NCBI GenBank assembly: GCA_017461225.1
Contig: JAFTYV010000008.1
Coordinates: 1-64,000, forward strand
Length of the DNA stretch: 64,000 nucleotides
Direction of reading: 5' to 3'
Origin: Candidatus Methanomethylophilaceae archaeon
GTDB lineage: Archaea > Thermoplasmatota > Thermoplasmata > Methanomassiliicoccales > Methanomethylophilaceae
This document shows positions 1 through 64,000 of this stretch, piece by piece. Below the pieces are notes generated by a model. It saw only the letters and a list, made by a program, of their open reading frames with translations. It was not told the origin of the DNA and ran no database searches. A program made the translations under genes and the position numbers. How positions within the stretch are numbered: the stretch's first letter is position 1; the number at the start of each line of letters is the position of its first letter.

Positions 1-104
1 CCGTCACACATGCTATCGGACACGTCGATCGGGGTATGAGTATTTCATGATTGGCATATACATCCAATAATGTCCCCCTCCCCTTTATTGATATTATAAT
101 ATAG

Positions 105-132
105 TAACGACTTCCGAATTCATTGCACTTTA
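105..132. repeat. left terminal inverted repeat of the IS
   Basis: 28 bases beginning taacgacttcc, identical to the reverse complement of 1873-1900. The stop codon of the transposase (120-122) lies within it. Confidence 0.93.
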
Positions 133-1625
133 GGCTTGTTCTTACTGCCCTTCGGTCTTCCGACCTTCCTCTTGATGGCTTGGGGACGTTCGATGATACC
201 GAGTTCGATGAATGCATCCTCCTGTTTCCTGGTCAGCTTCTTCGGCCTCCATTCGGAGGCCGGTGTGTCCCTCATCATGACACCCTTGTTGAGGAGTTTC
301 ATGTTGTACCTGAACGATCTGCCCCTCAGGCATTCGACCTCGTGGAACGCCTTCCTCAACCTGCACATCATTATCATCGATAGGAAGTTGATGAACTCCG
401 TTCCGATGACCGATTGGTCCGATTCCACCCTGGTCTCATCCAGGGTGAGGATGCGCTTGTAGAACCTGAACAGGACCTCGACCTCCCACCTCTCCTCGTA
501 TGCCGCATAGACGGTCTCCAGAGGTGCATCCAGATCGCACACGAAGACGATGGATCCGAACACCCTCCTCCTGGATTCGAGTTCGGTCGGGTCGTAATCA
601 CGGTGCTTCGACAACCATGCCTTCTCCTCGTTGACCGCCCTGTCCGTGTCCCTGTAGCCGTACAGGAACCTCCCGTCGTGCATACGGACCTTCCGTCCCG
701 CCACCGCGGGACGGTTGGCAAGGGTCCTGTCGGTGCAGAGGACGTTGTACTCGTCGATGACCTTGGAATCCCTGTCCAACGGGATGAGGAAATGCAGGTC
801 GGGGTTGTCCAGGAAGACCTGCTTCGCGGAACCGTACTTGAACCCCCTGTCGGTGATCACCACCCCCCTGTGCACCCGGTTCGATTCTATGAAATCCCTG
901 AAGACCGCCTTGTCTGTGAGGTTCCCGGGATAGACGTTCGCACATACAGGTTCCATCACGTCGACGTCGTATGCCATCATCACCGACACGTCCCTTGTAC
1001 CCGTCTTCAACGCCTTGTGGGAGAAATCCGAGAGGAACGAATCCTCACCCTCGTAGGATTTCAGCATCCCGTCCATTGCGACGAGGTGGTTGGCGGGGAC
1101 CTTGGCGACACGGCCGACCATGAACTTCGTTATGCGCGTGCAGGTGCGTCCGAGATTGTGGAGGAGCTCGCTGATGGTGTCCCTGCCCAGGGCCACACCG
1201 GGATAGAGTATCCGGAGGTAGCTGTTCTCATAGGCATCCTTCGCCTCGTAATCCTTCAGACCGCTCTCAGCCGTCCGAAGGACGGCGAGAGCGTAGATCT
1301 TCTCCGCATCGGCTATGTTGTAGACCTGCAGGAGGTCGTCACGGATGTCCTGCGTCCTGTTGACGATGAGCTGGTACTGCCCCCAGGACAGCATATCGGA
1401 TTCGGCATAGGATATCGGGGGTATCGGATCCTCGGGCAGGGATATGAACATGCCCGATTCTATGTGTCCGATCGTGGGGCCGTCCTTCTGATGCTGCTTC
1501 CCGTTCTCCTTCCAGTATGTCCTCTCCTTCACACCGTATCTGACATCGCCGTTCTTGTCCACGTAACCGTAGACCACCGTCTTCGCCGGACGGGTGACTT
1601 CACGGACTTCCCTGGGCACCTTCAT
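120..1625 (-). CDS. DDE transposase, IS4/IS1634-like
   Basis: Encodes 501 residues, a usual size for IS1634-type enzymes. An RNase H-like DDE catalytic core is visible: Asp185 in AMDGML, Asp259 in VVITDRGF, and Glu383 within the signature Tyr376-x2-Arg379-x3-Glu383-x6-Lys390. That is the YREK spacing used to define the IS4 superfamily. The C-terminus (about 486-497, RKVGRPKGSKNK) resembles an AT-hook and probably helps DNA binding. The frame is intact with no stop or frameshift, so the protein may be active. It would cut and rejoin DNA at the flanking inverted repeats. There is no passenger gene. Confidence 0.9.
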   Translation of the reverse strand: MKVPREVREVTRPAKTVVYGYVDKNGDVRYGVKERTYWKENGKQHQKDGPTIGHIESGMFISLPEDPIPPISYAESDMLSWGQYQLIVNRTQDIRDDLLQVYNIADAEKIYALAVLRTAESGLKDYEAKDAYENSYLRILYPGVALGRDTISELLHNLGRTCTRITKFMVGRVAKVPANHLVAMDGMLKSYEGEDSFLSDFSHKALKTGTRDVSVMMAYDVDVMEPVCANVYPGNLTDKAVFRDFIESNRVHRGVVITDRGFKYGSAKQVFLDNPDLHFLIPLDRDSKVIDEYNVLCTDRTLANRPAVAGRKVRMHDGRFLYGYRDTDRAVNEEKAWLSKHRDYDPTELESRRRVFGSIVFVCDLDAPLETVYAAYEERWEVEVLFRFYKRILTLDETRVESDQSVIGTEFINFLSMIMMCRLRKAFHEVECLRGRSFRYNMKLLNKGVMMRDTPASEWRPKKLTRKQEDAFIELGIIERPQAIKRKVGRPKGSKNKPKVQ

Positions 1626-1640
1626 GGTCTCGATATTCCA

Positions 1641-1683
1641 TAGTGCAATAAAATATATTAATCTATTTATTACACTTTAAATC
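1641..1683. promoter_or_regulatory. transposase promoter flanked by partial copies of the IS end
   Basis: Just upstream of the transposase, an AT-rich TATA-like stretch (aaaatatattaatc, about 1650-1663) is flanked by a 9-base match to the IR core (tagtgcaat, 1641-1649) and by tacactttaaatc (1671-1683), which matches the inner part of the right repeat with one mismatch. Transposase binding there could repress its own promoter; this is inference from sequence similarity. Confidence 0.4.
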
Positions 1684-1872
1684 AACGGGATGGGTATGTG
1701 GAAACATCGTTCCAAGGAGGAAAAATGGGGATTGTACACAGGAAAACGATGTGAAAATCATACGATGATCCGAATCCCAGGATGTCGGAATTGATCAGTA
1801 TTGCAAAAACCGATGCAACAGATGTTCGATCCGAAGAAAACAGTGGGGATTACACCCAAAACATACAGGATT

Positions 1873-1900
1873 TAAAGTGCAATGAATTCGGAAGTCGTTA
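1873..1900. repeat. right terminal inverted repeat of the IS
   Basis: 28 bases, perfect inverted match to 105-132. Confidence 0.93.
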
Positions 1901-1949
1901 TTTTAACTGAATGGAAAAGCTTCGCATCCAACCGGATACGGGGTAAAAC

Positions 1950-1963
1950 GGGGCCGAAGCCCC
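1950..1963 (-). terminator. hairpin after rpl11
   Basis: On the minus strand this is GGGGC-TTCG-GCCCC, a 5-bp stem closed by a TTCG tetraloop, about 10 bases after the rpl11 stop and followed by GTTTTAC. It suggests that transcription of the secE operon ends before the insertion sequence. Confidence 0.5.
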
Positions 1964-1973
1964 TTTGATAGTT

Positions 1974-2444
1974 TCAGAACTGACCGTCGTACTCGCCGGC
2001 CTTGACCGCCTTCTGGAAGTCCTTGGGGTTCTTTCCGTCGATGGTGACTCCGACGGAGACGCAGTTCCCTGCGACCTCGAGGACCTTCGCCTTCAGGTCG
2101 GCTCCGAGAAGATCGTCCTGCTTCATGGTCGCGATCTTCTTCGCCTGGTCGAGTGTGAGGTTTCCGACTTTCTCGGTCCTTGCGTTGTGCGCTCCGCAGT
2201 CGACTCCGAGCTCGCCCTTAATCAGTGCGGACATGGGAGGGGTTCCGACCTTGATGTCGAAGGTCTTGTCATCGTTGATGAGGACCTTGACGGGGACCTT
2301 CATTCCCTCGAATGCTGCGGTCTTCTCGTTGATCTTCGCGATGACCTGACCGATGTTAACTCCTTTGGGACCGAGTGCGGGACCAAGGGGCGGACCTGCG
2401 GAGGCCCTGCCTCCATCAACCAATGCCTCAACAGTATCTACCAT
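1974..2444 (-). CDS. rpl11: 50S ribosomal protein L11
   Basis: 156 residues, full length for archaeal L11. The N-terminal domain carries the conserved GRASAGPPLGPALGPKGVN stretch (about 12-30), which with the C-terminal domain binds the GTPase-associated region of 23S rRNA. The C-terminal half (NLTLDQAKKIATMKQDDLL) is the rRNA-binding part. An AAAGGAG ribosome binding site sits 10 bases before the ATG, inside the end of spt5, so the two are translationally linked. It is the last gene of secE-spt5-rpl11. The L1, L10 and L12 genes that commonly follow in archaea are absent; a hairpin and then an insertion sequence come next. Confidence 0.97.
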   Translation of the reverse strand: MVDTVEALVDGGRASAGPPLGPALGPKGVNIGQVIAKINEKTAAFEGMKVPVKVLINDDKTFDIKVGTPPMSALIKGELGVDCGAHNARTEKVGNLTLDQAKKIATMKQDDLLGADLKAKVLEVAGNCVSVGVTIDGKNPKDFQKAVKAGEYDGQF

Positions 2445-2447
2445 TGC

Positions 2448-3251
2448 TCATTTCTCCTTTTCAAGTACCCTGACACTGTCTCCCTTGACAGTGACAGGAA
2501 TGGGGACCATGGCTTCGATGAGTTCGACGGTGATCTCCTCTTTACCCTGGTCGATCTGCTGCACCCTCGCTTTCTCGCCCTTGAAGGGACCGTTGATGAG
2601 TTCGACGATGTCGCCCTCGACGATTCCAACCACTGCGGACATGGGCGTGAGGTAGGGGCTGATCTCCTCGATGTCCGTCTCCCCGTCGATGAAGGCCCTG
2701 GCCTTTTTGATGTCCCTGGTCTTCTCACGGAGACGATCCGTGTCCATCCCTTCGACGAACACGTATCCTCTGAGTCCTGCTGGACTCAGAATCGCATATA
2801 TATCCTTCTCGCCCTGGTTCGCCCTCTCCTTGGAGTAGAGGTCCCTTGCGACGCTCGCCTCCTGGTCGATCTGGGTCTTGAGGATCTTTATGGACTGCTG
2901 TGCCATCGCCTCGAACACGACGGTCTGTCCGCCCGAGGCCTCTGTGATCTCCACGGTCACGCAGTCCCCGTACCTGGCCCCGTCGGGGCAGATGACCTCG
3001 AGCTTGAACTCCTTGGCGTTCTTGCCGGGGAGGTCGACCGAGATCTCGGGGTTGTTGCGGATCCAGAGCTCGCCCGCCATGGAGTCGTGAAGGATCACGT
3101 CCCATTCAGGGGCATTCTCTGCATCGGGACCAGTGGTGACTGAGAACGAAAGTTTCACACTGGGTGCATCGGCGGCAACGTTCAGGGTCCAGGAACCCTT
3201 GCCTCCGGCAGAAACCCTCCTGAGGCTGTCGTCTGCAACGGTGATGACCAT
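2448..3251 (-). CDS. spt5: transcription elongation factor Spt5 with extra N-terminal domain
   Basis: 267 residues from the ATG at 3251, which has GAGGTG 7 bases upstream; an in-frame GTG at 3260 is less likely. The C-terminal 150 residues are a normal archaeal Spt5: an NGN domain (IKILKTQIDQEASVARDLY through GYVFVEG), which binds RNA polymerase through Spt4, then a KOW domain (EGDIVELINGPFKGEKARV). Archaeal Spt5 is usually about 150 residues. Here about 115 residues precede it, predicted all-beta, with a pattern (WTLNVAAD, LPGKNAKEFKLEV, CPDGARYGDCVTVEI) like the Ig-like NEW3/CARDB-type domains normally seen in secreted proteins. There is no signal peptide. It follows secE closely. Confidence 0.93.
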   Translation of the reverse strand: MVITVADDSLRRVSAGGKGSWTLNVAADAPSVKLSFSVTTGPDAENAPEWDVILHDSMAGELWIRNNPEISVDLPGKNAKEFKLEVICPDGARYGDCVTVEITEASGGQTVVFEAMAQQSIKILKTQIDQEASVARDLYSKERANQGEKDIYAILSPAGLRGYVFVEGMDTDRLREKTRDIKKARAFIDGETDIEEISPYLTPMSAVVGIVEGDIVELINGPFKGEKARVQQIDQGKEEITVELIEAMVPIPVTVKGDSVRVLEKEK

Positions 3252-3261
3252 CGCACGCACC

Positions 3262-3486
3262 TCAGAAATACGTGGGCAGAACGGACATCAGCCACCAGAT
3301 GGCGAATCCGACCGCACCTATGACGACGATTCCGAGTCCTGTGATGTACATCGTCTTGACGTACTCGTCCCTGCTGGGCGTGCGTGCCATCCTGAGGATC
3401 CTACCGTACTTTCCCTTTCCGAAACCGCGGGCTTTGGATTCGAGCTCGTCCTGGAACTCGTATGCCATAGACTCTTCATCTGCCAT
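3262..3486 (-). CDS. secE: protein translocase subunit SecE (Sec61 gamma)
   Basis: 74 residues with an amphipathic charged N-terminal half (RILRMARTPSRDEYVKT) and one C-terminal membrane span (TGLGIVVIGAVGFAIWWLM), the exact architecture of archaeal SecE. The protein clamps SecY in the translocon. GGAGA lies 8 bases before the ATG. It heads the secE-spt5-rpl11 operon, a classic archaeal order. Confidence 0.95.
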   Translation of the reverse strand: MADEESMAYEFQDELESKARGFGKGKYGRILRMARTPSRDEYVKTMYITGLGIVVIGAVGFAIWWLMSVLPTYF

Positions 3487-3532
3487 TTTATCGTTCTCCA
3501 GCCGACGATTCCGCCGACCATTTCCCTTTTTT

Positions 3533-3551
3533 CGTTACCACTGAAGTAACG
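3533..3551. promoter_or_regulatory. inverted repeat in the secE operon leader
   Basis: CGTTAC-7 bases-GTAACG lies between the predicted transcription start and the secE start codon. It could form a leader hairpin or bind a dimeric regulator. Function unknown. Confidence 0.35.
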
Positions 3552-3576
3552 AATAGAGAGATGCCCCCTAATCACG

Positions 3577-3590
3577 TTTTTATTATAAAA
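3577..3590 (-). promoter_or_regulatory. TATA box of the secE-spt5-rpl11 operon
   Basis: Minus-strand TTTTATAATAAAA, about 95 bases before secE. It predicts a leader of about 70 bases, long for this genome, and the leader contains the inverted repeat at 3533-3551. Confidence 0.5.
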
Positions 3591-3615
3591 CTTTCGGACT
3601 TGGCGGACGGCCCCG

Positions 3616-5601
3616 TCATCTGAAGGGCCTCGGCTTCCCCACGGCCGTCACGGTGACCCTCGCCTCCGCCAGGACCTCCCCCGAACGTCCCCACACGGTG
3701 CGGTCGGTGCGCTCAGACCTCGTGGTCACCGATTCGGCCCCGCACGCCTCCAGCAGACCACGCAGGTGGTCCGTCCCCTCGGACCCGATCCACGACAGCG
3801 CCCGGTCCAGGGTCTCGAAGGTCATCGCACCCAGCCTCGAGAACACCTGGAAGCACGACCCCTCCTCGTCGAGGTCCTCCGGCATGACCACGAACTCCAT
3901 GGACTCCATCAGACTGGACGACACCGCCCCGACGGCGTTGCCCACATCGGCGTCCGGCTGCACGATGACCTCGGTGTCGAACATCTCCCCGACCCAGCGC
4001 ATGTACACTCCGGAGGGCGCCCCGATGCCGACGATCGGCTTGTCGACCTTCACCCTGCATCCGAAGTCCCTTCCGTGACGGCCGGTCACCGCCTTCATGA
4101 GCAGGTCCCTGCCCGCGGGACCGAGGTCCGTGGTGCCGAGCTCCTCGTCCAGCAGGTCCTCCATGAGGGCCGTGCCCAGCTTCACCCTGACCGCCTCCCT
4201 CGCCATCGCGACGAAACCCTCCGGATCCGTACCGGCCTTGGCCGCCAGGTACTCCGCCCCGGCCCGCGACGCGTCCGCATCGAAGTCTGTGTACTCCCCG
4301 CCTATGTGGAGGAGGTCCGTGGGGGTGAGCCCTATCCTCTGGACGTAGCCCCTCACGATCATGCCGTGTGTGTCGAAGGATGACGGGTGCACGCCGAGGA
4401 CCGCACCGGCGCGGACGGTGGACACAGGCGATTCGAGTGCCAGGTGCATGAAGGCGATGTCGTGCGGCGCCATGCCGCAGCGGTCCGGGAAGCGGAGCGT
4501 CCTGAACATCTCGTGCCCCAGCATGACCGAGCTGAGGACGGTCGAGCGCTTGGACGGGACCACATCGTGGTCCATCAAGTGGGCCAGGTGCTCCCCCACC
4601 TCCGGCCACCTGGTGGCGGCCACGCAGAGCGGCACGACCCTCTCCGGGTCCACCAGGACGTTACCACGTCCGTTCACCATGATGCGGCTGTCCCCGCCTA
4701 TCCCCGCCGTGGTGATCCTTGCCGCGGTTATGTGCGTGCGCCTCCCCTCTATGACCATGCCCTCGGTGTCCAGACGGGGCCTGCCGTCGCGCAGTACCCC
4801 TATGTCGGTGGTCGTGCCGCCCATGTCCATGACTATCGCGTCGCGGAGACCCGTCAGCCTCATGGCGCCCATCAGACTGGCGGTGGGACCGGACATCACC
4901 GCCTCGATCGGCCTCTCGCGCGCCACGTCCTCCGTCATCATGGAGCCGTTCCCCCTGACGATGAGCAGGGGCGCCCCCACGCGGTACTCGGCCAGGATGG
5001 CGTTCACCGCCCTGATGAGCTCGTCCATGACGGGGATCAGGCGGGCGTTCATCACGCATGTCGACACGCGCTGGTTGAACCCGAGGGACGACGACAGCTC
5101 GTGCCCGCAGACCACCGGGACGCCCAGTATCTCGCGGGCCATGGCCCTGACACGGTTCTCGTGCTCCGGGTTGCGGACGGAGAAGACGGAGTTCACGGCG
5201 AGGGCGTCCACATCCCCGCGGATGGACTCCAAGAAAATGCGCACGGAATCCTCATCCAAAGGCCTCTCCTCGCCGCCGTGGAGGTTGTGCCCACCGGCCA
5301 CCTCGACGGAGCGATCCACATGGACGGAGTCGTCGTAGCCCTTGCCCACGCCGACCAGCGCGACCCTGCACCCCTTCCCCTCGACGACCGAGTTGGTGGC
5401 GAGTGTCGACGAAAGTGCGACCAGACCCACCTCCTCCAGGACGTCGGGATCCATCGAGCCGACGGCACCCCTTATCCCTATGCAGAGGTCCTCCCTGGTC
5501 GTCGGCGACTTGGCCTTCGACACGACCTCCCCGGAGTCGAGGTCCATGATTACTGCGTCCGTGTACGTACCACCCGTGTCTATGCCCAAACCCAACGACA
5601 T
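3616..5601 (-). CDS. hydantoinase/oxoprolinase family ATPase (HyuA-like)
   Basis: 661 residues. The N-terminus GLGIDTGGTYTDAV is the phosphate-binding motif of the ASKHA fold used by hydantoinase/oxoprolinase proteins. A second nucleotide motif, DAIVMDMGGTTTDIGVL, lies near residue 255. The HyuA_N and HyuA core domains are both present. Family members open cyclic amides (hydantoins, 5-oxoproline) with ATP, usually with a HyuB partner. No hyuB is nearby, as in many methanogens where this protein stands alone and its substrate is unknown. The ATG has GGGGAG upstream. Its GC content is notably high. Confidence 0.85.
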   Translation of the reverse strand: MSLGLGIDTGGTYTDAVIMDLDSGEVVSKAKSPTTREDLCIGIRGAVGSMDPDVLEEVGLVALSSTLATNSVVEGKGCRVALVGVGKGYDDSVHVDRSVEVAGGHNLHGGEERPLDEDSVRIFLESIRGDVDALAVNSVFSVRNPEHENRVRAMAREILGVPVVCGHELSSSLGFNQRVSTCVMNARLIPVMDELIRAVNAILAEYRVGAPLLIVRGNGSMMTEDVARERPIEAVMSGPTASLMGAMRLTGLRDAIVMDMGGTTTDIGVLRDGRPRLDTEGMVIEGRRTHITAARITTAGIGGDSRIMVNGRGNVLVDPERVVPLCVAATRWPEVGEHLAHLMDHDVVPSKRSTVLSSVMLGHEMFRTLRFPDRCGMAPHDIAFMHLALESPVSTVRAGAVLGVHPSSFDTHGMIVRGYVQRIGLTPTDLLHIGGEYTDFDADASRAGAEYLAAKAGTDPEGFVAMAREAVRVKLGTALMEDLLDEELGTTDLGPAGRDLLMKAVTGRHGRDFGCRVKVDKPIVGIGAPSGVYMRWVGEMFDTEVIVQPDADVGNAVGAVSSSLMESMEFVVMPEDLDEEGSCFQVFSRLGAMTFETLDRALSWIGSEGTDHLRGLLEACGAESVTTRSERTDRTVWGRSGEVLAEARVTVTAVGKPRPFR

Positions 5602-5718
5602 GTGTCACTCCCCGGGTCCCCGGGGGGTGGTGGAAGCACCCTCGCATCGCGAAGACGGACCCGTGCGCATCCCCCGCCGGTGTCCCGGCCGGGGTGGAAT
5701 TGCGGGTCTCCCAACTAC

Positions 5719-5731
5719 CTAGTTATTTATA
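5719..5731 (+). promoter_or_regulatory. TATA box for the 54-residue protein and UPF0147
   Basis: tagttatttatat, about 45-55 bases before the ATG at 5775. It stands out in an otherwise GC-rich divergent intergenic region (5602-5774). Confidence 0.5.
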
Positions 5732-5774
5732 TGGGTTCCTTGTTCGCCTGATTAGACCCCAGGGGGTATTTGAA

Positions 5775-5939
5775 ATGGAAGAGGTTCTTTGTAACGTAGA
5801 GCTTGTAAAGGAGAACAACGATTTTGTCGTCAAGATCCAGAGCGATCTCGGCGGAGTCAGGGAGTACAGGTCCATGAACTTCGAAGAGGTCCTCGAGCAG
5901 CTCATGCAGGATCTCCAGGAAGAATTCGAGACACTCTGA
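5775..5939 (+). CDS. 54-residue acidic protein of unknown function
   Basis: 54 residues, MEEVLCNVELVKENNDFVVK onward. A longer in-frame start at 5694 would run through the TATA box, so the ATG at 5775 with AGGGGG eight bases before it is preferred. The first half looks like two beta strands and the second half is an acidic helix (NFEEVLEQLMQDLQEEFETL). It is followed 12 bases later by the UPF0147 gene, so the two are probably co-transcribed. I do not recognise a family. Confidence 0.75.
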   Translation: MEEVLCNVELVKENNDFVVKIQSDLGGVREYRSMNFEEVLEQLMQDLQEEFETL

Positions 5940-5951
5940 GGAGGCATCCCT

Positions 5952-6209
5952 ATGGCAGACAAGGTCAAACAGATAACAGACGTCCTCGACATGCTCGCCG
6001 AGGACACATCCATCCCCAGGAACATCAGGAAGGGGGCTACAGACGCGAAGGCCAGGCTTCTCGACACCAAGGAGGCCATGGACGTCCGCGCGACCAGTGC
6101 GATCGTCATCCTCGACGACCTCGCCAACGATCCCAACATACCTCTGCACGGTAGGACGCTCATCTGGAACGTTATCAGCCAGCTCGAGGTAATGAGTCAG
6201 CAGAACTGA
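5952..6209 (+). CDS. UPF0147 family protein
   Basis: 85 residues, the usual length. The all-helical pattern with TSIPRNIRKGATDAK and NDPNIPLHGRTLIWNVIS matches archaeal UPF0147, a widespread archaeal family without an assigned function. TGAGGAGG lies just before the ATG. Second gene of a two-gene unit with the 54-residue protein. Confidence 0.9.
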   Translation: MADKVKQITDVLDMLAEDTSIPRNIRKGATDAKARLLDTKEAMDVRATSAIVILDDLANDPNIPLHGRTLIWNVISQLEVMSQQN

Positions 6210-6268
6210 CGCGAAACCTCAACCAACCCCCTTTCACACAATTTCTCATCGACGGGGATTGATGTGGA

Positions 6269-6288
6269 CCGGGGCCGGAAGGCCCCGG
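6269..6288. terminator. hairpin between UPF0147 and the symporter gene
   Basis: CCGGGGCC-GGAA-GGCCCCGG, an 8-bp stem with a 4-base loop, between two convergent genes. It could stop transcription from either side. Confidence 0.5.
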
Positions 6289-6296
6289 GACCGCCT

Positions 6297-7676
<1,380 letters not shown>

Positions 7677-7711
7677 GTAGAAGAAGGATGAGGGGGCGGA
7701 CCCCCTCGTGA

Positions 7712-8692
7712 TCATTCCCACTCGATGGTGGCGGGCCCCTTGGGGCTCAGGTCGTAGAGAACACGGCACACGCCGGGCACCTCGGCGAGGATGCGGTCTG
7801 CGATCCTGCGGAGGAGGGCGAACTCGACCTCGGGGACGGTGGCGGTCATGGCGTCGACGGTGTTGACGGCACGGATGATGACGGGCCAGTCGAACACGCG
7901 CTTGCCGTCGCGGACACCGGTGGAACGGAAATCGGGGACGACGGTGAAGAACTGCCACACCTTGGACGTGAGGTCGGCCCTGTCGAACTCCTCGCGGAGG
8001 ATCGCATCGGACTCGCGGAGCGCCTCCAGGCGGTCGCGTGTGATCGCACCGAGGCAGCGGACACCGAGTCCGGGTCCGGGGAAGGGCTGGCGGTACACCA
8101 TCGAGGCGGGGAGGCCGAGCGCCTCGCCCACTACACGCACCTCGTCCTTGTACAGGAGGCGCACGGGCTCCACGAGCTCGAACTTCATGTCCTCGGGGAG
8201 GCCGCCCACGTTGTGGTGGGCCTTCACTCCGTCGCTCTCCAGGATGTCGGGGTAGATCGTCCCCTGTGCGAGGAAGGATATGCCCTCGAGCTTGCGGGCC
8301 TCCTCGTCGAAGACCCTGATGAACTCGCCGCCGATGATCTTGCGCTTGGTCTCGGGCTCCTCCACACCTGCGAGGAGGTCGAGGAAACGGTCCGTCGCAT
8401 CCACGTAGACCAGGTTGGCATCCAACTGGTTGCGGAAGACGTCGACGACCTGCTCGCTCTCGCCCTTGCGCATGAGACCGTGGTTGACGTGGACACAGGT
8501 GAGCTGCTTCCCGATGGCCCTGATGAGGAGCGCGGCGACCACGGAGCTGTCGACACCGCCGGACAGCGCCAGGAGAACCTTCCCGTCGCCGACCTGCTGG
8601 CGGATCAGCGCGACCTGCTCGTCGATGAAACCCGCGGCGAGCTCGGGCGTTGTTATGCGGACCATGTCATCCGGACGCTTGTTTGGAAGCAT
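7712..8692 (-). CDS. guaAb: GMP synthase subunit B (PP-loop ATP pyrophosphatase)
   Basis: 326 residues. The PP-loop LLALSGGVDSSVVAALL (about 40-56) activates XMP with ATP, and the C-terminal GMP synthase dimerisation domain is present, ending PKGPATIEWE. Archaea often split GMP synthase: this ATPase works with a separate glutamine amidotransferase (GuaAa), which is not in the window. A strong AAAGGAGG lies about 10 bases before the ATG, and a TATA-like box (about 8764-8771) lies upstream. It sits beside purE, another purine gene, on the same strand. Confidence 0.95.
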   Translation of the reverse strand: MLPNKRPDDMVRITTPELAAGFIDEQVALIRQQVGDGKVLLALSGGVDSSVVAALLIRAIGKQLTCVHVNHGLMRKGESEQVVDVFRNQLDANLVYVDATDRFLDLLAGVEEPETKRKIIGGEFIRVFDEEARKLEGISFLAQGTIYPDILESDGVKAHHNVGGLPEDMKFELVEPVRLLYKDEVRVVGEALGLPASMVYRQPFPGPGLGVRCLGAITRDRLEALRESDAILREEFDRADLTSKVWQFFTVVPDFRSTGVRDGKRVFDWPVIIRAVNTVDAMTATVPEVEFALLRRIADRILAEVPGVCRVLYDLSPKGPATIEWE

Positions 8693-8784
8693 TGAAACCT
8701 ATTCCTCCTTTCTGTGTATCCCGTCTCACAGGACGGGGTCCCAACACCGAGTCGATGCGTTGATGATATAATAGCTTCGTCGTT

Positions 8785-8803
8785 CGGCGGACCCCGTCCG
8801 CCG
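8785..8803 (-). terminator. hairpin after purE
   Basis: CGGCGGAC-3 bases-GTCCGCCG, an 8-bp stem just past the purE stop codon and upstream of the guaAb promoter. It may separate the two purine genes. Confidence 0.45.
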
Positions 8804-8806
8804 GCC

Positions 8807-9286
8807 TCAGCACCCCAACTCCGCACGGACCTTCTCGGAATCCGACAGGACCTTCTCCGCCTGCTCCGCCCTGTACGCCGCGAGGGCATCCGCAAGGGAT
8901 GCGTCCCCGATGGCGAGGATCTCCGCCGCCAGTACGGCGGCGTTGTCGCCACGGTCGAGTCCCACCGCCGCCACCGGGATTCCGGGGGGCATCTGGACCA
9001 CCGAGAGGAGTGCGTCCATGTTGAGGTTGCCGCTCACGGGCACACCGATGACGGGCTTCAGCGTGAACGAAGCGACGACCCCCGGGAGTGCCGCGGAGAG
9101 ACCGGCGATGGCTATGAACACGTCCGCATCGCTGCCCTTGACGAGCTCCTCGACCCTGGCGGGGGTCCTGTGGGCGGACGCGACCGCTATGTCGAACCGG
9201 ATGCCGAACCTCTTGAGGATCGCGATCGCCTTCTCCGCGACGGGGAGATCGCTCTTGCTACCCATTACTATGAAAACCTTGGACAT
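8807..9286 (-). CDS. purE: 5-(carboxyamino)imidazole ribonucleotide mutase
   Basis: 159 residues, full length for PurE. The substrate-binding motifs [13 protein letters not shown] (8-20) and SAHRTP (about 41-46) are intact. The enzyme moves the carboxyl group in purine synthesis to make CAIR. No purK is adjacent, so it may use CO2 and AIR directly as in many archaea (inference). Same strand as guaAb, separated by a hairpin and promoter. Confidence 0.95.
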
Positions 9287-9348
9287 GGATGATTGTCATC
9301 GAATGGACGTTAATAAGGTGTCGCAAAGGGGTTTGGGTGTGGTCCCGG

Positions 9349-9651
9349 TCAACTCTTCAGGACCACGACCAGGAATATCGCGACGGCCACGATCGCACCC
9401 ATGGCGATGGCGAGCACATCGACGATCGCACTGTAGACGATCTCGAGCGTGTCCACATCGCAGAACGGGGGGATGTCGCTCATACCCACGAGGTAGGCCC
9501 AGACGACACCGACCACGAGTCCGACCACCGACATGGCGATCCCGCACGCCCTGCTCCTACCGGATCCGAAGATGACGGAGAAGACGCCTGCGAGCACCAT
9601 GATGAGCGCGAACGCGAATATAGCGAGTGTCAGGAAAGACAACCAGTCCAT
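9349..9651 (-). CDS. small membrane protein of unknown function
   Basis: 100 residues from the ATG at 9651, which has AAGGAG 8 bases upstream; the longer frame to 9741 lacks this. Three hydrophobic stretches are visible: FLTLAIFAFALIMVLAGVFSVI, IAMSVVGLVVGVVWAYLV and ILAIAMGAIVAVAIFLVVVL near the C-terminus. A short loop between spans 2 and 3 has PPFCDVDTLE. I do not recognise a family. Confidence 0.7.
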   Translation of the reverse strand: MDWLSFLTLAIFAFALIMVLAGVFSVIFGSGRSRACGIAMSVVGLVVGVVWAYLVGMSDIPPFCDVDTLEIVYSAIVDVLAIAMGAIVAVAIFLVVVLKS

Positions 9652-9835
9652 GTTCCAACTCCTTCCGTAGCCTGGTACGGACGGCACGTGTACCGTCTCG
9701 ACCGTAATAAACCTATCATCCAGACGTCCCGGGGAGTTCAATGGATTATGAATCCATCCAAGTCGATTTCTGCAACAAGGTTTATATCAGTTGATTCGAT
9801 TTTTTCGTAATTATTTATAAATCATATCCAACTCA

Positions 9836-9846
9836 TTAAATATAAG
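9836..9846 (+). promoter_or_regulatory. TATA box of gar1-tfb
   Basis: cattaaatata, about 65 bases before the gar1 ATG, in the AT-rich stretch 9780-9850. A short inverted repeat (cccatcaagatggg, 9880-9893) lies between it and the gene. Confidence 0.45.
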
Positions 9847-9905
9847 GTCTGTATTCTCCGTTAACAGATAGGATTAAATCCCATCAAGATGGGAACGAGG
9901 TCAGG

Positions 9906-10175
9906 ATGGATTTTTTGGGAGCTGTTGAGGAGAGGACCTGCGACGGCAGGCTGATCGTTCAGTGCAACGTCCTTCCGGAAATCGGGGACCCCGTTTTCGA
10001 TCGCAAGCAGAACCGCATAGGTACTGTCGGCAGGGTGTTCGGACCGGTTGACGGACCGTACGCATCCGTGTCCACCGACAGGAGCACAGGAACCAACGTG
10101 CCGAAGGGCACGGAACTATTCTTCAAGGGGAGAACTCAGAATGGCAAAGGTAAGAGAAGGAACAGAAGAGATTGA
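9906..10175 (+). CDS. gar1: H/ACA ribonucleoprotein subunit Gar1
   Basis: 89 residues. The central beta-barrel motif [20 protein letters not shown] (27-46) is the Gar1/Naf1 fold, which joins Cbf5 in H/ACA guide RNPs that make pseudouridine in rRNA. The tail is rich in Lys, Arg and Asn ([15 protein letters not shown]). GAGGT lies just before the ATG. The last 35 bases overlap the start of tfb in another frame; gar1-tfb adjacency is common in archaea. Confidence 0.88.
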
Positions 10176-11073
10176 GGTATGTCCCGAGTGCGGGAGCCAC
10201 CATCTTGTCCGCGACTACGAGCGCGGGGAACTGCTCTGCGAGGACTGCGGCCTCGTCCTGGACGACCAGTTCATCGACCAGGGTCCCGAATGGAGGGCCT
10301 TCGATGTGGAACAGGGCGAGAAGAGAGCCCGTACCGGAGCCCCGATGACCTACACCATCCACGACAAGGGTCTGTCGACGGAGATCTCCTGGAAGAACAA
10401 GGACAGCTACGGAAAGAGCATCCCCACCAGGAACAGGGCACAGCTCTACAGGCTCAGGAAGTGGCAGAGGAGGATCCGTGTCTCCAACGCGACGGAGAGG
10501 AACCTCGCGTTCGCACTGTCCGAGCTCGACAGGATGGCATCCGCCATGGGACTCCCCAGGAACGTGAGGGAGACGGCCGCCATGATCTACAGGAAGGCCG
10601 TCAACAAGAACCTCATCAGGGGCAGGTCCATCGAGGGGGTCGTCGCCGCATCACTCTACGCGGCATGCAGGCAGTGCGGTGTCCCCAGGACGCTCGACGA
10701 GGTCGCCAGCTCCAGCCGTGTGGGCAGGAAGGAGATCGGCAGGACGTACCGCTTCATGACCCGCGAACTCAAGCTCAAGCTCATGCCGACGAAACCCCAG
10801 GACTACGTCCAGAGGTTCTGCTCCGAGCTCAAGCTGAGCGGAGAGGTCCAGAGCAAGGCCGCGGAGATCCTCAAGGACGCTTCCGAGAAGGAGCTCACCT
10901 CCGGAAGGGGACCCACCGGGGTCGCGGCGGCCGCCATCTACATCTCCTCCATCCTGTGCAACGAGCGCAGGACCCAGAGGGAGGTCGCGGACGTGGCCGG
11001 TGTGACCGAGGTCACCATCAGGAACAGGTACAAGGAACTCACCGAGAAGCTCGGGATCGAAATCCAGCTCTGA
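10141..11073 (+). CDS. tfb: transcription initiation factor TFB
   Basis: 310 residues from the ATG at 10141; the longer frame lies inside gar1. An N-terminal zinc ribbon (CPEC...CEDC, about 12-35) recruits RNA polymerase, the B-reader/linker follows, then two cyclin folds of about 90 residues each ([15 protein letters not shown] and [13 protein letters not shown] regions) bind TBP-DNA. The C-terminal helix-turn-helix ([20 protein letters not shown]) reads the BRE. AGGGGA lies upstream of the ATG. The length and all domains are normal. Confidence 0.96.
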
Positions 11074-11081
11074 TCATCACC

Positions 11082-11104
11082 GTCCGGGGGTCCCCTCCCC
11101 GGAC
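11082..11104 (+). terminator. hairpin after tfb
   Basis: GTCCGGGG-7 bases-CCCCGGAC, followed by accttcttctc. It sits between the tfb stop and the next ATG. Confidence 0.45.
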
Positions 11105-11137
11105 ACCTTCTTCTCAAAACGACACCGGATTGATACC

Positions 11138-11473
11138 ATGGAGGAACCCAGACAGCGCCCCAGCAGGCACGTGTGCCTCACCGTCAGGGGCCCCATAGGC
11201 ATATCGTCCGACCCGGAACTGGACATACTGACCGCCCTGGCGGACCCGGACGTCCTTGCAGTGGTCCGCGGACTGACGGACAGCGAGATTCGGTCCCCCT
11301 TCACGGGAGGTGCGTTCGGTCTCGACGAACCGGCCCTGAACGCCGCGGTCAGACGCATGAAGTCCGCCGGACTCATATCGTCGCGCAGGGACGGACCCGA
11401 CCACGTCTACTTCCTCAACAGGGGCAGGTTCCGCCAGCTCATGACGTTCCTGGAGCCCATCGTCAGGGCCTGA
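11138..11473 (+). CDS. winged-helix DNA-binding protein, unassigned
   Basis: 111 residues. The pattern DPELDILTALADPDVLAVVRGLTDSEIRS, then LNAAVRRMKSAGLISSRRDG, then HVYFLNRGRFRQL, fits a winged helix with recognition helix about 70-82 and wing about 83-97. It is probably a transcription regulator. Its end overlaps the convergent endA end by 11 bases. No family name can be assigned by eye. Confidence 0.65.
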   Translation: MEEPRQRPSRHVCLTVRGPIGISSDPELDILTALADPDVLAVVRGLTDSEIRSPFTGGAFGLDEPALNAAVRRMKSAGLISSRRDGPDHVYFLNRGRFRQLMTFLEPIVRA

Positions 11474-12515
11474 ACCATTTGAACTCCAGGTACTGGATGC
11501 GGTTCTTGTGGACCCTTCCGAACAGGATCTCCTTCTTCACACCACCCGACAGCCTGACCGTCCTCGATATCTCGGGCCACATCTTCAGGCCGTCCTCCGA
11601 GACGGCGTGGACCAGGTACCTCGCGTGACAGTCGTCGGGGGATTCCTCGTAGACCCTGAAGTGGGTGCCGTACTTGAAACCGGTCTTGACGACCAGTCCC
11701 CTCTCGCGGAGGTCCGAGAAGGCCATGAAGCGCAGGTGGAACTCGTCCTGGAGGGAGACCCCGAAATCCATCAGGTCGTCGAACGACATCGGCTCGCCGT
11801 CCGGATCCAGGACGGTGAGGCGCCCCTTGCCTATGAGGTAGCAGCTCTCTATCAGGGACAGCTGCAGGACGTCGGTCATCATCTTGCCGTAGTACCCGTA
11901 GTTGCGGATCGCCTCGGAGCCCTCCTGGTCGAAGATGAACACGCGGTCGCGGATGAGCCAGCCCTCGACCTTGCCGGGACCGGCCTCGGGGAAGACCTTC
12001 CCCACGGGATCCTTCACGGACATCATGTAGTAGGTGAGGTCGCCCTCCTCGTCCACCACCCCGTACAGGAGGTCCTTCCTGCGGTCGCGGACATCGGATG
12101 CCTGCCTCATAAAATGGGATATCTCGAAGGCGTTCCTCTCGGAGACCGCCTTCACCATGTACACGGGGCGGGAGTTGCTCATGGTCTTCCCACGGGGGAA
12201 GACGGACAGGTCGTAGTCCCCCGACTCTATCTTGACCACGAACCCCCTCTGCCTGATGTCGCGGTAGACCATGTACTTGATGTCGAAGCCCTCGTAGACG
12301 GAGGCGGAGTACCTGAAGAGCTCGTCGAACGACATGGGCTCCCCGTCGTGCTCGACCTCGAGCCTCCTGCTCTCGACGAGGTACGTCGCCTCCACCAGGT
12401 CGAGGTCGACGCCTCCCCCGCTGCGGGGATAACCGTAGTTGCCCTTGTTGTAGAGCTGACTGCCCTCCTTCTGCTCCTTCACGACGACCGTGTCGTCGAT
12501 GAGTACTCCTGTCAT
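11463..12515 (-). CDS. endA: tRNA-splicing endonuclease, fused two-repeat type
   Basis: 350 residues made of two copies of the endonuclease fold, as in the alpha-2 enzymes of Archaeoglobus-like archaea. The C-terminal repeat keeps the catalytic set: Tyr in FKYGTHFRVY, His in DDCHARYLVH and Lys in SGGVKKEILFGRV. The N-terminal repeat has the same frame (GDYDLSVFPRGKTMSNSRPVYMVKAV) but lacks the catalytic His and serves structure. The enzyme cuts bulge-helix-bulge introns from tRNA. It is transcribed away from the ArsR-like gene. Confidence 0.93.
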   Translation of the reverse strand: MTGVLIDDTVVVKEQKEGSQLYNKGNYGYPRSGGGVDLDLVEATYLVESRRLEVEHDGEPMSFDELFRYSASVYEGFDIKYMVYRDIRQRGFVVKIESGDYDLSVFPRGKTMSNSRPVYMVKAVSERNAFEISHFMRQASDVRDRRKDLLYGVVDEEGDLTYYMMSVKDPVGKVFPEAGPGKVEGWLIRDRVFIFDQEGSEAIRNYGYYGKMMTDVLQLSLIESCYLIGKGRLTVLDPDGEPMSFDDLMDFGVSLQDEFHLRFMAFSDLRERGLVVKTGFKYGTHFRVYEESPDDCHARYLVHAVSEDGLKMWPEISRTVRLSGGVKKEILFGRVHKNRIQYLEFKWFRP

Positions 12516-12614
12516 CGACGGGATTAGGTCCTGTCACTATTTCTAGGTTGACGGACGCGGATGCTCGGCCGGTCCACAACCGGACGGGGCACACGCCGTC
12601 GTCTTATAGAAAAA

Positions 12615-12622
12615 TTTATATA
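12615..12622 (+). promoter_or_regulatory. TATA box of the ArsR-like regulator
   Basis: tttatata in an A-rich context, about 25 bases before the palindrome at 12641-12665, which would therefore sit on the transcription start. Confidence 0.6.
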
Positions 12623-12640
12623 GAAAATCAAACTAATTAT

Positions 12641-12665
12641 GGTTGTGAACCAACGGTTAACAACC
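12641..12665. promoter_or_regulatory. palindromic operator of the ArsR-like regulator
   Basis: Two inverted half-sites GGTTGTGAACC and GGTTAACAACC (one mismatch) with 3 bases between them. The position over the predicted start of transcription fits autorepression by the following gene; function is inferred from location. Confidence 0.55.
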
Positions 12666-12675
12666 AGGCGATACA

Positions 12676-13197
12676 ATGGATGACATAGACAACCTGCTCT
12701 CCATCGTGGAGAACCCCACCAGGAGACGCATACTGGAGGCCCTCGTGAGGGAACCGCACTACCCCCTGCAACTGTCCAAGGAGCTCGGGGTGAGCCAGCA
12801 GGCCGTGATGAAGAACCTCGCCCTGATGGAGCAGTGCGGGATGGTGGTGAGGTACCACGAATCCAGCAACATGGGTCCCCGCAGGACGCTGTACTCGCCC
12901 AACGTGGGGTTCACGCTGCTGATAGACATGCGCAACCACACGTTCACCACCAAGCTGATCACATCGGAGAGGTCCGGTGAAGACCGTGCCAAGGTGGTGG
13001 ATGCGGAGGAGGCGATGCGCCGCATCAGGGAACTGGATTCCGAGATCTCCGGACTCGACCGCGAGAGGGCGAGGCTGGTGGACGAGAGGAACTCCCTGAT
13101 GAACTGGTTCATGGGGATGATCCAGGAGACCGGGGACTACGAGGAACGCAAGCGGATGTACGGGATGTTGAACGAAACACTCGGGAACAGGTCCTGA
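12676..13197 (+). CDS. ArsR-like winged-helix regulator with C-terminal coiled coil
   Basis: 173 residues. The N-terminal winged helix is clear: [57 protein letters not shown] (7-63), followed by a beta wing. A charged helix near 115-145 ([25 protein letters not shown]) probably forms a dimer coiled coil. No cysteine cluster for metal sensing is seen. This type is common in euryarchaea, often near chaperone or proteolysis genes; here CDC48 and Hsp20 follow on the same strand. A palindrome in its own promoter suggests autoregulation. Confidence 0.85.
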
Positions 13198-13226
13198 CGA
13201 CCTGTCCCAACACAGGAGGTCAATCA

Positions 13227-15380
13227 ATGGCTAACGAGAAGGCGATCAAGGTAGCGGAACTAAAATCCGGCGAGACGGGAAGGGGCATAGCCAGGCTCGA
13301 CCCCGAGCTGATGGACATACTCGGCATCAGGGTCGGGGACATCGTACAGATCGACGGTAACAGGAAGACCGTCGCGAAGGTGCTCAGGGGCACGGCGGAG
13401 GACGCCAACAGGGGGATCATAAGGATAGACGGCTCCACAAGGAGGAACGCGGGGGTGTCCCTCGACGAGAGGGTCTCCGTGAAGAAGGTGGTCGCGAAGA
13501 ACGCCGAGAAGATCACGTTCGCACCGACCGAGCAGCTGAGACTCCAGGGCGGGGAGGACTTCCTCAGGCAGACCCTCGAGGGACGTGCGCTCGCCAAGGG
13601 GGACACCATCACGCTGAACGTGATGGGGAACAAGATCGAGCTCGTCGTCACGTCGTTCTCGCCCTCGGGCGACGCCGTCATGATGGCGGGCGACACGGAG
13701 GTGAAGATCTCCGACAAACCCGCGGCCAACAAGGGGGATGTGCCCAAGGTATCGTACGACGACATCGGGGGACTCGGGGACGCGGTCAGGAAGATCAGGG
13801 AGATGGTGGAACTGCCGCTCAGGCACCCCGAGCTGTTCAAGAGACTCGGTGTCGAGGCCCCCAAGGGCGTCCTGCTCCACGGTCCGCCCGGGACCGGCAA
13901 GACCATGCTGGCCAAGGCGGTCGCGGGGGAGACGAGCAGCAACTTCATCTCGATCGGCGGACCGGAGATCGTCAGCAAGTTCTACGGGGAGTCCGAGGGC
14001 AAGCTCAGGGAGATCTTCAAGGAGGCCGAGGAGAACGCACCCAGCATCATCTTCATCGACGAGATAGACTCCATCGCACCCAAACGCGACGAGGTCAACG
14101 GCGAGGAGGAGAGGCGCATAGTCGCACAGCTCCTGTCCCTCATGGACGGACTCAACTCCAGGGGCAAGGTGGTGGTCATAGGAGCCACCAACAGACCCAA
14201 CTCCATAGACGAGGCCCTGAGGAGGCCCGGCAGGTTCGACAGGGAGATCGAGATCGGGATCCCAGACAGGGACGGACGCTACGAGATCCTCCAGATCCAC
14301 ACCCGCGGGATGCCGCTGGCGGAGGATGTGGACCTCAGATGGCTGGCGGACAGGACCCACGGGTACGCCGGAGCGGACCTCTCCGCACTGACCAAGGAGG
14401 CCGCGATGGCCGCCCTGAGGCGCGTGCTGCCCGACATGGATCTCGAGGCCGACGAGATACCCCGCGAGGTGCTCAACAGCATACTGGTCACCAGGGAGGA
14501 CTTCAAGGACGCGCTGAAGGACATGCAGCCCTCCACCATGAGGGAGGTGCTGATCGAGAAACCCGATGTGAAGTGGGACGACATCGGCGCCCTCGAGGAC
14601 GCCAAGAGGGAGCTGAGGGAGGCCGTGGAATGGCCCCTGAGGTTCGGCAAGGTGTTCGAGCACATGAACGCCAGGCCCCCGAAGGGCATCCTGCTCTACG
14701 GTCCGCCCGGAACCGGCAAGACCATGCTGGCGAAGGCCGTCGCCACGGAGTCGGAGGCCAACTTCATCGCGATCAAGGGGCCGGAGTTCCTGAACAAGTG
14801 GGTCGGGGAATCCGAGAAGGCCGTCAGGGAGACGTTCAGGAAGGCCAGGCAGGCATCGCCCTGTGTGATCTTCATGGACGAGATCGACTCCATAGCCCCG
14901 GAGAGGGGAACGGGAGGGGACAGCAACGTCACTGAGCGCGTGATATCCCAGATGCTCACGGAGATGGACGGTCTGGAGAGCCTCAACGACGTCGTGGTCA
15001 TCGCCGCTACAAACAGACCGGACATAATGGACCCCGCCCTGCTCAGACCGGGGAGGTTCGACAAGTCCATCTACATAGGCGCACCGGACCTTGCCTCCAG
15101 GGAGGCGATATTCGGCATCCACACGAGGGGCAGGCCCCTGGCGGACGATGTGGACCTCGGAGTCCTCGCGGAGAGGACCGAGGGCTGCACCGGGGCGGAC
15201 ATATCCGCGATATGCAACGAGGCCGTGATGAACGCCGTTAGGCGCCTCGTGTCCGGCGGCAACATCCCCTCGGACGAGGAGATCTCGGCGTGCAGGGCGG
15301 AGATGTCGGACTTCGAGGGTGCGCTCTCGAAGTTCGGACCCGCATCGAGGGACGAGCTGAGGGGATACGACGGGAACTGA
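13227..15380 (+). CDS. CDC48/VAT-type AAA+ ATPase
   Basis: 717 residues. The order is an N-terminal double-psi barrel (about 5-90) plus four-stranded domain, then D1 and D2 AAA domains. D1: Walker A GPPGTGKT (about 217), Walker [18 protein letters not shown]2: Walker A GPPGTGKT (about 491), Walker [16 protein letters not shown]. Arginine fingers in RRPGRFDRE and LRPGRFDKS are present. The hexamer unfolds proteins for the proteasome. AGGAGGT lies just before the ATG. The next gene encodes a small heat-shock protein, so this looks like a protein quality-control unit. Confidence 0.96.
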
Positions 15381-15405
15381 ACGATGATGGAAGGAGGTGA
15401 CAGGA

Positions 15406-15882
15406 ATGATAGCCGACGATATCTGGAACGACCTCTTCGGAGGGTTCGACAGGATGAGCAGGATGATGGAGGACGCGTTCTCGGGCATGGACCGTCCCGG
15501 AGTTAGGACCTACGGGTACACCATGTACCAGGGACCTGACGGGATCCCCCATGTGAGGGAGTACGGCAACTGCGGGAGGATGCTCTCAGACGGTGCCGGC
15601 ACCGGCGCGAGGGAGCCGTTCACCGACGTGACCGAGGAGGACGGACTGGTGAGGGCGGTGGCGGAGATCCCCGGGGTGTCCAAGGAGGACATATCCCTGA
15701 GATGCACCGGGACCACCCTGTCCATCCGCGTGGACACCCCCGGTAGGAGGTTCTCCAAGGACCTCGCCCTGCCCTCGAGGGTCGATGTGGACTCCGCGCG
15801 TGCGGAGTACAACAACGGCCTCCTCGAGGTGACCCTCGACGTGGTGGAGCCCTCCGAGGGGAAGACCATAACCATCGGGTGA
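15406..15882 (+). CDS. Hsp20/alpha-crystallin small heat-shock protein
   Basis: 158 residues from the ATG at 15406, with AAGGAGGT 7 bases upstream; an in-frame GTG at 15397 overlaps that site. The N-terminal region is rich in Met, Asp and Gly. The alpha-crystallin domain (about 70-155) ends with YNNGLLEVTLDVVEPSEGKTITIG, the normal G-x-L and I-x-I elements for oligomer formation. It follows the CDC48-type ATPase by 25 bases and is probably co-transcribed. Confidence 0.93.
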   Translation: MIADDIWNDLFGGFDRMSRMMEDAFSGMDRPGVRTYGYTMYQGPDGIPHVREYGNCGRMLSDGAGTGAREPFTDVTEEDGLVRAVAEIPGVSKEDISLRCTGTTLSIRVDTPGRRFSKDLALPSRVDVDSARAEYNNGLLEVTLDVVEPSEGKTITIG

Positions 15883-15895
15883 TGACACACCCAGC

Positions 15896-15920
15896 GTTCC
15901 GGGCCATCGGTGCCCGGAAC
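15896..15920 (+). terminator. hairpin after hsp20
   Basis: GTTCCGGGC-7 bases-GCCCGGAAC, a 9-bp stem, followed by gtgtcaatttt. The T-rich tract is also part of the next promoter. Confidence 0.55.
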
Positions 15921-15927
15921 GTGTCAA

Positions 15928-15935
15928 TTTTAAAT
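15928..15935 (+). promoter_or_regulatory. TATA box of the COG1395-like regulator
   Basis: ttttaaat, 28 bases before the ATG at 15960, placing the transcript start at or beside the start codon (leaderless). Confidence 0.5.
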
Positions 15936-15959
15936 AGAAGCACAGACACTTTTAGAGTC

Positions 15960-16904
15960 ATGGGTAGGAACGAGCTGATCAACACGACCCGTGCCATCCT
16001 CGCCAAAGCAGGGTTCGACGTGTCCTCCGCACTCAGCCTCAGGGGCATATGCTTCGACGTCGTCGCCAGACTGGATGACAAGGTCCTGATCGTCAAGGTC
16101 CTCAGCAACATCGACGCCTTCTCGAAGGAGAACGCGGAGGAGATGAAGACCCTGGCCGATGCCCTCGGTGCGACGCCCATCGTGACCGGGGAGCGCTCGA
16201 GTTCCGGTGCCCTCGAACCGGGTATAGTCTATTCCAGGTTCAACATATCCATCGTCTCCAACGAGACCCTGGCGGACCTTCTCCTGGACGATGCACCCCC
16301 GTTCATATTCGCGGCCCCCGGTGGGCTGTACGTCAAACTGGACAGCGACCTGCTCAAGGCGATACGCGAGGACCGCGGCATAAGCCTCGGCACGCTGGCG
16401 GAGACAGCGGGGGTGTCCAGACGCACGATCCAGATGTACGAGTCCGGCATGGGGGCGATGATAGATGCCGCCCTCCGCATCGAGGAGTTCCTCGAGGTGC
16501 CCATCATAGAGCCCATAGACCCGTTCACGTTCAAGAGCGAGGAGCGCAGCAAGGAGGAGAGGGAGATAAGGGCCCCCTCCGACGCCTTCGCGTTCAACCA
16601 GCTCAACAACCTCGGTTTCTCGGTCAGACCCGTCGTCAAGAGTCCGTTCGAGGCGGTCACACGCAACGACAAAACCCTCATGCTCACCGGGTTCGGATCC
16701 GATGACGAGAAGGTCGTCCAGAGGGCCATAGTCGCCTCGGAGCTCTCCAGGATCATGGACAGGTTCTCCGTGATCATCGTCGAGAGGAAGAGGGAGCGCG
16801 ACAACATCAACACCACCGCGGTCGTGTCCAACGAGGAGCTCAAGAGGATCGACGAACCCACCGAGCTCACGGACCTTGTGGCCTCCAGGGGGACCAAGAG
16901 ATGA
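15960..16904 (+). CDS. putative HTH-type transcriptional regulator, COG1395-like
   Basis: 314 residues from the ATG at 15960. Residues 1-105 (MGRNELINTTRAILAKAGFD..., DVVARLDDKVLIVKVLSNID, PIVTGERS) resemble a nuclease-like fold. A Cro-type HTH follows (LLKAIREDRGISLGTLAETAGVSRRTIQMYESG, about 132-164), then a C-terminal domain of about 110 residues. This arrangement is an archaeal family of predicted regulators with unknown targets. Its stop overlaps the next start as ATGA, so the genes are coupled. Confidence 0.82.
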   Translation: MGRNELINTTRAILAKAGFDVSSALSLRGICFDVVARLDDKVLIVKVLSNIDAFSKENAEEMKTLADALGATPIVTGERSSSGALEPGIVYSRFNISIVSNETLADLLLDDAPPFIFAAPGGLYVKLDSDLLKAIREDRGISLGTLAETAGVSRRTIQMYESGMGAMIDAALRIEEFLEVPIIEPIDPFTFKSEERSKEEREIRAPSDAFAFNQLNNLGFSVRPVVKSPFEAVTRNDKTLMLTGFGSDDEKVVQRAIVASELSRIMDRFSVIIVERKRERDNINTTAVVSNEELKRIDEPTELTDLVASRGTKR

Positions 16905-17506
16905 TACACCTGGATGTCGACGGCTGCTCCGTGGACATCGTCCCCGTGGTCAACGGTCTCGTCTCCGAGGCCGAGAGGATACGCGACCTGATGGGCGACC
17001 ACGAGTCCTACGGTGCATCGCTGGGCATCGAGGGGATCCAGGCCATACGCAACAGGGCCAACTACGACGACCCCTTCGAGGTGAGCGAGCTCGACCTCGT
17101 CTACGCCCAGCACATGTCCGCCTTCGGACAGGTGGAGATGCCGTCCCCGGTCATGTGCGCGTTCGTGGACATGTGCCGCGAGAGGGGCAAGAACGTCATA
17201 GCCCTCGATATGAACGACGAGGACTTCACCGAGATGTACTGCAACACGGTGAGGACGTTCGATTACGTCAACGAGCACCGTGTGGCCAAGAAGGGTCTCA
17301 AGAGAACATTCAAGAAGGAGAGTCCCGAGGGGTTCGCCCTGGAGTGGGACGAGTACGTGAACTCGGTGAAGAGCTACCGCATGGTCTCCATGAAACGCGA
17401 GGAGCACATCGCGAACCAGATCAGGGATGTCGCGAAGTACCGCAGGGACCATCTGGCCGTCATCGAGGTCGAACGTGTGGACGGTGTGCTGTCCCACCTG
17501 AGGTGA
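16901..17506 (+). CDS. hypothetical protein, possibly TraB/PrgY-like
   Basis: 201 residues, start overlapping the previous stop. There is no membrane span. The pattern of an early conserved helix (VVNGLVSEAERIRDLM), a middle MSAFGQVEMPSPVMCAFVDMC helix pair and a late MKREEHIANQIRDVAKYRRDHLAVIEV segment is loosely like the TraB/PrgY/GumN fold, in which a late Arg-Glu helix precedes a final beta strand. That link is weak. Stable coupling to the COG1395-like regulator suggests a joint role. Confidence 0.6.
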   Translation: MIHLDVDGCSVDIVPVVNGLVSEAERIRDLMGDHESYGASLGIEGIQAIRNRANYDDPFEVSELDLVYAQHMSAFGQVEMPSPVMCAFVDMCRERGKNVIALDMNDEDFTEMYCNTVRTFDYVNEHRVAKKGLKRTFKKESPEGFALEWDEYVNSVKSYRMVSMKREEHIANQIRDVAKYRRDHLAVIEVERVDGVLSHLR

Positions 17507-17511
17507 CGAAC

Positions 17512-18621
17512 ATGGCATGCGACAGATGCGGACCTAGCCGGGAGAGCGGATACAGCTTCTGCCCCGGATGCGGCGCATCCCTCTCCGAGGGGTGCCTTTA
17601 CTGCGACCAGTACGAGAAGGAGGGTTACGAGTTCTGCGGCAAATGCGGCAGGAGACTCGAGAGGGCGGAACCCACCCAGGCGAAAATGGATCCCCTGAGG
17701 ATGGCCGCGATAGTCTCGATGCCGTTCATCCTCATCCTGCTGGCCGTCGAACTGGCGGTGATGCTGTGGGGTGCGGCCGACGTCTGGACCTTCCTGGCCG
17801 ACAAGACGACGTACCTGTTCGTCCTCACACCCTCCGTCCAGGAGATATTTGCGTTGGACGGCCTGGCGTTGCAGACATACTGGATCGTCCTGATACTCGC
17901 CATAGTCGCATCCGCCGTCCTCGTGATCGTCCAATCGAGGGACATGCTGAGACCGGACTCGGGAGGGGACACCGCCAGGGCCGAGAGGACGCCCCTATAC
18001 TGGCTGTGCCTCACGTTCGGCTCCATGATCATCCTGAACATCATCGTGTCTGTGGTACAGGGCATGTTCGGCAGCACCCTTGAGGTCCCTGAGTGGATCC
18101 TGGACATGAGCCGCGAGGAGATGCTCTTCCAGATGGCCGAGGCGGCCGTATGGGAGGAGGTCGCATCGCGCATCCTGCCCATCGGGGTGCCCCTCACCAT
18201 CCTCGCGGTGTGCTACGGCAGGAGGGACGCCCTCCGCCACCTCGTGGGGGGCACCGGGGTCACACGCGTATCCCTCGCCCTGATCCTGATCTCGTCTCTG
18301 GCGTTCGGATTCGCCCACGTCGACTCGTGGAGCTACGCGAAGATGATCCCCGCCGCCATCGGAGGGGTGATAATGGGTTACCTGTACGTCAGGTTCGGGG
18401 TCCACGTGTCGATACTGTTCCACTTCCTGACCGACTACATGACCTGCTCGAGCTACCTCATAGGGGAGGTCGCACTCGGATCGATCGTGCTCCTGGTGAT
18501 GATAACCGGACTGGTGTGCATGGTCGGCCTCCTGTCCAGGACCTTCAACGGGCTCTCCGGAATCGCCGACATGCCCGTGACCGGCATGGATCAGGACAGC
18601 AGGGACTCCAGGGACGACTGA
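17512..18621 (+). CDS. CPBP-family intramembrane protease with N-terminal zinc ribbons
   Basis: 369 residues from the ATG at 17512. Two zinc-binding knuckle pairs start the protein (CDRC...CPGC and CDQY...CGKC, 3-45), followed by about 8 membrane spans. The CPBP/Abi signature is present: EEVASRI (Glu-Glu-x3-Arg), FGFAHVD and HFLTD. These ligate metal in Rce1-like proteases that cut prenylated or membrane substrates. The substrate is unknown. It follows the hypothetical gene by 5 bases and its end overlaps the convergent TIM-barrel gene by 31 bases. Confidence 0.85.
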   Translation: MACDRCGPSRESGYSFCPGCGASLSEGCLYCDQYEKEGYEFCGKCGRRLERAEPTQAKMDPLRMAAIVSMPFILILLAVELAVMLWGAADVWTFLADKTTYLFVLTPSVQEIFALDGLALQTYWIVLILAIVASAVLVIVQSRDMLRPDSGGDTARAERTPLYWLCLTFGSMIILNIIVSVVQGMFGSTLEVPEWILDMSREEMLFQMAEAAVWEEVASRILPIGVPLTILAVCYGRRDALRHLVGGTGVTRVSLALILISSLAFGFAHVDSWSYAKMIPAAIGGVIMGYLYVRFGVHVSILFHFLTDYMTCSSYLIGEVALGSIVLLVMITGLVCMVGLLSRTFNGLSGIADMPVTGMDQDSRDSRDD

Positions 18622-19349
18622 GAGTCCACCGCGGACTCGAAGGAACGGGCCTCGATCACGTAGTTGCCCCCGTACCATCCGAGGGACTCCAGGACACCGT
18701 CGAAATCTATGCATCCCTCGCCGATGGTGCGGTGCTGGTCACCGGTCCCGTCGTTGTCGTGGATGTGGATGTTGGCTATGCGGTCCCCGAAGGTGGAGAT
18801 CATCTCCCCGATCTGGTCCGTGGTGTTGGCGTGACCTATGTCGAAGCACACGGCGAGGTCCGTGCCGTCTATGATCCCCAGGAGGTCCTCCGCGGTGCGG
18901 CCGAGGAAGAAGGGCATGTCCGGCATGTTCTCGATGGCCATCACGACACCGTACTCCTCCGACGCCCTCCCGATCGCCCTCATGGACTCCCTGGCACGCT
19001 CCACCGCCCTGGGTGCCAGATGGGTCATGGCCATGGGCGCCAGACCGGGATGCACGGTGACCGTGGCTATGTCCAGCCTGTTGGCGGCATCCGCCGTGGA
19101 GACTATCTCCGCCAGGGAGGCCTCCCTCACGCGGTCGCTGAGGGATGCGATGTTTATGTCCGAGATGGGGGAGTGGACAGAATAACTCAGGTCGTAGGAC
19201 GGAAGAAGGTCCGAGAACGTATCGAGATGGGCCGAGATGCTGTGGTCCGCCTCGGAGAATATCTCCCAGAGGTCGAACACACCGACGATGCGGTCCAGCC
19301 ATGCGACGGGTTCGGTCGAGGAGAACCCGGTGCATGACATCCCTATCAA
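18591..19349 (-). CDS. sugar phosphate isomerase/epimerase-like TIM barrel
   Basis: 252 residues. AP-endonuclease-2/xylose isomerase-like barrel: the metal-site motifs YSVHSPISDINIAS, VTVHPG, VMAIENMP, CFDIGHAN and NIHIHDND are placed at successive strand ends, so the Glu/Asp/His metal centre looks intact. The exact substrate cannot be assigned; the family includes sugar epimerases and DNA endonuclease IV. The start overlaps the UPF0201 stop by 4 bases, so these two are co-transcribed. Confidence 0.83.
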   Translation of the reverse strand: MIGMSCTGFSSTEPVAWLDRIVGVFDLWEIFSEADHSISAHLDTFSDLLPSYDLSYSVHSPISDINIASLSDRVREASLAEIVSTADAANRLDIATVTVHPGLAPMAMTHLAPRAVERARESMRAIGRASEEYGVVMAIENMPDMPFFLGRTAEDLLGIIDGTDLAVCFDIGHANTTDQIGEMISTFGDRIANIHIHDNDGTGDQHRTIGEGCIDFDGVLESLGWYGGNYVIEARSFESAVDSQSSLESLLS

Positions 19350-19732
19350 CGGATGACCTCCTCTCCGTCCACCGTGACCGGTGCCACACGGTCGATGAGC
19401 GCCATGATGTCCGTGTCCTCCACCTGGACCTCTATGGCCCCGAGCACGGGTCTGCGGTCCGCGAATGAGACCTTCCCGACGGTCGCCACCTGTTTGTTGA
19501 GGGTCATCCTGGTCGATTCACCACGGACGTTGGATATCATGACCGCACGCGTGGCGTCGAGGATCTTCTGCTTGCGGATCAACCTCGAGAACTTGTCGAG
19601 GGATGCGGTACCCCTGAGGACACCGTCCTCCTGGACCAGTTCCGCGTCGGGGAATATGGACAGTACGGCTGAACGGACCTTCTCCTCATCCTCACTCGGA
19701 TTGACTGGACAGTTGATCTTGACGGTGGTCAT
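19346..19732 (-). CDS. UPF0201 family RNA-binding protein
   Basis: 128 residues from the ATG at 19732, which has AGAGGT 9 bases upstream; the longer frame needs a TTG. KINCPVNPSEDEEKVRSAVLSIFPDA matches archaeal UPF0201 (COG1325), an L5-like fold predicted to bind RNA. A TATA-like cttatatag (19752-19760) lies upstream and diverges from the polymerase D gene. Confidence 0.85.
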   Translation of the reverse strand: MTTVKINCPVNPSEDEEKVRSAVLSIFPDAELVQEDGVLRGTASLDKFSRLIRKQKILDATRAVMISNVRGESTRMTLNKQVATVGKVSFADRRPVLGAIEVQVEDTDIMALIDRVAPVTVDGEEVIR

Positions 19733-19811
19733 GCGCTCAAGACCTCTGTTCAACTATATAAGAAGAAAGTAACCAGAAATTTGTTTAACTACGGTGGGGT
19801 ATGCAGGTGGG

Positions 19812-21248
19812 ATGAAAGAGGCGATCCTGTCGGAGGCGGCCAAACGGAGATTGTTCTTCTCCCCCGATGCAATGGAGATGATCCTCTCCAACAACGATCC
19901 GATGGGTTTCACCAACACGGTGTTCTCACATCTCGCGGACAACATGATGTTCGTCAGCAAGAAGGACATCATGGACTGCATCGCCGGGGACAAGATCCTC
20001 TTCCAGTCGGAGAGGGAGATCAAACCCGACAACAGGTTCACCCCCGACATCTCCGTGATCAAGGGTTCGGATGTCACGGGTGAATCCACCTGCGAGGGGA
20101 AGGTCAACGACTTCGCCCAGTACTTCAAGAGCAGGTTCTACACCCTGAAGAGGATGATAGAGAAGAGGAACGACTTCGGACGCGCCATGGACCTGTCCAG
20201 GGCGAAGACCCTCGACAGGGAGGTCAAGGTCATCGGGATCGTCTACGAGAAGTCCACGACCAAGAACGGGCACACCATGCTCACCATCGAGGACGATTCG
20301 GACACCGCTAAGGTGTTCATCTCCAAGGAATCCCCCCTTGCCAACGAGGTCTTCGTCAACGACGAGGTCATAGGGATCGTGGGGAAACCCAACGCCCAGC
20401 GCACGCTCCTGATGGCCGAGAAGATCGTCAGACCGGACATCCCGCGCAACAACGCATGGGAGGTCAGCGACACCCCGTCGAAGATCGCGTTCCTGTCCGA
20501 CGTCCACGTCGGCAGCACCACCTTCCTGGAATCCGACTGGAAACGCATGATCGCGTGGCTGAAGTCCAATTCCGTCAAAGAGGATCTCAACTACATCGTG
20601 TTCCCAGGGGACGTGGTCGACGGCATAGGGGTGTTCCCCGATCAGGACAAGGAACTCGAGGTCCTGGACATCTACGAGCAATACGACATCCTGGCCGAGT
20701 ACCTCAAGGACATCCCCGACCACATCAAGATGGTCGTCCATCCGGGAAACCACGATGCCGCACGTCTGGCGGAACCTCAGCCGGCACTCAACTCCGTCTT
20801 CACCAAGACCTTCGACTCGAACATCCTCATGGTCGGAAACCCCATCTACCTCAACGTAGAGGGTAGGACGGTCATGTCGTACCACGGGAAGAGCATGGAC
20901 GACTGGATCGCGGGGGTGCAGTACCTCACCTACGACGACCCACTGAGGGTCATGAAGGAGATGTGCATCCACCGCCACCTGGCCCCCATATACGGTCAGA
21001 GGAACGCCCTGGCCCCCGAGAAGAAGGACTACCTCGCGATGGAGATCGTTCCGGACATATTCGTCTCCGGACACGTCCACGGTGCCGGCCAGGATGTGTA
21101 CAACGGGGTCAGGCTCATCAACGCCTCCACATGGCAGAGCCAGACCGAGTACCAGCGCATGCACAACTTCAACCCTGACCCCAGCATCATGCCCATCGTC
21201 AGCCTGTCCGACGGCAGGATCGAGATGAGGGACTTCAGCAAGGCATGA
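19812..21248 (+). CDS. polB: DNA polymerase D small subunit (DP1)
   Basis: 478 residues from the ATG at 19812; a GTG at 19794 is the alternative. An OB-fold (about 140-205, REVKVIGIVYEKSTTKNG) is followed by a calcineurin-like phosphoesterase domain with all metal motifs intact: FLSDVHVGS, FPGDVVDG, HPGNHDA and SGHVHGAG. This subunit supplies 3'-5' exonuclease proofreading to the euryarchaeal replicative polymerase D. The N-terminal 120 residues are the usual variable domain. The large subunit is not in the window. It diverges from UPF0201. Confidence 0.95.
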   Translation: MKEAILSEAAKRRLFFSPDAMEMILSNNDPMGFTNTVFSHLADNMMFVSKKDIMDCIAGDKILFQSEREIKPDNRFTPDISVIKGSDVTGESTCEGKVNDFAQYFKSRFYTLKRMIEKRNDFGRAMDLSRAKTLDREVKVIGIVYEKSTTKNGHTMLTIEDDSDTAKVFISKESPLANEVFVNDEVIGIVGKPNAQRTLLMAEKIVRPDIPRNNAWEVSDTPSKIAFLSDVHVGSTTFLESDWKRMIAWLKSNSVKEDLNYIVFPGDVVDGIGVFPDQDKELEVLDIYEQYDILAEYLKDIPDHIKMVVHPGNHDAARLAEPQPALNSVFTKTFDSNILMVGNPIYLNVEGRTVMSYHGKSMDDWIAGVQYLTYDDPLRVMKEMCIHRHLAPIYGQRNALAPEKKDYLAMEIVPDIFVSGHVHGAGQDVYNGVRLINASTWQSQTEYQRMHNFNPDPSIMPIVSLSDGRIEMRDFSKA

Positions 21249-21255
21249 TGCGGAT

Positions 21256-21270
21256 GTCCGCGATGCGGAC
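21256..21270 (+). terminator. hairpin after the polymerase D small subunit gene
   Basis: GTCCGC-GAT-GCGGAC followed by a C-run and ttggtttcat, 8 bases after the stop codon. Confidence 0.4.
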
Positions 21271-21312
21271 CCCCCTTGGTTTCATAAGAAACGGAGGTAT
21301 GGAGAAGGGGTG

Positions 21313-21331
21313 ACGCCGGCCGGAGCCGGCG
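21313..21331 (-). terminator. hairpin after the A-type ATPase operon
   Basis: CGCCGGC-4 bases-GCCGGCG, a 7-bp stem shortly past the stop of the last ATPase gene on the minus strand. Confidence 0.45.
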
Positions 21332-21343
21332 GTGAGATGTTTC

Positions 21344-21499
21344 TTAAAGGGTTTGTTGTCCGTAGATCAGTACCATTACGATCAGGAGAGCTCCGAGCAC
21401 GAGCATCGAATAAGCGGCCACCCAGATGATCGTGAAGACCCTCTTCAGTTTGACGGGGTCGTTCTTGATCTCCTCGAGACGCTCTTCGATGGACTTCAC
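21344..21499 (-). CDS. atpG: 51-residue membrane protein at the AhaG position of the A-ATPase operon
   Basis: 51 residues: a charged N-terminus [20 protein letters not shown], then one membrane span of about 24 residues (VFTIIWVAAYSMLVLGALLIVMVLIYG). The GTG start overlaps the atpD stop as GTGA, which argues strongly for translation. Methanosarcina A-ATPase operons end with a small hydrophobic ahaG of similar size after ahaD; this gene has the same place. Its role in the complex is unknown. The gene symbol is by position only. Confidence 0.78.
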   Translation of the reverse strand: MKSIEERLEEIKNDPVKLKRVFTIIWVAAYSMLVLGALLIVMVLIYGQQTL

Positions 21500-22140
21500 T
21501 CTTCAGCCGCTCCCTTTCTCTTCAGGTGCTTGAGACGGGTAGTGTTCTCCCTGTCCATCTCTTCGAGACTGAACTTGACGAACCTCTCCGACTCCTTGAG
21601 CTCGGGAATGATCTTGAATTCCAGGGCGTTGACCCTTCTCTTGGTCTTCTCGATCTCATCGAGCAGCTTCTTCATGGTGGTCTCGACCTCGGCTGCGCGG
21701 ACGAGCGTGTCGAGAAGCTTCTCGAACGCCGTCGCGGCATCCTCGATGTAGGCGGAGGTGGAGATCACACCGTAACCTTTCTCGGTCATCTTGGTGTGGA
21801 TCTTCTCTGCCTCCACCTTGGGAACCATCATTCCCATGATGCTTTTGCTGCCCAATTTCACCTGCGGGTCTGCCTTCAGAGCATATGCCGCGCTTTTCAC
21901 GGCGATCTCTCCCTCAACCGCACGGGCGATGGTGATCTTCTCCATGGCCGACTCGTAGTCGGAGGAGACGCCTTCACGCATCTTCCTTGCCTTCTCGAGG
22001 ACCTCGAAGAACTCGATGATGAGACCATCTCTCTTCATCTTGAGGACCTTGTAACCACTCTGGGTCAGTTTGATCCTCTTCTTGAGGTCAAGAAGGACGG
22101 AACGGTTGGGAGTGACATCGTGAGGTGCCATGGCAATCAC
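21496..22140 (-). CDS. atpD: A-type ATP synthase subunit D (central stalk)
   Basis: 214 residues, long antiparallel helices at both ends ([24 protein letters not shown] at the start, [46 protein letters not shown] at the end), the pattern of the rotor shaft that turns inside the A3B3 head. Starts 4 bases inside the atpB end. The DPNRS/TPNRS motif near the N-terminus ([10 protein letters not shown]) is conserved. Confidence 0.95.
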
Positions 22141-23528
22141 TCTTTGGAGGGCAGGTACTTCTCGATGTACTTACGGTCGATCCTTGTGAGCTGATCGAGG
22201 TCGAGCTCGGTGAAGATCTCCCATGCGAGGTCGAGTGTCTCCTCGATGGAACGGTCCTCGTCGAGTCCCTGACGGACGATGCGGTCCTCAAAGATGTCTG
22301 CGAAGTCCAGCAGCTTCCTGTCCTTTGCGGACAGGGAGTCCTTACCGACGATGGCCACCAGTCCACGGAGATCCTTACCCTCTGCATAGGATGCATACAG
22401 CTGGTCGGAGACTCCCTTGTGGTCCTCACGGGTCTTGCCCTTACCGGTTCCTCCTCCCATCAGCCTGCTGAGGGATGAGGAGACGTTGACCGGCGGGTAG
22501 ATTCCGTTCCTGTGGAGGTCCATGGACAGAACGATCTGTCCCTCGGTGATGTAACCGGAGAGGTCGGGGATGGGGTGGGTGATATCTCCACCGGGCATGG
22601 ACAGGATGGGGATCTGGGTGATGGAACCCTTCTTTCCCTTGATCCTTCCCGCACGCTCGTAGAGCTGTGCGAGATCGGTGTACATGTAACCGGGGTATCC
22701 ACGCCTTCCGGGAACCTCCTCACGGGCTGCTCCGACCTGACGCAGTGCCTCACAGTAGTTGGTGATGTCGGTCATGATGACGAGAACCTGCATTCCGAGC
22801 TCGAACGCCATGTACTCCGCGGTGGTGAGACCGAGACGGGGTGTGACGATACGCTCGACGGCGGGGTCGTCTGCGAGGTTCAGGAAGACCACTGCGTTCT
22901 TCAGTGCACCGGTCCTCTCGAACTCCTTCATGAACATCTGCTTCTCTTCGTTGGTGATTCCCATCGCGATGAACACGACGGCGAACTCCTCGTTCTCTCC
23001 GCGGACCTTGGCCTGCCTTGCGATCTGAAGAGCGATCTCGTTGTGGGGAAGACCGGATGCGGAGAAGATGGGCAGCTTCTGACCCCTGACCAACGTGTTC
23101 ATTCCATCGATGGTGGAGATACCGGTCTGGATGAAATCAGAGGGGCTGTCCCTTGCCCAGGGGTTGATAGCGGCTCCGACGATGTCGAGCTCCTGCTCGG
23201 GAACGATCTTCGCTCCACCGTCGAGGGGGTCTCCGGCTCCGGAGAGGACCCTGCCGAGCATGTCCTTGGACACGGGCATCTTCATTGTGTCACCGAGGAA
23301 GCGCACGGATGCGTCCCTGTCGATTCCGGTGGTACCCTCGAACACCTGGACGACGACGATGTCATCGGAGGAGTCGAGAACCTCTCCCCTCCTCATGGAA
23401 CCGTCGGACAGCCTGATGTTAACGATCTCCTTGTATCCGACGGGCTCGGTCTTCTTGACGAAGATGAGGGGACCTGCGATCTGGGAGATAGTCTTGTACT
23501 CTTTGGTAATGTCTGCCATTTGAATCAC
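22137..23528 (-). CDS. atpB: A-type ATP synthase subunit B
   Basis: 463 residues. This is the non-catalytic head subunit: it aligns with F/V-type alpha/B subunits but lacks a canonical P-loop ([18 protein letters not shown] where the catalytic subunit has GxxGxGKT). [23 protein letters not shown] is the conserved region before the nucleotide interface. Start overlaps the atpA end by 4 bases. Confidence 0.97.
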
Positions 23529-25255
23529 GCTCCCAGTTCTGCGAACTGCTTGTCCATGTCCTCGCTGACGGCCTGGAGCTCAGCGTCGGTGTTCTCCTCG
23601 TACTTGGCCTGGTTGAACCTGGTCCTGACGGGGAGGTACGCGATCTTGTCGACCTGGATACCTGCGGCGATTGCCTTGTCCGCGAGGTCGGAGTACTTCT
23701 TGATGAGGGACATCATGACGTACTGCCTCTGGAGGGGACAGTAGCAGTCGACGGGGTGGTACGCGTTCTGCTGGAGGTAGATCTCACGGATCATCTTGGC
23801 GACCTCGAGTGTGATCTTCTGCTCGTCGGGCAGGGAGTCGGATCCGACCATCTGCACGACCTCCTGCAGCTCGGACTCCTTCTGGAGTGTCTGCATGGCC
23901 CATGCCCTGAGTGCGGGGAAGTCGTCCGCCACGTTGGACTTGTACCAGTCGACCAGCTGCTTGTCGTACATGGTGTACGATGTGAGCCAGTTGATTGTGG
24001 GGAAGTGCCTCCTCTCCCTCAGCTTGGTGTCCAGTGCCCAGAAGACACGGACGATACGGAGGGTGTTCTGGGTAACGGGCTCGGAGAGGTCTCCTCCGGG
24101 AGGGGAAACCGCACCGATGACGGAGATGGATCCGTCGTCACCGCAGAGGGTCTTCGCACGGCATGCACGCTCGTAGAACTCGGAGAGACGTCCTGCAAGG
24201 TATGCGGGGTATCCCTCCTCTCCGGGCATCTCCTCGAGCCTGGAGGAGATCTCACGCATGGCCTCTGCCCACCTGGAGGTGGAGTCAGCCATGAGGGAGA
24301 CGTTGTATCCCATGTCCCTGAAGTACTCGGCGATGGTCATTCCGGTGTAGACGGATGCCTCCCTTGCCGCGACGGGCATGTTGGAGGTGTTGGCGATCAG
24401 GACGGTCCTCTTCATGAGGGACTCTCCGGTCCTGGGGTCGACCAGCTCGGGGAACTCTGTGAGAACCTCGGTCATCTCGTTTCCACGCTCACCGCATCCG
24501 ATGTAGACGACGATCTCCGCATCGGAGTACTTGGCGAGGGACTGCTGGGTGACGGTCTTTCCGGTACCGAACGCACCGGGGATGGCTGCCGCTCCTCCCT
24601 TCGCGAGGGGGAACATCGTGTCGAGGACACGGAGTCCGGTGACGAGGGGGACATCGGGCTGGTACTTCTCGGCCACGGGCCTGGGGTTACGGACGGGCCA
24701 GTACTGCATCATGCAGACGTCCCTTCCGTCGATGACTGCGACGGTCTCGTCGACTGTGAAGGAACCGGACTTGATGGAGTCGATCTTTCCCTTCTTGATG
24801 TCGAGCGGAACCATGATCTTGTGGACCATGGGTCCCTCCTGGACGGTACCGATGACCTGTCCTCCGGAGACCTCGTCGCCTACTTTCGCTGTGGGGTTGA
24901 AATCCCATTTCCTCTCGTGATCCAGTCCAGGTGCGGAGACTCCCCTGTAGATGAAGTCTCCCATTTTGTCCCTGAGAACGGGCAGGGGCCTCTGGATTCC
25001 GTCGTAAACGGAAGTCAGAAGTCCGGGACCGAGCTCAACGGCAAGAGGCCTACCGGTGTTGGTGACCGGCTCTCCGGGTTTGATACCGGATGTATCCTCA
25101 TAAACCTGGATGATGGAATAGTCACCGACGATCTTGATGACCTCACCCATCAGCTTCTCCTCTCCGACGTTGACGACATCGTACATCTTGGGGGAGATAC
25201 CGGTGGCTGTGACCACAGGTCCGGCGACCCTGTAAATTACACCTTCAGTGCTCAT
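23525..25255 (-). CDS. atpA: A-type ATP synthase subunit A (catalytic)
   Basis: 576 residues, normal length and without an intein. The P-loop [10 protein letters not shown] (about 226) is followed by [15 protein letters not shown] with the catalytic Glu region and [18 protein letters not shown]. The archaeal/V-type non-homologous insertion (about 110-190, [24 protein letters not shown]) is present. It makes ATP from the ion gradient built by methanogenesis or a similar respiration (role inferred from organism type). Confidence 0.98.
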
Positions 25256-25561
25256 TTATTCATCCTCTGTTTTGTATAAATCAACGCCAATCGCTCTCTT
25301 GACCTTCTCACGGAGGTCACCATCGTCTCCACCGACGGGGACGACGACAGGCTGGATGGAATCCATTACCTTCTGTCTCAACTGGTAAGAGAGATTGTCG
25401 AGGTCCTTCGCATCTACTGCGAGGATACCTATTGTGGGCTGGGACATTGCCTCCAGCATTTTTTCCTGGTAGTTCTCTGAATTTGCGACGAACACGCGCC
25501 TGATTCCGGCAAGCCTGAAACCGAGTACGAACTCGTCGTTTCCTATCACTGCGATTTCCAT
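25256..25561 (-). CDS. atpF: A-type ATP synthase subunit F
   Basis: 101 residues, CheY-like small fold (MEIAVIGNDEFVLGFRLAGI, TIGILAVDAKDLDNL), with a C-terminal helix. It associates with subunit D in the rotor. The end is adjacent to the atpA start, and the start overlaps the atpC end by 1 base. Confidence 0.95.
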   Translation of the reverse strand: MEIAVIGNDEFVLGFRLAGIRRVFVANSENYQEKMLEAMSQPTIGILAVDAKDLDNLSYQLRQKVMDSIQPVVVPVGGDDGDLREKVKRAIGVDLYKTEDE

Positions 25562-26622
25562 CAGATCACCAGCAGTCCTTTGATGGTTTCTTTGTCAAGT
25601 CCACTCTCGACACCCCTGGAGATTGTCCTGATGTTCCCGACCTCGATCTCCTTGTGGATCATGTAATCGAGGATGGGGACGACGGACAACGGGTAGAGGT
25701 GCGAGAACTTCTTCGCCTGTGCGATCTCGTATCTCTTCATCTCAGAGACGACATCCCTGATCCTCACCTCGTCGGCCTCCACGAGATCCTTGATGATCTC
25801 GTAGAACTCGAGCTGGGAGAGATCGGATGCTGCCGCTGCGATGGTCTCTGCATTGGCGAGCTGGACTGCAAGCTTCTTGTCGACCTGCTTTCCACCGGGG
25901 ATGATGTACTGCATGACCTGCTCCCCGTAGATACCCTCAGCCTTGAGCTTGAGGATGGTCTCGAGGTTCCTGACATCGATCTCCTTCCTCACATACTCCT
26001 GGAACATCTTCGTGGGTCTGGAGGAGGGGTCGATGCTGGCGAGCAGCCTTGCGTAATGGTACTTGTCCAGGTAGTCCTCGACGCTGCCGAGGTTTCCGGA
26101 CTCCTTGTAGATGTCCAGGAGCTCCTGGCCATTCACCTTGTCCATTTTCGCAAAGTTCACGATTGCATCGTCGATGGAATCAAGCGCGATGAGCTTCTCC
26201 AAAGATTCGGCGCCGAGACTGCCGGCCGGGACCAGATCCTCTCTGATCTCGTCTGCACCAAGGCCATATGACTTACCGCGGAGGATGACCTTCAGGTTCC
26301 AGATATCCCACTTCTCGAGATATGCTGCAACCATCGTTTCGAGCTCACCCTGAGAGGCTGCGAGTATGCTGCTGAAGACCTTCGCCATGTTGGCGTAGGT
26401 CGCGTGCTCGACGAGGTCGATTCCCTCGATCCTTCCCGCGAGCTCGGCCATCTCCTTCTGATAGCCGGACTCACTGATGTAGCGGGAGATCTCGGGGACA
26501 CTCATCTGCAGCATCTTGTTGTAGTCCTCTTCACCGAGGAGAAGGGATTTCTTCGCCTTCACCCTGGCTACGGTGTATGCGTAGTTGCCTTTTCTTCCGC
26601 TGCGCCTGAACATACGCTTCAC
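25561..26622 (-). CDS. atpC: A-type ATP synthase subunit C (rotor socket)
   Basis: 353 residues, all helical, the V-type d subunit fold (YAYTVARVKAKKSLLLGEEDYNKMLQM..., repeated helical bundles). It joins the rotor shaft to the membrane ring. It starts 4 bases inside atpE. Confidence 0.95.
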   Translation of the reverse strand: MKRMFRRSGRKGNYAYTVARVKAKKSLLLGEEDYNKMLQMSVPEISRYISESGYQKEMAELAGRIEGIDLVEHATYANMAKVFSSILAASQGELETMVAAYLEKWDIWNLKVILRGKSYGLGADEIREDLVPAGSLGAESLEKLIALDSIDDAIVNFAKMDKVNGQELLDIYKESGNLGSVEDYLDKYHYARLLASIDPSSRPTKMFQEYVRKEIDVRNLETILKLKAEGIYGEQVMQYIIPGGKQVDKKLAVQLANAETIAAAASDLSQLEFYEIIKDLVEADEVRIRDVVSEMKRYEIAQAKKFSHLYPLSVVPILDYMIHKEIEVGNIRTISRGVESGLDKETIKGLLVI

Positions 26623-27176
26623 CTGAAGAGAATATCAGACACAGATTTGATCTCGCGGTCCCAGATCGACTGGAGAAGAGTGGAGTACTGCATGTCGATC
26701 TCCACCTGTCCGTCCTCGCTCTGGAGGATGAGACCGGCGACGATCCTGCTGTCCTTCTCTACGGAACTGACCCCGAGGTCGGCTGCGGAGAACGCATCGT
26801 TCTCGGACATGATTGCCTTGGGGTTCTCGATGATCTTCTTCGCGACGGCGACCATTCCCTTGTACTGCTCCAGCTTGACGTCGCTGGATGCGTTCTCAAG
26901 GTTGGCGAGTGTGTCATCGAAGACCTTCGTGAGGAGCTCCTTCTTCTTGGCCAGGACGATCTTCTTACTCTCGAGCTCGGCGCTGGAAAGTTCCTGACGG
27001 TTGAGACGCTCAACGGCTTCTTTGAGCTTCTTGTCCTCTTTGTCCTTCATCTCAGCGATCTTCACGTCTGCATCGGCGTTGATCTTAGCGATCTCTGCAT
27101 CGGCCTCGGCCTTGATGGCTGCGGCCCTGTCCTCCGCGGACTTGATGATCTCCTGAGTAACGTTTGCTAATGCCAT
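26619..27176 (-). CDS. atpE: A-type ATP synthase subunit E (peripheral stalk)
   Basis: 185 residues. A long charged helix rich in Ala, Lys and Glu (IIKSAEDRAAAIKAEADAEI..., 10-85) forms the coiled-coil stalk with subunit H. A globular C-terminal domain (about 100-185) binds the A3B3 head. Confidence 0.94.
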   Translation of the reverse strand: MALANVTQEIIKSAEDRAAAIKAEADAEIAKINADADVKIAEMKDKEDKKLKEAVERLNRQELSSAELESKKIVLAKKKELLTKVFDDTLANLENASSDVKLEQYKGMVAVAKKIIENPKAIMSENDAFSAADLGVSSVEKDSRIVAGLILQSEDGQVEIDMQYSTLLQSIWDREIKSVSDILFR

Positions 27177-27196
27177 GAGATAACCTCTTGGCGAGC

Positions 27197-27430
27197 TTAC
27201 ATTCCACTCATGACGAAGATTCCGAGGATAGCGATAACCAGACCGAAGATGACGATGGTCTCAGGAAGAACCATGAAAATCATTGCCTTTCCGAAGAGAG
27301 CCTCGTTCTCGGTGATTGCTCCAACTGCAGCTGCTCCGACATCTTTCTCTGCCATACCTGCTCCGAGACCGGTGAGTCCGACTGCAAGTCCTGCTCCGAT
27401 TGCGATAAGTCCAAGTCCAACATCTGCCAT
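27197..27430 (-). CDS. atpK: A-type ATP synthase subunit K (membrane ring)
   Basis: 77 residues, two membrane helices (GLGLIAIGAGLAVGLTGLGAG and FMVLPETIVIFGLVIAILGIFVM). The ion-binding carboxylate is Glu57 in the LPET motif of helix 2. The two-helix size gives one site per hairpin, unlike the fused multi-hairpin versions of some methanogens. Whether it carries sodium or protons cannot be read with certainty. Confidence 0.95.
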   Translation of the reverse strand: MADVGLGLIAIGAGLAVGLTGLGAGMAEKDVGAAAVGAITENEALFGKAMIFMVLPETIVIFGLVIAILGIFVMSGM

Positions 27431-27443
27431 ATTTCATACCTCT

Positions 27444-29480
27444 TTAGTTATTATTTGCATTTGAAGCGGTTTTGTCGCGTTTGATTTTGAGGGGGTTGTA
27501 CTCGATACCTCCTCCCTCGAAGAATTTGGCCATGAGCTCGACCATCTGCAACCTGAGTCCGTGAAGACCGGCGGACAGGATGGCGAGGGTCCAAATCATA
27601 AGGTGCAGGAATGCGAACAGGAGGAATCCGAGGATGATTCCGAGGATTCCGTCGATGCCGCCTGCGATCATTCCGATGGCGATGTAGTTGAATGCAAGTG
27701 CCATTCCGGCCTTGGACATTCCGATAGCCGCCAGACGGGTGTACGAAAGGATGTTACCAACGATTCCGGGCAACTCGAGGATTGCCTGGATTCCCTCATG
27801 TTTGATGTTCATGACGATCTCGATGATGATGAACACTGCACCGACTGCGATGAAGGGCAGCACGTCGTTGAACGTGTACTGACTGCTGTAAATCAGGACG
27901 TTCGCGAGACCGTAGCACACGAGAACGAGTCCGATGAATCCGAAGATCCATCCTCCCTTCTCCATGAAGGCGTGTTTGAAACCATGCTGGATGGCCTTGT
28001 TGTACAGTGCGCAAAGATATGCGATCATGAGGTGAACGATACCGATGTACACGGACAACTTGAGGAGGAATCCGACATGGAACAGTTTTCCGACTCCGCT
28101 CTCGTAGGGGAGGATTCCGGAGAACACTTCAGGAAGGTTGTCGAGTCCGAGCAGCATCTGCCAGGAGTACTCGACATCCAACATGTGGTGTGAACTCACG
28201 AAGTGCATTCCGAGGCATTCTCCAAAGAAGAAGAATCCGAATATGAATGCCCAAATTCCTCCGAAGAACAGGACGGTGGCGATTGCACGCCAATCCTTGT
28301 GGTGCGTGACCTTGAGTCCGTACGCACCGAGTATGATGAATGGGATAGCGTATCCCACATCTCCAACCATCAGACCGAAGAACATCGGGAGGAAGATCGC
28401 GATCAGGATGGAAGGGTCAATCTCCTGATACTTGGGCACCGACACCAGTTTGGTGGGGTACTCGAACTCCTTCACGACTTTTCCGTTGTTGAATTTCGTC
28501 GGAGCGGTCTTAAATCTGTCTTCGGACTCCTCGACCTCTTTCATGGTCCTTCCACGGGTCTCCTGCACCTCGACGTATGTTCCCGCGACCTTGGACTCGA
28601 TAGCCGTCTTGACGGTATCGACCTTGGCGGTGGGCACCCATGCATCGATGACGAAGGTGTACTCGCTGTTCGCGATCCTGACGGGGATCTCCCCCTTCTG
28701 GATCTCGATGGAAAGCTCCTCATCGGAGGCTTTGAGGAAATCCTTGTGTTTCTCAAGAAGGTTCTGGATCTCTTTCTCGATGTTCTCCATCTCGGTGGTC
28801 GCAGTTGTGAGCTCGCAGTCGGTGTTGGCGAGAACACTGGCTGCGGACCCGGTCCCTGCGGGAACCGCGATCTCGGAGAAGCCGCACTCGGAAAGGATGG
28901 ACTGGACTGCGTCCTTGTCCTCGACCTTGGCGAACACGGCCACGACGTTGCCCTTCTTCTTGTTGAAGGAGGTGAAGACCTCACAGTTGACAGCCGAGAG
29001 GGCTGCAGTGGGATCCTCGGCAACGGTACCGACGATCGAAACGATGCTCCTGTAACCGGAGTAAAGCTCGAGATCGACGGGTATATCGGAAAGAAGCTCA
29101 AGACTCTTCTTCGTAGCGTTTAACTCGGTGATTCTCTGATTGAGATCATTCCTCTTGTCGAGGACAGACTGGACGTCCTTCTCGACAAGCTCGACGCTGT
29201 CAGATGATATCTGGCTCTTGATCTCATCCTCGGGAATGGGCACGGTCTTCACCATCTTGGTGACTCCGAGCTCCTTCTCCATCGCACGCACCTTCAGCAG
29301 CCTCTCGGATGCCTTGGGTGAGTACGGACGGGGGGTTCCCAGGGTGAAACCTTCATCCGCGTCGACGGTATGATCGATCAGGTGGATAGCCTTCACATCG
29401 AAGAGTGCCTCTATGGCCTCGTCCATGTGGGATTTGGTACCCACGATCACAATCCTACTCATCGACTCAGGAAGTGACAT
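27444..29480 (-). CDS. atpI: A-type ATP synthase subunit I (membrane stator)
   Basis: 678 residues. A soluble N-terminal half (about 1-340) with coiled coils (EKDVQSVLDKRNDLNQRITELNATK; TATTEMENIEKEIQNLLEKHKDFLK) is followed by about 7-8 membrane spans from PSILIAIFLPMFFGLMVGDVGYAI onward. The key half-channel helix is SYTRLAAIGMSKAGMALAFN with its Arg. The ATG at 29480 has GAGAGG before it and overlaps the atpH end by 14 bases; a later ATG at 29462 is possible. Confidence 0.96.
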   Translation of the reverse strand: MSLPESMSRIVIVGTKSHMDEAIEALFDVKAIHLIDHTVDADEGFTLGTPRPYSPKASERLLKVRAMEKELGVTKMVKTVPIPEDEIKSQISSDSVELVEKDVQSVLDKRNDLNQRITELNATKKSLELLSDIPVDLELYSGYRSIVSIVGTVAEDPTAALSAVNCEVFTSFNKKKGNVVAVFAKVEDKDAVQSILSECGFSEIAVPAGTGSAASVLANTDCELTTATTEMENIEKEIQNLLEKHKDFLKASDEELSIEIQKGEIPVRIANSEYTFVIDAWVPTAKVDTVKTAIESKVAGTYVEVQETRGRTMKEVEESEDRFKTAPTKFNNGKVVKEFEYPTKLVSVPKYQEIDPSILIAIFLPMFFGLMVGDVGYAIPFIILGAYGLKVTHHKDWRAIATVLFFGGIWAFIFGFFFFGECLGMHFVSSHHMLDVEYSWQMLLGLDNLPEVFSGILPYESGVGKLFHVGFLLKLSVYIGIVHLMIAYLCALYNKAIQHGFKHAFMEKGGWIFGFIGLVLVCYGLANVLIYSSQYTFNDVLPFIAVGAVFIIIEIVMNIKHEGIQAILELPGIVGNILSYTRLAAIGMSKAGMALAFNYIAIGMIAGGIDGILGIILGFLLFAFLHLMIWTLAILSAGLHGLRLQMVELMAKFFEGGGIEYNPLKIKRDKTASNANNN

Positions 29481-29799
29481 TTAGGGTCCTCTCAAATTCT
29501 TTATTAAGAAAATCTTTGACTTCCTGCATTCTTGCCTCGGAGTTGGCCTCGATACCATTCGCGATGTTCTTACCCTCGTTGAGGAGCTCATCACGTTTGG
29601 CATTGAGAGTAACCATCTCGTTGGCCACCGCGGATTCGTAAGAGCTGCGCATCTGAGCCTCAGCGTCCTGAATCTTCTTCACAGAATCTCTGCGAGCTTC
29701 AGCGATTGCGGACTTCTTCTCGGCCTCGGCCTTTGCGACCATGGCGTCGGCGTCCGCTTCCGCCTTCTTTATTTCCGTAAGTATGTCAGTTCGGCTCAA
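29467..29799 (-). CDS. atpH: A-type ATP synthase subunit H (peripheral stalk)
   Basis: 110 residues, almost entirely a charged helix (KKAEADADAMVAKAEAEKKS...), the partner of subunit E in the stalk. It is the first gene of the ten-gene operon H-I-K-E-C-F-A-B-D-G. The start is TTG, since no ATG occurs until residue 20; GGGGAG lies 8 bases before it. Confidence 0.88.
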   Translation of the reverse strand: MSRTDILTEIKKAEADADAMVAKAEAEKKSAIAEARRDSVKKIQDAEAQMRSSYESAVANEMVTLNAKRDELLNEGKNIANGIEANSEARMQEVKDFLNKEFERTLNVTS

Positions 29800-29860
29800 A
29801 TTTACACTCCCCGACCCTACGGTGGTTATCCTGAGAGGGGTACTTAACTCTAGTGTTCCC

Positions 29861-29868
29861 CTTTAAAG
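29861..29868 (-). promoter_or_regulatory. promoter of the A-type ATPase operon
   Basis: Minus-strand tttaaagg after an A/T-rich tract (tattatttttttc), about 65 bases before atpH. A leader of about 40 bases is expected. Confidence 0.4.
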
Positions 29869-29924
29869 AAAAAAATAATAAAAGCCGATGAAAAAGGTTT
29901 GATCGGCGCACGTGGCACCAGACG

Positions 29925-30380
29925 TCAGTCGTTGGTGAACTCACGTACCGTGACATTGGTCTCGGCGAGGAGGTCCTTGGACAGGTCGTCGACGTAACCC
30001 TCGCTGTACACGATCTCGTCTATACCGGCGTTGATGAGGATCTTGGCGCACATCGAACACGGGTAGGTGGTGGTGTATATCGTGGCACCCTTGACGCTGA
30101 CACCGAAGTACGCGGCCTGCACGACCGCGTTCTGCTCGGCATGGACCCCCCTGCAGAGCTCGTGCCTGGTACCGGACGGGATACCCATCTGCTCGCGTAT
30201 GCAACCCAGGTCCTCGCAGTGCCTCGTGCCCTTGGGCGATCCGTTGTAACCCGTGGAGAGGACCCTCTTGTCCTTGACTATGACCGCACCGACCCTGCGC
30301 CTGACACATGTCGAACGGGTCGAGACCAGACGTGCCATGTCCATGAAGTACTCATCGTTACTGGGTCTTTCCATACACAT
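29925..30380 (-). CDS. dCMP deaminase family protein
   Basis: 151 residues. The zinc site is intact: [11 protein letters not shown] (His, catalytic Glu) and [12 protein letters not shown] (two Cys). The N-terminal [34 protein letters not shown] carries the substrate loop and extra Cys/His residues typical of deoxycytidylate deaminases. It would convert dCMP to dUMP for thymidylate synthesis. Single gene. Confidence 0.93.
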
Positions 30381-30468
30381 GGTATCACGGTGTTGATATT
30401 AACACGATTCGAAGCACGGTCCGAATGACACCGGCATAGCAAGAACCTTATCCGTGCAACCCATACCC

Positions 30469-31314
30469 ATGAACGTGAATCGGGACGACAGGAGGTTCTA
30501 CACCTCCATCGGATTGGTACTCCTCCTGGTCATCGGTGCGTATGGGGGATTGGTTCTGCACACCGGATTCAGCACACCGTTCAGCGTCGTGATGTCGCAG
30601 AGCATGCAGCACGACGACGACATGTCACAGATAGGGTGCATAGACACCGGGGACATAGTCGTGGTCAGATCCCCCGGCAAATCGGATATAGTGAGCTACG
30701 TGGAGGGACACTCCACGGGTTACTCGTCGTTCGGGGATTACGGCTCCGTGGTGATATACGATCGTGGGAACAACTCCAACCCCGTCATACACAGGGCGAT
30801 AGTATGGTTGGAATGGGATCCGCGTGACAACGTGTGGAGGTCACCCTCGCTGGAGGATTACGACGGATGGTACTGCGTCGGCATGGACGGTCAGGTCACC
30901 AAGGATCCGGACAGGTTGTCGGGCAAACTGAAGTTCACGGACATAACACGGTCCGGGAAGGATGTGGAGGTCAACCTGGACACCCTCGGAAAGGTCAGCG
31001 GGTACCTGACGATGGGGGACAACCCCGAATCCAATCCGAACTTCGACCAGACATCGGGGATAGTGGACCACCCCATACCGTACGAGGACATAAGGTCAGT
31101 ACCGTTCATGGAGATCCCCTGGATGGGTACCATGAAGATTCTACTGAAGAACGATGGGAGGAATCTGGAGCATGTTCCGAACAGCCTTCCGTCACTTCTG
31201 ATGGAGATAGTGCTCCTGTTCTCGATCCTCCTGCTCGTGGATCAGGCGTTCACCATCAGGAACAGGAGGAAAAACCCCGCTGAGGAAAAGAAAGGGGAAG
31301 AGGATGGGAAATGA
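30469..31314 (+). CDS. archaeal signal peptidase I-like protease (S26)
   Basis: 281 residues from the ATG at 30469; an in-frame GTG at 30454 is the alternative. One membrane span at the start (SIGLVLLLVIGAYGGLVL) and one near the end (LPSLLMEIVLLFSILLLV). Catalytic Ser in VVMSQSMQHD, the His that replaces Lys in archaeal/ER enzymes in NPVIHRAIV, and Asp in LTMGDNPESN. It cuts signal peptides outside the membrane. The domain between His and Asp is longer than usual. An ORB-like element begins two bases after its stop codon. Confidence 0.9.
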   Translation: MNVNRDDRRFYTSIGLVLLLVIGAYGGLVLHTGFSTPFSVVMSQSMQHDDDMSQIGCIDTGDIVVVRSPGKSDIVSYVEGHSTGYSSFGDYGSVVIYDRGNNSNPVIHRAIVWLEWDPRDNVWRSPSLEDYDGWYCVGMDGQVTKDPDRLSGKLKFTDITRSGKDVEVNLDTLGKVSGYLTMGDNPESNPNFDQTSGIVDHPIPYEDIRSVPFMEIPWMGTMKILLKNDGRNLEHVPNSLPSLLMEIVLLFSILLLVDQAFTIRNRRKNPAEEKKGEEDGK

Positions 31315-31316
31315 AC

Positions 31317-31343
31317 CCCCCCACCCCTTCATTTCCACTGGAA
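31317..31343 (-). other. origin recognition box (ORB-like), left copy
   Basis: 27 bases identical, in inverted orientation, to 33059-33085. On the minus strand it reads TTCCAGTGGAAATGAAGGGG followed by TGGGGGG: a dyad core plus G-string, the layout of archaeal ORB sites bound by Orc1/Cdc6. Similarity continues another 15-18 bases past the core with gaps. It lies just past the orc1 3' end. Confidence 0.8.
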
Positions 31344-31374
31344 CCGGAAAAGGGGTATATGCGCATGTGCGCGA

Positions 31375-32610
31375 TCACATGAGAGTCGTCTGTTTCTGAG
31401 GTTTGTAGGAATCGAGATCCTTGAAGACCTCGTCGGACTTGATCATGCTGATGATCTCCTTCGGTGTGTTGAGTTCGATCTCCTTGGTCCTACCCGCCCT
31501 TCCGAAGGACTTCACCCTCGCATGGACGATACCGAGCATATCCAATTCGGAGATGAGTCCGGCGACCCTCCTCTGAGTGAGGACCGACTGGGAGATGGCA
31601 TCGCAGATGGTCTTGTACGTGGAGTACACATCACCGGTCGTCATCGTGGACATCCCATCCTCGGTGTTCTTGATAACACTCATGAGAACCGTCTTCGACT
31701 GGATGGTCAAGGTTTTGATGACCTCGGAGACGGCATCGAGTTCGATCTTGTTCTTAGCGGATTTCACATGAGCGGCGGTTATCAGGACGTCCCCGTTCCT
31801 CTCGGCCAGATCTGCTGACATTCTCAGAAGATCGAGTGCCCTCCTCGCATCCCCCATCTCCTGTGCGGATAATGCGGCACAGTACGGAATGACCTCATCA
31901 TCGAGAACACCCTCATCGAAGGCATCCTTCGCCCTCTCGTACAGGATATCACGCAACTGATTGACGTTGTAGGGAGGGAAGATGACCTTCTCCTCACCGA
32001 GCCTGCTCTTGATCTTCGGACTGAGGAACTCGGTGAACTTCGCATTGTTGGTTATACCTATTATGGACACCCTGGAGTTCTGGAGGACCTCGTTGATGGT
32101 CGTGAGATAGTAAAAGATGTCATCTCCGTTCTTCTGGAACGACCTGTCGATCTCATCCAGGACGATGATGAATATCTTGTCCTCCTTGTCTATGTAATCG
32201 GAGAGTTCGGAGAAGATCTTATCGAGACTCCAACCTGTGAACGGGATCCTCTTGCTGGGATCTGTGATGATCTGATTGGAGATGTTGTACAGGATGCCGT
32301 AGGGTGTGTCGACGACTTCGCAGTTGACGTAGATGTACGAACAGTTCTTCTGTTCGACATCGGCCTTCCTCAGTTCCTTCCCGATGTAACTCATGACGGC
32401 GGTCTTCCCCGTTCCGGTTTTACCGATTACGAGGATGTTAGATGGTTTGTCCTTGTTCAGCGAGGGCGCGATGATCTCGACGATCTCGTTGATCTTGTCC
32501 ATTCTATGGGGGAGCTTATCGGGTATGTACGATGATTGGAGTATCTTCTTGTTTTTCACTATCACATTTCTCTTCTGCATGTACTGAGTGAAAATGTTCG
32601 ACTCCGTCAT
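31375..32610 (-). CDS. orc1: replication initiator Orc1/Cdc6
   Basis: 411 residues from the ATG at 32610, which has AAGGAG 6 bases upstream; the extra upstream frame is not needed. AAA+ core: Walker A VIGKTGTGKTAVM (about 60), Walker B FIIVLDEIDRSF, sensor 1 IIGITNNAKF, sensor 2 in MGDARRALDLLRMSADLAE. A C-terminal winged helix (about 300-400) binds DNA. It marks and melts the origin and loads MCM. The gene is flanked by inverted ORB elements. Its coding sequence is less GC-rich than its neighbours. Confidence 0.96.
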   Translation of the reverse strand: MTESNIFTQYMQKRNVIVKNKKILQSSYIPDKLPHRMDKINEIVEIIAPSLNKDKPSNILVIGKTGTGKTAVMSYIGKELRKADVEQKNCSYIYVNCEVVDTPYGILYNISNQIITDPSKRIPFTGWSLDKIFSELSDYIDKEDKIFIIVLDEIDRSFQKNGDDIFYYLTTINEVLQNSRVSIIGITNNAKFTEFLSPKIKSRLGEEKVIFPPYNVNQLRDILYERAKDAFDEGVLDDEVIPYCAALSAQEMGDARRALDLLRMSADLAERNGDVLITAAHVKSAKNKIELDAVSEVIKTLTIQSKTVLMSVIKNTEDGMSTMTTGDVYSTYKTICDAISQSVLTQRRVAGLISELDMLGIVHARVKSFGRAGRTKEIELNTPKEIISMIKSDEVFKDLDSYKPQKQTTLM

Positions 32611-32939
32611 CTCTCTCCTTCCAATGGAACAACCGCTTTGCGATTTTGTTTCCTGTGTATTTGGATTCCGGATATAAGCGTTTCCCATTTGTTCGGATTC
32701 GATGATTTTCGATCGATACCTGTTTTGGTTGGGTTTTCTTATGAGGATGTCTGTTTTCCGCGGGATGATATCCTGTTTCCATCCCTGTCAGGATCAGGTG
32801 ACAACATGCCGGTCATCCATTCTCATCGTTTCCACAATGCCTCCATCGGAAAACCGATGGATGTTTTTCCATGGTGATTCCTTCCTTCCCATTTTCTATA
32901 TATTGGATCGTTGTTCTGGTTCCAAAGGAGTGAACCTCA
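32611..32939. other. AT-rich intergenic part of the probable replication origin
   Basis: 329 bases without a convincing gene, lying upstream of orc1. It contains TTCCAATGGAA (32619-32629), a half-length match to the ORB dyad that covers the orc1 ribosome binding region, and several further TTTCC/GGAAA words (for example near 32651, 32775 and 32868). With the two full ORB copies it is the best candidate for the duplex-unwinding region; this is inferred. Confidence 0.55.
32897..32903 (+). promoter_or_regulatory. TATA box of the 26-residue membrane peptide
   Basis: tatatat, about 40 bases before the ATG at 32940, giving a leader just long enough to include the AAAGGAG ribosome binding site. Confidence 0.5.
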
Positions 32940-33020
32940 ATGAAAGGTTGGTTAGTCATCGGTGCATGCGTTCTCGGAATCGCTGCATTCGTCGGAATTC
33001 TTTGGCTTCTCGGACACTGA
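32940..33020 (+). CDS. 26-residue single-span membrane peptide
   Basis: Encodes MKGWLVIGACVLGIAAFVGI plus LWLLGH: one Lys at the start, then an uninterrupted hydrophobic helix. AAAGGAG lies 9 bases before the ATG and a TATA box lies upstream, a combination stronger than for many large genes here. It lies inside the probable origin, between orc1 and the right ORB element. It is too short for normal gene finders. The function is unknown; toxin-like peptide, membrane regulator or subunit of a membrane complex are all possible. Confidence 0.65.
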   Translation: MKGWLVIGACVLGIAAFVGILWLLGH

Positions 33021-33058
33021 GTCCGGTACCGGAAACAGGACATACACCCTTTTCCAAG

Positions 33059-33085
33059 TTCCAGTGGAAATGAAGGGGTGGGGGG
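33059..33085 (+). other. origin recognition box (ORB-like), right copy
   Basis: Inverted 27-base copy of 31317-31343: TTCCAGTGGAAATGAAGGGG then TGGGGGG. The G-strings of the two copies point away from the orc1 gene. Spacing between copies is 1.7 kb. Confidence 0.8.
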
Positions 33086-33150
33086 CTTGTTGCTGTGACA
33101 GCAGTCCCTGTCCTTTATCTTTCACATCCATTTTCCAACATCCGTTTCAT

Positions 33151-33438
33151 ATGGATCGCTATCTGGTGTTGTCCCTTTCGGTCATGGTCGTCGTATCCCT
33201 GTTCCTGTGCTTCCCGCAGGGTCAGTCCTCGGATTACGATGTGTCCGGGATAGTGTACGATGTCAATCCCTCGTCCAAGGGTTACACGTTCTACATCGAG
33301 ACGTCGGATGGGACCGTGTTCAGATGCTTCCATGACTCCGAACCGTCGGAACTCGGTTACTACGGTGTGGTCGGTGACATGTCGTCCGATGGTGGGATGT
33401 TCTTCGTCACTGACATGTTCCTATTAGATAATCTATAA
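33151..33438 (+). CDS. small exported or membrane-anchored OB-fold-like protein
   Basis: 95 residues from the ATG at 33151; the longer frame back to 32962 would cross the ORB element. An N-terminal hydrophobic segment (MDRYLVLSLSVMVVVSLFLCF) is a signal peptide or anchor. The rest (YDVSGIVYDVNPSSKGYTFYIETSDGTVFRCFHDSEP...GYYGVVGDMSSDGGMFFVTDMF) has the five-strand pattern of a small OB fold. Function unknown. Confidence 0.75.
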   Translation: MDRYLVLSLSVMVVVSLFLCFPQGQSSDYDVSGIVYDVNPSSKGYTFYIETSDGTVFRCFHDSEPSELGYYGVVGDMSSDGGMFFVTDMFLLDNL

Positions 33439-33461
33439 AGAATGATTCACATGACCGACCC

Positions 33462-34784
33462 ATGTACGTGGCGGTGGATGATACAGATTCTATACATGGT
33501 AACTGCACCACTTTCCTCGCCACGGAGATAATCCGCGAGTTGTCCGATCTCGACCTCATCGGATACCCGCGTCTCGTGCGTCTCAATCCCGCCACGCCCT
33601 GGAAGACAAGGGGGAACGGATCCCTGGTGATGAGGTTCGGCAGGGGCAGGGGACGTACCCGCATCGCGGGGGAGATAGGGGGTTCTGAGGTCCGTTGCTT
33701 CGATTCATGCACCGGATACGAACCCGATTACGCGGAGGTCCTCGAACGTCTCATACCTATCGTCGATCGCAACCACGAGGACGATGCGGATCCGGGTCTG
33801 CTCATATCCAGGACCAAACCGCCGCAGCACATGTATTTCTCGGGTGTGCGCACGATACTCGGTCGTCCCGATGTGGAACAGTATGTCGATCGTCCGGACA
33901 CCCTGTCCTACACCATCGGGAACGGCAGGGGCCTGATCGGATGCGTGTGCGGTATGGCGTGGAGGCCGATGGACCGCACATACGAGCTCCTGACGTACAG
34001 GCCACGTGAACGCTGGGGGACCGAACGTTCGTTCGTCCCCGGGACGATACGCGATGTGGAGTTCGGTTTGGATTCCACCTTCAACAGCTGGGAGGAGAGG
34101 AGTCGCAAGGTCGCCATGGTGCCGTCGACACCGTGTCCCGTGATGTACGGTCTGCGCGGGGATTCGGCGGATGACCTCCTGCTCGGCAGGGATATGATCG
34201 GGACGGAACCCATAGACAGGTGGATGGTGTTCCTCACCAACCAGGGTACGGACGACCATATCATCCGTCATCCGGAATCCCTTGTACCGAACCAGTCGTA
34301 TCTTGTCGGGGGCACGGTCGTCTCCACGGCACGTCATATCCTCGGCGGACACGTCCTCATGGATCTCGAGACGGACCACGGTGTCCTGACCTGTGCCGCG
34401 TACGAACCGTCCAAGGAGTTCCGTTACCTGTTCGACTGGTTGGTCCCCGGGGACGTGGTGGAGGTCATGGGTGAGCTCAGGGACGATCCCCGCACCCTGA
34501 ACGTCGAGAAGGTCCATGTGGTCTCGTTGGCCAGGGACGTGGTGAAGGTGTCCAATCCCGTCTGTCCCCTGTGCACCCGTACCATGAAGTCCACCGGCAA
34601 GGGTCAGGCTTTCAAATGCAAGAGGTGCGGCACCAGGTCTACGGAACCGATCACGGCGGAGGTCCGCAGACAGGTCGTCACCGGATGGTACGAACCTCCC
34701 ACCTCCGCGCGCAGGCACCTGTCCAAACCGCTGAAGAGGATGGGTCTGACCCAACCTGTGGAGTTCGTCAATGGTCGTATATAA
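33462..34784 (+). CDS. tiaS: tRNA(Ile2) 2-agmatinylcytidine synthetase
   Basis: 440 residues. The N-terminus MYVAVDDTDSIHGNCTTFLA is the diagnostic kinase-like motif of TiaS. RLNPATPWKTRGNGS and the central ferredoxin-like region follow. An OB fold (about 285-365, YLVGGTVVSTARHILGGHVL) and a C-terminal zinc ribbon (CPLC...CKRC, about 367-387) are present. It attaches agmatine to C34 of tRNA-Ile(CAU) so that it reads AUA. An upstream ATG at 33451 is in frame-independent sequence and is not used. Confidence 0.95.
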   Translation: MYVAVDDTDSIHGNCTTFLATEIIRELSDLDLIGYPRLVRLNPATPWKTRGNGSLVMRFGRGRGRTRIAGEIGGSEVRCFDSCTGYEPDYAEVLERLIPIVDRNHEDDADPGLLISRTKPPQHMYFSGVRTILGRPDVEQYVDRPDTLSYTIGNGRGLIGCVCGMAWRPMDRTYELLTYRPRERWGTERSFVPGTIRDVEFGLDSTFNSWEERSRKVAMVPSTPCPVMYGLRGDSADDLLLGRDMIGTEPIDRWMVFLTNQGTDDHIIRHPESLVPNQSYLVGGTVVSTARHILGGHVLMDLETDHGVLTCAAYEPSKEFRYLFDWLVPGDVVEVMGELRDDPRTLNVEKVHVVSLARDVVKVSNPVCPLCTRTMKSTGKGQAFKCKRCGTRSTEPITAEVRRQVVTGWYEPPTSARRHLSKPLKRMGLTQPVEFVNGRI

Positions 34785-34797
34785 TAATCGACATTCT

Positions 34798-34806
34798 TTT
34801 ATATAC
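34798..34806 (+). promoter_or_regulatory. TATA box of the thiolase gene
   Basis: ttttatata, about 35 bases before the ATG at 34840. Confidence 0.5.
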
Positions 34807-34839
34807 AGCCCATCATCCGCGTGAACAGAAGGGATTCTC

Positions 34840-36018
34840 ATGGATGAGGTAGTAATTCTCAGTGCAGTCAGGACACCCATTGGAAAGTACGGAAAGACTC
34901 TCTCCGGTTTCAAGGCGACCGATCTCGGTGCTATGGTCGTCAAGGAGGCGGTCGACAGGGCCGGTCTCCAGCCCGGGGACATCGAGGAGTGCATCATGGG
35001 TAACGTCATCGGTGCCGGTCTCGGTCAGAACCCCGCCAGGCAGGCCGCAATCGGTGCCGGTCTCCCCGTGGAGATCGGATCCTTCACCGTCAACGCGGTC
35101 TGCGGTTCCGGAATGAAGGCCGCCATGCTCGCATCCGATGCCATCAAGGCCGGGGAGTACAACGTCCTCGCCGTCGGTGGAATGGAGAACATGTCCGCGG
35201 CACCCTACATCCTCAACGGTGCGAGGTGGGGTTACAAGATGAACGACCAGACCATGGTCGACGCGATGGTCCACGACGGACTCTGGGACATCTTCAACAA
35301 CCAGCATATGGGATTCACCGGTGAGATCGTCGCCGAGAGGTTCAACGTGTCCAGGGAGGATGCGGACCAGCTCTCCGTCGAATCCCACCAGAAGGCCGCC
35401 GCAGCAATCAAGGCGGGTAAGTTCAAGAACGAGATCATGCCCATCACCATCCCCTCCAAGAAGGGGGACATCGTGTTCGACACCGACGAGGGTGTCAGGG
35501 AGGACTCCTCCATGGAGTCCCTCGGCAAGCTCAAGCCCGTCTTCAAGAAGGACGGAATCGTCACCGCGGGCAACTCATCCCAGCTTAGCGACGGTGCATC
35601 CTCGCTCGTCGTCGCATCCAGGAAATGGGCGGAGGAGCACGGACTCAAACCCCTCGCCACCATCGAGGCATACGGAGAGCGCGGAGTCCTCCCCGAGCAC
35701 ATCATGGAGGCACCCATCCCCGCGACCCAGCACGTCCTGAAGAAGGCCGGTATGACCATCGACGACATCGATCTCTTCGAGCACAACGAGGCGTTCGCAT
35801 CCGCATCCTGTGCCGTCAAGAAGGAGCTCAACGTCCCCGACGAGATCTTCAACGTCAACGGTGGAGCCGTCGCACTCGGTCATCCCATCGGATGTTCCGG
35901 TGCACGTGTCCTCACGACCCTGCTGTACGCACTGCAGGACCGCAACAAGGATGTCGGTCTCGCGACCCTCTGCCTCGGAGGCGGAAATGCGGTGACCACC
36001 ATAATCCGCCGCTGCTGA
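34840..36018 (+). CDS. acetyl-CoA acetyltransferase (thiolase), bacterial type
   Basis: 392 residues, the size of bacterial tetrameric thiolases. The nucleophile Cys is in VNAVCGSGMKA (about 89), the His in GGAVALGHPIGCSGAR (about 348), and the second Cys in LATLCLGGGNAV (about 378). It joins two acetyl-CoA into acetoacetyl-CoA or splits it. Archaeal mevalonate-pathway thiolases are usually a different type fused functionally with a DUF35 protein and next to HMG-CoA synthase; neither is here. This suggests acquisition from bacteria. Confidence 0.92.
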   Translation: MDEVVILSAVRTPIGKYGKTLSGFKATDLGAMVVKEAVDRAGLQPGDIEECIMGNVIGAGLGQNPARQAAIGAGLPVEIGSFTVNAVCGSGMKAAMLASDAIKAGEYNVLAVGGMENMSAAPYILNGARWGYKMNDQTMVDAMVHDGLWDIFNNQHMGFTGEIVAERFNVSREDADQLSVESHQKAAAAIKAGKFKNEIMPITIPSKKGDIVFDTDEGVREDSSMESLGKLKPVFKKDGIVTAGNSSQLSDGASSLVVASRKWAEEHGLKPLATIEAYGERGVLPEHIMEAPIPATQHVLKKAGMTIDDIDLFEHNEAFASASCAVKKELNVPDEIFNVNGGAVALGHPIGCSGARVLTTLLYALQDRNKDVGLATLCLGGGNAVTTIIRRC

Positions 36019-36105
36019 TACCGATATCAACACCAAACCTCTTAGAAACCCCTTACACCAGTCCAATCCGGAAAGGGTTATGAACACAGTTTTCGATTCC
36101 GGATC

Positions 36106-37335
36106 ATGAAGACGTTGGATTCCATCCTGCGCTGTATCGAGGATTCAAGGGACGCGATCATCGACACGATGATGGGCATGATCCGTATCCCGGCACTCGC
36201 ACCGGTGAACGGCGGTGATGGGGAATCCAGGAAGGTGGACTACCTCATGACCCATCTCGGCGGTTTCGACAGTGTCGTCAGGGTCGATGTCCCCGATGAC
36301 CTGGATCCTGGTGTGATGAGGTCCAACGTTCTGGCGAGGAAGGACGGTCCCGGGAAGGGCACCGTGTGGATAGTCGCACACACGGACGTGGTCCCCGCAG
36401 GGGATCCCTCCCTCTGGACATCCCCTCCGTTCGAACCCGTCCTCAGGGACGGGCGCATATACGGTCGTGGTACGGAGGACAACGGTCAGTCCGTCATATC
36501 CTCCCTCTTCGCGTCCAGACAGTTCCTCGACATGGAGCTGAGGGGCATGTCCATCGGTGTCGCCTACGTCGCCGACGAGGAGACGACCAGCAGGATGGGG
36601 ATAGAATACCTCCTGGACCACGGCTACTTCTCGGAGGACGATGTCATAATCGTTCCGGATTGGGGATCCCCCGGAGGTTCCATGGTGGAGGTCGCGGAGA
36701 AGAACCTGGTGTGGTTGAGGTTCTCCGTGGAGGGTAGGACCACCCACGGTTCGACCCCGGACCAGGGTATCAACGCCTACCGTGTATCCACCAGGTTGCT
36801 GGTGGATCTGATGGATTCCTTCGAGAGGGAGTTCGGGGATGAGGATCCGCTGTTCCTTCCTCCGGTGTCCACCTTCGAGCCCACCAAGAGGCCGGCCACG
36901 GTCGAGAACGTGAACACCATTCCCGGTCAGGACGAGTTCTCCATGGACATCAGGTTGCTCCCCAGGTACGATATCGATGATGTTGTGGCGATGGCGGAGG
37001 ACATAGCGCGCAGACACTCCGAGGCCACCGGTGCGGGGATAACGGTGTCGGAGATACAGCGTCACACCTCGGGTGCTCCCTCCTCCACGTCCGGAAGGGG
37101 TTACAGGGCGCTGTCCGAATCCGTCGCATCCGTTACCGGCAACGTCCCCGTCGCGGTCGGTGTCGGTGGTGGGACCTGTGCCAACTTCTTCAGGGCGAGG
37201 GGTCTCGACGCATACGTGTGGCAGTGCGGTGGTGGAACCCTCCATGCACCGGATGAATACGTCGTGCTCGATAACCTGGTGACGGACTCCAAGGTCTTCG
37301 CGACACTGTTCTACAAGTTGTGTGTGGATGGATGA
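36106..37335 (+). CDS. M20-family metallopeptidase (ArgE/DapE/dipeptidase type)
   Basis: 409 residues. Metal ligands and catalytic residues: VAHTDVVPAG (His, Asp), IYGRGTEDNGQ (Asp), VADEETTS (catalytic Glu-Glu), DWGSPGG (Asp) and a late GGTLHAPDEYV (His). The central dimerisation lid domain (about 190-310) is present. It hydrolyses N-acylated amino acids or dipeptides; the substrate is not evident. A single gene, convergent with ftsY: their stops are back to back. Confidence 0.9.
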   Translation: MKTLDSILRCIEDSRDAIIDTMMGMIRIPALAPVNGGDGESRKVDYLMTHLGGFDSVVRVDVPDDLDPGVMRSNVLARKDGPGKGTVWIVAHTDVVPAGDPSLWTSPPFEPVLRDGRIYGRGTEDNGQSVISSLFASRQFLDMELRGMSIGVAYVADEETTSRMGIEYLLDHGYFSEDDVIIVPDWGSPGGSMVEVAEKNLVWLRFSVEGRTTHGSTPDQGINAYRVSTRLLVDLMDSFEREFGDEDPLFLPPVSTFEPTKRPATVENVNTIPGQDEFSMDIRLLPRYDIDDVVAMAEDIARRHSEATGAGITVSEIQRHTSGAPSSTSGRGYRALSESVASVTGNVPVAVGVGGGTCANFFRARGLDAYVWQCGGGTLHAPDEYVVLDNLVTDSKVFATLFYKLCVDG

Positions 37336-38496
37336 TCACTCGAACATCCTGTCGATCATCCACTCGGTGTTGAATTTGACGATGTCCCCGTACTCCTGAC
37401 CGTTGCAGACGAACGCGATGGGCTTCCCGATGGTGTGGGCGATCGAGAGTGCGGCACCACCCTTGGCGTCGGTGTCGATCTTGGTGAGGATCACCGCATC
37501 GATGCCTATGGCGGCATCGAACACCTTGGCCTGTTCTATGGCGTCGTTCCCGGCGAGGGAGTCACCGACGAAGACCTTGAGGTCCGGTTTGGAGACCCTG
37601 ACGATCTTCTTCATCTCCTCGATGAGGTTGTTGTTGGTCTGCATACGTCCGGCCGTGTCGATGAGGACCACGTCCTTCCTCTTGGACCTGGCATGCTCTA
37701 TGGCGTCGTATGCGACCGCGGCGGGATCCGCATCGTGGGCCTGTTTGACGATCTTGCATCCGAGTTTCTCGGAGTGGATCGTGAGCTGCTCTATCGCCCC
37801 GGCCCTGAACGTGTCGCAGGCTGCGAGGACGACGGTCCTACCGCTGCCCTGGAGGCGGTTCGCGACCTTGGCGATGGCGGTCGTCTTGCCGGTTCCGTTG
37901 ATGCCCACGAACATTATCGTGGTGGGTCTCCCCCTGCCCTCCATCCACTGGTCGAAGTCGAACTCGTTGATCTTGAGGACGTTCCTGACCGCGTCCTTGA
38001 GGGCCATCTCGACGACCTGCTCCAGGGTGTAGGAGCGGTCGTACTTCTTCCCGACGAGGTTCTCCCTGACGCCGGCCTTGATCTCCTCGACGACGGGGTA
38101 TGCGACGTCCGCCTCGAGCAGGATGATCTCGAGTTCGTCGAGGATCTCGTCCAGGGGATCCTCCTTGATCCTCTTACCGGAGGATTCGGAGACGGGGACG
38201 GAGGGGGCGGCCTCGGTCCTAGCGACCTTGGCCTCCCTCTTCGCCTCCTTCTTCAGTTTGAGGAGCTCCTTCCTGGAGAGCTTCGGCTCCTCCTTGACGG
38301 GCTCCTGAACGGGTGTGTCCGGAACGGTCCGGACGGGTTCCGGTGCCTTGACCTCGGGGGTCGGCTCCGTCACGGTCTCGGGCTGCTGCGGGGCGGTGGG
38401 CTGTTCGGGTTCCTCCTTCTTGTACACCTTCTCCTCGTCGAGGTTCTTCGATTTGGAGAACAGGCCTTTGATCTTGGATTTGAGGGACTCGAACAT
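37336..38496 (-). CDS. ftsY: signal recognition particle receptor FtsY
   Basis: 386 residues from the ATG at 38496, which has AAGGTGG upstream; an in-frame GTG at 38505 is passed over. The N-terminus has a short basic helix (MFESLKSKIKGLFSKSK) for membrane contact, then an acidic/Pro-rich linker (about 20-75) and a helical N domain. The G domain has FVGINGTGKTTAIAK, DTFRAGA, IDTAGRMQ and TKIDTDAKGG. With Ffh/SRP54 it brings ribosomes to the translocon. It follows pfdA by 13 bases. Confidence 0.97.
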   Translation of the reverse strand: MFESLKSKIKGLFSKSKNLDEEKVYKKEEPEQPTAPQQPETVTEPTPEVKAPEPVRTVPDTPVQEPVKEEPKLSRKELLKLKKEAKREAKVARTEAAPSVPVSESSGKRIKEDPLDEILDELEIILLEADVAYPVVEEIKAGVRENLVGKKYDRSYTLEQVVEMALKDAVRNVLKINEFDFDQWMEGRGRPTTIMFVGINGTGKTTAIAKVANRLQGSGRTVVLAACDTFRAGAIEQLTIHSEKLGCKIVKQAHDADPAAVAYDAIEHARSKRKDVVLIDTAGRMQTNNNLIEEMKKIVRVSKPDLKVFVGDSLAGNDAIEQAKVFDAAIGIDAVILTKIDTDAKGGAALSIAHTIGKPIAFVCNGQEYGDIVKFNTEWMIDRMFE

Positions 38497-38509
38497 CTTT
38501 ACCACCTTC

Positions 38510-38944
38510 TCACTGCATTGGCTGCTGCTGTCTGTTCATGTACTCCTGCTGCACCGCAGAGGAGATGTTGGCGAGGGCCTGCTGCGCCTCGTTGAGGGCG
38601 TCGGCGGACTTCTTGAGGGCCTCGGAGATCTCGGCGCCGTTCGCCTCCATGTACTCGACCGCATCGGTGACGTCCTTCTCGACGGAGATGTTGCTGCCGA
38701 TGCCGACAACGACGTTCTTGTTGGAGGTCACCTTGACTGTGACGAAAGACGAGGCACCGACGGGGATCATGATCTCATCGCCCTCCTTCGCATCCTTGAA
38801 CGCCTTGAGGGCATCGGATGTGAGCGTTACCTCCTCGAGGGAGACGCGGAGGACCTGGACCTGGCGACTGAGTGCCTCGACCCTCTCCTTGTAGGATTCC
38901 ATCACGGCGATGGCCTGACGGAGCTCGGCATCTTCCAAGTTCAC
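38510..38944 (-). CDS. pfdA: prefoldin alpha subunit
   Basis: 144 residues: two long coiled-coil helices (about 1-45 and 85-135) joined by a beta hairpin pair (DEIMIPVGASSFVTVKVTSNKNVVVGIGSNI). This is the prefoldin alpha topology; it holds unfolded proteins for the thermosome. It starts 4 bases inside the LX gene end. The Gln-rich tail (MNRQQQPMQ) is variable. Confidence 0.95.
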   Translation of the reverse strand: MNLEDAELRQAIAVMESYKERVEALSRQVQVLRVSLEEVTLTSDALKAFKDAKEGDEIMIPVGASSFVTVKVTSNKNVVVGIGSNISVEKDVTDAVEYMEANGAEISEALKKSADALNEAQQALANISSAVQQEYMNRQQQPMQ

Positions 38945-39168
38945 TCACCAATCTGGTATTTCACGACGTGGTTCGTGACCTGGTCTGCGGCGAGCTCGGT
39001 GACATCGTTGATGTGGATCTGCCATCTCTTGAGCTTGTGCTTGCTGCCGATGGTGGAGAGCGCCTTCTCCTTGACTGCTGCCTCATCCTCGGCTGCCATC
39101 TCGATGGAGAATACCTGCTGCTTCTGCCTGATGTCGTCGTAAGAACCGGTTACGCGGAATGCTTTCAT
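38941..39168 (-). CDS. rplX: 50S ribosomal protein LX (L18Ae/L20e)
   Basis: 75 residues, MKAFRVTGSYDDIRQKQQVF through KRWQIHINDVTEL, a close fit to archaeal LX. First gene of LX-pfdA-ftsY, an order widely kept in euryarchaea; the L39e, L31e and aIF6 genes that often precede it are absent. A TATA-like ctatataataa (39226-39236, minus strand) lies about 60 bases upstream. Confidence 0.95.
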   Translation of the reverse strand: MKAFRVTGSYDDIRQKQQVFSIEMAAEDEAAVKEKALSTIGSKHKLKRWQIHINDVTELAADQVTNHVVKYQIGE

Positions 39169-39225
39169 TTTAATTACCTTGTTTCCGTGAACTACCGCCT
39201 GTTAATAAAGGCTTTGGTAAGTTAT

Positions 39226-39236
39226 TATTATATAGA
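39226..39236 (-). promoter_or_regulatory. TATA box of the rplX-pfdA-ftsY operon
   Basis: Minus-strand ctatataataa in an AT-rich patch, about 60 bases before the LX start codon. Confidence 0.5.
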
Positions 39237-39303
39237 ACGTCCGGCGCCAAACCTCCGGTGTGCGTCCGGAATGGTCTCCCCGCGATGTGCCAGACATCCG
39301 TTT

Positions 39304-40533
39304 TCAGAAGAGTTTGACCTGTTCGGACGCCTCGGATGCGTGACCTATGTCGGCCATCTTCCTTCCCACCAGGAACACCGCCGCGTACTCGGGGACCTCG
39401 GTCTCCCCGTTCAGGTCGAAGTGCTGTCCCTTCATGTCCAGGGTCGAGTCCCTCCTCATCGTCACCTTCACGGGATCGTCGGAGTACTCGTCGGGGACCG
39501 CCATCTGAAGAGGGTCGAAGTCCGTGAGCTCCTCGCGGGTTATGGGTGTGACCCTCAGTCCGCTCTTGCCGTGGACCGAACCCGGCAGGCGGATCAGCCT
39601 CTTGATGTCCGCCGTGACAGGTTCGTCGACCTCGCCGGAGAGCCTGTACGCGACATCCTCCTTCATCAGCTTCACGAGCATGTTCTGCGTGGACTGGGAG
39701 AGGACGGCCATGGTGTTCTTCACGAACAGGGTCCCGCGGTTCTTCCTGAGCTCCTCCTGGGCCTTCAGCACCGTCTGGTTGTTGCTGCCCTTGATGCTCG
39801 GGTACTCCCGCTTTATCGTCTTCACGTCGCAGTCGCAGAACACGTTGACCACGTCCATGAGGCCGTTGCGCATCTTCAGCCTCCATCCGCCGGAGTCGGC
39901 GGACGGGATGAGGCGGTCCTTGGCGACGTTCGTGCGGACCCCGCTGCCCGTCACGACCTGTGACGTGGCGACCCTGTTGTAGGGGAACACCCAGTCTATG
40001 TTCATGCCGGAGCAGGTGATGTAGTCCACTAGCTCCCTCCTCTCGTGGGTCCCGAGGTCCATGATGTCCGGTGTGCGGACGTGCGCATGGTAACCCCTGC
40101 CCCCGGAGAAGGTGATGTGGACCTGGTCCTCGGAGAAACCCAGGTCGTCGAGGAGGAACGAGTCCACGAGGTTTACCATCTCGTCCCTGATCTGAACCAG
40201 CATCTGCGCGTAGGTCATCTCCTTCGCACCGTCCAGATGGTCCGCGTCCAGATCGAATATGAGCTCGGCGCCCATCCACCCCTTCTCGTCCATCGTGGGG
40301 GCGTTGGGCCTCCTGTAGTACGACGTGGAGTAGTAGCTGTGGGACGGGACCTGTCCGATCATGAACCTGTTCAGCTCCTCGGGTCTGGCGAACCCCATGT
40401 GCCTCTGGACGTAGGTCCTGTCGAAGAACATGAATCCGAACTCCCTGCGTGTGAACCTGTCCGGGAGAATCGGCGAGTTGGACCTGTAGTACTTCCTGAA
40501 CGCCTTCAGAAGGAAACGCTGGTTCGAATCCAT
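39304..40533 (-). CDS. priS: DNA primase catalytic small subunit
   Basis: 409 residues from the ATG at 40533. Active-site motifs are intact: AELIFDLDADH (the Asp-x-Asp metal pair) and ITFSGGRGYHAHVRTPD (Ser-x-His region). KRLIRLPGSVHGKSGLRV is the conserved C-terminal nucleotide-binding stretch. It starts RNA/DNA primers at the fork with PriL, which is not in the window. It diverges from the TatD-like gene, and both start codons sit about 30 bases from one central TATA box, so the mRNA is probably leaderless. Confidence 0.96.
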   Translation of the reverse strand: MDSNQRFLLKAFRKYYRSNSPILPDRFTRREFGFMFFDRTYVQRHMGFARPEELNRFMIGQVPSHSYYSTSYYRRPNAPTMDEKGWMGAELIFDLDADHLDGAKEMTYAQMLVQIRDEMVNLVDSFLLDDLGFSEDQVHITFSGGRGYHAHVRTPDIMDLGTHERRELVDYITCSGMNIDWVFPYNRVATSQVVTGSGVRTNVAKDRLIPSADSGGWRLKMRNGLMDVVNVFCDCDVKTIKREYPSIKGSNNQTVLKAQEELRKNRGTLFVKNTMAVLSQSTQNMLVKLMKEDVAYRLSGEVDEPVTADIKRLIRLPGSVHGKSGLRVTPITREELTDFDPLQMAVPDEYSDDPVKVTMRRDSTLDMKGQHFDLNGETEVPEYAAVFLVGRKMADIGHASEASEQVKLF

Positions 40534-40559
40534 GGTCCCCGATGCATCGACGACGTAGG

Positions 40560-40567
40560 TAATATAG
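40560..40567. promoter_or_regulatory. shared bidirectional TATA box of priS and the TatD-like gene
   Basis: taatatag inside the near-symmetric aggtaatataggt (40557-40569). It is 29 bases from the plus-strand ATG (40592) and 30 from the minus-strand ATG (40533). No second TATA-like box fits in the 58-base gap. Confidence 0.65.
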
Positions 40568-40591
40568 GTGTGCGCGTTCGTACCAAACCGC

Positions 40592-41428
40592 ATGAGCGAG
40601 AGGGTGCCGGTGTACGACAACCATATCCACATGAGCCCTTCGGGTCGCAACGTGGATGCACTGAGGGAGTTCCAGGCTGCCGGCGGGACGGGTCTGACGC
40701 TCGTCACGCTGCCTTACGAGGAGGTCAGGATAGCGCATGGGGACGACTTCGCGAGGTCGTACGAGGTCACGTACTCCATGGCCGACAGGGCCAGGGAGGC
40801 CACGGACCTGGAGATCAACATAGCCGTCGGGCCATACCCGGTGCTCATCCTCCCACTGTCCGAGATGTACGGTCTGGAACGTGCGGAGGAGATGATGGTC
40901 GAGGGCATGGAGGCCGCCGCACGCGATGTCGCGGAGGGCCGTGCCGTCGCCCTGGGCGAGATAGGGAGGCCGCACTTCCCCGTCTCCGACGAGATATGGG
41001 ACGCGTCCAACAGGATCCTGTCCCGCGGTATGGAGCTGGCCAGGGAGCTGGACGTGCCCGTGATAATACACTGCGAGTCGGACGCCGACACCGACAGGTC
41101 CCTCGCGGAGATGGCGGACCGTGCCGGTCTGGACCGCGGACTCGTCGTGAAGCACTCGTCACCGCCGTGGGTCACGGAGGAGGAGACCCATGGGGTGATG
41201 CCCTCCATACCCGCATCGAAGGCCAACCTGAAGGAGGCTCTGTCGAAGGGCACGGACCGCTTCATGATGGAGACGGACTACATCGACGACCCCGCCAAGC
41301 CCGGGTCCATGATGCCCGTGACCACGGTGCCGAAGAAGGTCGCGGCGTGGCTCTCCAACGGACAGGTCCCGGTGGAGAGCATCCACCGCATATGCGGGGA
41401 CATACCCGATTCGCTCTACAAACGCTGA
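40592..41428 (+). CDS. TatD-like metal-dependent hydrolase
   Basis: 278 residues from the ATG at 40592. The TIM-barrel amidohydrolase pattern is visible: VYDNHIHMSPSG (HxH), AVALGEIGRPHF (Glu), VPVIIHCES (His), LVVKHSSP (His) and MMETDYIDDP (Asp). All five metal ligands seem present. Archaeal TatD-like proteins include DNases; the substrate here is unknown. The divergent partner is primase, which suggests but does not prove a DNA role. Confidence 0.88.
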   Translation: MSERVPVYDNHIHMSPSGRNVDALREFQAAGGTGLTLVTLPYEEVRIAHGDDFARSYEVTYSMADRAREATDLEINIAVGPYPVLILPLSEMYGLERAEEMMVEGMEAAARDVAEGRAVALGEIGRPHFPVSDEIWDASNRILSRGMELARELDVPVIIHCESDADTDRSLAEMADRAGLDRGLVVKHSSPPWVTEEETHGVMPSIPASKANLKEALSKGTDRFMMETDYIDDPAKPGSMMPVTTVPKKVAAWLSNGQVPVESIHRICGDIPDSLYKR

Positions 41429-41439
41429 GGATGATTGGA

Positions 41440-42198
41440 ATGGATTTCACGGTCACGTGTGTTTACGACGAGGGTGCCATGGTCGACACGCCCCTCATAG
41501 GGGCCAGGGGATCGGCGATGCTCGTCGACATAGGGGGGAAGAGGGTGCTCTTCGACACGGGTCTGCGCGACAGGTACCTGACCCACAACCTTGAGCATCT
41601 CGATGTGGACCCCGAGTCCATAGACGCCCTCGTGGTGTCCCAGAGGAGACCCGACAACTGCAGGGCGGTCAACGCCGTGCTGGGTGCGAGGGAGAGCCCG
41701 CTGGACATCTACGCGCCCCCGGGACTGTACGGTCCCAAGGGCGGATTGTTCTCCAAGGGTGTGGCCATAAGGGCCGACAACCTGGGGAAGGCGGTCCTCC
41801 ACGACCTGGACGGTTGGATGGATGTTGTCCCGGGTGTCGCGGTCACCCCGATGTACGGTTACACCAACGGGTACGAGGAGGCATTCCTCGTCATAGACGG
41901 GAGGCCGCTCACCGTCCTGAGCGGACGCGGCGTGGCCGGTCCGTCCCATGTGCTCGACACAGTGTCCCAGAGGTACGGCCGCAAGGTGGGTGCTTTCATA
42001 GGGTCCGTCCTGCTCGAGAAGATGAAGAAGCCCACGGCCAGGCAGTACGCGTCCGAGTTCGAGGCCCATGGATGCACCGAACTCCATCTGAACCACTGCA
42101 CGGGCACCGACGGCATGACGAACCTCAGGGTGAACCTGGGGCTCTCCGCCGTGGACGACTTCTACGTGGGTATGAGGTTCGATTCGTCGAAAATATAA
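41440..42198 (+). CDS. metallo-beta-lactamase-fold protein lacking metal ligands
   Basis: 252 residues from the ATG at 41440, with GAGG 9 bases upstream. The overall pattern matches the COG1237 group of the MBL superfamily: SAMLVDIGGKRVLFDTGLRD, then a strand ending VVSQRRPDNC where active members have S-H-x-H-x-D-H, then LTVLSGRGVAG where active members have SGC(A/C)HAG, then a late HLNHCTGTDGMTNL. Most His/Asp ligands are replaced, so it is probably not a metal hydrolase. It follows the TatD-like gene by 11 bases. Confidence 0.8.
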   Translation: MDFTVTCVYDEGAMVDTPLIGARGSAMLVDIGGKRVLFDTGLRDRYLTHNLEHLDVDPESIDALVVSQRRPDNCRAVNAVLGARESPLDIYAPPGLYGPKGGLFSKGVAIRADNLGKAVLHDLDGWMDVVPGVAVTPMYGYTNGYEEAFLVIDGRPLTVLSGRGVAGPSHVLDTVSQRYGRKVGAFIGSVLLEKMKKPTARQYASEFEAHGCTELHLNHCTGTDGMTNLRVNLGLSAVDDFYVGMRFDSSKI

Positions 42199-42241
42199 TA
42201 ACTATTAAATAGAAGAATAAACAGATTAAAAGGTGATTGAA

Positions 42242-43132
42242 ATGAGATTGTGGCGTCTTAGAACCCTTTCAATGTTCGCCGCCATGACCCTGATCCTCGT
42301 CGTCGTGGGATGGGTCGTGGGATTCCTGTTCGGAAACGTCTGGACCGGGATGTGGGTGATGCTTGCCATAGCAGTGGTGATGAACCTCGCGTCCTACTTC
42401 TTCTCCAAGAAGATGGCCCTGTCGATGAACAGGGTGCGTCTGGTCACCTACGACGAGGAGCCGAGGCTGTACTCCATCGTCCAGAGGCTCGCCGACCGTG
42501 CCGGTCTCCCCATGCCGGAGGTGGGCATATCCGAGATGCCCATGCCCAACGCATTCGCGACCGGGCGCGGACCCAAGGACGCCGCCGTCGTGGCGACCAG
42601 GCCCCTGCTCAACATGCTCACCGACGAGGAGCTTGAGGGTGTGATGGCCCACGAGCTCTCCCACGTGAAGAACAGGGACATCCTCGTCATGTCCGTCGCA
42701 TCCACCATGGCCGCCATGGTGTCCTACATCACCAGGATGGCCGTGTGGTCGTCCATATTCAGCGACGAGGACAACGGTGGTCTCGGGTTCGCCATCGCAC
42801 TGCTCGCGGACGTGACCATGCCCATCGCGGCCATGCTCGTCCAGCTCGGTGTTTCCAGGAACCGCGAGTACCTCGCCGACGAGTCCGGGGCGCGCCTCAC
42901 CGGGAAGCCCATGGCCCTGGCCAGTGCCCTCAGGACAATCGAGAGCGGATGCTCCACGAACTACAACACATATGACAACCCCTCGGCCGCCAACATGTGG
43001 ATCTCCAACCCCTTCGGGAAGAAGAGGATGTCCGGATTGGTCAACCTGTTCCGCACGCACCCCTCCACGGAGGACCGCATCGAGAGGTTGAAGAAGCTCG
43101 ACACCGAGATCAACGGGATCACCCACTACTGA
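42242..43132 (+). CDS. htpX: HtpX-type membrane zinc protease (M48)
   Basis: 296 residues from the ATG at 42242, with AGGTGA just upstream. Two N-terminal membrane spans (MFAAMTLILVVVGWVVGFLFG and MWVMLAIAVVMNLASYFF), then the zinc motif VMAHELSHVKNRD (HExxH, about 135), two further hydrophobic helices and the third ligand in NREYLADESGARL. It removes damaged membrane proteins. An AT-rich promoter (about 42190-42215) precedes it. Confidence 0.94.
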   Translation: MRLWRLRTLSMFAAMTLILVVVGWVVGFLFGNVWTGMWVMLAIAVVMNLASYFFSKKMALSMNRVRLVTYDEEPRLYSIVQRLADRAGLPMPEVGISEMPMPNAFATGRGPKDAAVVATRPLLNMLTDEELEGVMAHELSHVKNRDILVMSVASTMAAMVSYITRMAVWSSIFSDEDNGGLGFAIALLADVTMPIAAMLVQLGVSRNREYLADESGARLTGKPMALASALRTIESGCSTNYNTYDNPSAANMWISNPFGKKRMSGLVNLFRTHPSTEDRIERLKKLDTEINGITHY

Positions 43133-43152
43133 GCGATCCGGAAAAGAAACAT

Positions 43153-43174
43153 GTGCCGGCCGTTCGGCCGGCAC
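43153..43174. terminator. bidirectional hairpin between htpX and the HPS-RraA gene
   Basis: GTGCCGGCC-GTTC-GGCCGGCAC, a 9-bp stem with a 4-base loop, between two convergent genes. It could serve both. Confidence 0.55.
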
Positions 43175-43183
43175 GCATGATCA

Positions 43184-44476
43184 TCAGCTGACAGGTTCCC
43201 ACTTGGAGAGCTCGTTCACCTTGGACAGGGTGGATCCCCTGAGAATCTCCTCCCTCGTCCTGTTCTCCCTCTCGTGGACGTCGAGTGCGCGGTTCGCGAC
43301 CTCGACCGCGACCTCCTTGGGGATCACGACGATGCCGCTCTCGTCACCGACTATCCAGTCGCCGGTGCGTACCCTCTGCCCGCCGACCTTGACCTCGATC
43401 CCGATGCCGCCGTAGCCCTTGGGCTCCCCGGCACAGGGTGCGACCGTCCTGGAGAACGCGGGGAACTCCAGGTCCCTTATGTCGTCTATGTCCCTTATCG
43501 CCCCGTCGATGACGATCCCCTTCACACCCATGACCATGGCGGAGCAGCTGGCGAGTTCGCCCCATACGGCGACATCCCCTCCTCCGACATCCACCACGAG
43601 GATGTCGCCCTCCTTGGCGCGGTCAATGGCCTCCACGGGTTTGGCCCAGTCCCCGTTCGCGGTCTGGACGGTCAGTGCGCGACCGACCATCCTCTGCCTG
43701 TGGGCGAGTGACTGCGGGACGATCCCCGTCATGACGCCCTGCTTGTGGAAGGCGTCGGAGATGTTGCAAGTGGACACCCTGGAGAACGCCTCGAACAGGT
43801 CCTCCTCGCTGTACTTCTTCGCGAGGTCCGTGCGTATCTCGGCTCCCTCCATGGACTTCTTGATGTTCTCCGCGGCGGCTCTGATGTCGCCGGTCTTGAT
43901 TATCGCCCCTCCGACGATGACGTCGGTCGCACCGGCCTCCACGTAGAGTCCGGCGTTCTCGGCGGTTATGCCGCCGGCCACGGCGACCGGGATGGAGACC
44001 TCCTCCACGATCCTCCTGAGGACGTCGATAGGGGGCTCGGATCCCTTCATCTGCGTGTCTATGCCCATGTGCAGGCAGATGTAGGCGACACCGAGTCTCT
44101 CCACCTCCTTTGCGCGGGTGATCCTGTCGGGCACGTTGATCATGTCGACCATGATCTCGGCACCGTACTTCCTGCCCGCCATGACGGCCTCCTCGATGGT
44201 GGAGTCCTCAGCGAGTCCGAGGACCGTGACGACATCCGCCCCCGCCTTGGCCATGATCTCGACCTCGAACGCCCCGACGTCCATCGTCTTCGTGTCCGCG
44301 ATGATCTTCCTGCCGGGGAACTCCCTGCGGAGAGTGCGCACGGCCTCCGCGCCCTCGCTCTTGATGAGAGGTGTCCCCACCTCTATCCAATCGGCACCGC
44401 CTTCCACCGCCTCGTGGGCGATGACGATGCTTCTGTTGAGCTGCATGAGGTCCAGTGCTAGTTGGAGAACGGGCAT
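43184..44476 (-). CDS. bifunctional hexulose-6-phosphate synthase / RraA-like protein
   Basis: 430 residues. Residues 1-210 form a TIM barrel of the orotidine-decarboxylase group (ALDLMQLNRSI, IIADTKTMDVGAFEVEIM, VAGGITAENAG, VIVGGAII), the HPS fold that joins formaldehyde to ribulose 5-phosphate or, in archaea, runs in reverse to make pentoses. Residues about 225-400 are an RraA/demethylmenaquinone-methyltransferase-like fold (VVDVGGGDVAVWGELAS, VIDGAIRDIDDI, GDESGIVVIP). This fusion is common in methanogens; the RraA half may be an aldolase. Confidence 0.92.
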   Translation of the reverse strand: MPVLQLALDLMQLNRSIVIAHEAVEGGADWIEVGTPLIKSEGAEAVRTLRREFPGRKIIADTKTMDVGAFEVEIMAKAGADVVTVLGLAEDSTIEEAVMAGRKYGAEIMVDMINVPDRITRAKEVERLGVAYICLHMGIDTQMKGSEPPIDVLRRIVEEVSIPVAVAGGITAENAGLYVEAGATDVIVGGAIIKTGDIRAAAENIKKSMEGAEIRTDLAKKYSEEDLFEAFSRVSTCNISDAFHKQGVMTGIVPQSLAHRQRMVGRALTVQTANGDWAKPVEAIDRAKEGDILVVDVGGGDVAVWGELASCSAMVMGVKGIVIDGAIRDIDDIRDLEFPAFSRTVAPCAGEPKGYGGIGIEVKVGGQRVRTGDWIVGDESGIVVIPKEVAVEVANRALDVHERENRTREEILRGSTLSKVNELSKWEPVS

Positions 44477-44718
44477 GTGCCGTGGATTGGAACCTCTTTA
44501 TTTACGGTTTATCACGGGAAAGTACGTCGCATGACGTATACAGGGGGTCTGCCACTCAGCTCGCCCGTCTATCATCAGAGATCAGCTCGAAAAAACGATC
44601 ATCACCGTGGCAGCGGTTCCAGCGTGTACACGGTAAAAAACATGTCGGCCGGGGGCGTCGGGGCGCAGACGGGCAACCCTTATCTACACATCGCCATTAA
44701 CATGCGGCCGTGGTGTCA

Positions 44719-45195
44719 ATGTTCAAGAAGAAGGAAGCTAAGGTGCGTGTGCTCTTCGTGGAGCAGAAGAACGATTTCGTCTCCCAGATCGCGGAGTACA
44801 TGACCAACCAGCTGTACCCCGGCAGGTACGAGGCGTACAGTGCCGGTCCCGAACACGACATCGTAGACTGCGAGCTCATCTCCGCGATGTACCAGAACGG
44901 GGAGGACATGCGCAGGCAGGTCTCGAAGGACTTCAAGGACAGGGACTACCTCCGCGAGGACGAGGAGTACGACTTCGTCGTGTACCTCCAGGCCTCCACC
45001 TTCGAGGAGTGGGCATCCAAGACCCCCTGGGCGGGCAAGCAGATCCTCGCACCCATGAGGTCCAGGGAGGAGTACACCGCCACCGACGACCTGGAGCTCT
45101 ACAACGACTACCTCGCCACCGTGGAGGAGGTCAGGGCCTGGGTCAAGGAGAACCTCAGGGACCCCGAGGCCCTCGCGGCGCTGGTGTCCGCATGA
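44719..45195 (+). CDS. low-molecular-weight phosphatase/ArsC-fold protein, catalytically altered
   Basis: 158 residues from the ATG at 44719. The sequence starts KVRVLFVEQKNDFVSQIAEYM, aligned with the V-L-F-V-C-x5-R-S P-loop of LMW phosphatases and arsenate reductases, but the Cys is Glu and the Arg is Val. Other fold elements remain: EAYSAGPE (family SAG motif), an acidic YDFVVYL strand and a C-terminal long helix (DDLELYNDYLATVEEVRAWVKENL). It cannot use the normal Cys chemistry. Its stop overlaps the tsr3 start as ATGA. Confidence 0.8.
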   Translation: MFKKKEAKVRVLFVEQKNDFVSQIAEYMTNQLYPGRYEAYSAGPEHDIVDCELISAMYQNGEDMRRQVSKDFKDRDYLREDEEYDFVVYLQASTFEEWASKTPWAGKQILAPMRSREEYTATDDLELYNDYLATVEEVRAWVKENLRDPEALAALVSA

Positions 45196-45722
45196 TCCCC
45201 GTGATCATATACGACAAGTGTCAGTGCGACCCCAAGAAGTGCACCGCCAAGCGCATGCTGAAGTTCGGACTGGGGAGGGAGGCGAAGACACTGGGGGCGA
45301 TTCCGAAGGGCTCCATAGTCCTCTCGCCGTTCTCCGACCGTGCGCTGTCCCCCGCCGACATGGCCCATGCCAGGAAGGGCGTGGTGGTCATGGACCTCAC
45401 ATGGACGAACATAGACGAGTTCCCCCGTCTCAAGAAGGTGGAGGAGAGGGCCCTGCCCTACCTGCTCGCCGCGAACCCCGTCAACTGGGGGCGTCCCATG
45501 GAGCTCAACAGCGCGGAGGCGGTCATGGCAACCCTCTACATCCTGGGGCAGATGGACCAGGTCGAGATGTTCCTGGGCAGGTTCAACTGGGCGCCCGAGT
45601 TCCTGAGGCTCAACGGTCCGCTCCTGGACGCGTACGCCGCTGCACGCGACAGCACCGAGGTCGTCCGCATACAGAACGAGTACATCGAATCCGTCGCACC
45701 GCGCGATGCGGAATGCGAGTGA
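45192..45722 (+). CDS. tsr3: 16S rRNA aminocarboxypropyltransferase Tsr3 (DUF367)
   Basis: 176 residues. MIPVIIYDKCQCDPKKCTAKRMLKFG is the start of archaeal Tsr3, with the N-terminal RLI-like metal-binding Cys cluster. LSPFSDRALSPAD, VVVMDLTWTN and LLAANPVNWGRPMELNSAEA are the SAM-binding SPOUT-like core. It adds an aminocarboxypropyl group to a modified uridine in 16S rRNA. It overlaps the phosphatase-fold gene by 4 bases. Confidence 0.95.
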   Translation: MIPVIIYDKCQCDPKKCTAKRMLKFGLGREAKTLGAIPKGSIVLSPFSDRALSPADMAHARKGVVVMDLTWTNIDEFPRLKKVEERALPYLLAANPVNWGRPMELNSAEAVMATLYILGQMDQVEMFLGRFNWAPEFLRLNGPLLDAYAAARDSTEVVRIQNEYIESVAPRDAECE

Positions 45723-45757
45723 TTCCTTCTAATACAAGCTGAAGATATGGTTCACCC

Positions 45758-45991
45758 ATGACGGGTGACGGTCTTCTACCTATGATCAGGGAGTCCCTCG
45801 GGGACGACAGGCTTACCACGAAGGAGGCGAGCGACAGGCTCGACCACCTGTTCGGATACAGGTGTCCCGACGACCTCGCGAAGACCCTCACCAAGTACCG
45901 CAGGTCCGGTCACATAAGGGGGGAGATCTCGATGGAACGCGGTGGATGGATCTGGTGGATCGACGAGGGCTGCACCCCGGGGGAGGAGTGA
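45758..45991 (+). CDS. small winged-helix-like protein upstream of mcm
   Basis: 77 residues. The pattern LTTKEASDRLDHLFGYRCPDDLAKTLTKYRRSGHIRGEISMERGGWIWWIDE fits a winged helix with a tryptophan-rich wing. A tctaatacaa box lies about 25 bases upstream. The mcm start is one base past its stop, with GGAGGAG inside its end, so the two are co-translated. Possibly an MCM partner or regulator, which is inference from position. Confidence 0.65.
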   Translation: MTGDGLLPMIRESLGDDRLTTKEASDRLDHLFGYRCPDDLAKTLTKYRRSGHIRGEISMERGGWIWWIDEGCTPGEE

Positions 45992-45992
45992 G

Positions 45993-48089
45993 ATGGCCGT
46001 ATCGTTCCAGGACAACGAGATCCAGGTCGCATGGTCCGATGTGTTCTCGAAGGATGCGTACCGCATCATGATCTCGGACATAGCCGACAACTACCCCCAG
46101 AAGAAGAGCGTCAGGGTGGACTACGGGGACATCAACACCTACAACGTGGACTTCGCGATGTACGTCCTTGACAACCCGGACAGGTGCATGGAGATCGCCA
46201 GGAAGACCGTGATGTCACTGGTCCCGAACATCAACCGCCCCGGTGACGCCATCAACGTGAGGGTCTACAACCTCCCGCGCGACGCCAAGGTCGAGATAAG
46301 GAACCTCAGGGCGGACCACCTGGGGAAGCTGATCGCCGTCGAGGGTCTGGCCAGGAAGGTCACCACCGTCAAGCCCCGCATGACGCACGCCCTCTTCAGG
46401 TGCTCCAGATGCGGTTCCGAGATATGGATGGAGGAGCCGGGGACGATCCTGAGGGAGCCGGTCATGTGCTCCGGTGCGGACGGCAGCTGCAACAAGCAGA
46501 ACCTCCGCTTCATCCTGGACATGAAGTCGTCCGTGTTCATGGACACCCAGAAGATAGAGATACAGGAGAGTCCCGAGGGTCTCAGGGGAGGGGCCCAGCC
46601 CGAGAGGATCTCCGGTTACGTGGAGGACGACATCGCGGGGGAGGTCACGGCCGGGAACCGCATCACCCTGAACGGTGTCCTCCGTTCCGTGGAGAAGGGG
46701 GAGAGGGACAAGTCCACGGTGTTCGAGACGTTCCTCGACGTGACGTCCGTGGAGTTCGAGCAGCACGAGTACGACGAGATCCTCATCACCGAGGAGGACG
46801 AGGAGAGGATCAGGGAGATGTCCCGCGACCCCCAGCTTTTCGACAACATCGTCCGTTCGATCTCGCCCTCCATCTACGGTCTGGACGAGGTGAAGAGGGC
46901 CATCGCCCTGCAGCTGTTCGGCGGGTGCCACAAGGAGATGGACGACGGTACCGTCATGAGGGGCGACATGCACATCCTGCTCATGGGCGACCCCGGTGTC
47001 GCGAAGTCGCAGCTCCTGAGGTACATGAGCATGCTCGCACCCAGGGGGATATACGCATCCGGTAAGTCGGCATCCGCCGCCGGACTCACCGCTGCCGCGG
47101 TCAGGGACGACTTCGGTGATGGCAGGTGGACCCTGGAGGCCGGTGCGCTGGTCCTCGCGGACAAGGGTCTCGCATGCATCGACGAGCTGGACAAGATGAC
47201 CGATCAGGACAGGTCCTCGCTCCACGAGGCCATGGAGTCCCAGAAGATCTCCGTTGCCAAGGCTGGTATAACCGCGACCCTCCAGTGCCGCTGCTCCATG
47301 CTCGCGGCCGCCAACCCCAAGTACGGGAGGTTCGAGGAGGATGCGGCGATCGCGGACCAGATCGACCTGCCTCCGGCCCTCATGTCCCGTTTCGACATGA
47401 TCTTCGTCCTCACGGACAAGCCCGACAAGAAGAAGGACACCGCGATCACGGAGCACATACTCATGGCGCATCAGCGCGGACAGGCCAGGATGGTCCCCGA
47501 CTCGGTCGAGATCAAGGGCGTCGACGTCAAGGGCATCATGGAGAGGACCAGCAACATCAAACCCGTCTACGACGTGGACATCCTCAGGAAGTACGTCGCG
47601 TACTCCAAGCGCCTCACGCCCATCATGACTGACGAGGCCAAGGGCATCATCCAGGACAGCTTCCTCCGCATCAGGCTCATGGGCAACGGGGGCAACTCCG
47701 TCCCGATCACGGCGAGGCAGCTCGAGGCGTTCGTCCGTCTGTCCGAGGCATCGGCTAGGATGAGGCTCAGCGACAAGGTCACCGATGTGGACGCCAACCG
47801 CGCGGTCGACCTGGTGGAGTACTACCTCCGCAGGATAGCCGGCAACGACGACGGGGGTTTCGACATAGACAAGATCGCGTCGGGCATCAGCTCCAAGGAC
47901 CGCAACAGGATCGACGTCGTGCGCGACCTGATGAGGGAGTACGGTGACGAGGGCCTGACCATGGACGAGCTGATCCAGCACGGTTCCAACCAGGGTCTTG
48001 CGGAGACGGACGTCACCCGCGCCGTGAAGAACCTCAGCGATGGCGGAGAGATCTACAGGACCCCCGCAGGGGTATACAAGAGGACTTGA
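45993..48089 (+). CDS. mcm: replicative DNA helicase MCM
   Basis: 698 residues from the ATG at 45993; longer frames run into the previous gene. The order is N-terminal A domain, zinc knuckle (CSRC...C-x6-C, about 133-160), OB fold with beta hairpin, then the AAA+ core. Walker A is MGDPGVAKSQLLRY, Walker B is LACIDELDKM, and the Arg finger is in LMSRFDMIFV. A C-terminal winged helix (about 625-698) is present. No intein. The hexamer unwinds DNA at the fork. It lies 14 kb from orc1. Confidence 0.97.
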   Translation: MAVSFQDNEIQVAWSDVFSKDAYRIMISDIADNYPQKKSVRVDYGDINTYNVDFAMYVLDNPDRCMEIARKTVMSLVPNINRPGDAINVRVYNLPRDAKVEIRNLRADHLGKLIAVEGLARKVTTVKPRMTHALFRCSRCGSEIWMEEPGTILREPVMCSGADGSCNKQNLRFILDMKSSVFMDTQKIEIQESPEGLRGGAQPERISGYVEDDIAGEVTAGNRITLNGVLRSVEKGERDKSTVFETFLDVTSVEFEQHEYDEILITEEDEERIREMSRDPQLFDNIVRSISPSIYGLDEVKRAIALQLFGGCHKEMDDGTVMRGDMHILLMGDPGVAKSQLLRYMSMLAPRGIYASGKSASAAGLTAAAVRDDFGDGRWTLEAGALVLADKGLACIDELDKMTDQDRSSLHEAMESQKISVAKAGITATLQCRCSMLAAANPKYGRFEEDAAIADQIDLPPALMSRFDMIFVLTDKPDKKKDTAITEHILMAHQRGQARMVPDSVEIKGVDVKGIMERTSNIKPVYDVDILRKYVAYSKRLTPIMTDEAKGIIQDSFLRIRLMGNGGNSVPITARQLEAFVRLSEASARMRLSDKVTDVDANRAVDLVEYYLRRIAGNDDGGFDIDKIASGISSKDRNRIDVVRDLMREYGDEGLTMDELIQHGSNQGLAETDVTRAVKNLSDGGEIYRTPAGVYKRT

Positions 48090-48093
48090 TCAC

Positions 48094-48384
48094 ATGTACG
48101 TCAGGATACACACCAACGGGGACGAGAGGATCCTCGCGGCCTGCGATGAGGACATAATAGGGAAGACGTTCAGGGGCGACGGCATGAGGATAACCGTCAG
48201 CGAGACGTTCTACAGGGGGGAGTCCGTCTCCACGGAGGCGTACATCGAGCGCATGAAGTCCGTATCCATCATGAACCTGGTCGGGGAGGAGGCGGTGTCC
48301 ATCGCCGTCGCCCAGGGGCACGTGTCCCCGGAGAACATCATCGTCATAGGCGGCGTGAAGCACGCCCAGGTGGTGATGATGTGA
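48094..48384 (+). CDS. DUF424 family protein
   Basis: 96 residues from the ATG at 48094. MYVRIHTNGDERILAACDED, GESVSTEAYIERMKSVSIMN and VSPENIIVIGGVKHAQ match archaeal DUF424, which is often found next to Nmd3 or aIF2 genes. No known activity. The next gene starts inside its stop codon (GTGA). Confidence 0.85.
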   Translation: MYVRIHTNGDERILAACDEDIIGKTFRGDGMRITVSETFYRGESVSTEAYIERMKSVSIMNLVGEEAVSIAVAQGHVSPENIIVIGGVKHAQVVMM

Positions 48385-49409
48385 ACTTCTGCGTCAAATG
48401 CGGGTGCGACTGCGAGGAGTCCCTCGACGGTCTGTGCATAGACTGCTGGTTGGACGGACGCAAGCTGACGGCCCTGCCCCATCATGTGGACCTCAGGGTG
48501 TGCACGAACTGCAACGAGTTCAACGTCGGCGACCGCTGGGTCAAGAAGGACCTCGCGGTGGCGGTCCAGGATGCGGCGGCCGATGCGCTCTGCGCGATAC
48601 GCGACGTGAGGGTCACCTCCGTCGCCATGGATGTCGACTGCCAGGACCCGTACGTGTACGTGGTCAACGTCCACTCCCACTGCGACATCATGGGGTACGA
48701 GGCGGAGGACGACGCGTCCACCATCGTGCGCATCAAGAACAACGTCTGCAAGAGGTGCTCAAGGCAGCTCGGCAGCTACTACGAGGCGATCCTCCAGATC
48801 CGCACAGGGTCCAGGGAGCTCAGCCCCGAGATGAGGGAGGAGTCCCTCGCGATGGTCGAGAACTCCGTGGCCAGGCAGGCCGCGCACAACAGGTCCCTCT
48901 TCATCACCAAGATGGAGCTCGTCACCGGAGGGGTGGATGTGTACCTCTCGTCCATGTCGCTCGGCAAGTCCCTCGCGAGGGAGCTGGCGGACGCGTTCTG
49001 CGCCGAGACCAAGGAGTCCCCCAAGCTGGTGGGTCAGACCACGGACGGGCAGGACATGTACCGTCTCACGTACCTGGTCCGTCTTCCGGAGTACTCGGTG
49101 GGGGACGTGGTCGTGTCCAACGACAGGTACTGCAAGCTCACCCGTGTGTCCGGTAGCGGCGGACGTGTCATGGACCTCATCGATTTCAGGGAGAGGGCGG
49201 TCAGGAGGGCGGACATGCCCGATCTGAAGCTCTACGAGAGGTCGTCCGATCTCAGGGAGGCGACGGTCATCAACCGCATGGGTTCGGAGATACAGGTCCT
49301 CCACCCGGACAACTACTCCACCGTCGACCTCCGCATACCGGATGGCTACGAACCCGGGGACACCGTCCGTGTCGTGACGATCGAGGACGTGCTGTACGTC
49401 GTCCCGTGA
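48381..49409 (+). CDS. nmd3: archaeal Nmd3-like protein
   Basis: 342 residues from a GTG. Two zinc ribbons at the start: CVKCGCDC...CIDC and CTNC plus a later CKRC. The middle region (about 70-240) and the C-terminal eL22/eIF5A-like domains match archaeal Nmd3, related to the eukaryotic 60S export adaptor; in archaea a late 50S assembly role is likely. It is translationally coupled to DUF424. Confidence 0.88.
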   Translation: MNFCVKCGCDCEESLDGLCIDCWLDGRKLTALPHHVDLRVCTNCNEFNVGDRWVKKDLAVAVQDAAADALCAIRDVRVTSVAMDVDCQDPYVYVVNVHSHCDIMGYEAEDDASTIVRIKNNVCKRCSRQLGSYYEAILQIRTGSRELSPEMREESLAMVENSVARQAAHNRSLFITKMELVTGGVDVYLSSMSLGKSLARELADAFCAETKESPKLVGQTTDGQDMYRLTYLVRLPEYSVGDVVVSNDRYCKLTRVSGSGGRVMDLIDFRERAVRRADMPDLKLYERSSDLREATVINRMGSEIQVLHPDNYSTVDLRIPDGYEPGDTVRVVTIEDVLYVVP

Positions 49410-49425
49410 TCCCGCGTGTTGGAGG

Positions 49426-49436
49426 ATTTATATCCC
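49426..49436 (+). promoter_or_regulatory. TATA box of the fumarase operon
   Basis: gatttatatcc, about 25 bases before the fumA ATG, so the transcript is probably leaderless. Confidence 0.5.
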
Positions 49437-49455
49437 GTATTCGGTTGACCTCCGC

Positions 49456-50325
49456 ATGATAAAGCTGCCCGAGCCCGTGGAGGACATCGTCGTCAACCTC
49501 CTGCGTCTTGCCAACACGAAACTGCCCGCCGACATAGGGTGGGCCCTGGAGGCCGCCGCCGGTTGGGAGACCGGCGAGATCGCGTACACGCAGCTCGGGG
49601 CCATCATGGACAACGTGAAGAAGGCCGAGCACATCGGGAGGCCGATGTGCCAGGACACGGGCATCCCCGTATTCTACGTCAGGGGACGCTTCGATTCCGG
49701 CATAGCGTCCCAGATAGCGCGCGGTGTCGAGAGGGCCACACGCGAGATCCCCCTGAGGCCGAACACCGTCGACCCCCTCACCCGTGAGAACAACGGATCA
49801 AACCTCGGTCAGGGCATGCCCATCATCCACTACATCCCCACGGATGACGACTTCACCGAGATCACCGTCCTCCCCAAGGGGGCAGGTTCGGAGAACATGA
49901 CGCGTCTCGCCATGCTGAACCCCGCCGACGGGGCGGAGGGCGTAAAGAGGTTCATCATCGACTCCGTCCTGGATGCGGGAGGACGTCCGTGTCCCCCCTC
50001 CATCGTCGGCGTGGGTATCGGCGGCACATCCGACGTGTGCGTCGAGATGGCCAAGGAGGCCCTCCTCGCACCCCTGGACTCGGAGAACCCCGACCCCGTC
50101 CTGCAGGCCATGCAGGAGGAGCTCTTCGTCGCATTGAACAGCTCCGGTCTCGGTCCCATGGGCTTGGGCGGTTCCACGACGGTCCTGGGTGTCAGGATAA
50201 AGAAGGCGTTCTGCCACACGGCGAGCCTCCCGGTCGCGGTGAACATAGGGTGCTGGGCGACCCGTCGCGCGTCCGCACGCATCACCGACAACGGTGTCGA
50301 GTACGCACAGGGGGTGGAGCTTTGA
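49456..50325 (+). CDS. fumA: class I fumarate hydratase, alpha subunit
   Basis: 289 residues. The iron-sulfur ligands are in GRPMCQDTGIPVFYV, KKAFCHTASL and VNIGCWATRR. GPMGLGGSTTVLGV and NGSNLGQGMP are further family motifs. With the beta subunit it hydrates fumarate to malate through a 4Fe-4S cluster. The two-subunit form is typical of anaerobic archaea, where it serves a partial, often reductive, citric acid pathway. Confidence 0.95.
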   Translation: MIKLPEPVEDIVVNLLRLANTKLPADIGWALEAAAGWETGEIAYTQLGAIMDNVKKAEHIGRPMCQDTGIPVFYVRGRFDSGIASQIARGVERATREIPLRPNTVDPLTRENNGSNLGQGMPIIHYIPTDDDFTEITVLPKGAGSENMTRLAMLNPADGAEGVKRFIIDSVLDAGGRPCPPSIVGVGIGGTSDVCVEMAKEALLAPLDSENPDPVLQAMQEELFVALNSSGLGPMGLGGSTTVLGVRIKKAFCHTASLPVAVNIGCWATRRASARITDNGVEYAQGVEL

Positions 50326-50891
50326 AGGTCCTGAACACACCCCTCTCCGAATCGGACGTCAGGTCGCTCAGGCTGGGGGAGACGGTCTTCGTGTCCGGCC
50401 CCGTCATAACCGGTCGCGACGAGATGCACATCCGCGCACTGGAGTACGACAAGAACGGGGAACCGGTCCCCGACGACATCCGCGGGGCGACCCTCTTCCA
50501 CTGCGGACCCATCATGAGGCAGATGGACGACGGTTCATGGAGGGTCATCGCCGCCGGACCGACCACGTCCGCGAGGATGAACAAGCTGGAGCCCGAGATG
50601 ATCGAGAGGTTCGGGATCCGTGCCATCATCGGCAAGGGCGGGATGTCCCCGGAGGTCGCCGATGCCATGAGGAGGTGCGGGTGCGTGTACCTCGCCGCAA
50701 CCGGTGGCGCGGCAATATCCCTCGCGGAGGGTCTCAACTCGTGCAGGGGTGTGGAGTGGCTCGACCTCGGGATGGCGGAGGCCATGTGGAGGTTCGACAC
50801 GCAGAAGTTCGGTCCACTCGTGGTGGCCATGGATGCCGAGGGGAACAGCCTCTACCAGAGGGTCATGGACAACCTGGTCAGGGATATCTGA
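50322..50891 (+). CDS. fumB: class I fumarate hydratase, beta subunit
   Basis: 189 residues. The TTG start overlaps the alpha subunit stop (TTGA), preceded by GGTGGAG. FVSGPVITGRDEMHIRAL, HCGPIMRQ, AAGPTTSARMN and IIGKGGMSPEV form the swivelling domain that closes the active site. Its end overlaps the convergent membrane protein gene by 14 bases. Confidence 0.95.
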   Translation: MKVLNTPLSESDVRSLRLGETVFVSGPVITGRDEMHIRALEYDKNGEPVPDDIRGATLFHCGPIMRQMDDGSWRVIAAGPTTSARMNKLEPEMIERFGIRAIIGKGGMSPEVADAMRRCGCVYLAATGGAAISLAEGLNSCRGVEWLDLGMAEAMWRFDTQKFGPLVVAMDAEGNSLYQRVMDNLVRDI

Positions 50892-51774
50892 GGTCCTCTT
50901 CCACCTCTTCCTCCCTCGGGGATTCGAGGTCGTTGATGAACTCTATCTCCACCCTGCCGCGTTTCCCCATGGTGTGGATGAGCCCTATGACCAGTATCAC
51001 CGTCAGGACCACGAGTATGCCGATGAGCTCCCCCGCGTGCGGGGTGTCCAGGCCGAAGAGGAGGCTGTAGTCGTTCCTCTCCAGGACGATCTCGAGGGCG
51101 TTGTCGCCGGTCTCCACCTCCACGGTGGAGGACTGCATGAAGCCCTTGCACGACACAGTGAGCTCATAGGTCCCGATGTAGCACGAGGCCGAGAAGTAGC
51201 CCTTGTCGTTGGTGTAGGCGTAGGTGGTCTCGCCGTTGGACGAGACCAGGGACACCTGGGCGTCCTCCAGGGGGACCCTGCCGGAACCGTCCTTCCCGTA
51301 GACGTATCCGGCGATCTCGACCATGGTGATGCGCATCCCCACGGGGGAGTACCCGGATGCCACGCTCGTCAGCATGTACTTGCCGTCCACGAGCATCCCG
51401 TCCCTTATGTCGAACCTGACGAACTGCCCGTCCACCACGACCATGTCGCTGGGGAGGGTCTGGACGGTGTACCTCTCGTGCTCGAAGGTGAGGTACCTGC
51501 CCGTCCCGTCGGGGTAGGTGAACTCGAACCTCCCATCCGCATCGGTGACGCAGGTTCCGAGCGGGACCCTGTCGGAATCGTAGAGGGTGACGACGACGTC
51601 CCCGAACGGGATGTTCTTCTCCAGGTTCGTGGAGACGTCCGCCACGAATCCGAATATGGTCGTGTCCCCGGGGACCTCGCTGGCGGGTTCCACCGTCCCA
51701 TCCGATCCGAAGACGGGGACGAGGACCGTGACGAGGGCGAGTGCGACCGCGACCAATCCGATTCTCATGAGCAT
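50878..51774 (-). CDS. secreted/anchored protein with carboxypeptidase-regulatory-like domains
   Basis: 298 residues from the ATG at 51774. A signal peptide (MRIGLVAVALALVTVLVPVFG) precedes two transthyretin-like beta-sandwich repeats: FGFVADVSTN...VPLGTCVTDADGRFEFTY and IAGYVYGKDGSGRVPLEDAQVSLVSSNGETTYAYTNDKGYF. A C-terminal membrane span (LIGILVVLTVILVIGLIHTM) and an acidic cytoplasmic tail follow. It is probably an outer-face adhesion or structural protein. The gene is alone. Confidence 0.82.
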   Translation of the reverse strand: MLMRIGLVAVALALVTVLVPVFGSDGTVEPASEVPGDTTIFGFVADVSTNLEKNIPFGDVVVTLYDSDRVPLGTCVTDADGRFEFTYPDGTGRYLTFEHERYTVQTLPSDMVVVDGQFVRFDIRDGMLVDGKYMLTSVASGYSPVGMRITMVEIAGYVYGKDGSGRVPLEDAQVSLVSSNGETTYAYTNDKGYFSASCYIGTYELTVSCKGFMQSSTVEVETGDNALEIVLERNDYSLLFGLDTPHAGELIGILVVLTVILVIGLIHTMGKRGRVEIEFINDLESPREEEVEEDLRYP

Positions 51775-51787
51775 GTGAACGAAATAC

Positions 51788-51800
51788 ACCATATATTATG
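51788..51800 (-). promoter_or_regulatory. TATA box of the carboxypeptidase-regulatory-like gene
   Basis: Palindrome-like ccataatatatgg (minus strand), about 20 bases before the start codon. Confidence 0.45.
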
Positions 51801-51884
51801 GTAGCACAGGGCGCGACGGAGTCCGAACGAGTCCCTGAGAAGCATTAAATCCGCCCCATCCATCCTGTAGGGGACGTGGTTCAA

Positions 51885-54800
51885 ATGATCGAGAGGGTAG
51901 ACAGGACATACACCAAGGACGAGGTAATGGGGTCCATGGAACCCCTCATCCGCACATGGTTCGACGAGAGGTTCGACGATCTGACGATCCCGCAGGCCAA
52001 GGCCATACCAGTCATCCACCAGCGCCGCAACGTCCTGGTCTCATCCCCCACGGGTTCCGGGAAGACCCTCACCGCATTCACCAGCATCATCAACGAGCTC
52101 ACCAGGTACGCCCGCGAGGGGACCCTCGAGGAGAGGGTGTACTGCATATACGTGTCCCCCCTCAAGGCCCTCGCCAACGATGTCAACCGCAACCTCAACA
52201 CACCCCTCGCCGAGATGAGGGAGGTCGCGGCCGCGCACGGGATGAACGTGCCCGACATCAGGGTCGCCGTCCGTTCGGGCGACACCCCCCAGAACGAGAG
52301 GCAGAGGATGGTGCGCCATCCCCCGCACATCCTCATCACCACCCCCGAGAGCCTCGCCCTCATCCTCGCCGCACCCAAGTTCAAGGATGCGTTCAGGAGG
52401 GTGGAGTGGGTCATCCTCGACGAGATCCACGACATCTGCGATTCCAAGAGGGGCGCGTTCCTGTCCCTCACACTCGAGCGCCTGAGGCACCACTGCGAGA
52501 CGGACTTCTCCAGGATCGGCCTGTCCGCGACGCTCGCCCCGATAGACGCTATAGCGGCGTACCTGGTCGGATGCAACCCCGACGGGTCGCCCCGCGACGT
52601 CGCGCTCATCGAGTCCGGTTCCAGGAAGCAGCTGGATCTGAGGGTCATCTGCCCCACCGAGGACATGACCGCGCTGTCCTCCGACATAGTCAACTCGATG
52701 ATGTACGACACCCTCAGGGAGCTCGTCGACCAGCACGAGACCACCCTGGTATTCACCAACACCCGTTCCGGTGCGGAGAGCGTCGTCTACAAGCTGAAGG
52801 AGCGCGGTCTGGACAACATAGAGGTCCACCACAGCTCCCTCGGGAAGGAGATCAGGCTCGATGTGGAGGAGCGCCTGAAGCGCGGTGAGATCAAATGCGT
52901 GGTCTCCTCCACGTCGCTCGAACTGGGCATAGACATCGGGTCGGTCGACCTGGTGTGCCAGATCGGGTCCCCCAAGTCCGTGGCCAAGGGTCTCCAGAGG
53001 ATCGGCCGCAGCGGACACAGCTTCGGGAAGGTGGCCAAGGGCAGGCTCCTCGTGTTCGACCCCGACGACCTTGTCGAGTGCGCCGTGATGTGCCGTGCCG
53101 CCCACAGGGGCGACATAGACCGCGTGGGGATACCGGAGAACTGCCTGGACGTCCTGTCCCAGACCGTCGTCGGGATGAGTCTGGACAGCAGGTGGTCCGT
53201 GTCGGAGGCCTACGACCTCGTCCGCGGGTCCTACTGCTACCGCGACCTCACGGAGTCCACCTTCACCGAGGTCCTGCGCTACCTGGGGTCCAAGGACGAC
53301 TTCGAGGGCGTGTACTCCAAGATATGGTACGACGTGGAGCAGCAGGAGTTCGGGAGGAAGAAGGGGTCCAGGATGATCTACTTCATGAACCTGGGCACGA
53401 TCCCCGAGGAGGCCAACTACAGGGTGGTCACCAGCCACGGTACCACCGCCGGGGAGCTCTCCGAGAAGTTCGTGGAGCGCCTGTCGCCCCGCGACGTCTT
53501 CGTCCTCGGGGGACGTTCCTTCGAGTTCGTCCGTTCGAAGGGCATGACCGCGTACGTGAAGGAGGCCAACGGCAGGAAGCCCACCGTCCCGTCGTGGGCG
53601 GGGGAGATGCTGCCCCGCAGCTTCGACCTCTCCATGGACATCGCCAGGTTCAGGAGGGAGATGGCCGACAGGATCCTACTCTCCGATGAGGAGGCGATAG
53701 CCGGGATATCCGACGAGTTCGACGTCGACACGGGTTCCGCCCGCAGCGTCCTGTCCTACTTCCGCGAGCAGGTGGCGGTGGCGGGTTTCATCCCGGACGA
53801 CCGCAGGCTCGCGGTTGAGGAGTACGTGGATCCCTCAGGCAACCAGAAGATCGTGTTCCACTTCCCGTTCGGACGCAGGGTGAACGACGCCCTGTCCCGC
53901 GCCTACGCGTACAGGATGTCGGGGATGATGGGTGCGAACGTGTCCGTGACCATCTCGGACGACAGCTTCATGCTGGGGTGCCCCCGCAGGTTCGACCTCA
54001 ACCAGGTCCCCGGCCTCATAAGGTCCTCCGAGCTGGACGCCGTCCTCAGGAGGTCCATCAAGGACTCGGAGATATTCAAGCTCAGGTTCAGGCACACGGC
54101 CGCCCGCAGCTTCATGATCCTGCGCAACTACATGGGCCGTCCCATATCCGTCAACAGGCAGCAGATCCGTTCGACGTACCTCCTCGAGATGCTGGGCGAC
54201 ATGGAGAACGTCCCCGTCATCGAGGAGACCTACAGGGAGGTCCTGGAGGACGACATGGACATAAAGAACGCCAAGGTCGTGCTGGACACCATAGAGTCGG
54301 GGGACATGACCGTGTCCGTCATACCCTTCACGGGCACCCCGTCCCCGTTCGCCCACTCGGCCATCCTGTCCGGTTTCTCCGACATCGTCCTCATGGAGGA
54401 CCGCTCCGCCCTCCTGAGGGAGCTCCACCGCAAGGTCCTGTACCGTGCACTCGGGGACTCCGTCAGCGAGTTCGAGTTCACGGAGGACCAGATCGTGCCG
54501 TACTACGCTCAGAAACCCGGGCGCATCATGGGCAGGGACGACATCCCGGCCCTCCTGATGCAGACGGGCCCCCTCCAGGCCCTGCGCGAACGCGGCAGGA
54601 ACATCTACACCTACACGGACGAGGACAAGAAGACCGTGGACGGCTGGGTGCGCGAACTGCTCCGCGAGGGGCGCATAGGCACGGTGTTCCTCGACGAGCC
54701 CCACATCATGGTGGCATCGGAGATACCGTACTACGCCGCCGCCACGCGCAGGGAGCGCGAGTTGACCGATACGGACGAGGCGGTCCTGTCGGTGGTCGGC

Positions 54801-57248
54801 GAGGACACGACCCTTGCGGAGGTGGCGTCGCAGCTGGACATCAGCGAGGATGTCGCGTACAGGTCCATGAGGAAGCTGGAGTCCATGTACGTGGTGACGA
54901 GGACGGACGTGTCCGGCAACAACAGGTGGTCCTTCTCGACCGTGACCTATCCGGAACACGACCGTCGCGAGTCCACGGACCGCATGGTCCTGAGGTTCCT
55001 GGAGTGCTTCGCACCGTCCACCGTCCAGGAGGTCGCGTTCGCACTGGCGATCCCCGAGGACGCGGCACGCTCGTCGCTCGAGTCCCTGGTCGGTCGCGAG
55101 GACGTGGTCAAGGGGAGGTTCCTCGTCTCCGAGAACGACCAGTACATGCTGAAGCTGGACCACATGCGCCTGAAGGCGGGAAGCAGCAACGTGTACGACC
55201 ACGAGACCGTGGAACGTTACAGGCTCGCCAAGGGGGCCCGTTTCGACAGCATCCGCGGGTTCTTCGAGTTCTTCGGCACCGCCGGAAACGAGCTCGACGT
55301 GTACAACAGGGTCGACGGTTTCGACCTCTCCGAGTGGTACTCCATGCGCGCATCCGGCGAGATCCTGCTCGGCAGGTTCGTCCGCGGCAAGGTCAGGTTC
55401 GTCATGTCCGACGAGGCCGACCGCTACGCGGCGCTCAGACGCGACGAGACGCAACCAGATGACGCGAGGGTCCTGAGCATGGTCGACGGCCTGGGCTCCG
55501 CCACGATGAGGCAGGTGGTCGCGGAGACGGGCATGGAGAAGGACGTCGTTCGCGAGTCGCTGATGCGCCTGGACAGGTCCCTCCGCATAATACGCAACTT
55601 CGACGAGAGGGAGGACTGGGGGACCGAGAACACCTACGCGGTCTACCATCCCGGTACCCCCGACGGCGATCCCGCCCGCGACCTCCTCGCCAGGGCGATA
55701 CGTGCGTTCGGACCGGTGCCCTCCACCGCTCTGAGGTTCATGGTGGACCTCCCGCTGGACGAAATCGAGGCGATGGCACCGGGTCTCGGTGCCGAGACGA
55801 TACTGGTGGGCGAGGGGCAGACCCCCATGTACGTGATGTCCGACGAGGTCCCCCTGTTGGAGGACGTCCCGTACACGGACCATCCCGTCAGGGTGGTGTC
55901 CCTCTCCGATCCGGACATAGGCTCCAGGTGGGCGGAGATAGCGTCCCGCTACGGTGACAAGTGGATATACCCCCTCGTCCGTGGCGACGTGCTCGTGGGC
56001 GCCCTCGAGATATGGGAGATGTCCGGGTGCATCGAGATACGTTCCATGGACATGGACTCCCCGGACCTGCTCCCGGACGTCCTATCCGCCGTGGACCACC
56101 TGATGGGTTTCCACAGGATGAAGGGCACGGACATCGTGCGCATACGCGAGGTGCTCAACGTGGCCGCTGAGGACCTGGATCCGGCGATGTCGGAGGTCCT
56201 GACCGGTGCCGGATACCATCTCGTCAACGGGTTCTACGCCAAGGGCCGCTTCGTGCCGTGGAGCATCCCGGAGGACGACATGGTCGGGTACGTCCTCCGC
56301 AGGCAGAGGGTGGCCAGGGGCGACATGTACCCCACGGTCGCGGCGGCCATCGCCGAGCGCGGGTACATACGCGGGGACCAGGAGGCGCTCACACGCGTGG
56401 CCGAGAGAACGACCATGAAGAGGCACATGGAGAAGGGGTACACCCTCAAGATGACCCTGTCCCCGCCGCTGCAGGGCTACACGGACAGGGACCACGCGAT
56501 CCTGTTCCGTGCCGAGAAGGGCTATGTCCCGGAACCCCCCGCCCGCGACATCATAGCCCTCATCAAGGACCGCCAGCCCCTGTCCAAGAAGGACCTGCTC
56601 GAACACTCCCCGTACGCACCGGACACGACATCCGACATCCTGTCCGAGCTGTCCCACGGCTCCGTCGTGTACCAGGATGCGGACTCCAACTACTCGCTCG
56701 TCCCGTTGAACGGGATGGACCGCTACGAGGCCCAGAGGGAGGTCGTCCGCATGCACTTCCGCGACTTCGGAGTGTTCTCGGCCGAGCTCCTGTCCAGGTT
56801 CGTGTCCGGCAGGATGTCCGTCGTCAGGAGGATCCTTTCCGACCTCGAGGACGAGGGTTTCCTCAGGAAGGGGTTCTTCGTCAGGGACGATCCGACGCTC
56901 ATGTGGATGGTCTCGGAGGACGTGGGTGTGCAACCCGAGAGGTTCACCGACGGCTTCGTCCTGAACAGCCAGGACAACCTCCACCTGTACCTGCGCGACA
57001 GGATCAAGCGCGAGGTCGGGTCCACGCGTTCCGTGGTGCTCTGCGGAACTAGGGTCGTAGGGTCGTTCAAGGGCAAGGTCTCCTCATCCGGAATCAAGGT
57101 GGAGGAGTTCGAGGGGAGCGACCGTGCGGACCGCATCATACGCGAGGCGTCGCAGTCACTGGGGGTCAGGTTGGACTCCGAGAGGCAGAGGGAGGACGAC
57201 GACTGGGATGTGTCCGAGTTCTACGTCAAGGCGAATCCCGGAGCATGA
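51885..57248 (+). CDS. lhr: giant Lhr-type helicase with long winged-helix C-terminal region
   Basis: 1,787 residues from the ATG at 51885. Residues 1-500 form the helicase core: Q-motif region, Walker A SSPTGSGKT (about 54-61), SPLKALA, TPESLALIL, LDEIHD, LSATLA, TNTRSGAE, then STSLELGIDIGSVDLVCQIGSP and QRIGRSGHS. Residues about 500-860 match the Lhr core extension with its winged helix. A further 900 residues contain repeated winged-helix-like blocks (near 990-1060, 1080-1150, 1240-1320 and 1600-1680). Archaeal Lhr-core proteins are usually about 850-950 residues and bacterial Lhr about 1,500. It is likely a 3'-5' repair helicase. Confidence 0.93.
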   Translation: MIERVDRTYTKDEVMGSMEPLIRTWFDERFDDLTIPQAKAIPVIHQRRNVLVSSPTGSGKTLTAFTSIINELTRYAREGTLEERVYCIYVSPLKALANDVNRNLNTPLAEMREVAAAHGMNVPDIRVAVRSGDTPQNERQRMVRHPPHILITTPESLALILAAPKFKDAFRRVEWVILDEIHDICDSKRGAFLSLTLERLRHHCETDFSRIGLSATLAPIDAIAAYLVGCNPDGSPRDVALIESGSRKQLDLRVICPTEDMTALSSDIVNSMMYDTLRELVDQHETTLVFTNTRSGAESVVYKLKERGLDNIEVHHSSLGKEIRLDVEERLKRGEIKCVVSSTSLELGIDIGSVDLVCQIGSPKSVAKGLQRIGRSGHSFGKVAKGRLLVFDPDDLVECAVMCRAAHRGDIDRVGIPENCLDVLSQTVVGMSLDSRWSVSEAYDLVRGSYCYRDLTESTFTEVLRYLGSKDDFEGVYSKIWYDVEQQEFGRKKGSRMIYFMNLGTIPEEANYRVVTSHGTTAGELSEKFVERLSPRDVFVLGGRSFEFVRSKGMTAYVKEANGRKPTVPSWAGEMLPRSFDLSMDIARFRREMADRILLSDEEAIAGISDEFDVDTGSARSVLSYFREQVAVAGFIPDDRRLAVEEYVDPSGNQKIVFHFPFGRRVNDALSRAYAYRMSGMMGANVSVTISDDSFMLGCPRRFDLNQVPGLIRSSELDAVLRRSIKDSEIFKLRFRHTAARSFMILRNYMGRPISVNRQQIRSTYLLEMLGDMENVPVIEETYREVLEDDMDIKNAKVVLDTIESGDMTVSVIPFTGTPSPFAHSAILSGFSDIVLMEDRSALLRELHRKVLYRALGDSVSEFEFTEDQIVPYYAQKPGRIMGRDDIPALLMQTGPLQALRERGRNIYTYTDEDKKTVDGWVRELLREGRIGTVFLDEPHIMVASEIPYYAAATRRERELTDTDEAVLSVVGEDTTLAEVASQLDISEDVAYRSMRKLESMYVVTRTDVSGNNRWSFSTVTYPEHDRRESTDRMVLRFLECFAPSTVQEVAFALAIPEDAARSSLESLVGREDVVKGRFLVSENDQYMLKLDHMRLKAGSSNVYDHETVERYRLAKGARFDSIRGFFEFFGTAGNELDVYNRVDGFDLSEWYSMRASGEILLGRFVRGKVRFVMSDEADRYAALRRDETQPDDARVLSMVDGLGSATMRQVVAETGMEKDVVRESLMRLDRSLRIIRNFDEREDWGTENTYAVYHPGTPDGDPARDLLARAIRAFGPVPSTALRFMVDLPLDEIEAMAPGLGAETILVGEGQTPMYVMSDEVPLLEDVPYTDHPVRVVSLSDPDIGSRWAEIASRYGDKWIYPLVRGDVLVGALEIWEMSGCIEIRSMDMDSPDLLPDVLSAVDHLMGFHRMKGTDIVRIREVLNVAAEDLDPAMSEVLTGAGYHLVNGFYAKGRFVPWSIPEDDMVGYVLRRQRVARGDMYPTVAAAIAERGYIRGDQEALTRVAERTTMKRHMEKGYTLKMTLSPPLQGYTDRDHAILFRAEKGYVPEPPARDIIALIKDRQPLSKKDLLEHSPYAPDTTSDILSELSHGSVVYQDADSNYSLVPLNGMDRYEAQREVVRMHFRDFGVFSAELLSRFVSGRMSVVRRILSDLEDEGFLRKGFFVRDDPTLMWMVSEDVGVQPERFTDGFVLNSQDNLHLYLRDRIKREVGSTRSVVLCGTRVVGSFKGKVSSSGIKVEEFEGSDRADRIIREASQSLGVRLDSERQREDDDWDVSEFYVKANPGA

Positions 57249-57309
57249 TATAACGTATGTTTAAAAAACGGTCGAAAATGCCCCGAAAACACGTCGGTGG
57301 TCGAACCTA

Positions 57310-57320
57310 ATACTATTAAT
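57310..57320 (+). promoter_or_regulatory. TATA box of the Cys-rich HTH regulator
   Basis: tactattaata (57310-57320), about 25 bases before the ATG at 57344, which implies a leaderless transcript. Confidence 0.5.
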
Positions 57321-57343
57321 AATTGTTAGGTCATGTTGCGGAC

Positions 57344-57727
57344 ATGAAGATTCCATGCGAACTCGTTGTCTGGTACGTGCTCCCCATGATCAGGAGGGAG
57401 GTCTCCAAGGAGCTCGTCTACACGCACGGTATGTCCCAGGCGGAGGTCGCCAGGAGGTTCGGTGTCACCGACGCCGCCATCTCCCAGTATCTCAAGAAGA
57501 AGAGGGGCGACAACGCCCTCATAGAGGCCAGCCCGTTCTACCCCAAGTTCCTCGAGGCGATCAAGGAGTCCGCGACCCTCATCGCCGAGGACAGGAGCGA
57601 TTTCTCGGTGGAGATGTGCAGGCTCTGCGGTGTCGTCAAGAAGATCGGGCTCCTCGCGATGATCTACGAGGACCAGACCGGATCCCCTCCTCCGAAGTGC
57701 GCCTGCCAGAGCATCAACGATCTATGA
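57344..57727 (+). CDS. HTH regulator with C-terminal cysteine cluster (COG2522-like)
   Basis: 127 residues from the ATG at 57344; the upstream TTG is passed over. The HTH is MSQAEVARRFGVTDAAISQYLKKKRGD (about 29-55). The C-terminal part has CRLCGVVKKIG and CACQ, four Cys that could bind zinc or an iron-sulfur cluster. This is an archaeal family of predicted regulators with unknown targets. Its end overlaps the convergent ogg gene by 14 bases. Confidence 0.85.
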   Translation: MKIPCELVVWYVLPMIRREVSKELVYTHGMSQAEVARRFGVTDAAISQYLKKKRGDNALIEASPFYPKFLEAIKESATLIAEDRSDFSVEMCRLCGVVKKIGLLAMIYEDQTGSPPPKCACQSINDL

Positions 57728-58535
57728 AGTCCGCGTGGTACAGGAACTCCTGTGCGTAACCGGCATACGCTCCGAACCTGGACATCCCGTACTCGGAGAC
57801 CGTCCTGTAGCTGCCGCTCACCCCGTACATGCGTTCCATCATCTTCGATATGCGGACGTCCACGGGGAACGCGCACAGGTGACCGTACCCGAACAGGGCC
57901 ACGCAGTCCGCGACCTTTGGTCCGACACCCTTTATGTCCAGGAGCGCGGACACGCATCCGTGGTAGTCCAGCTCCGTCAGGGCGACGGGGTCCACGTCCC
58001 CGGACTCGACCCTCTCGGCCAGTTCTATGAAGCGACCCTCGCGGAACCCGAGTCTGCATGATGCCACCTCGTCCCTGCGGTCCAGGATCTGCCCCGGTGT
58101 CGGGAAGCTGCTCCTCCCGCCGAGATCGCGGCCGAACACCGTGCATACCGATTCGACCATCTTGCCAATGCGCGCCACGTTGGCGTTGGTCGCGAGGAGG
58201 TACGTCGCGAGGCACTCCCATGGTTCCTGGCGCAGTATGCGCAGCCCCGGGCACCTCCCGGCCAGTCCCGCCACGTATTGGTCGCGGGACGATATCTCCG
58301 AGATTATGGCGTCGAGGTCGTCCTCCGCACCCAGGTACCTCATGAGCATCGAACGGTCCTCGGTGCCGCGGACGTGGATCCCGTCCCCGCATTGGCGGAG
58401 GGTCACCACCTCCGAACCCAGGACCCCCTCCCATCCTCCCTCCGTCCTCCTCCAGCGGTGCGCCTGTCCGCATCCGAGCGTCGGGTCGAGGGAGATGTCT
58501 AGGTCGAGGATCATGCCGACCGTATCGGGTCGCAT
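57714..58535 (-). CDS. ogg: 8-oxoguanine DNA glycosylase, OGG1-like
   Basis: 273 residues. An N-terminal beta domain (LDLDISLDPTLGCGQAHRWRR, the OGG1/AlkA N-domain pattern) precedes the helical domain. The HhH-GPD motif is LLDIKGVGPKVADCVALFGYGHLCAFPVDVRI with catalytic Lys (KGVGPKVADC region) and Asp (PVDVRI). It removes 8-oxoG from DNA. It diverges from the Nfo-like gene with a start-to-start gap of only 50 bases. Confidence 0.9.
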   Translation of the reverse strand: MRPDTVGMILDLDISLDPTLGCGQAHRWRRTEGGWEGVLGSEVVTLRQCGDGIHVRGTEDRSMLMRYLGAEDDLDAIISEISSRDQYVAGLAGRCPGLRILRQEPWECLATYLLATNANVARIGKMVESVCTVFGRDLGGRSSFPTPGQILDRRDEVASCRLGFREGRFIELAERVESGDVDPVALTELDYHGCVSALLDIKGVGPKVADCVALFGYGHLCAFPVDVRISKMMERMYGVSGSYRTVSEYGMSRFGAYAGYAQEFLYHADFIDR

Positions 58536-58554
58536 GCACTAAAACATGGCGAGG

Positions 58555-58562
58555 GGTTAAAG
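58555..58562. promoter_or_regulatory. possible shared TATA box of ogg and the Nfo-like gene
   Basis: ggttaaag lies 20-27 bases from the minus-strand ATG at 58535 and 24-31 bases from the plus-strand ATG at 58586. No other AT-rich box fits between the genes. It is a weaker match than the priS/tatD case. Confidence 0.4.
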
Positions 58563-58585
58563 CGGTGTAAGGCATGGTCCGAACC

Positions 58586-59479
58586 ATGAGATTCGGCCCA
58601 GCAGGTTACCCGTCCGCGGGGAAGGCCCCGGAGAAGGCGTTGGAGTACACCAGAGGACTAGGTCTGGATGCCCTGGAGGTTGAGTTCGTCCGCGGGGCGA
58701 GGATCAAACCGGAGAGGGCGGCGGAGATAGGTGCCAAGGCGAGGCAGCTGGACATAAGGCTGAGTTGCCACGCACCGTACTACATCAGCTTCAACTCGGA
58801 TTCCGTGGAGACGCGTCAGAAGAGCATAGGTTGGGTCATGGACACCGCACGTGCCGCGCACAACCTGGGGGCGTACATAATCGTGATCCATGCCGCATCG
58901 TACGGGAAATCCCCCGACACCGCGCTCCCGTCCGTCGTGGACGGTCTGTCCAAGTGCAAGGACATGTTGGACGACGAGGGGATAAGGGATGTGATCCTCG
59001 GTGTGGAGACCATGGGCAAGCTGGGCCAGTTCGGCACCCTGGACGAGATCGCGAAGGTTATGGACCAGGTGGACGGCGTCCGTCCTGTCCTCGATGTCGC
59101 CCATGTCCATGCACGTGGCCGCGGTTGCCTGAGGACGGAGGCGGACATGAGGGGGCTCATGGACCAGTTCCTCCCGCTGTGCGGCGACATCGCCCACTTC
59201 CACATCAGCTGCATAAAGTACGGCGACAAGGGGGAGATCTCCCATCTCCCGCTCGAGACGAAGGAGCCCGACCTGCAGATGCTTGCCGACATTCTCGACG
59301 ACTCGAAGCAGGAGTGCACGTTCATCTGCGAATCCCCGCTCATCGAGCAGGATGCGGTGGTGTTCAGGGACATGTTCCCCTCCTACCGCCGCACCACGGG
59401 GAGACGGGGGACCGTCCCCCATTTTATTTATATCAAGAATCATTCACCCGATACCATTGCCACTGTGGCTCAGCGGTAG
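58586..59479 (+). CDS. endonuclease IV (Nfo)-like TIM-barrel protein, 3' end runs into tRNA-Thr
   Basis: 297 residues from the ATG at 58586 (58574 is an alternative). Motifs MRFGPAGYPSAG, LSCHAPYYISF, YIIVIHAASYG, GVETMGKLGQFG, VLDVAHVHARG, HFHIS and FICESP supply the His/Glu/Asp metal ligands of apurinic endonuclease IV. Active Nfo is about 285 residues. Here the last 22 codons come from the tRNA promoter and from the first 21 bases of tRNA-Thr, so the native stop seems lost or very late. It is paired divergently with ogg, a base excision partner. Confidence 0.87.
   Translation: MRFGPAGYPSAGKAPEKALEYTRGLGLDALEVEFVRGARIKPERAAEIGAKARQLDIRLSCHAPYYISFNSDSVETRQKSIGWVMDTARAAHNLGAYIIVIHAASYGKSPDTALPSVVDGLSKCKDMLDDEGIRDVILGVETMGKLGQFGTLDEIAKVMDQVDGVRPVLDVAHVHARGRGCLRTEADMRGLMDQFLPLCGDIAHFHISCIKYGDKGEISHLPLETKEPDLQMLADILDDSKQECTFICESPLIEQDAVVFRDMFPSYRRTTGRRGTVPHFIYIKNHSPDTIATVAQR
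59424..59433 (+). promoter_or_regulatory. TATA box of tRNA-Thr
   Basis: ttatttatat, about 26-30 bases before the tRNA 5' end and inside the 3' part of the Nfo-like reading frame. Confidence 0.6.
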
Positions 59480-59533
59480 AGCGGCGGTTTCGTAAACCGT
59501 AGGCCGGGGGTTCGATCCCCTCCAGTGGCTCCA
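59459..59533 (+). tRNA. tRNA-Thr (anticodon CGT), CCA encoded
   Basis: Full cloverleaf: acceptor GCCACTG/CAGTGGC (perfect), D stem GCTC/GAGC, anticodon stem GCGGT/ACCGT with loop TTCGTAA (anticodon at 59491-59493), 5-base variable region and T arm GGGGG-TTCGATC-CCCTC. The discriminator is T, as in archaeal tRNA-Thr, and CCA (59531-59533) is encoded. No intron. It reads ACG codons. The methyltransferase stop of the opposite strand is 5 bases away. Confidence 0.96.
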
Positions 59534-59537
59534 CTTC

Positions 59538-60323
59538 TCACAACAACGGTTCCCAGTACACCATCCTCATCGAGTTCTGCGCCCTGTAATGGACCACGTC
59601 CCCGTCGACGGAGGGTTCCAGAACCTTGCGTACGGCATCTTCCACGCCCTCCGTGCGGCCCATGGCCGCGAACGAGGACAGCTCCCGGGCCACCAGGTCC
59701 TCCACGGGGATGTCGGCCTCGACGACCGTGTGGAACACCTCCTCCACGGCGGCCCTTCCGTTGGAGGAGAGCCACTCCATGGCCGGGGACCGGAGCCTGG
59801 CGCCGTATCCGTAGTCCTTCCCCAGGCGTTTCCAGACATCGGCGTGAAGGTCGTCCCCGTGGTTCTCCACCCAGGAGACCAGCACGCACCAGTGCCTCGA
59901 AGCGGTCTCCATCCTGACGATGGATGCGGGGGAACCCGTTCCGGGACAGAGCGTGGCGATGCAGGTGTCGTACGCCTTCTCCGACGACACGTCGTTCCAG
60001 TCCATGTCGAGGCGGACGAGGTTGTGTACTCCCGCATCGGATGCCAGCGCGGTCAGGCGGTCGAGCATGCGGGGAGAGGTGTCGAGGCACGTCAGCCTCC
60101 CCACACGGGGTGCTATGCCCAGTGAGTACGTCCCGGGGCCGGAACCGATCTCGAGGACATCGTCGGTCGGACCGAGGACACCCAGTTCGACCAGGCGTTC
60201 GACTATGCGTACGGGGATGTCCCCCTGCTGGAATCCGGAGTACCGGTCGGAGTACTCGTCCCAGAAACGCAGTCCCTGTTCGTAAGAGAGCCCCTCCCCC
60301 TGGAATGGATGTATGTCAGACAT
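59538..60323 (-). CDS. class I SAM-dependent methyltransferase
   Basis: 261 residues. SAM motif VLEIGSGPGTYSLGIAPRVGRLTCLDTSP (about 60-88), then VRLDMDWNDV and a post-I region CIATLCPG. The target is unknown. It starts 6 bases after the end of the ABC transporter ATPase gene, as last gene of a substrate-binding protein-permease-ATPase-methyltransferase operon. Such pairing suggests modification of a metallophore or corrinoid-type ligand, an inference from context. Confidence 0.85.
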   Translation of the reverse strand: MSDIHPFQGEGLSYEQGLRFWDEYSDRYSGFQQGDIPVRIVERLVELGVLGPTDDVLEIGSGPGTYSLGIAPRVGRLTCLDTSPRMLDRLTALASDAGVHNLVRLDMDWNDVSSEKAYDTCIATLCPGTGSPASIVRMETASRHWCVLVSWVENHGDDLHADVWKRLGKDYGYGARLRSPAMEWLSSNGRAAVEEVFHTVVEADIPVEDLVARELSSFAAMGRTEGVEDAVRKVLEPSVDGDVVHYRAQNSMRMVYWEPLL

Positions 60324-60329
60324 TGTTTG

Positions 60330-61160
60330 TCACCTCAGTCCATGAACTTCATGCGAATGGCTGTATCCGTCGTGGGTGTGGTGGTAGTGGGCGAGTTCGG
60401 CGGGGAACGTGTGCGGGATGACGAACGGACGGCCCTTGTGGACGATGACATCGGAATCGATCCCGTACACGTCTCTGATGAGTTCCTCCGTGATGATCTC
60501 CGCGTCCCCGTACGCCCTCACGCGGCCGTCCTTGATGAATATGAACATGTCCGAGTAGTGGACGGCCAGGTTGATGTCGTGCATGGTCATGATCGTGCAC
60601 ATGCCGCGTGAGACCACGGCGTGCAGGATGGAGTGCATGGTGGTGTGCTGGTTCGAGATGTCCAGGTTGTTGGTGGGCTCATCGAGGACCAGGATGTCGG
60701 GTTCCTGGGCCATCGCACGGGCGATCTGGACCTTCTGGTACTCGCCACCGCTGATCTCGTCCGCGTAACGCATGGCCAGGTGCTCCAATCCGAGGGATCT
60801 CAGGACCTCCCATGTGATGTCGACGTCCCTGTTCGACATGCCCAGTCCCATGTGCGGTCTCCTGCCGATGAGGACGGTGTCGAACACCGTGGACCTCACC
60901 GGAGGGCTGCGCTGGGGTACGTATCCGACATGTTTCGCCAGGTCCTTCCCGGACAGTGCGAGGATATCCGTGCCGTCTATGGAGACCGATCCCGACTGGG
61001 GTCTGTGGAGGTTGCACAGGCAACGCAGGAGCGTGGTCTTGCCGACCCCGTTCGGTCCCAGGATGGACACGATGCTGTTGCCCCCGACTTCGAACGAGAT
61101 GTCGTCCAGGATCCTCCTGCCGCCGTAGGAGAACGACAGGCCGTCGACCTTCAGAATCAT
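60330..61160 (-). CDS. ABC transporter ATPase, iron/siderophore (FecE/BtuD) type, His-rich tail
   Basis: 276 residues from the ATG at 61160, 4 bases inside the permease end; longer frames are shadow sequence. Walker A LGPNGVGKTTLLRC (about 35-48), Q-loop YVPQR, signature ISGGEYQKVQIARAM, Walker B ILVLDEPTNNLD, switch His in MTMHDINLAV. The C-terminus (HYHHTHDGYSHSHEVHG) has seven His in 17 residues, a probable metal-binding tail. It drives uptake with the adjacent permease. Confidence 0.93.
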   Translation of the reverse strand: MILKVDGLSFSYGGRRILDDISFEVGGNSIVSILGPNGVGKTTLLRCLCNLHRPQSGSVSIDGTDILALSGKDLAKHVGYVPQRSPPVRSTVFDTVLIGRRPHMGLGMSNRDVDITWEVLRSLGLEHLAMRYADEISGGEYQKVQIARAMAQEPDILVLDEPTNNLDISNQHTTMHSILHAVVSRGMCTIMTMHDINLAVHYSDMFIFIKDGRVRAYGDAEIITEELIRDVYGIDSDVIVHKGRPFVIPHTFPAELAHYHHTHDGYSHSHEVHGLR

Positions 61161-62245
61161 GCCGTCGCCCCCTTCCTGCGGTACCCCTTCACCAACAGGT
61201 ACAGGAACAGGGGCCCTCCCAGGAACGATGTGATTATGCCCACGGGCAGCACGAACGGCAGGAGGGTCTGACCGACACAGTCCGAGATCAGGAGGATGAT
61301 GGCACCCAACAGCATGGATCCGGGGAGCAGGTACCTGTGGTCGTTGCCCATGGCCAGACGTATCATGTGCGGCCCCAGCAGTCCGATGAACGCGATCACT
61401 CCCATGAAGGATACGATGACCGATGTCACCAGTGCGGACAGCAGCAGGGAGACCAATCTGAGGGACTGTACATCGATGCCGAGGGACTGGGCGACCTCCG
61501 CCCCGCTCTCCAGTGCGTTGAAGTCCCACCTCTTCCATATGAAGAACGCGGATGCGATCAGGACGACCGCCGCCACGATGGTCAGTTCCTCCCATCCGGC
61601 TTTCCCAAGGGATCCGAACTGCCAGAACACTATCATGGACAGGGCGGTGTCGTTGAATATGTACTGCAGGGCACTGATCCCCGCCGAGAATATCGAACTG
61701 ATCGCGACCCCGGCTAGGACCATGGTCTCCGCGGACACCGTGGTGAGTTTGACGAGTGCTATGATCACACCCGTCGCGATCATCGACCACAGGAAGGCGC
61801 AGATGGTGATGAAGTAGGGGTTCGTGAAGGACACGGATGCACTGCTCTGGCCGACGATCGCCCCTCCCCCGAGGACGATCCCCAGGGCCGCTCCGAACGC
61901 CGCTGCATTGGAGATCCCCAGGGTGTACGGCGAACCGAGCGGGTTCCTCAGGACGCACTGCATCACCGTTCCAGCGATACCCAGTCCGAAACCGGCCAGG
62001 ATCCCGCAGGCTATCCTCGGGAGGTACAGGTTCCAGATCAGGATCACATCCGATGCGTCGTTGGCAGGGTTGTCCCTGTCGATCAGAATCCTCACTATGT
62101 CCGGGATGGGGATGGAGCCCACGTCCAACTTCAGAGTGGTGATGGCGGAGACGATCATTATCGCCGCCAACGTCACCAGTGCAGCTGTCCTCCTGCGGTT
62201 GTATCTGCTGTAGCTGTCCCTGTCGTGGTCCTCGTGATCGGTCAT
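61157..62245 (-). CDS. ABC transporter permease, FecCD family
   Basis: 362 residues, about 10 membrane spans. FecCD motifs LPRIACGILAGFGLGIAGTVMQCVLRNPLGSPYTLGISNAAAFGAAL (about 75-120) and AFIGLLGPHMIRLAMGNDHRYLLPGS (about 285-310) contact the substrate-binding protein and ATPase. The N-terminus is His/Asp/Arg-rich (MTDHEDHDRDSYSRYNRRR). Starts 16 bases after the binding-protein stop. Confidence 0.95.
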   Translation of the reverse strand: MTDHEDHDRDSYSRYNRRRTAALVTLAAIMIVSAITTLKLDVGSIPIPDIVRILIDRDNPANDASDVILIWNLYLPRIACGILAGFGLGIAGTVMQCVLRNPLGSPYTLGISNAAAFGAALGIVLGGGAIVGQSSASVSFTNPYFITICAFLWSMIATGVIIALVKLTTVSAETMVLAGVAISSIFSAGISALQYIFNDTALSMIVFWQFGSLGKAGWEELTIVAAVVLIASAFFIWKRWDFNALESGAEVAQSLGIDVQSLRLVSLLLSALVTSVIVSFMGVIAFIGLLGPHMIRLAMGNDHRYLLPGSMLLGAIILLISDCVGQTLLPFVLPVGIITSFLGGPLFLYLLVKGYRRKGATA

Positions 62246-62261
62246 GGGCTGTGTCCCCGTT

Positions 62262-63488
62262 TCAAAGGTATGTTATCCCGTTCTCGTCGACGCTGATCTC
62301 GCCGTGGATCGGGTTCCCGCGTCTCTCCTCGTAGAGGCGGTTCATGTCCTCGTACACGGACGAATCCGCCGCAGGGGGAACGTTGGATGCGGTCTCGTTG
62401 CGGAGGGAGTCCGAAGTTCCGAGGAATCCCTCGTAGATCTTGTCGGCCTTCTCCTCGAACTCATCGTCCGAAATCAGTCCGTATGCATCGCGCAGTATCT
62501 GATAGGCTCCCACGAGGACGTTCTCGTAGTTCATCCCCGTCCAGATGTACGGGCAGGCTATGTACGCCTCATGGCCCTTGAACAGTTCCATTATGCCCCG
62601 GTCCGTGTTGGTGGTGCATGTGTAGATCCCCGTCGCGTCCATGAAGAGTATCGTGTCATCCTCGATGTTGTTCTTTATCGTTGTCGCGGAGTACGTCCCG
62701 ACGTGGCTGTACTGGTCGACATCCCCTGAGGCATCGGCCATTATGTTTGTTATCCCCGCCAGTTCGAAGGGCATGTAGTACGACATCGAGGAGTCCATGC
62801 CATGGGCCCCGTTGTATGCGAGGGAGCATATGAATCCCGTGCGTCTGTCGGTGATCTTGTCGCGGATGCTCAGGATATCATCCACAGTCTCGTCTATGAG
62901 GGATTTCAGGGCCTCGCCACGTTCCTCCATGCCGAGGACCATGGACATCTTGTCGATCTGTCTGACGAGGTCCGTCGTCATCTCGAAGGTCCCGTTCTCG
63001 AGGAAGGTGTATATGTATCCGATGTGGAAAACGTTCAGTCCCGCCGCCCTCAGCGAGTCCATGTCGTTCTTGTGCGTGTTCTCGAACTCGGCCGGGACCA
63101 CGACGAGTGAGGGGTTGAGGTCCAGGATGGTTGATGTGTCCCCAGGTGACACTTCGCAGTTCACCGATGTGAATTTCAGATCGGGGTTGTTCTCCAACGC
63201 CCGGGCCTTTCCGACGTACATGAACGCCTTGCCCATGTAGTTCGTCTTGTCGTTCAGATCCACCATGACGCACTTCTCGGATAGTCCGAAGTATGTGATC
63301 CACCTGAATGAATCCTGACCTATCGCCACGATTCCGTTGTCCAGGTTGTCCACAGGTGTGATCTCGAATCCTGCGAAATCCTTGGATTCACCATCAACGG
63401 GCGATTCATCGTAGATAATCGCCGCACCTGCCGCGGCAAGGGCCACTAGGGCCACCACCGCGATTGCGATGACGCTGCTGCGCTCCAT
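62262..63488 (-). CDS. ABC transporter substrate-binding lipoprotein-like protein, iron/siderophore type
   Basis: 408 residues from the ATG at 63488, which sits about 25 bases after a TATA-like box (63512-63522); a second ATG at 63506 lies in the same hairpin. An N-terminal hydrophobic segment (SSVIAIAVVALVALAAAGAAIIY) anchors it; there is no lipobox Cys. The fold is a two-lobed periplasmic-binding type (FAGFEITPVDNLDNGIVAIG, NPSLVVVPAEF, ITNIMADASGD, GIYTCTTNTDRG). Metal complex import is likely, and the ligand is unknown. Confidence 0.85.
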   Translation of the reverse strand: MERSSVIAIAVVALVALAAAGAAIIYDESPVDGESKDFAGFEITPVDNLDNGIVAIGQDSFRWITYFGLSEKCVMVDLNDKTNYMGKAFMYVGKARALENNPDLKFTSVNCEVSPGDTSTILDLNPSLVVVPAEFENTHKNDMDSLRAAGLNVFHIGYIYTFLENGTFEMTTDLVRQIDKMSMVLGMEERGEALKSLIDETVDDILSIRDKITDRRTGFICSLAYNGAHGMDSSMSYYMPFELAGITNIMADASGDVDQYSHVGTYSATTIKNNIEDDTILFMDATGIYTCTTNTDRGIMELFKGHEAYIACPYIWTGMNYENVLVGAYQILRDAYGLISDDEFEEKADKIYEGFLGTSDSLRNETASNVPPAADSSVYEDMNRLYEERRGNPIHGEISVDENGITYL

Positions 63489-63510
63489 GGGGCACGGATG
63501 CCCCATGGAG
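63483..63510. promoter_or_regulatory. perfect hairpin covering the start of the binding-protein gene
   Basis: CTCCATGGGGCA-4 bases-TGCCCCATGGAG, a 12-bp perfect stem. Both candidate start codons lie inside it, one in each arm. It may hinder translation, or it may bind a regulator at the DNA level. Confidence 0.55.
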
Positions 63511-63511
63511 T

Positions 63512-63522
63512 TAATAATACTA
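63512..63522 (-). promoter_or_regulatory. TATA box of the metal transporter operon
   Basis: Minus-strand tagtattattaa, 24-30 bases before the ATG at 63488, overlapped by the palindrome at 63518-63536. Confidence 0.5.
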
Positions 63523-63536
63523 ATCTCAGATTAGTA
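63518..63536. promoter_or_regulatory. 19-bp palindromic operator of the metal transporter operon
   Basis: tactaatct-c-agattagta, a perfect palindrome overlapping the TATA box. This is the size and place expected for a metal-dependent DtxR- or Fur-like repressor. The regulator is not identified. Confidence 0.6.
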
Positions 63537-63560
63537 ACACTATGGTGTTACGAATGTAAC
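63534..63560. promoter_or_regulatory. array of GTAAC/GTTAC half-sites
   Basis: gtaacac-tatg-gtgttac (63534-63551) and gttac-gaat-gtaac (63547-63560) are two overlapping inverted repeats directly upstream of the 19-bp palindrome. They suggest cooperative regulator binding, or a second regulator. Confidence 0.5.
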
Positions 63561-63573
63561 AACAGTATTACCG

Positions 63574-64000
63574 TCAATCCTTCCTCATGTAGGTGTTGAC
63601 TATCTTGACGGCGCAGACGTCCCCGCACATGGAGCAACCCTCCTCCTTCTTGGTGCATCCGCGCTCCCTGTACCTGCGGGCCTTCTCGGGGTCGATGCAC
63701 ACATCGAACATGGTCTCCCAATCCAGCGCCTTCCTGGCGCGGGCCATCTTGGAATCGAGTTCCCCTCCGATGCCCCTGGACAGATCCCCGACGTGTGCGG
63801 CGATCCTCGATGCGATGACCCCCTCCTTGACATCGTCGACGTCCGGCAGGGACAGGTGCTCGGCGGGTGTGAGGTAGCAGAGGAAGTCCGCCCCGTTCTG
63901 CGCCGCGATGGCACCCCCTATCGCACCCACGATGTGGTCGTACCCGGGCGCTATGTCCGTGACCAGGGGCCCCAGCACGTAGAACGGCGCCCCGTGGCAC
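63574..64000 (-). CDS. thiC: phosphomethylpyrimidine synthase ThiC, C-terminal part (cut by window edge)
   Basis: The visible 142 residues are the 3' end of ThiC. Motifs: [23 protein letters not shown] at the edge, [14 protein letters not shown], and the C-terminal radical-SAM cluster [12 protein letters not shown] (Cys-x2-Cys-x4-Cys), which is unusual in being at the C-terminus. The enzyme turns AIR into the thiamin pyrimidine. The 5' part lies beyond base 64000. Its end faces away from the metal operon promoter. Confidence 0.95.

Follow-up and report, generated by a model that had tools for sequence, protein, structure and literature searches.

Tandem NikR-type operator candidates before a FecCD-type transporter operon in a Methanomethylophilaceae archaeon

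The NikR signal of delta-proteobacteria has been described as GTGTTAC-N13/14-GTAACAC, together with its reversed form GTAACAC-N13/14-GTGTTAC, and lies before nickel transport genes (sections of PMC545781). In Escherichia coli, a Ni-NikR tetramer binds the operator GTATGA-N16-TCATAC (sections of PMC7055735). In methanogens, the ECF-type transporter NikMNQO is placed under NikR control (sections of PMC10617489 and PMC2667541), and NiuBDE of Helicobacter pylori, formerly named ceuE/fecDE, is a nickel transporter with a NikR link (sections of PMC5140060).

Here we analysed a window of 64,000 nucleotides, the whole of the stretch under study, which is contig 6 of the 1.52 Mb draft genome of a Methanomethylophilaceae archaeon. 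Behind the 3′ end of thiC it carries a minus-strand operon in which profile searches place a binding protein, a FecCD permease and an ATPase together (Table 1), preceded by what are quite probably two adjoining NikR operators, judging from their sequence. Half-sites, spacing and the use of both orientations are like those of the delta-proteobacterial operators (sections of PMC545781), whereas the window is archaeal, has mixed orientation, a tandem with a 4-bp gap and a position over a TATA-like box, and precedes a FecCD operon instead of nikMQO. The E. coli dyad is of similar span but differs in half-site sequence and is a single operator at nikABCDE (sections of PMC7055735). NiuBDE resembles the window operon in being FecCD-type, a comparison made by shared families alone; nickel import and the NikR link are properties of NiuBDE, which in contrast belongs to a Gram-negative bacterium, works with an outer-membrane transporter and has its binding-protein genes outside the permease-ATPase operon (sections of PMC5140060). 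NikMNQO is likewise an archaeal, NikR-controlled nickel uptake system, but the window transporter is FecCD-type and stands in a genome in which our search of 60 genomes for CbiM/NikM found no CbiM (compared with sections of PMC10617489 and PMC2667541). The kind of system is already known; the new parts are the archaeal FecCD target and a tandem spacing that recurs in relatives.

Table 1. Features of the transporter locus and its promoter region (window coordinates).
Feature	Position	Strand	Basis or remark
Putative methyltransferase	59538..60323	-	Possible fourth gene of the operon
ABC ATPase, histidine-rich C-terminal tail	60330..61160	-	Profile match; tail inspected
FecCD-type permease	61157..62245	-	Profile E 2.4e-82
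Substrate-binding protein, Peripla_BP_2 type, class III fold	62262..63488	-	Pfam E 3.1e-5, below cut-off
Likeliest start codon of the binding protein	63486..63488	-	Operator spacing and N-terminus alignment
Inverted repeat with 12-bp arms over both ATGs (63506, 63488)	63483..63510	.	Function doubtful
TATA-like box TTATTAA	63511..63517	-	Read from the sequence; role suggested by position
Proximal NikR-type operator (predicted), GTGTTAC-N13-GTATTAT	63514..63540	-	Overlaps the TATA-like box
Perfect 19-bp palindrome, core of the proximal operator	63518..63536	.	Not conserved as such
Distal NikR-type operator (predicted), GTAATAC-N13-GTAACAC	63545..63571	-	Begins 2 bp beyond the stop codon of thiC; published consensus
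thiC, 3′ part, upstream neighbour	63574..64000	-	Profile match

The binding protein scores 23.9 bits against a Pfam cut-off of 27.5; the class III fold nonetheless agrees with the assignment. Its structure model (mean pLDDT 77.8) has TM0189 as the nearest solved structure, a modelled likeness that names no substrate. By eye, we counted eight histidines within the last 27 residues of the ATPase (60330–60410, minus strand). Among six complete relatives, two (L089 and L090) have at least five histidines in their final 35 residues, and the other four lack such a tail. Downstream of the operon, on the opposite strand, lies a tRNA gene (59459–59530, plus strand; Rfam 68.7 bits).

All of the repeats reported in the initial annotation are present: a hairpin over both candidate start codons (perfect 12-bp arms and a 4-nt loop, hence 24 paired bases in 28 nt), a perfect 19-bp palindrome of the odd type and two further GTAAC/GTTAC inverted repeats. 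They lie inside the bounds 63483–63560 that had been given for the feature, whose true extent, past these coordinates, reaches 63571. The GTAACAC-CATA-GTGTTAC repeat is formed by the facing inner arms of the two tandem operators, and the GTTAC-ATTC-GTAAC repeat draws its GTTAC from the spacer of the distal one. Read along the minus strand, the order is distal operator, CATA, proximal operator, TAA and then the start region; the two predicted operators, of 27 bp each, and their 4-bp gap together occupy the interval from the thiC stop codon to the TATA-like box. Their starts are 31 bp apart, or about three helical turns, a spacing that would suit two proteins bound to the same side of the helix. 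In form they agree with the published NikR half-sites, the 13–14 bp spacer and the reversed form. Against the degenerate pattern GTRWYAC-N13/14-GTRWYAC, in which the R/W/Y degeneracy was our own choice, the distal operator is exact and the proximal one has one mismatch.

The 19-bp palindrome itself was rejected as the operator unit. The window holds two odd palindromes of this size, the other at 42703–42721. Searching the genome for the promoter palindrome, as the initial annotation had proposed, gave a single match at up to three mismatches; in the proposed comparison with relatives, its spacer is not conserved and the 27-bp frame around it is kept. The two grounds named beforehand for abandoning the proposal, namely that no other promoter carries the palindrome and that it is poorly conserved, thus hold for the palindrome and not for the operator frame. 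What stands of the proposal is a promoter controlled by a metal repressor, with one additional site that is probably cooperative; the palindrome is not its operator, and the further repeats are arms of the second one. The palindrome had been assigned to no regulator, and NikR can now be proposed by way of the 27-bp frame instead.

A related binding protein (E 1e-3 or better) is encoded in 30 of 60 genomes, the genome of the window included. We scanned 150 bp upstream of 36 such Methanomassiliicoccales genes, comprising the best locus of each of the 30 genomes (L003–L032) and six of 14 further loci; the other eight lie on contigs equal in length to ones already in the set, and L096, which shares its assembly with L090, is the second copy in G005. 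Sites with at most one mismatch to the degenerate pattern were found in 23 of the 36 regions, compared with none for the reversed-pattern control and 0.3% for shuffled sequences (50 per region), an enrichment that is not fully independent here because the pattern was derived from some of these regions, whereas the CbiM/NikM test described below is independent. The 150 bp upstream held no such site in 13 regions. Two of these have a site with two mismatches (L006 and L084), L013 precedes the second gene of a tandem pair, L032 shows a partial match and L021 has a strict site about 860 bp upstream; the rest are L009, L019, L026, L029, L087, L088, L092 and L094. Both arm orientations of the published NikR signal occur in the relatives, plus mixed forms. 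Starting from 24 primary sites (the 23 and that of L006) and requiring at least 11 of 14 positions, we found a second site at an offset of -31 in four (G000, G022, G017 and G044) and of -30 in one, that is 5 of 24 altogether. L008 also has a second site, with a 14-bp spacer. The only other matches were two, at -51 and -47, besides trivial +20/-20 offsets that share one half-site.

The genome of the window encodes a canonical NikR, which aligns over its full length to 2bj1, 2wvd and 2ca9 (E 9.5e-29 against Pyrococcus horikoshii NikR) and consists of a ribbon-helix-helix and a C-terminal domain; HVH and C are conserved by eye and are presumably part of the His/His/His/Cys nickel site. CbiM/NikM genes gave 57 matches in 45 of the 60 genomes, and 50 of their upstream regions were scanned, seven being left out because they were fragmentary or stood near the end of a contig. 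Of the 27 genes from outside the window's family, 9 have a site within 100 bp when no more than one mismatch is allowed (control, 0), and allowing two mismatches yields 13 of 27 versus one in the control. The promoter-proximal scan found no site at any of the 23 genes inside the family. Over the full ~400 bp, two-mismatch counts do not separate from the control (15/50 versus 13/50), and the result therefore depends on the promoter-proximal part. The sites before CbiM/NikM genes outside the family tie the operator to nickel.

Copies of the motif also occur away from promoters. In the genome of the window there is no second promoter with a strict site, and neither of the two other strict matches is at a promoter. 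One (C1:18026-18053; L041 9027-9054) lies beside nikR in the convergent gap between the topA 3′ end and a zinc-ribbon-like ORF. The motif is in this gap in all seven congeneric genomes inspected (this one and L158–L163; three with one mismatch) and was not found there in G037, which belongs to another family. The second (C26:7189-7215; L042 3190-3216) is a G+C-rich inverted repeat downstream of a minus-strand ORF; the repeat matches the pattern by its ends and by eye looks like a terminator. G013 has 27 exact GTAACAC-N13/14-GTGTTAC sites (loci L144–L157 and L179–L191), compared with one to three in four congeneric relatives and none in the control. Their extended consensus matches that of the promoter sites. 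Spacers and flanks differ between the copies, and the 150-bp flanks have no 14-mers in common save for one pair at contig ends (L154/L181). According to mechanical ORF calls, four of the 27 fall within predicted ORFs; of the remaining 23, 19 are no more than 80 bp from a predicted gene 3′ end. Most copies come directly behind genes whose functions are unrelated. A nickel regulon in G013 was rejected, since the neighbours include MATE, MetRS, FTHFS and Ham1 families (20 ORFs scanned).

Control of the operon at the RNA level, by the hairpin and separately from the DNA operators, is quite improbable. The repeat is the only one in the window with arms of at least 12 and a loop of up to 10, it spans both ATGs, and a longer RNA containing all of it folds strongly (z -4.1). 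Its occurrence exceeds chance only weakly, as 20 dinucleotide shuffles of the window gave a mean of 0.1 such hairpins and two of the 20 held one. The hairpin sequence was absent from every fetched locus outside the genome of the window, being present in only six of the 191 loci searched. Its 5′ arm is moreover predicted to lie outside the transcript. In 7 of 10 genes, 24–25 nt separate the operator from the ATG indicated by N-terminus alignment (17, 17 and 29 in the rest); the second ATG of the window, at 63488, lies 25 nt from the operator, compared with 24–25 nt in six of nine relatives, and was picked for this reason. Archaeal transcription starts at a usual spacing from the TATA box, which from TTATTAA at 63517–63511 puts the start at about the same ATG. 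The transcript would then be leaderless or nearly so and would lack the 5′ arm; the RNA shortened accordingly shows nothing unusual (z -0.23). There was no Rfam match to the hairpin either, the tRNA being the only credible one in 59000–64000. The translational hairpin that the initial annotation had considered possible is thus unsupported, and the repeat is probably not a translational switch. That the repeats arose by chance or reflect low-complexity, A+T-rich sequence serving no regulator is the least probable of the explanations weighed here: in its favour, the perfect palindrome is unique and the operator motif also stands at gene 3′ ends, but the enrichment at related promoters over reversed-pattern and shuffled controls and the near-fixed distance to the start codon argue against it.

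Alternatively, the sites may be bound by another regulator, in particular a NikR_C paralog, or a metalloregulator not related to NikR that responds to iron, cobalt or corrinoid, with the operon importing that substrate. We consider this unlikely, although several observations point in its direction. A second, shorter NikR_C protein of about 130 residues (C29:58059-58226; L043 2269-2739) retains the HxH...C motif, and its kind occurs in most relatives searched; FecCD/Peripla_BP_2 systems carry mostly iron chelates, heme or cobalamin, and the nearest solved relatives carry an iron-transporter label. A canonical NikR match, taken as missing where the best E is above 1e-20 (a cut of our choice), is lacking in 9 of 60 genomes, and two of these are counterexamples: G052, perhaps through an assembly gap, has sites before binding-protein genes, and G045 (88% complete) has one before CbiM. 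Against another regulator stands the identity of the operator motif with the published NikR signal (sections of PMC545781), as does its occurrence before CbiM/NikM genes. Genome-wide counts, in which each palindromic site is scored on both strands, also favour NikR: the 37 NikR-bearing genomes that are at least 90% complete gave 190 pattern matches versus 73 in the control, whereas G031, G032, G034 and G035, which have a paralog-like match and no canonical NikR, show no excess (12 versus 10 for the five genomes of this completeness without canonical NikR, G052 included).

We favour control by NikR itself and put at roughly three in four the probability that the operon is a FecCD-type nickel importer silenced by Ni-NikR bound across the TATA box. 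The histidine-rich ATPase tail adds to the case; on the other side stand the 13 upstream regions lacking a site, the want of a second promoter with such a site in the genome of the window, the copies at gene 3′ ends in relatives and the presence of a second NikR_C protein. When nickel suffices, Ni-loaded NikR tetramers would occupy both operators, probably cooperatively and from the same side of the helix. As the proximal operator spans the TATA-like box, TBP/TFB would be excluded and the operon of binding protein, FecCD permease and ATPase repressed. As nickel falls, NikR would be released, and transcription of the operon would begin close to the ATG at 63488, giving an mRNA with little or no leader. 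With CbiM/NikM undetected, the operon probably serves as the archaeon's importer of nickel or a nickel chelate.

Judged from its regulation, the operon is rather likely a nickel importer, and its substrate is probably nickel or a nickel chelate. A link between CbiM loss and presence of the transporter was considered as further support and set aside as suggestive at most: among 11 genomes that have a close ortholog, 6 lack CbiM, as do 9 of the 49 others (p 0.02, kinship ignored), but p is 0.075 in the 42 genomes that are at least 90% complete and 0.23 if any binding-protein match is counted. More speculatively, and in our view doubtful, a FecCD importer under NikR may have taken over nickel uptake from NikMNQO in the window's family, and the operator may have gained a use away from promoters and multiplied in G013, as a NikR reservoir or a 3′-end element read by NikR.

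In the open-access literature we found no NikR-controlled FecCD importer in archaea. The proposed pairing of operator and regulator is testable and argues against the iron/siderophore label that is usual for such an operon. Among 10 Methanomassiliicoccales genomes, NikR has been reported in all and NikM not in all (sections of PMC10617489); a NikR-controlled FecCD importer would explain the nickel supply of members of the order without NikM.
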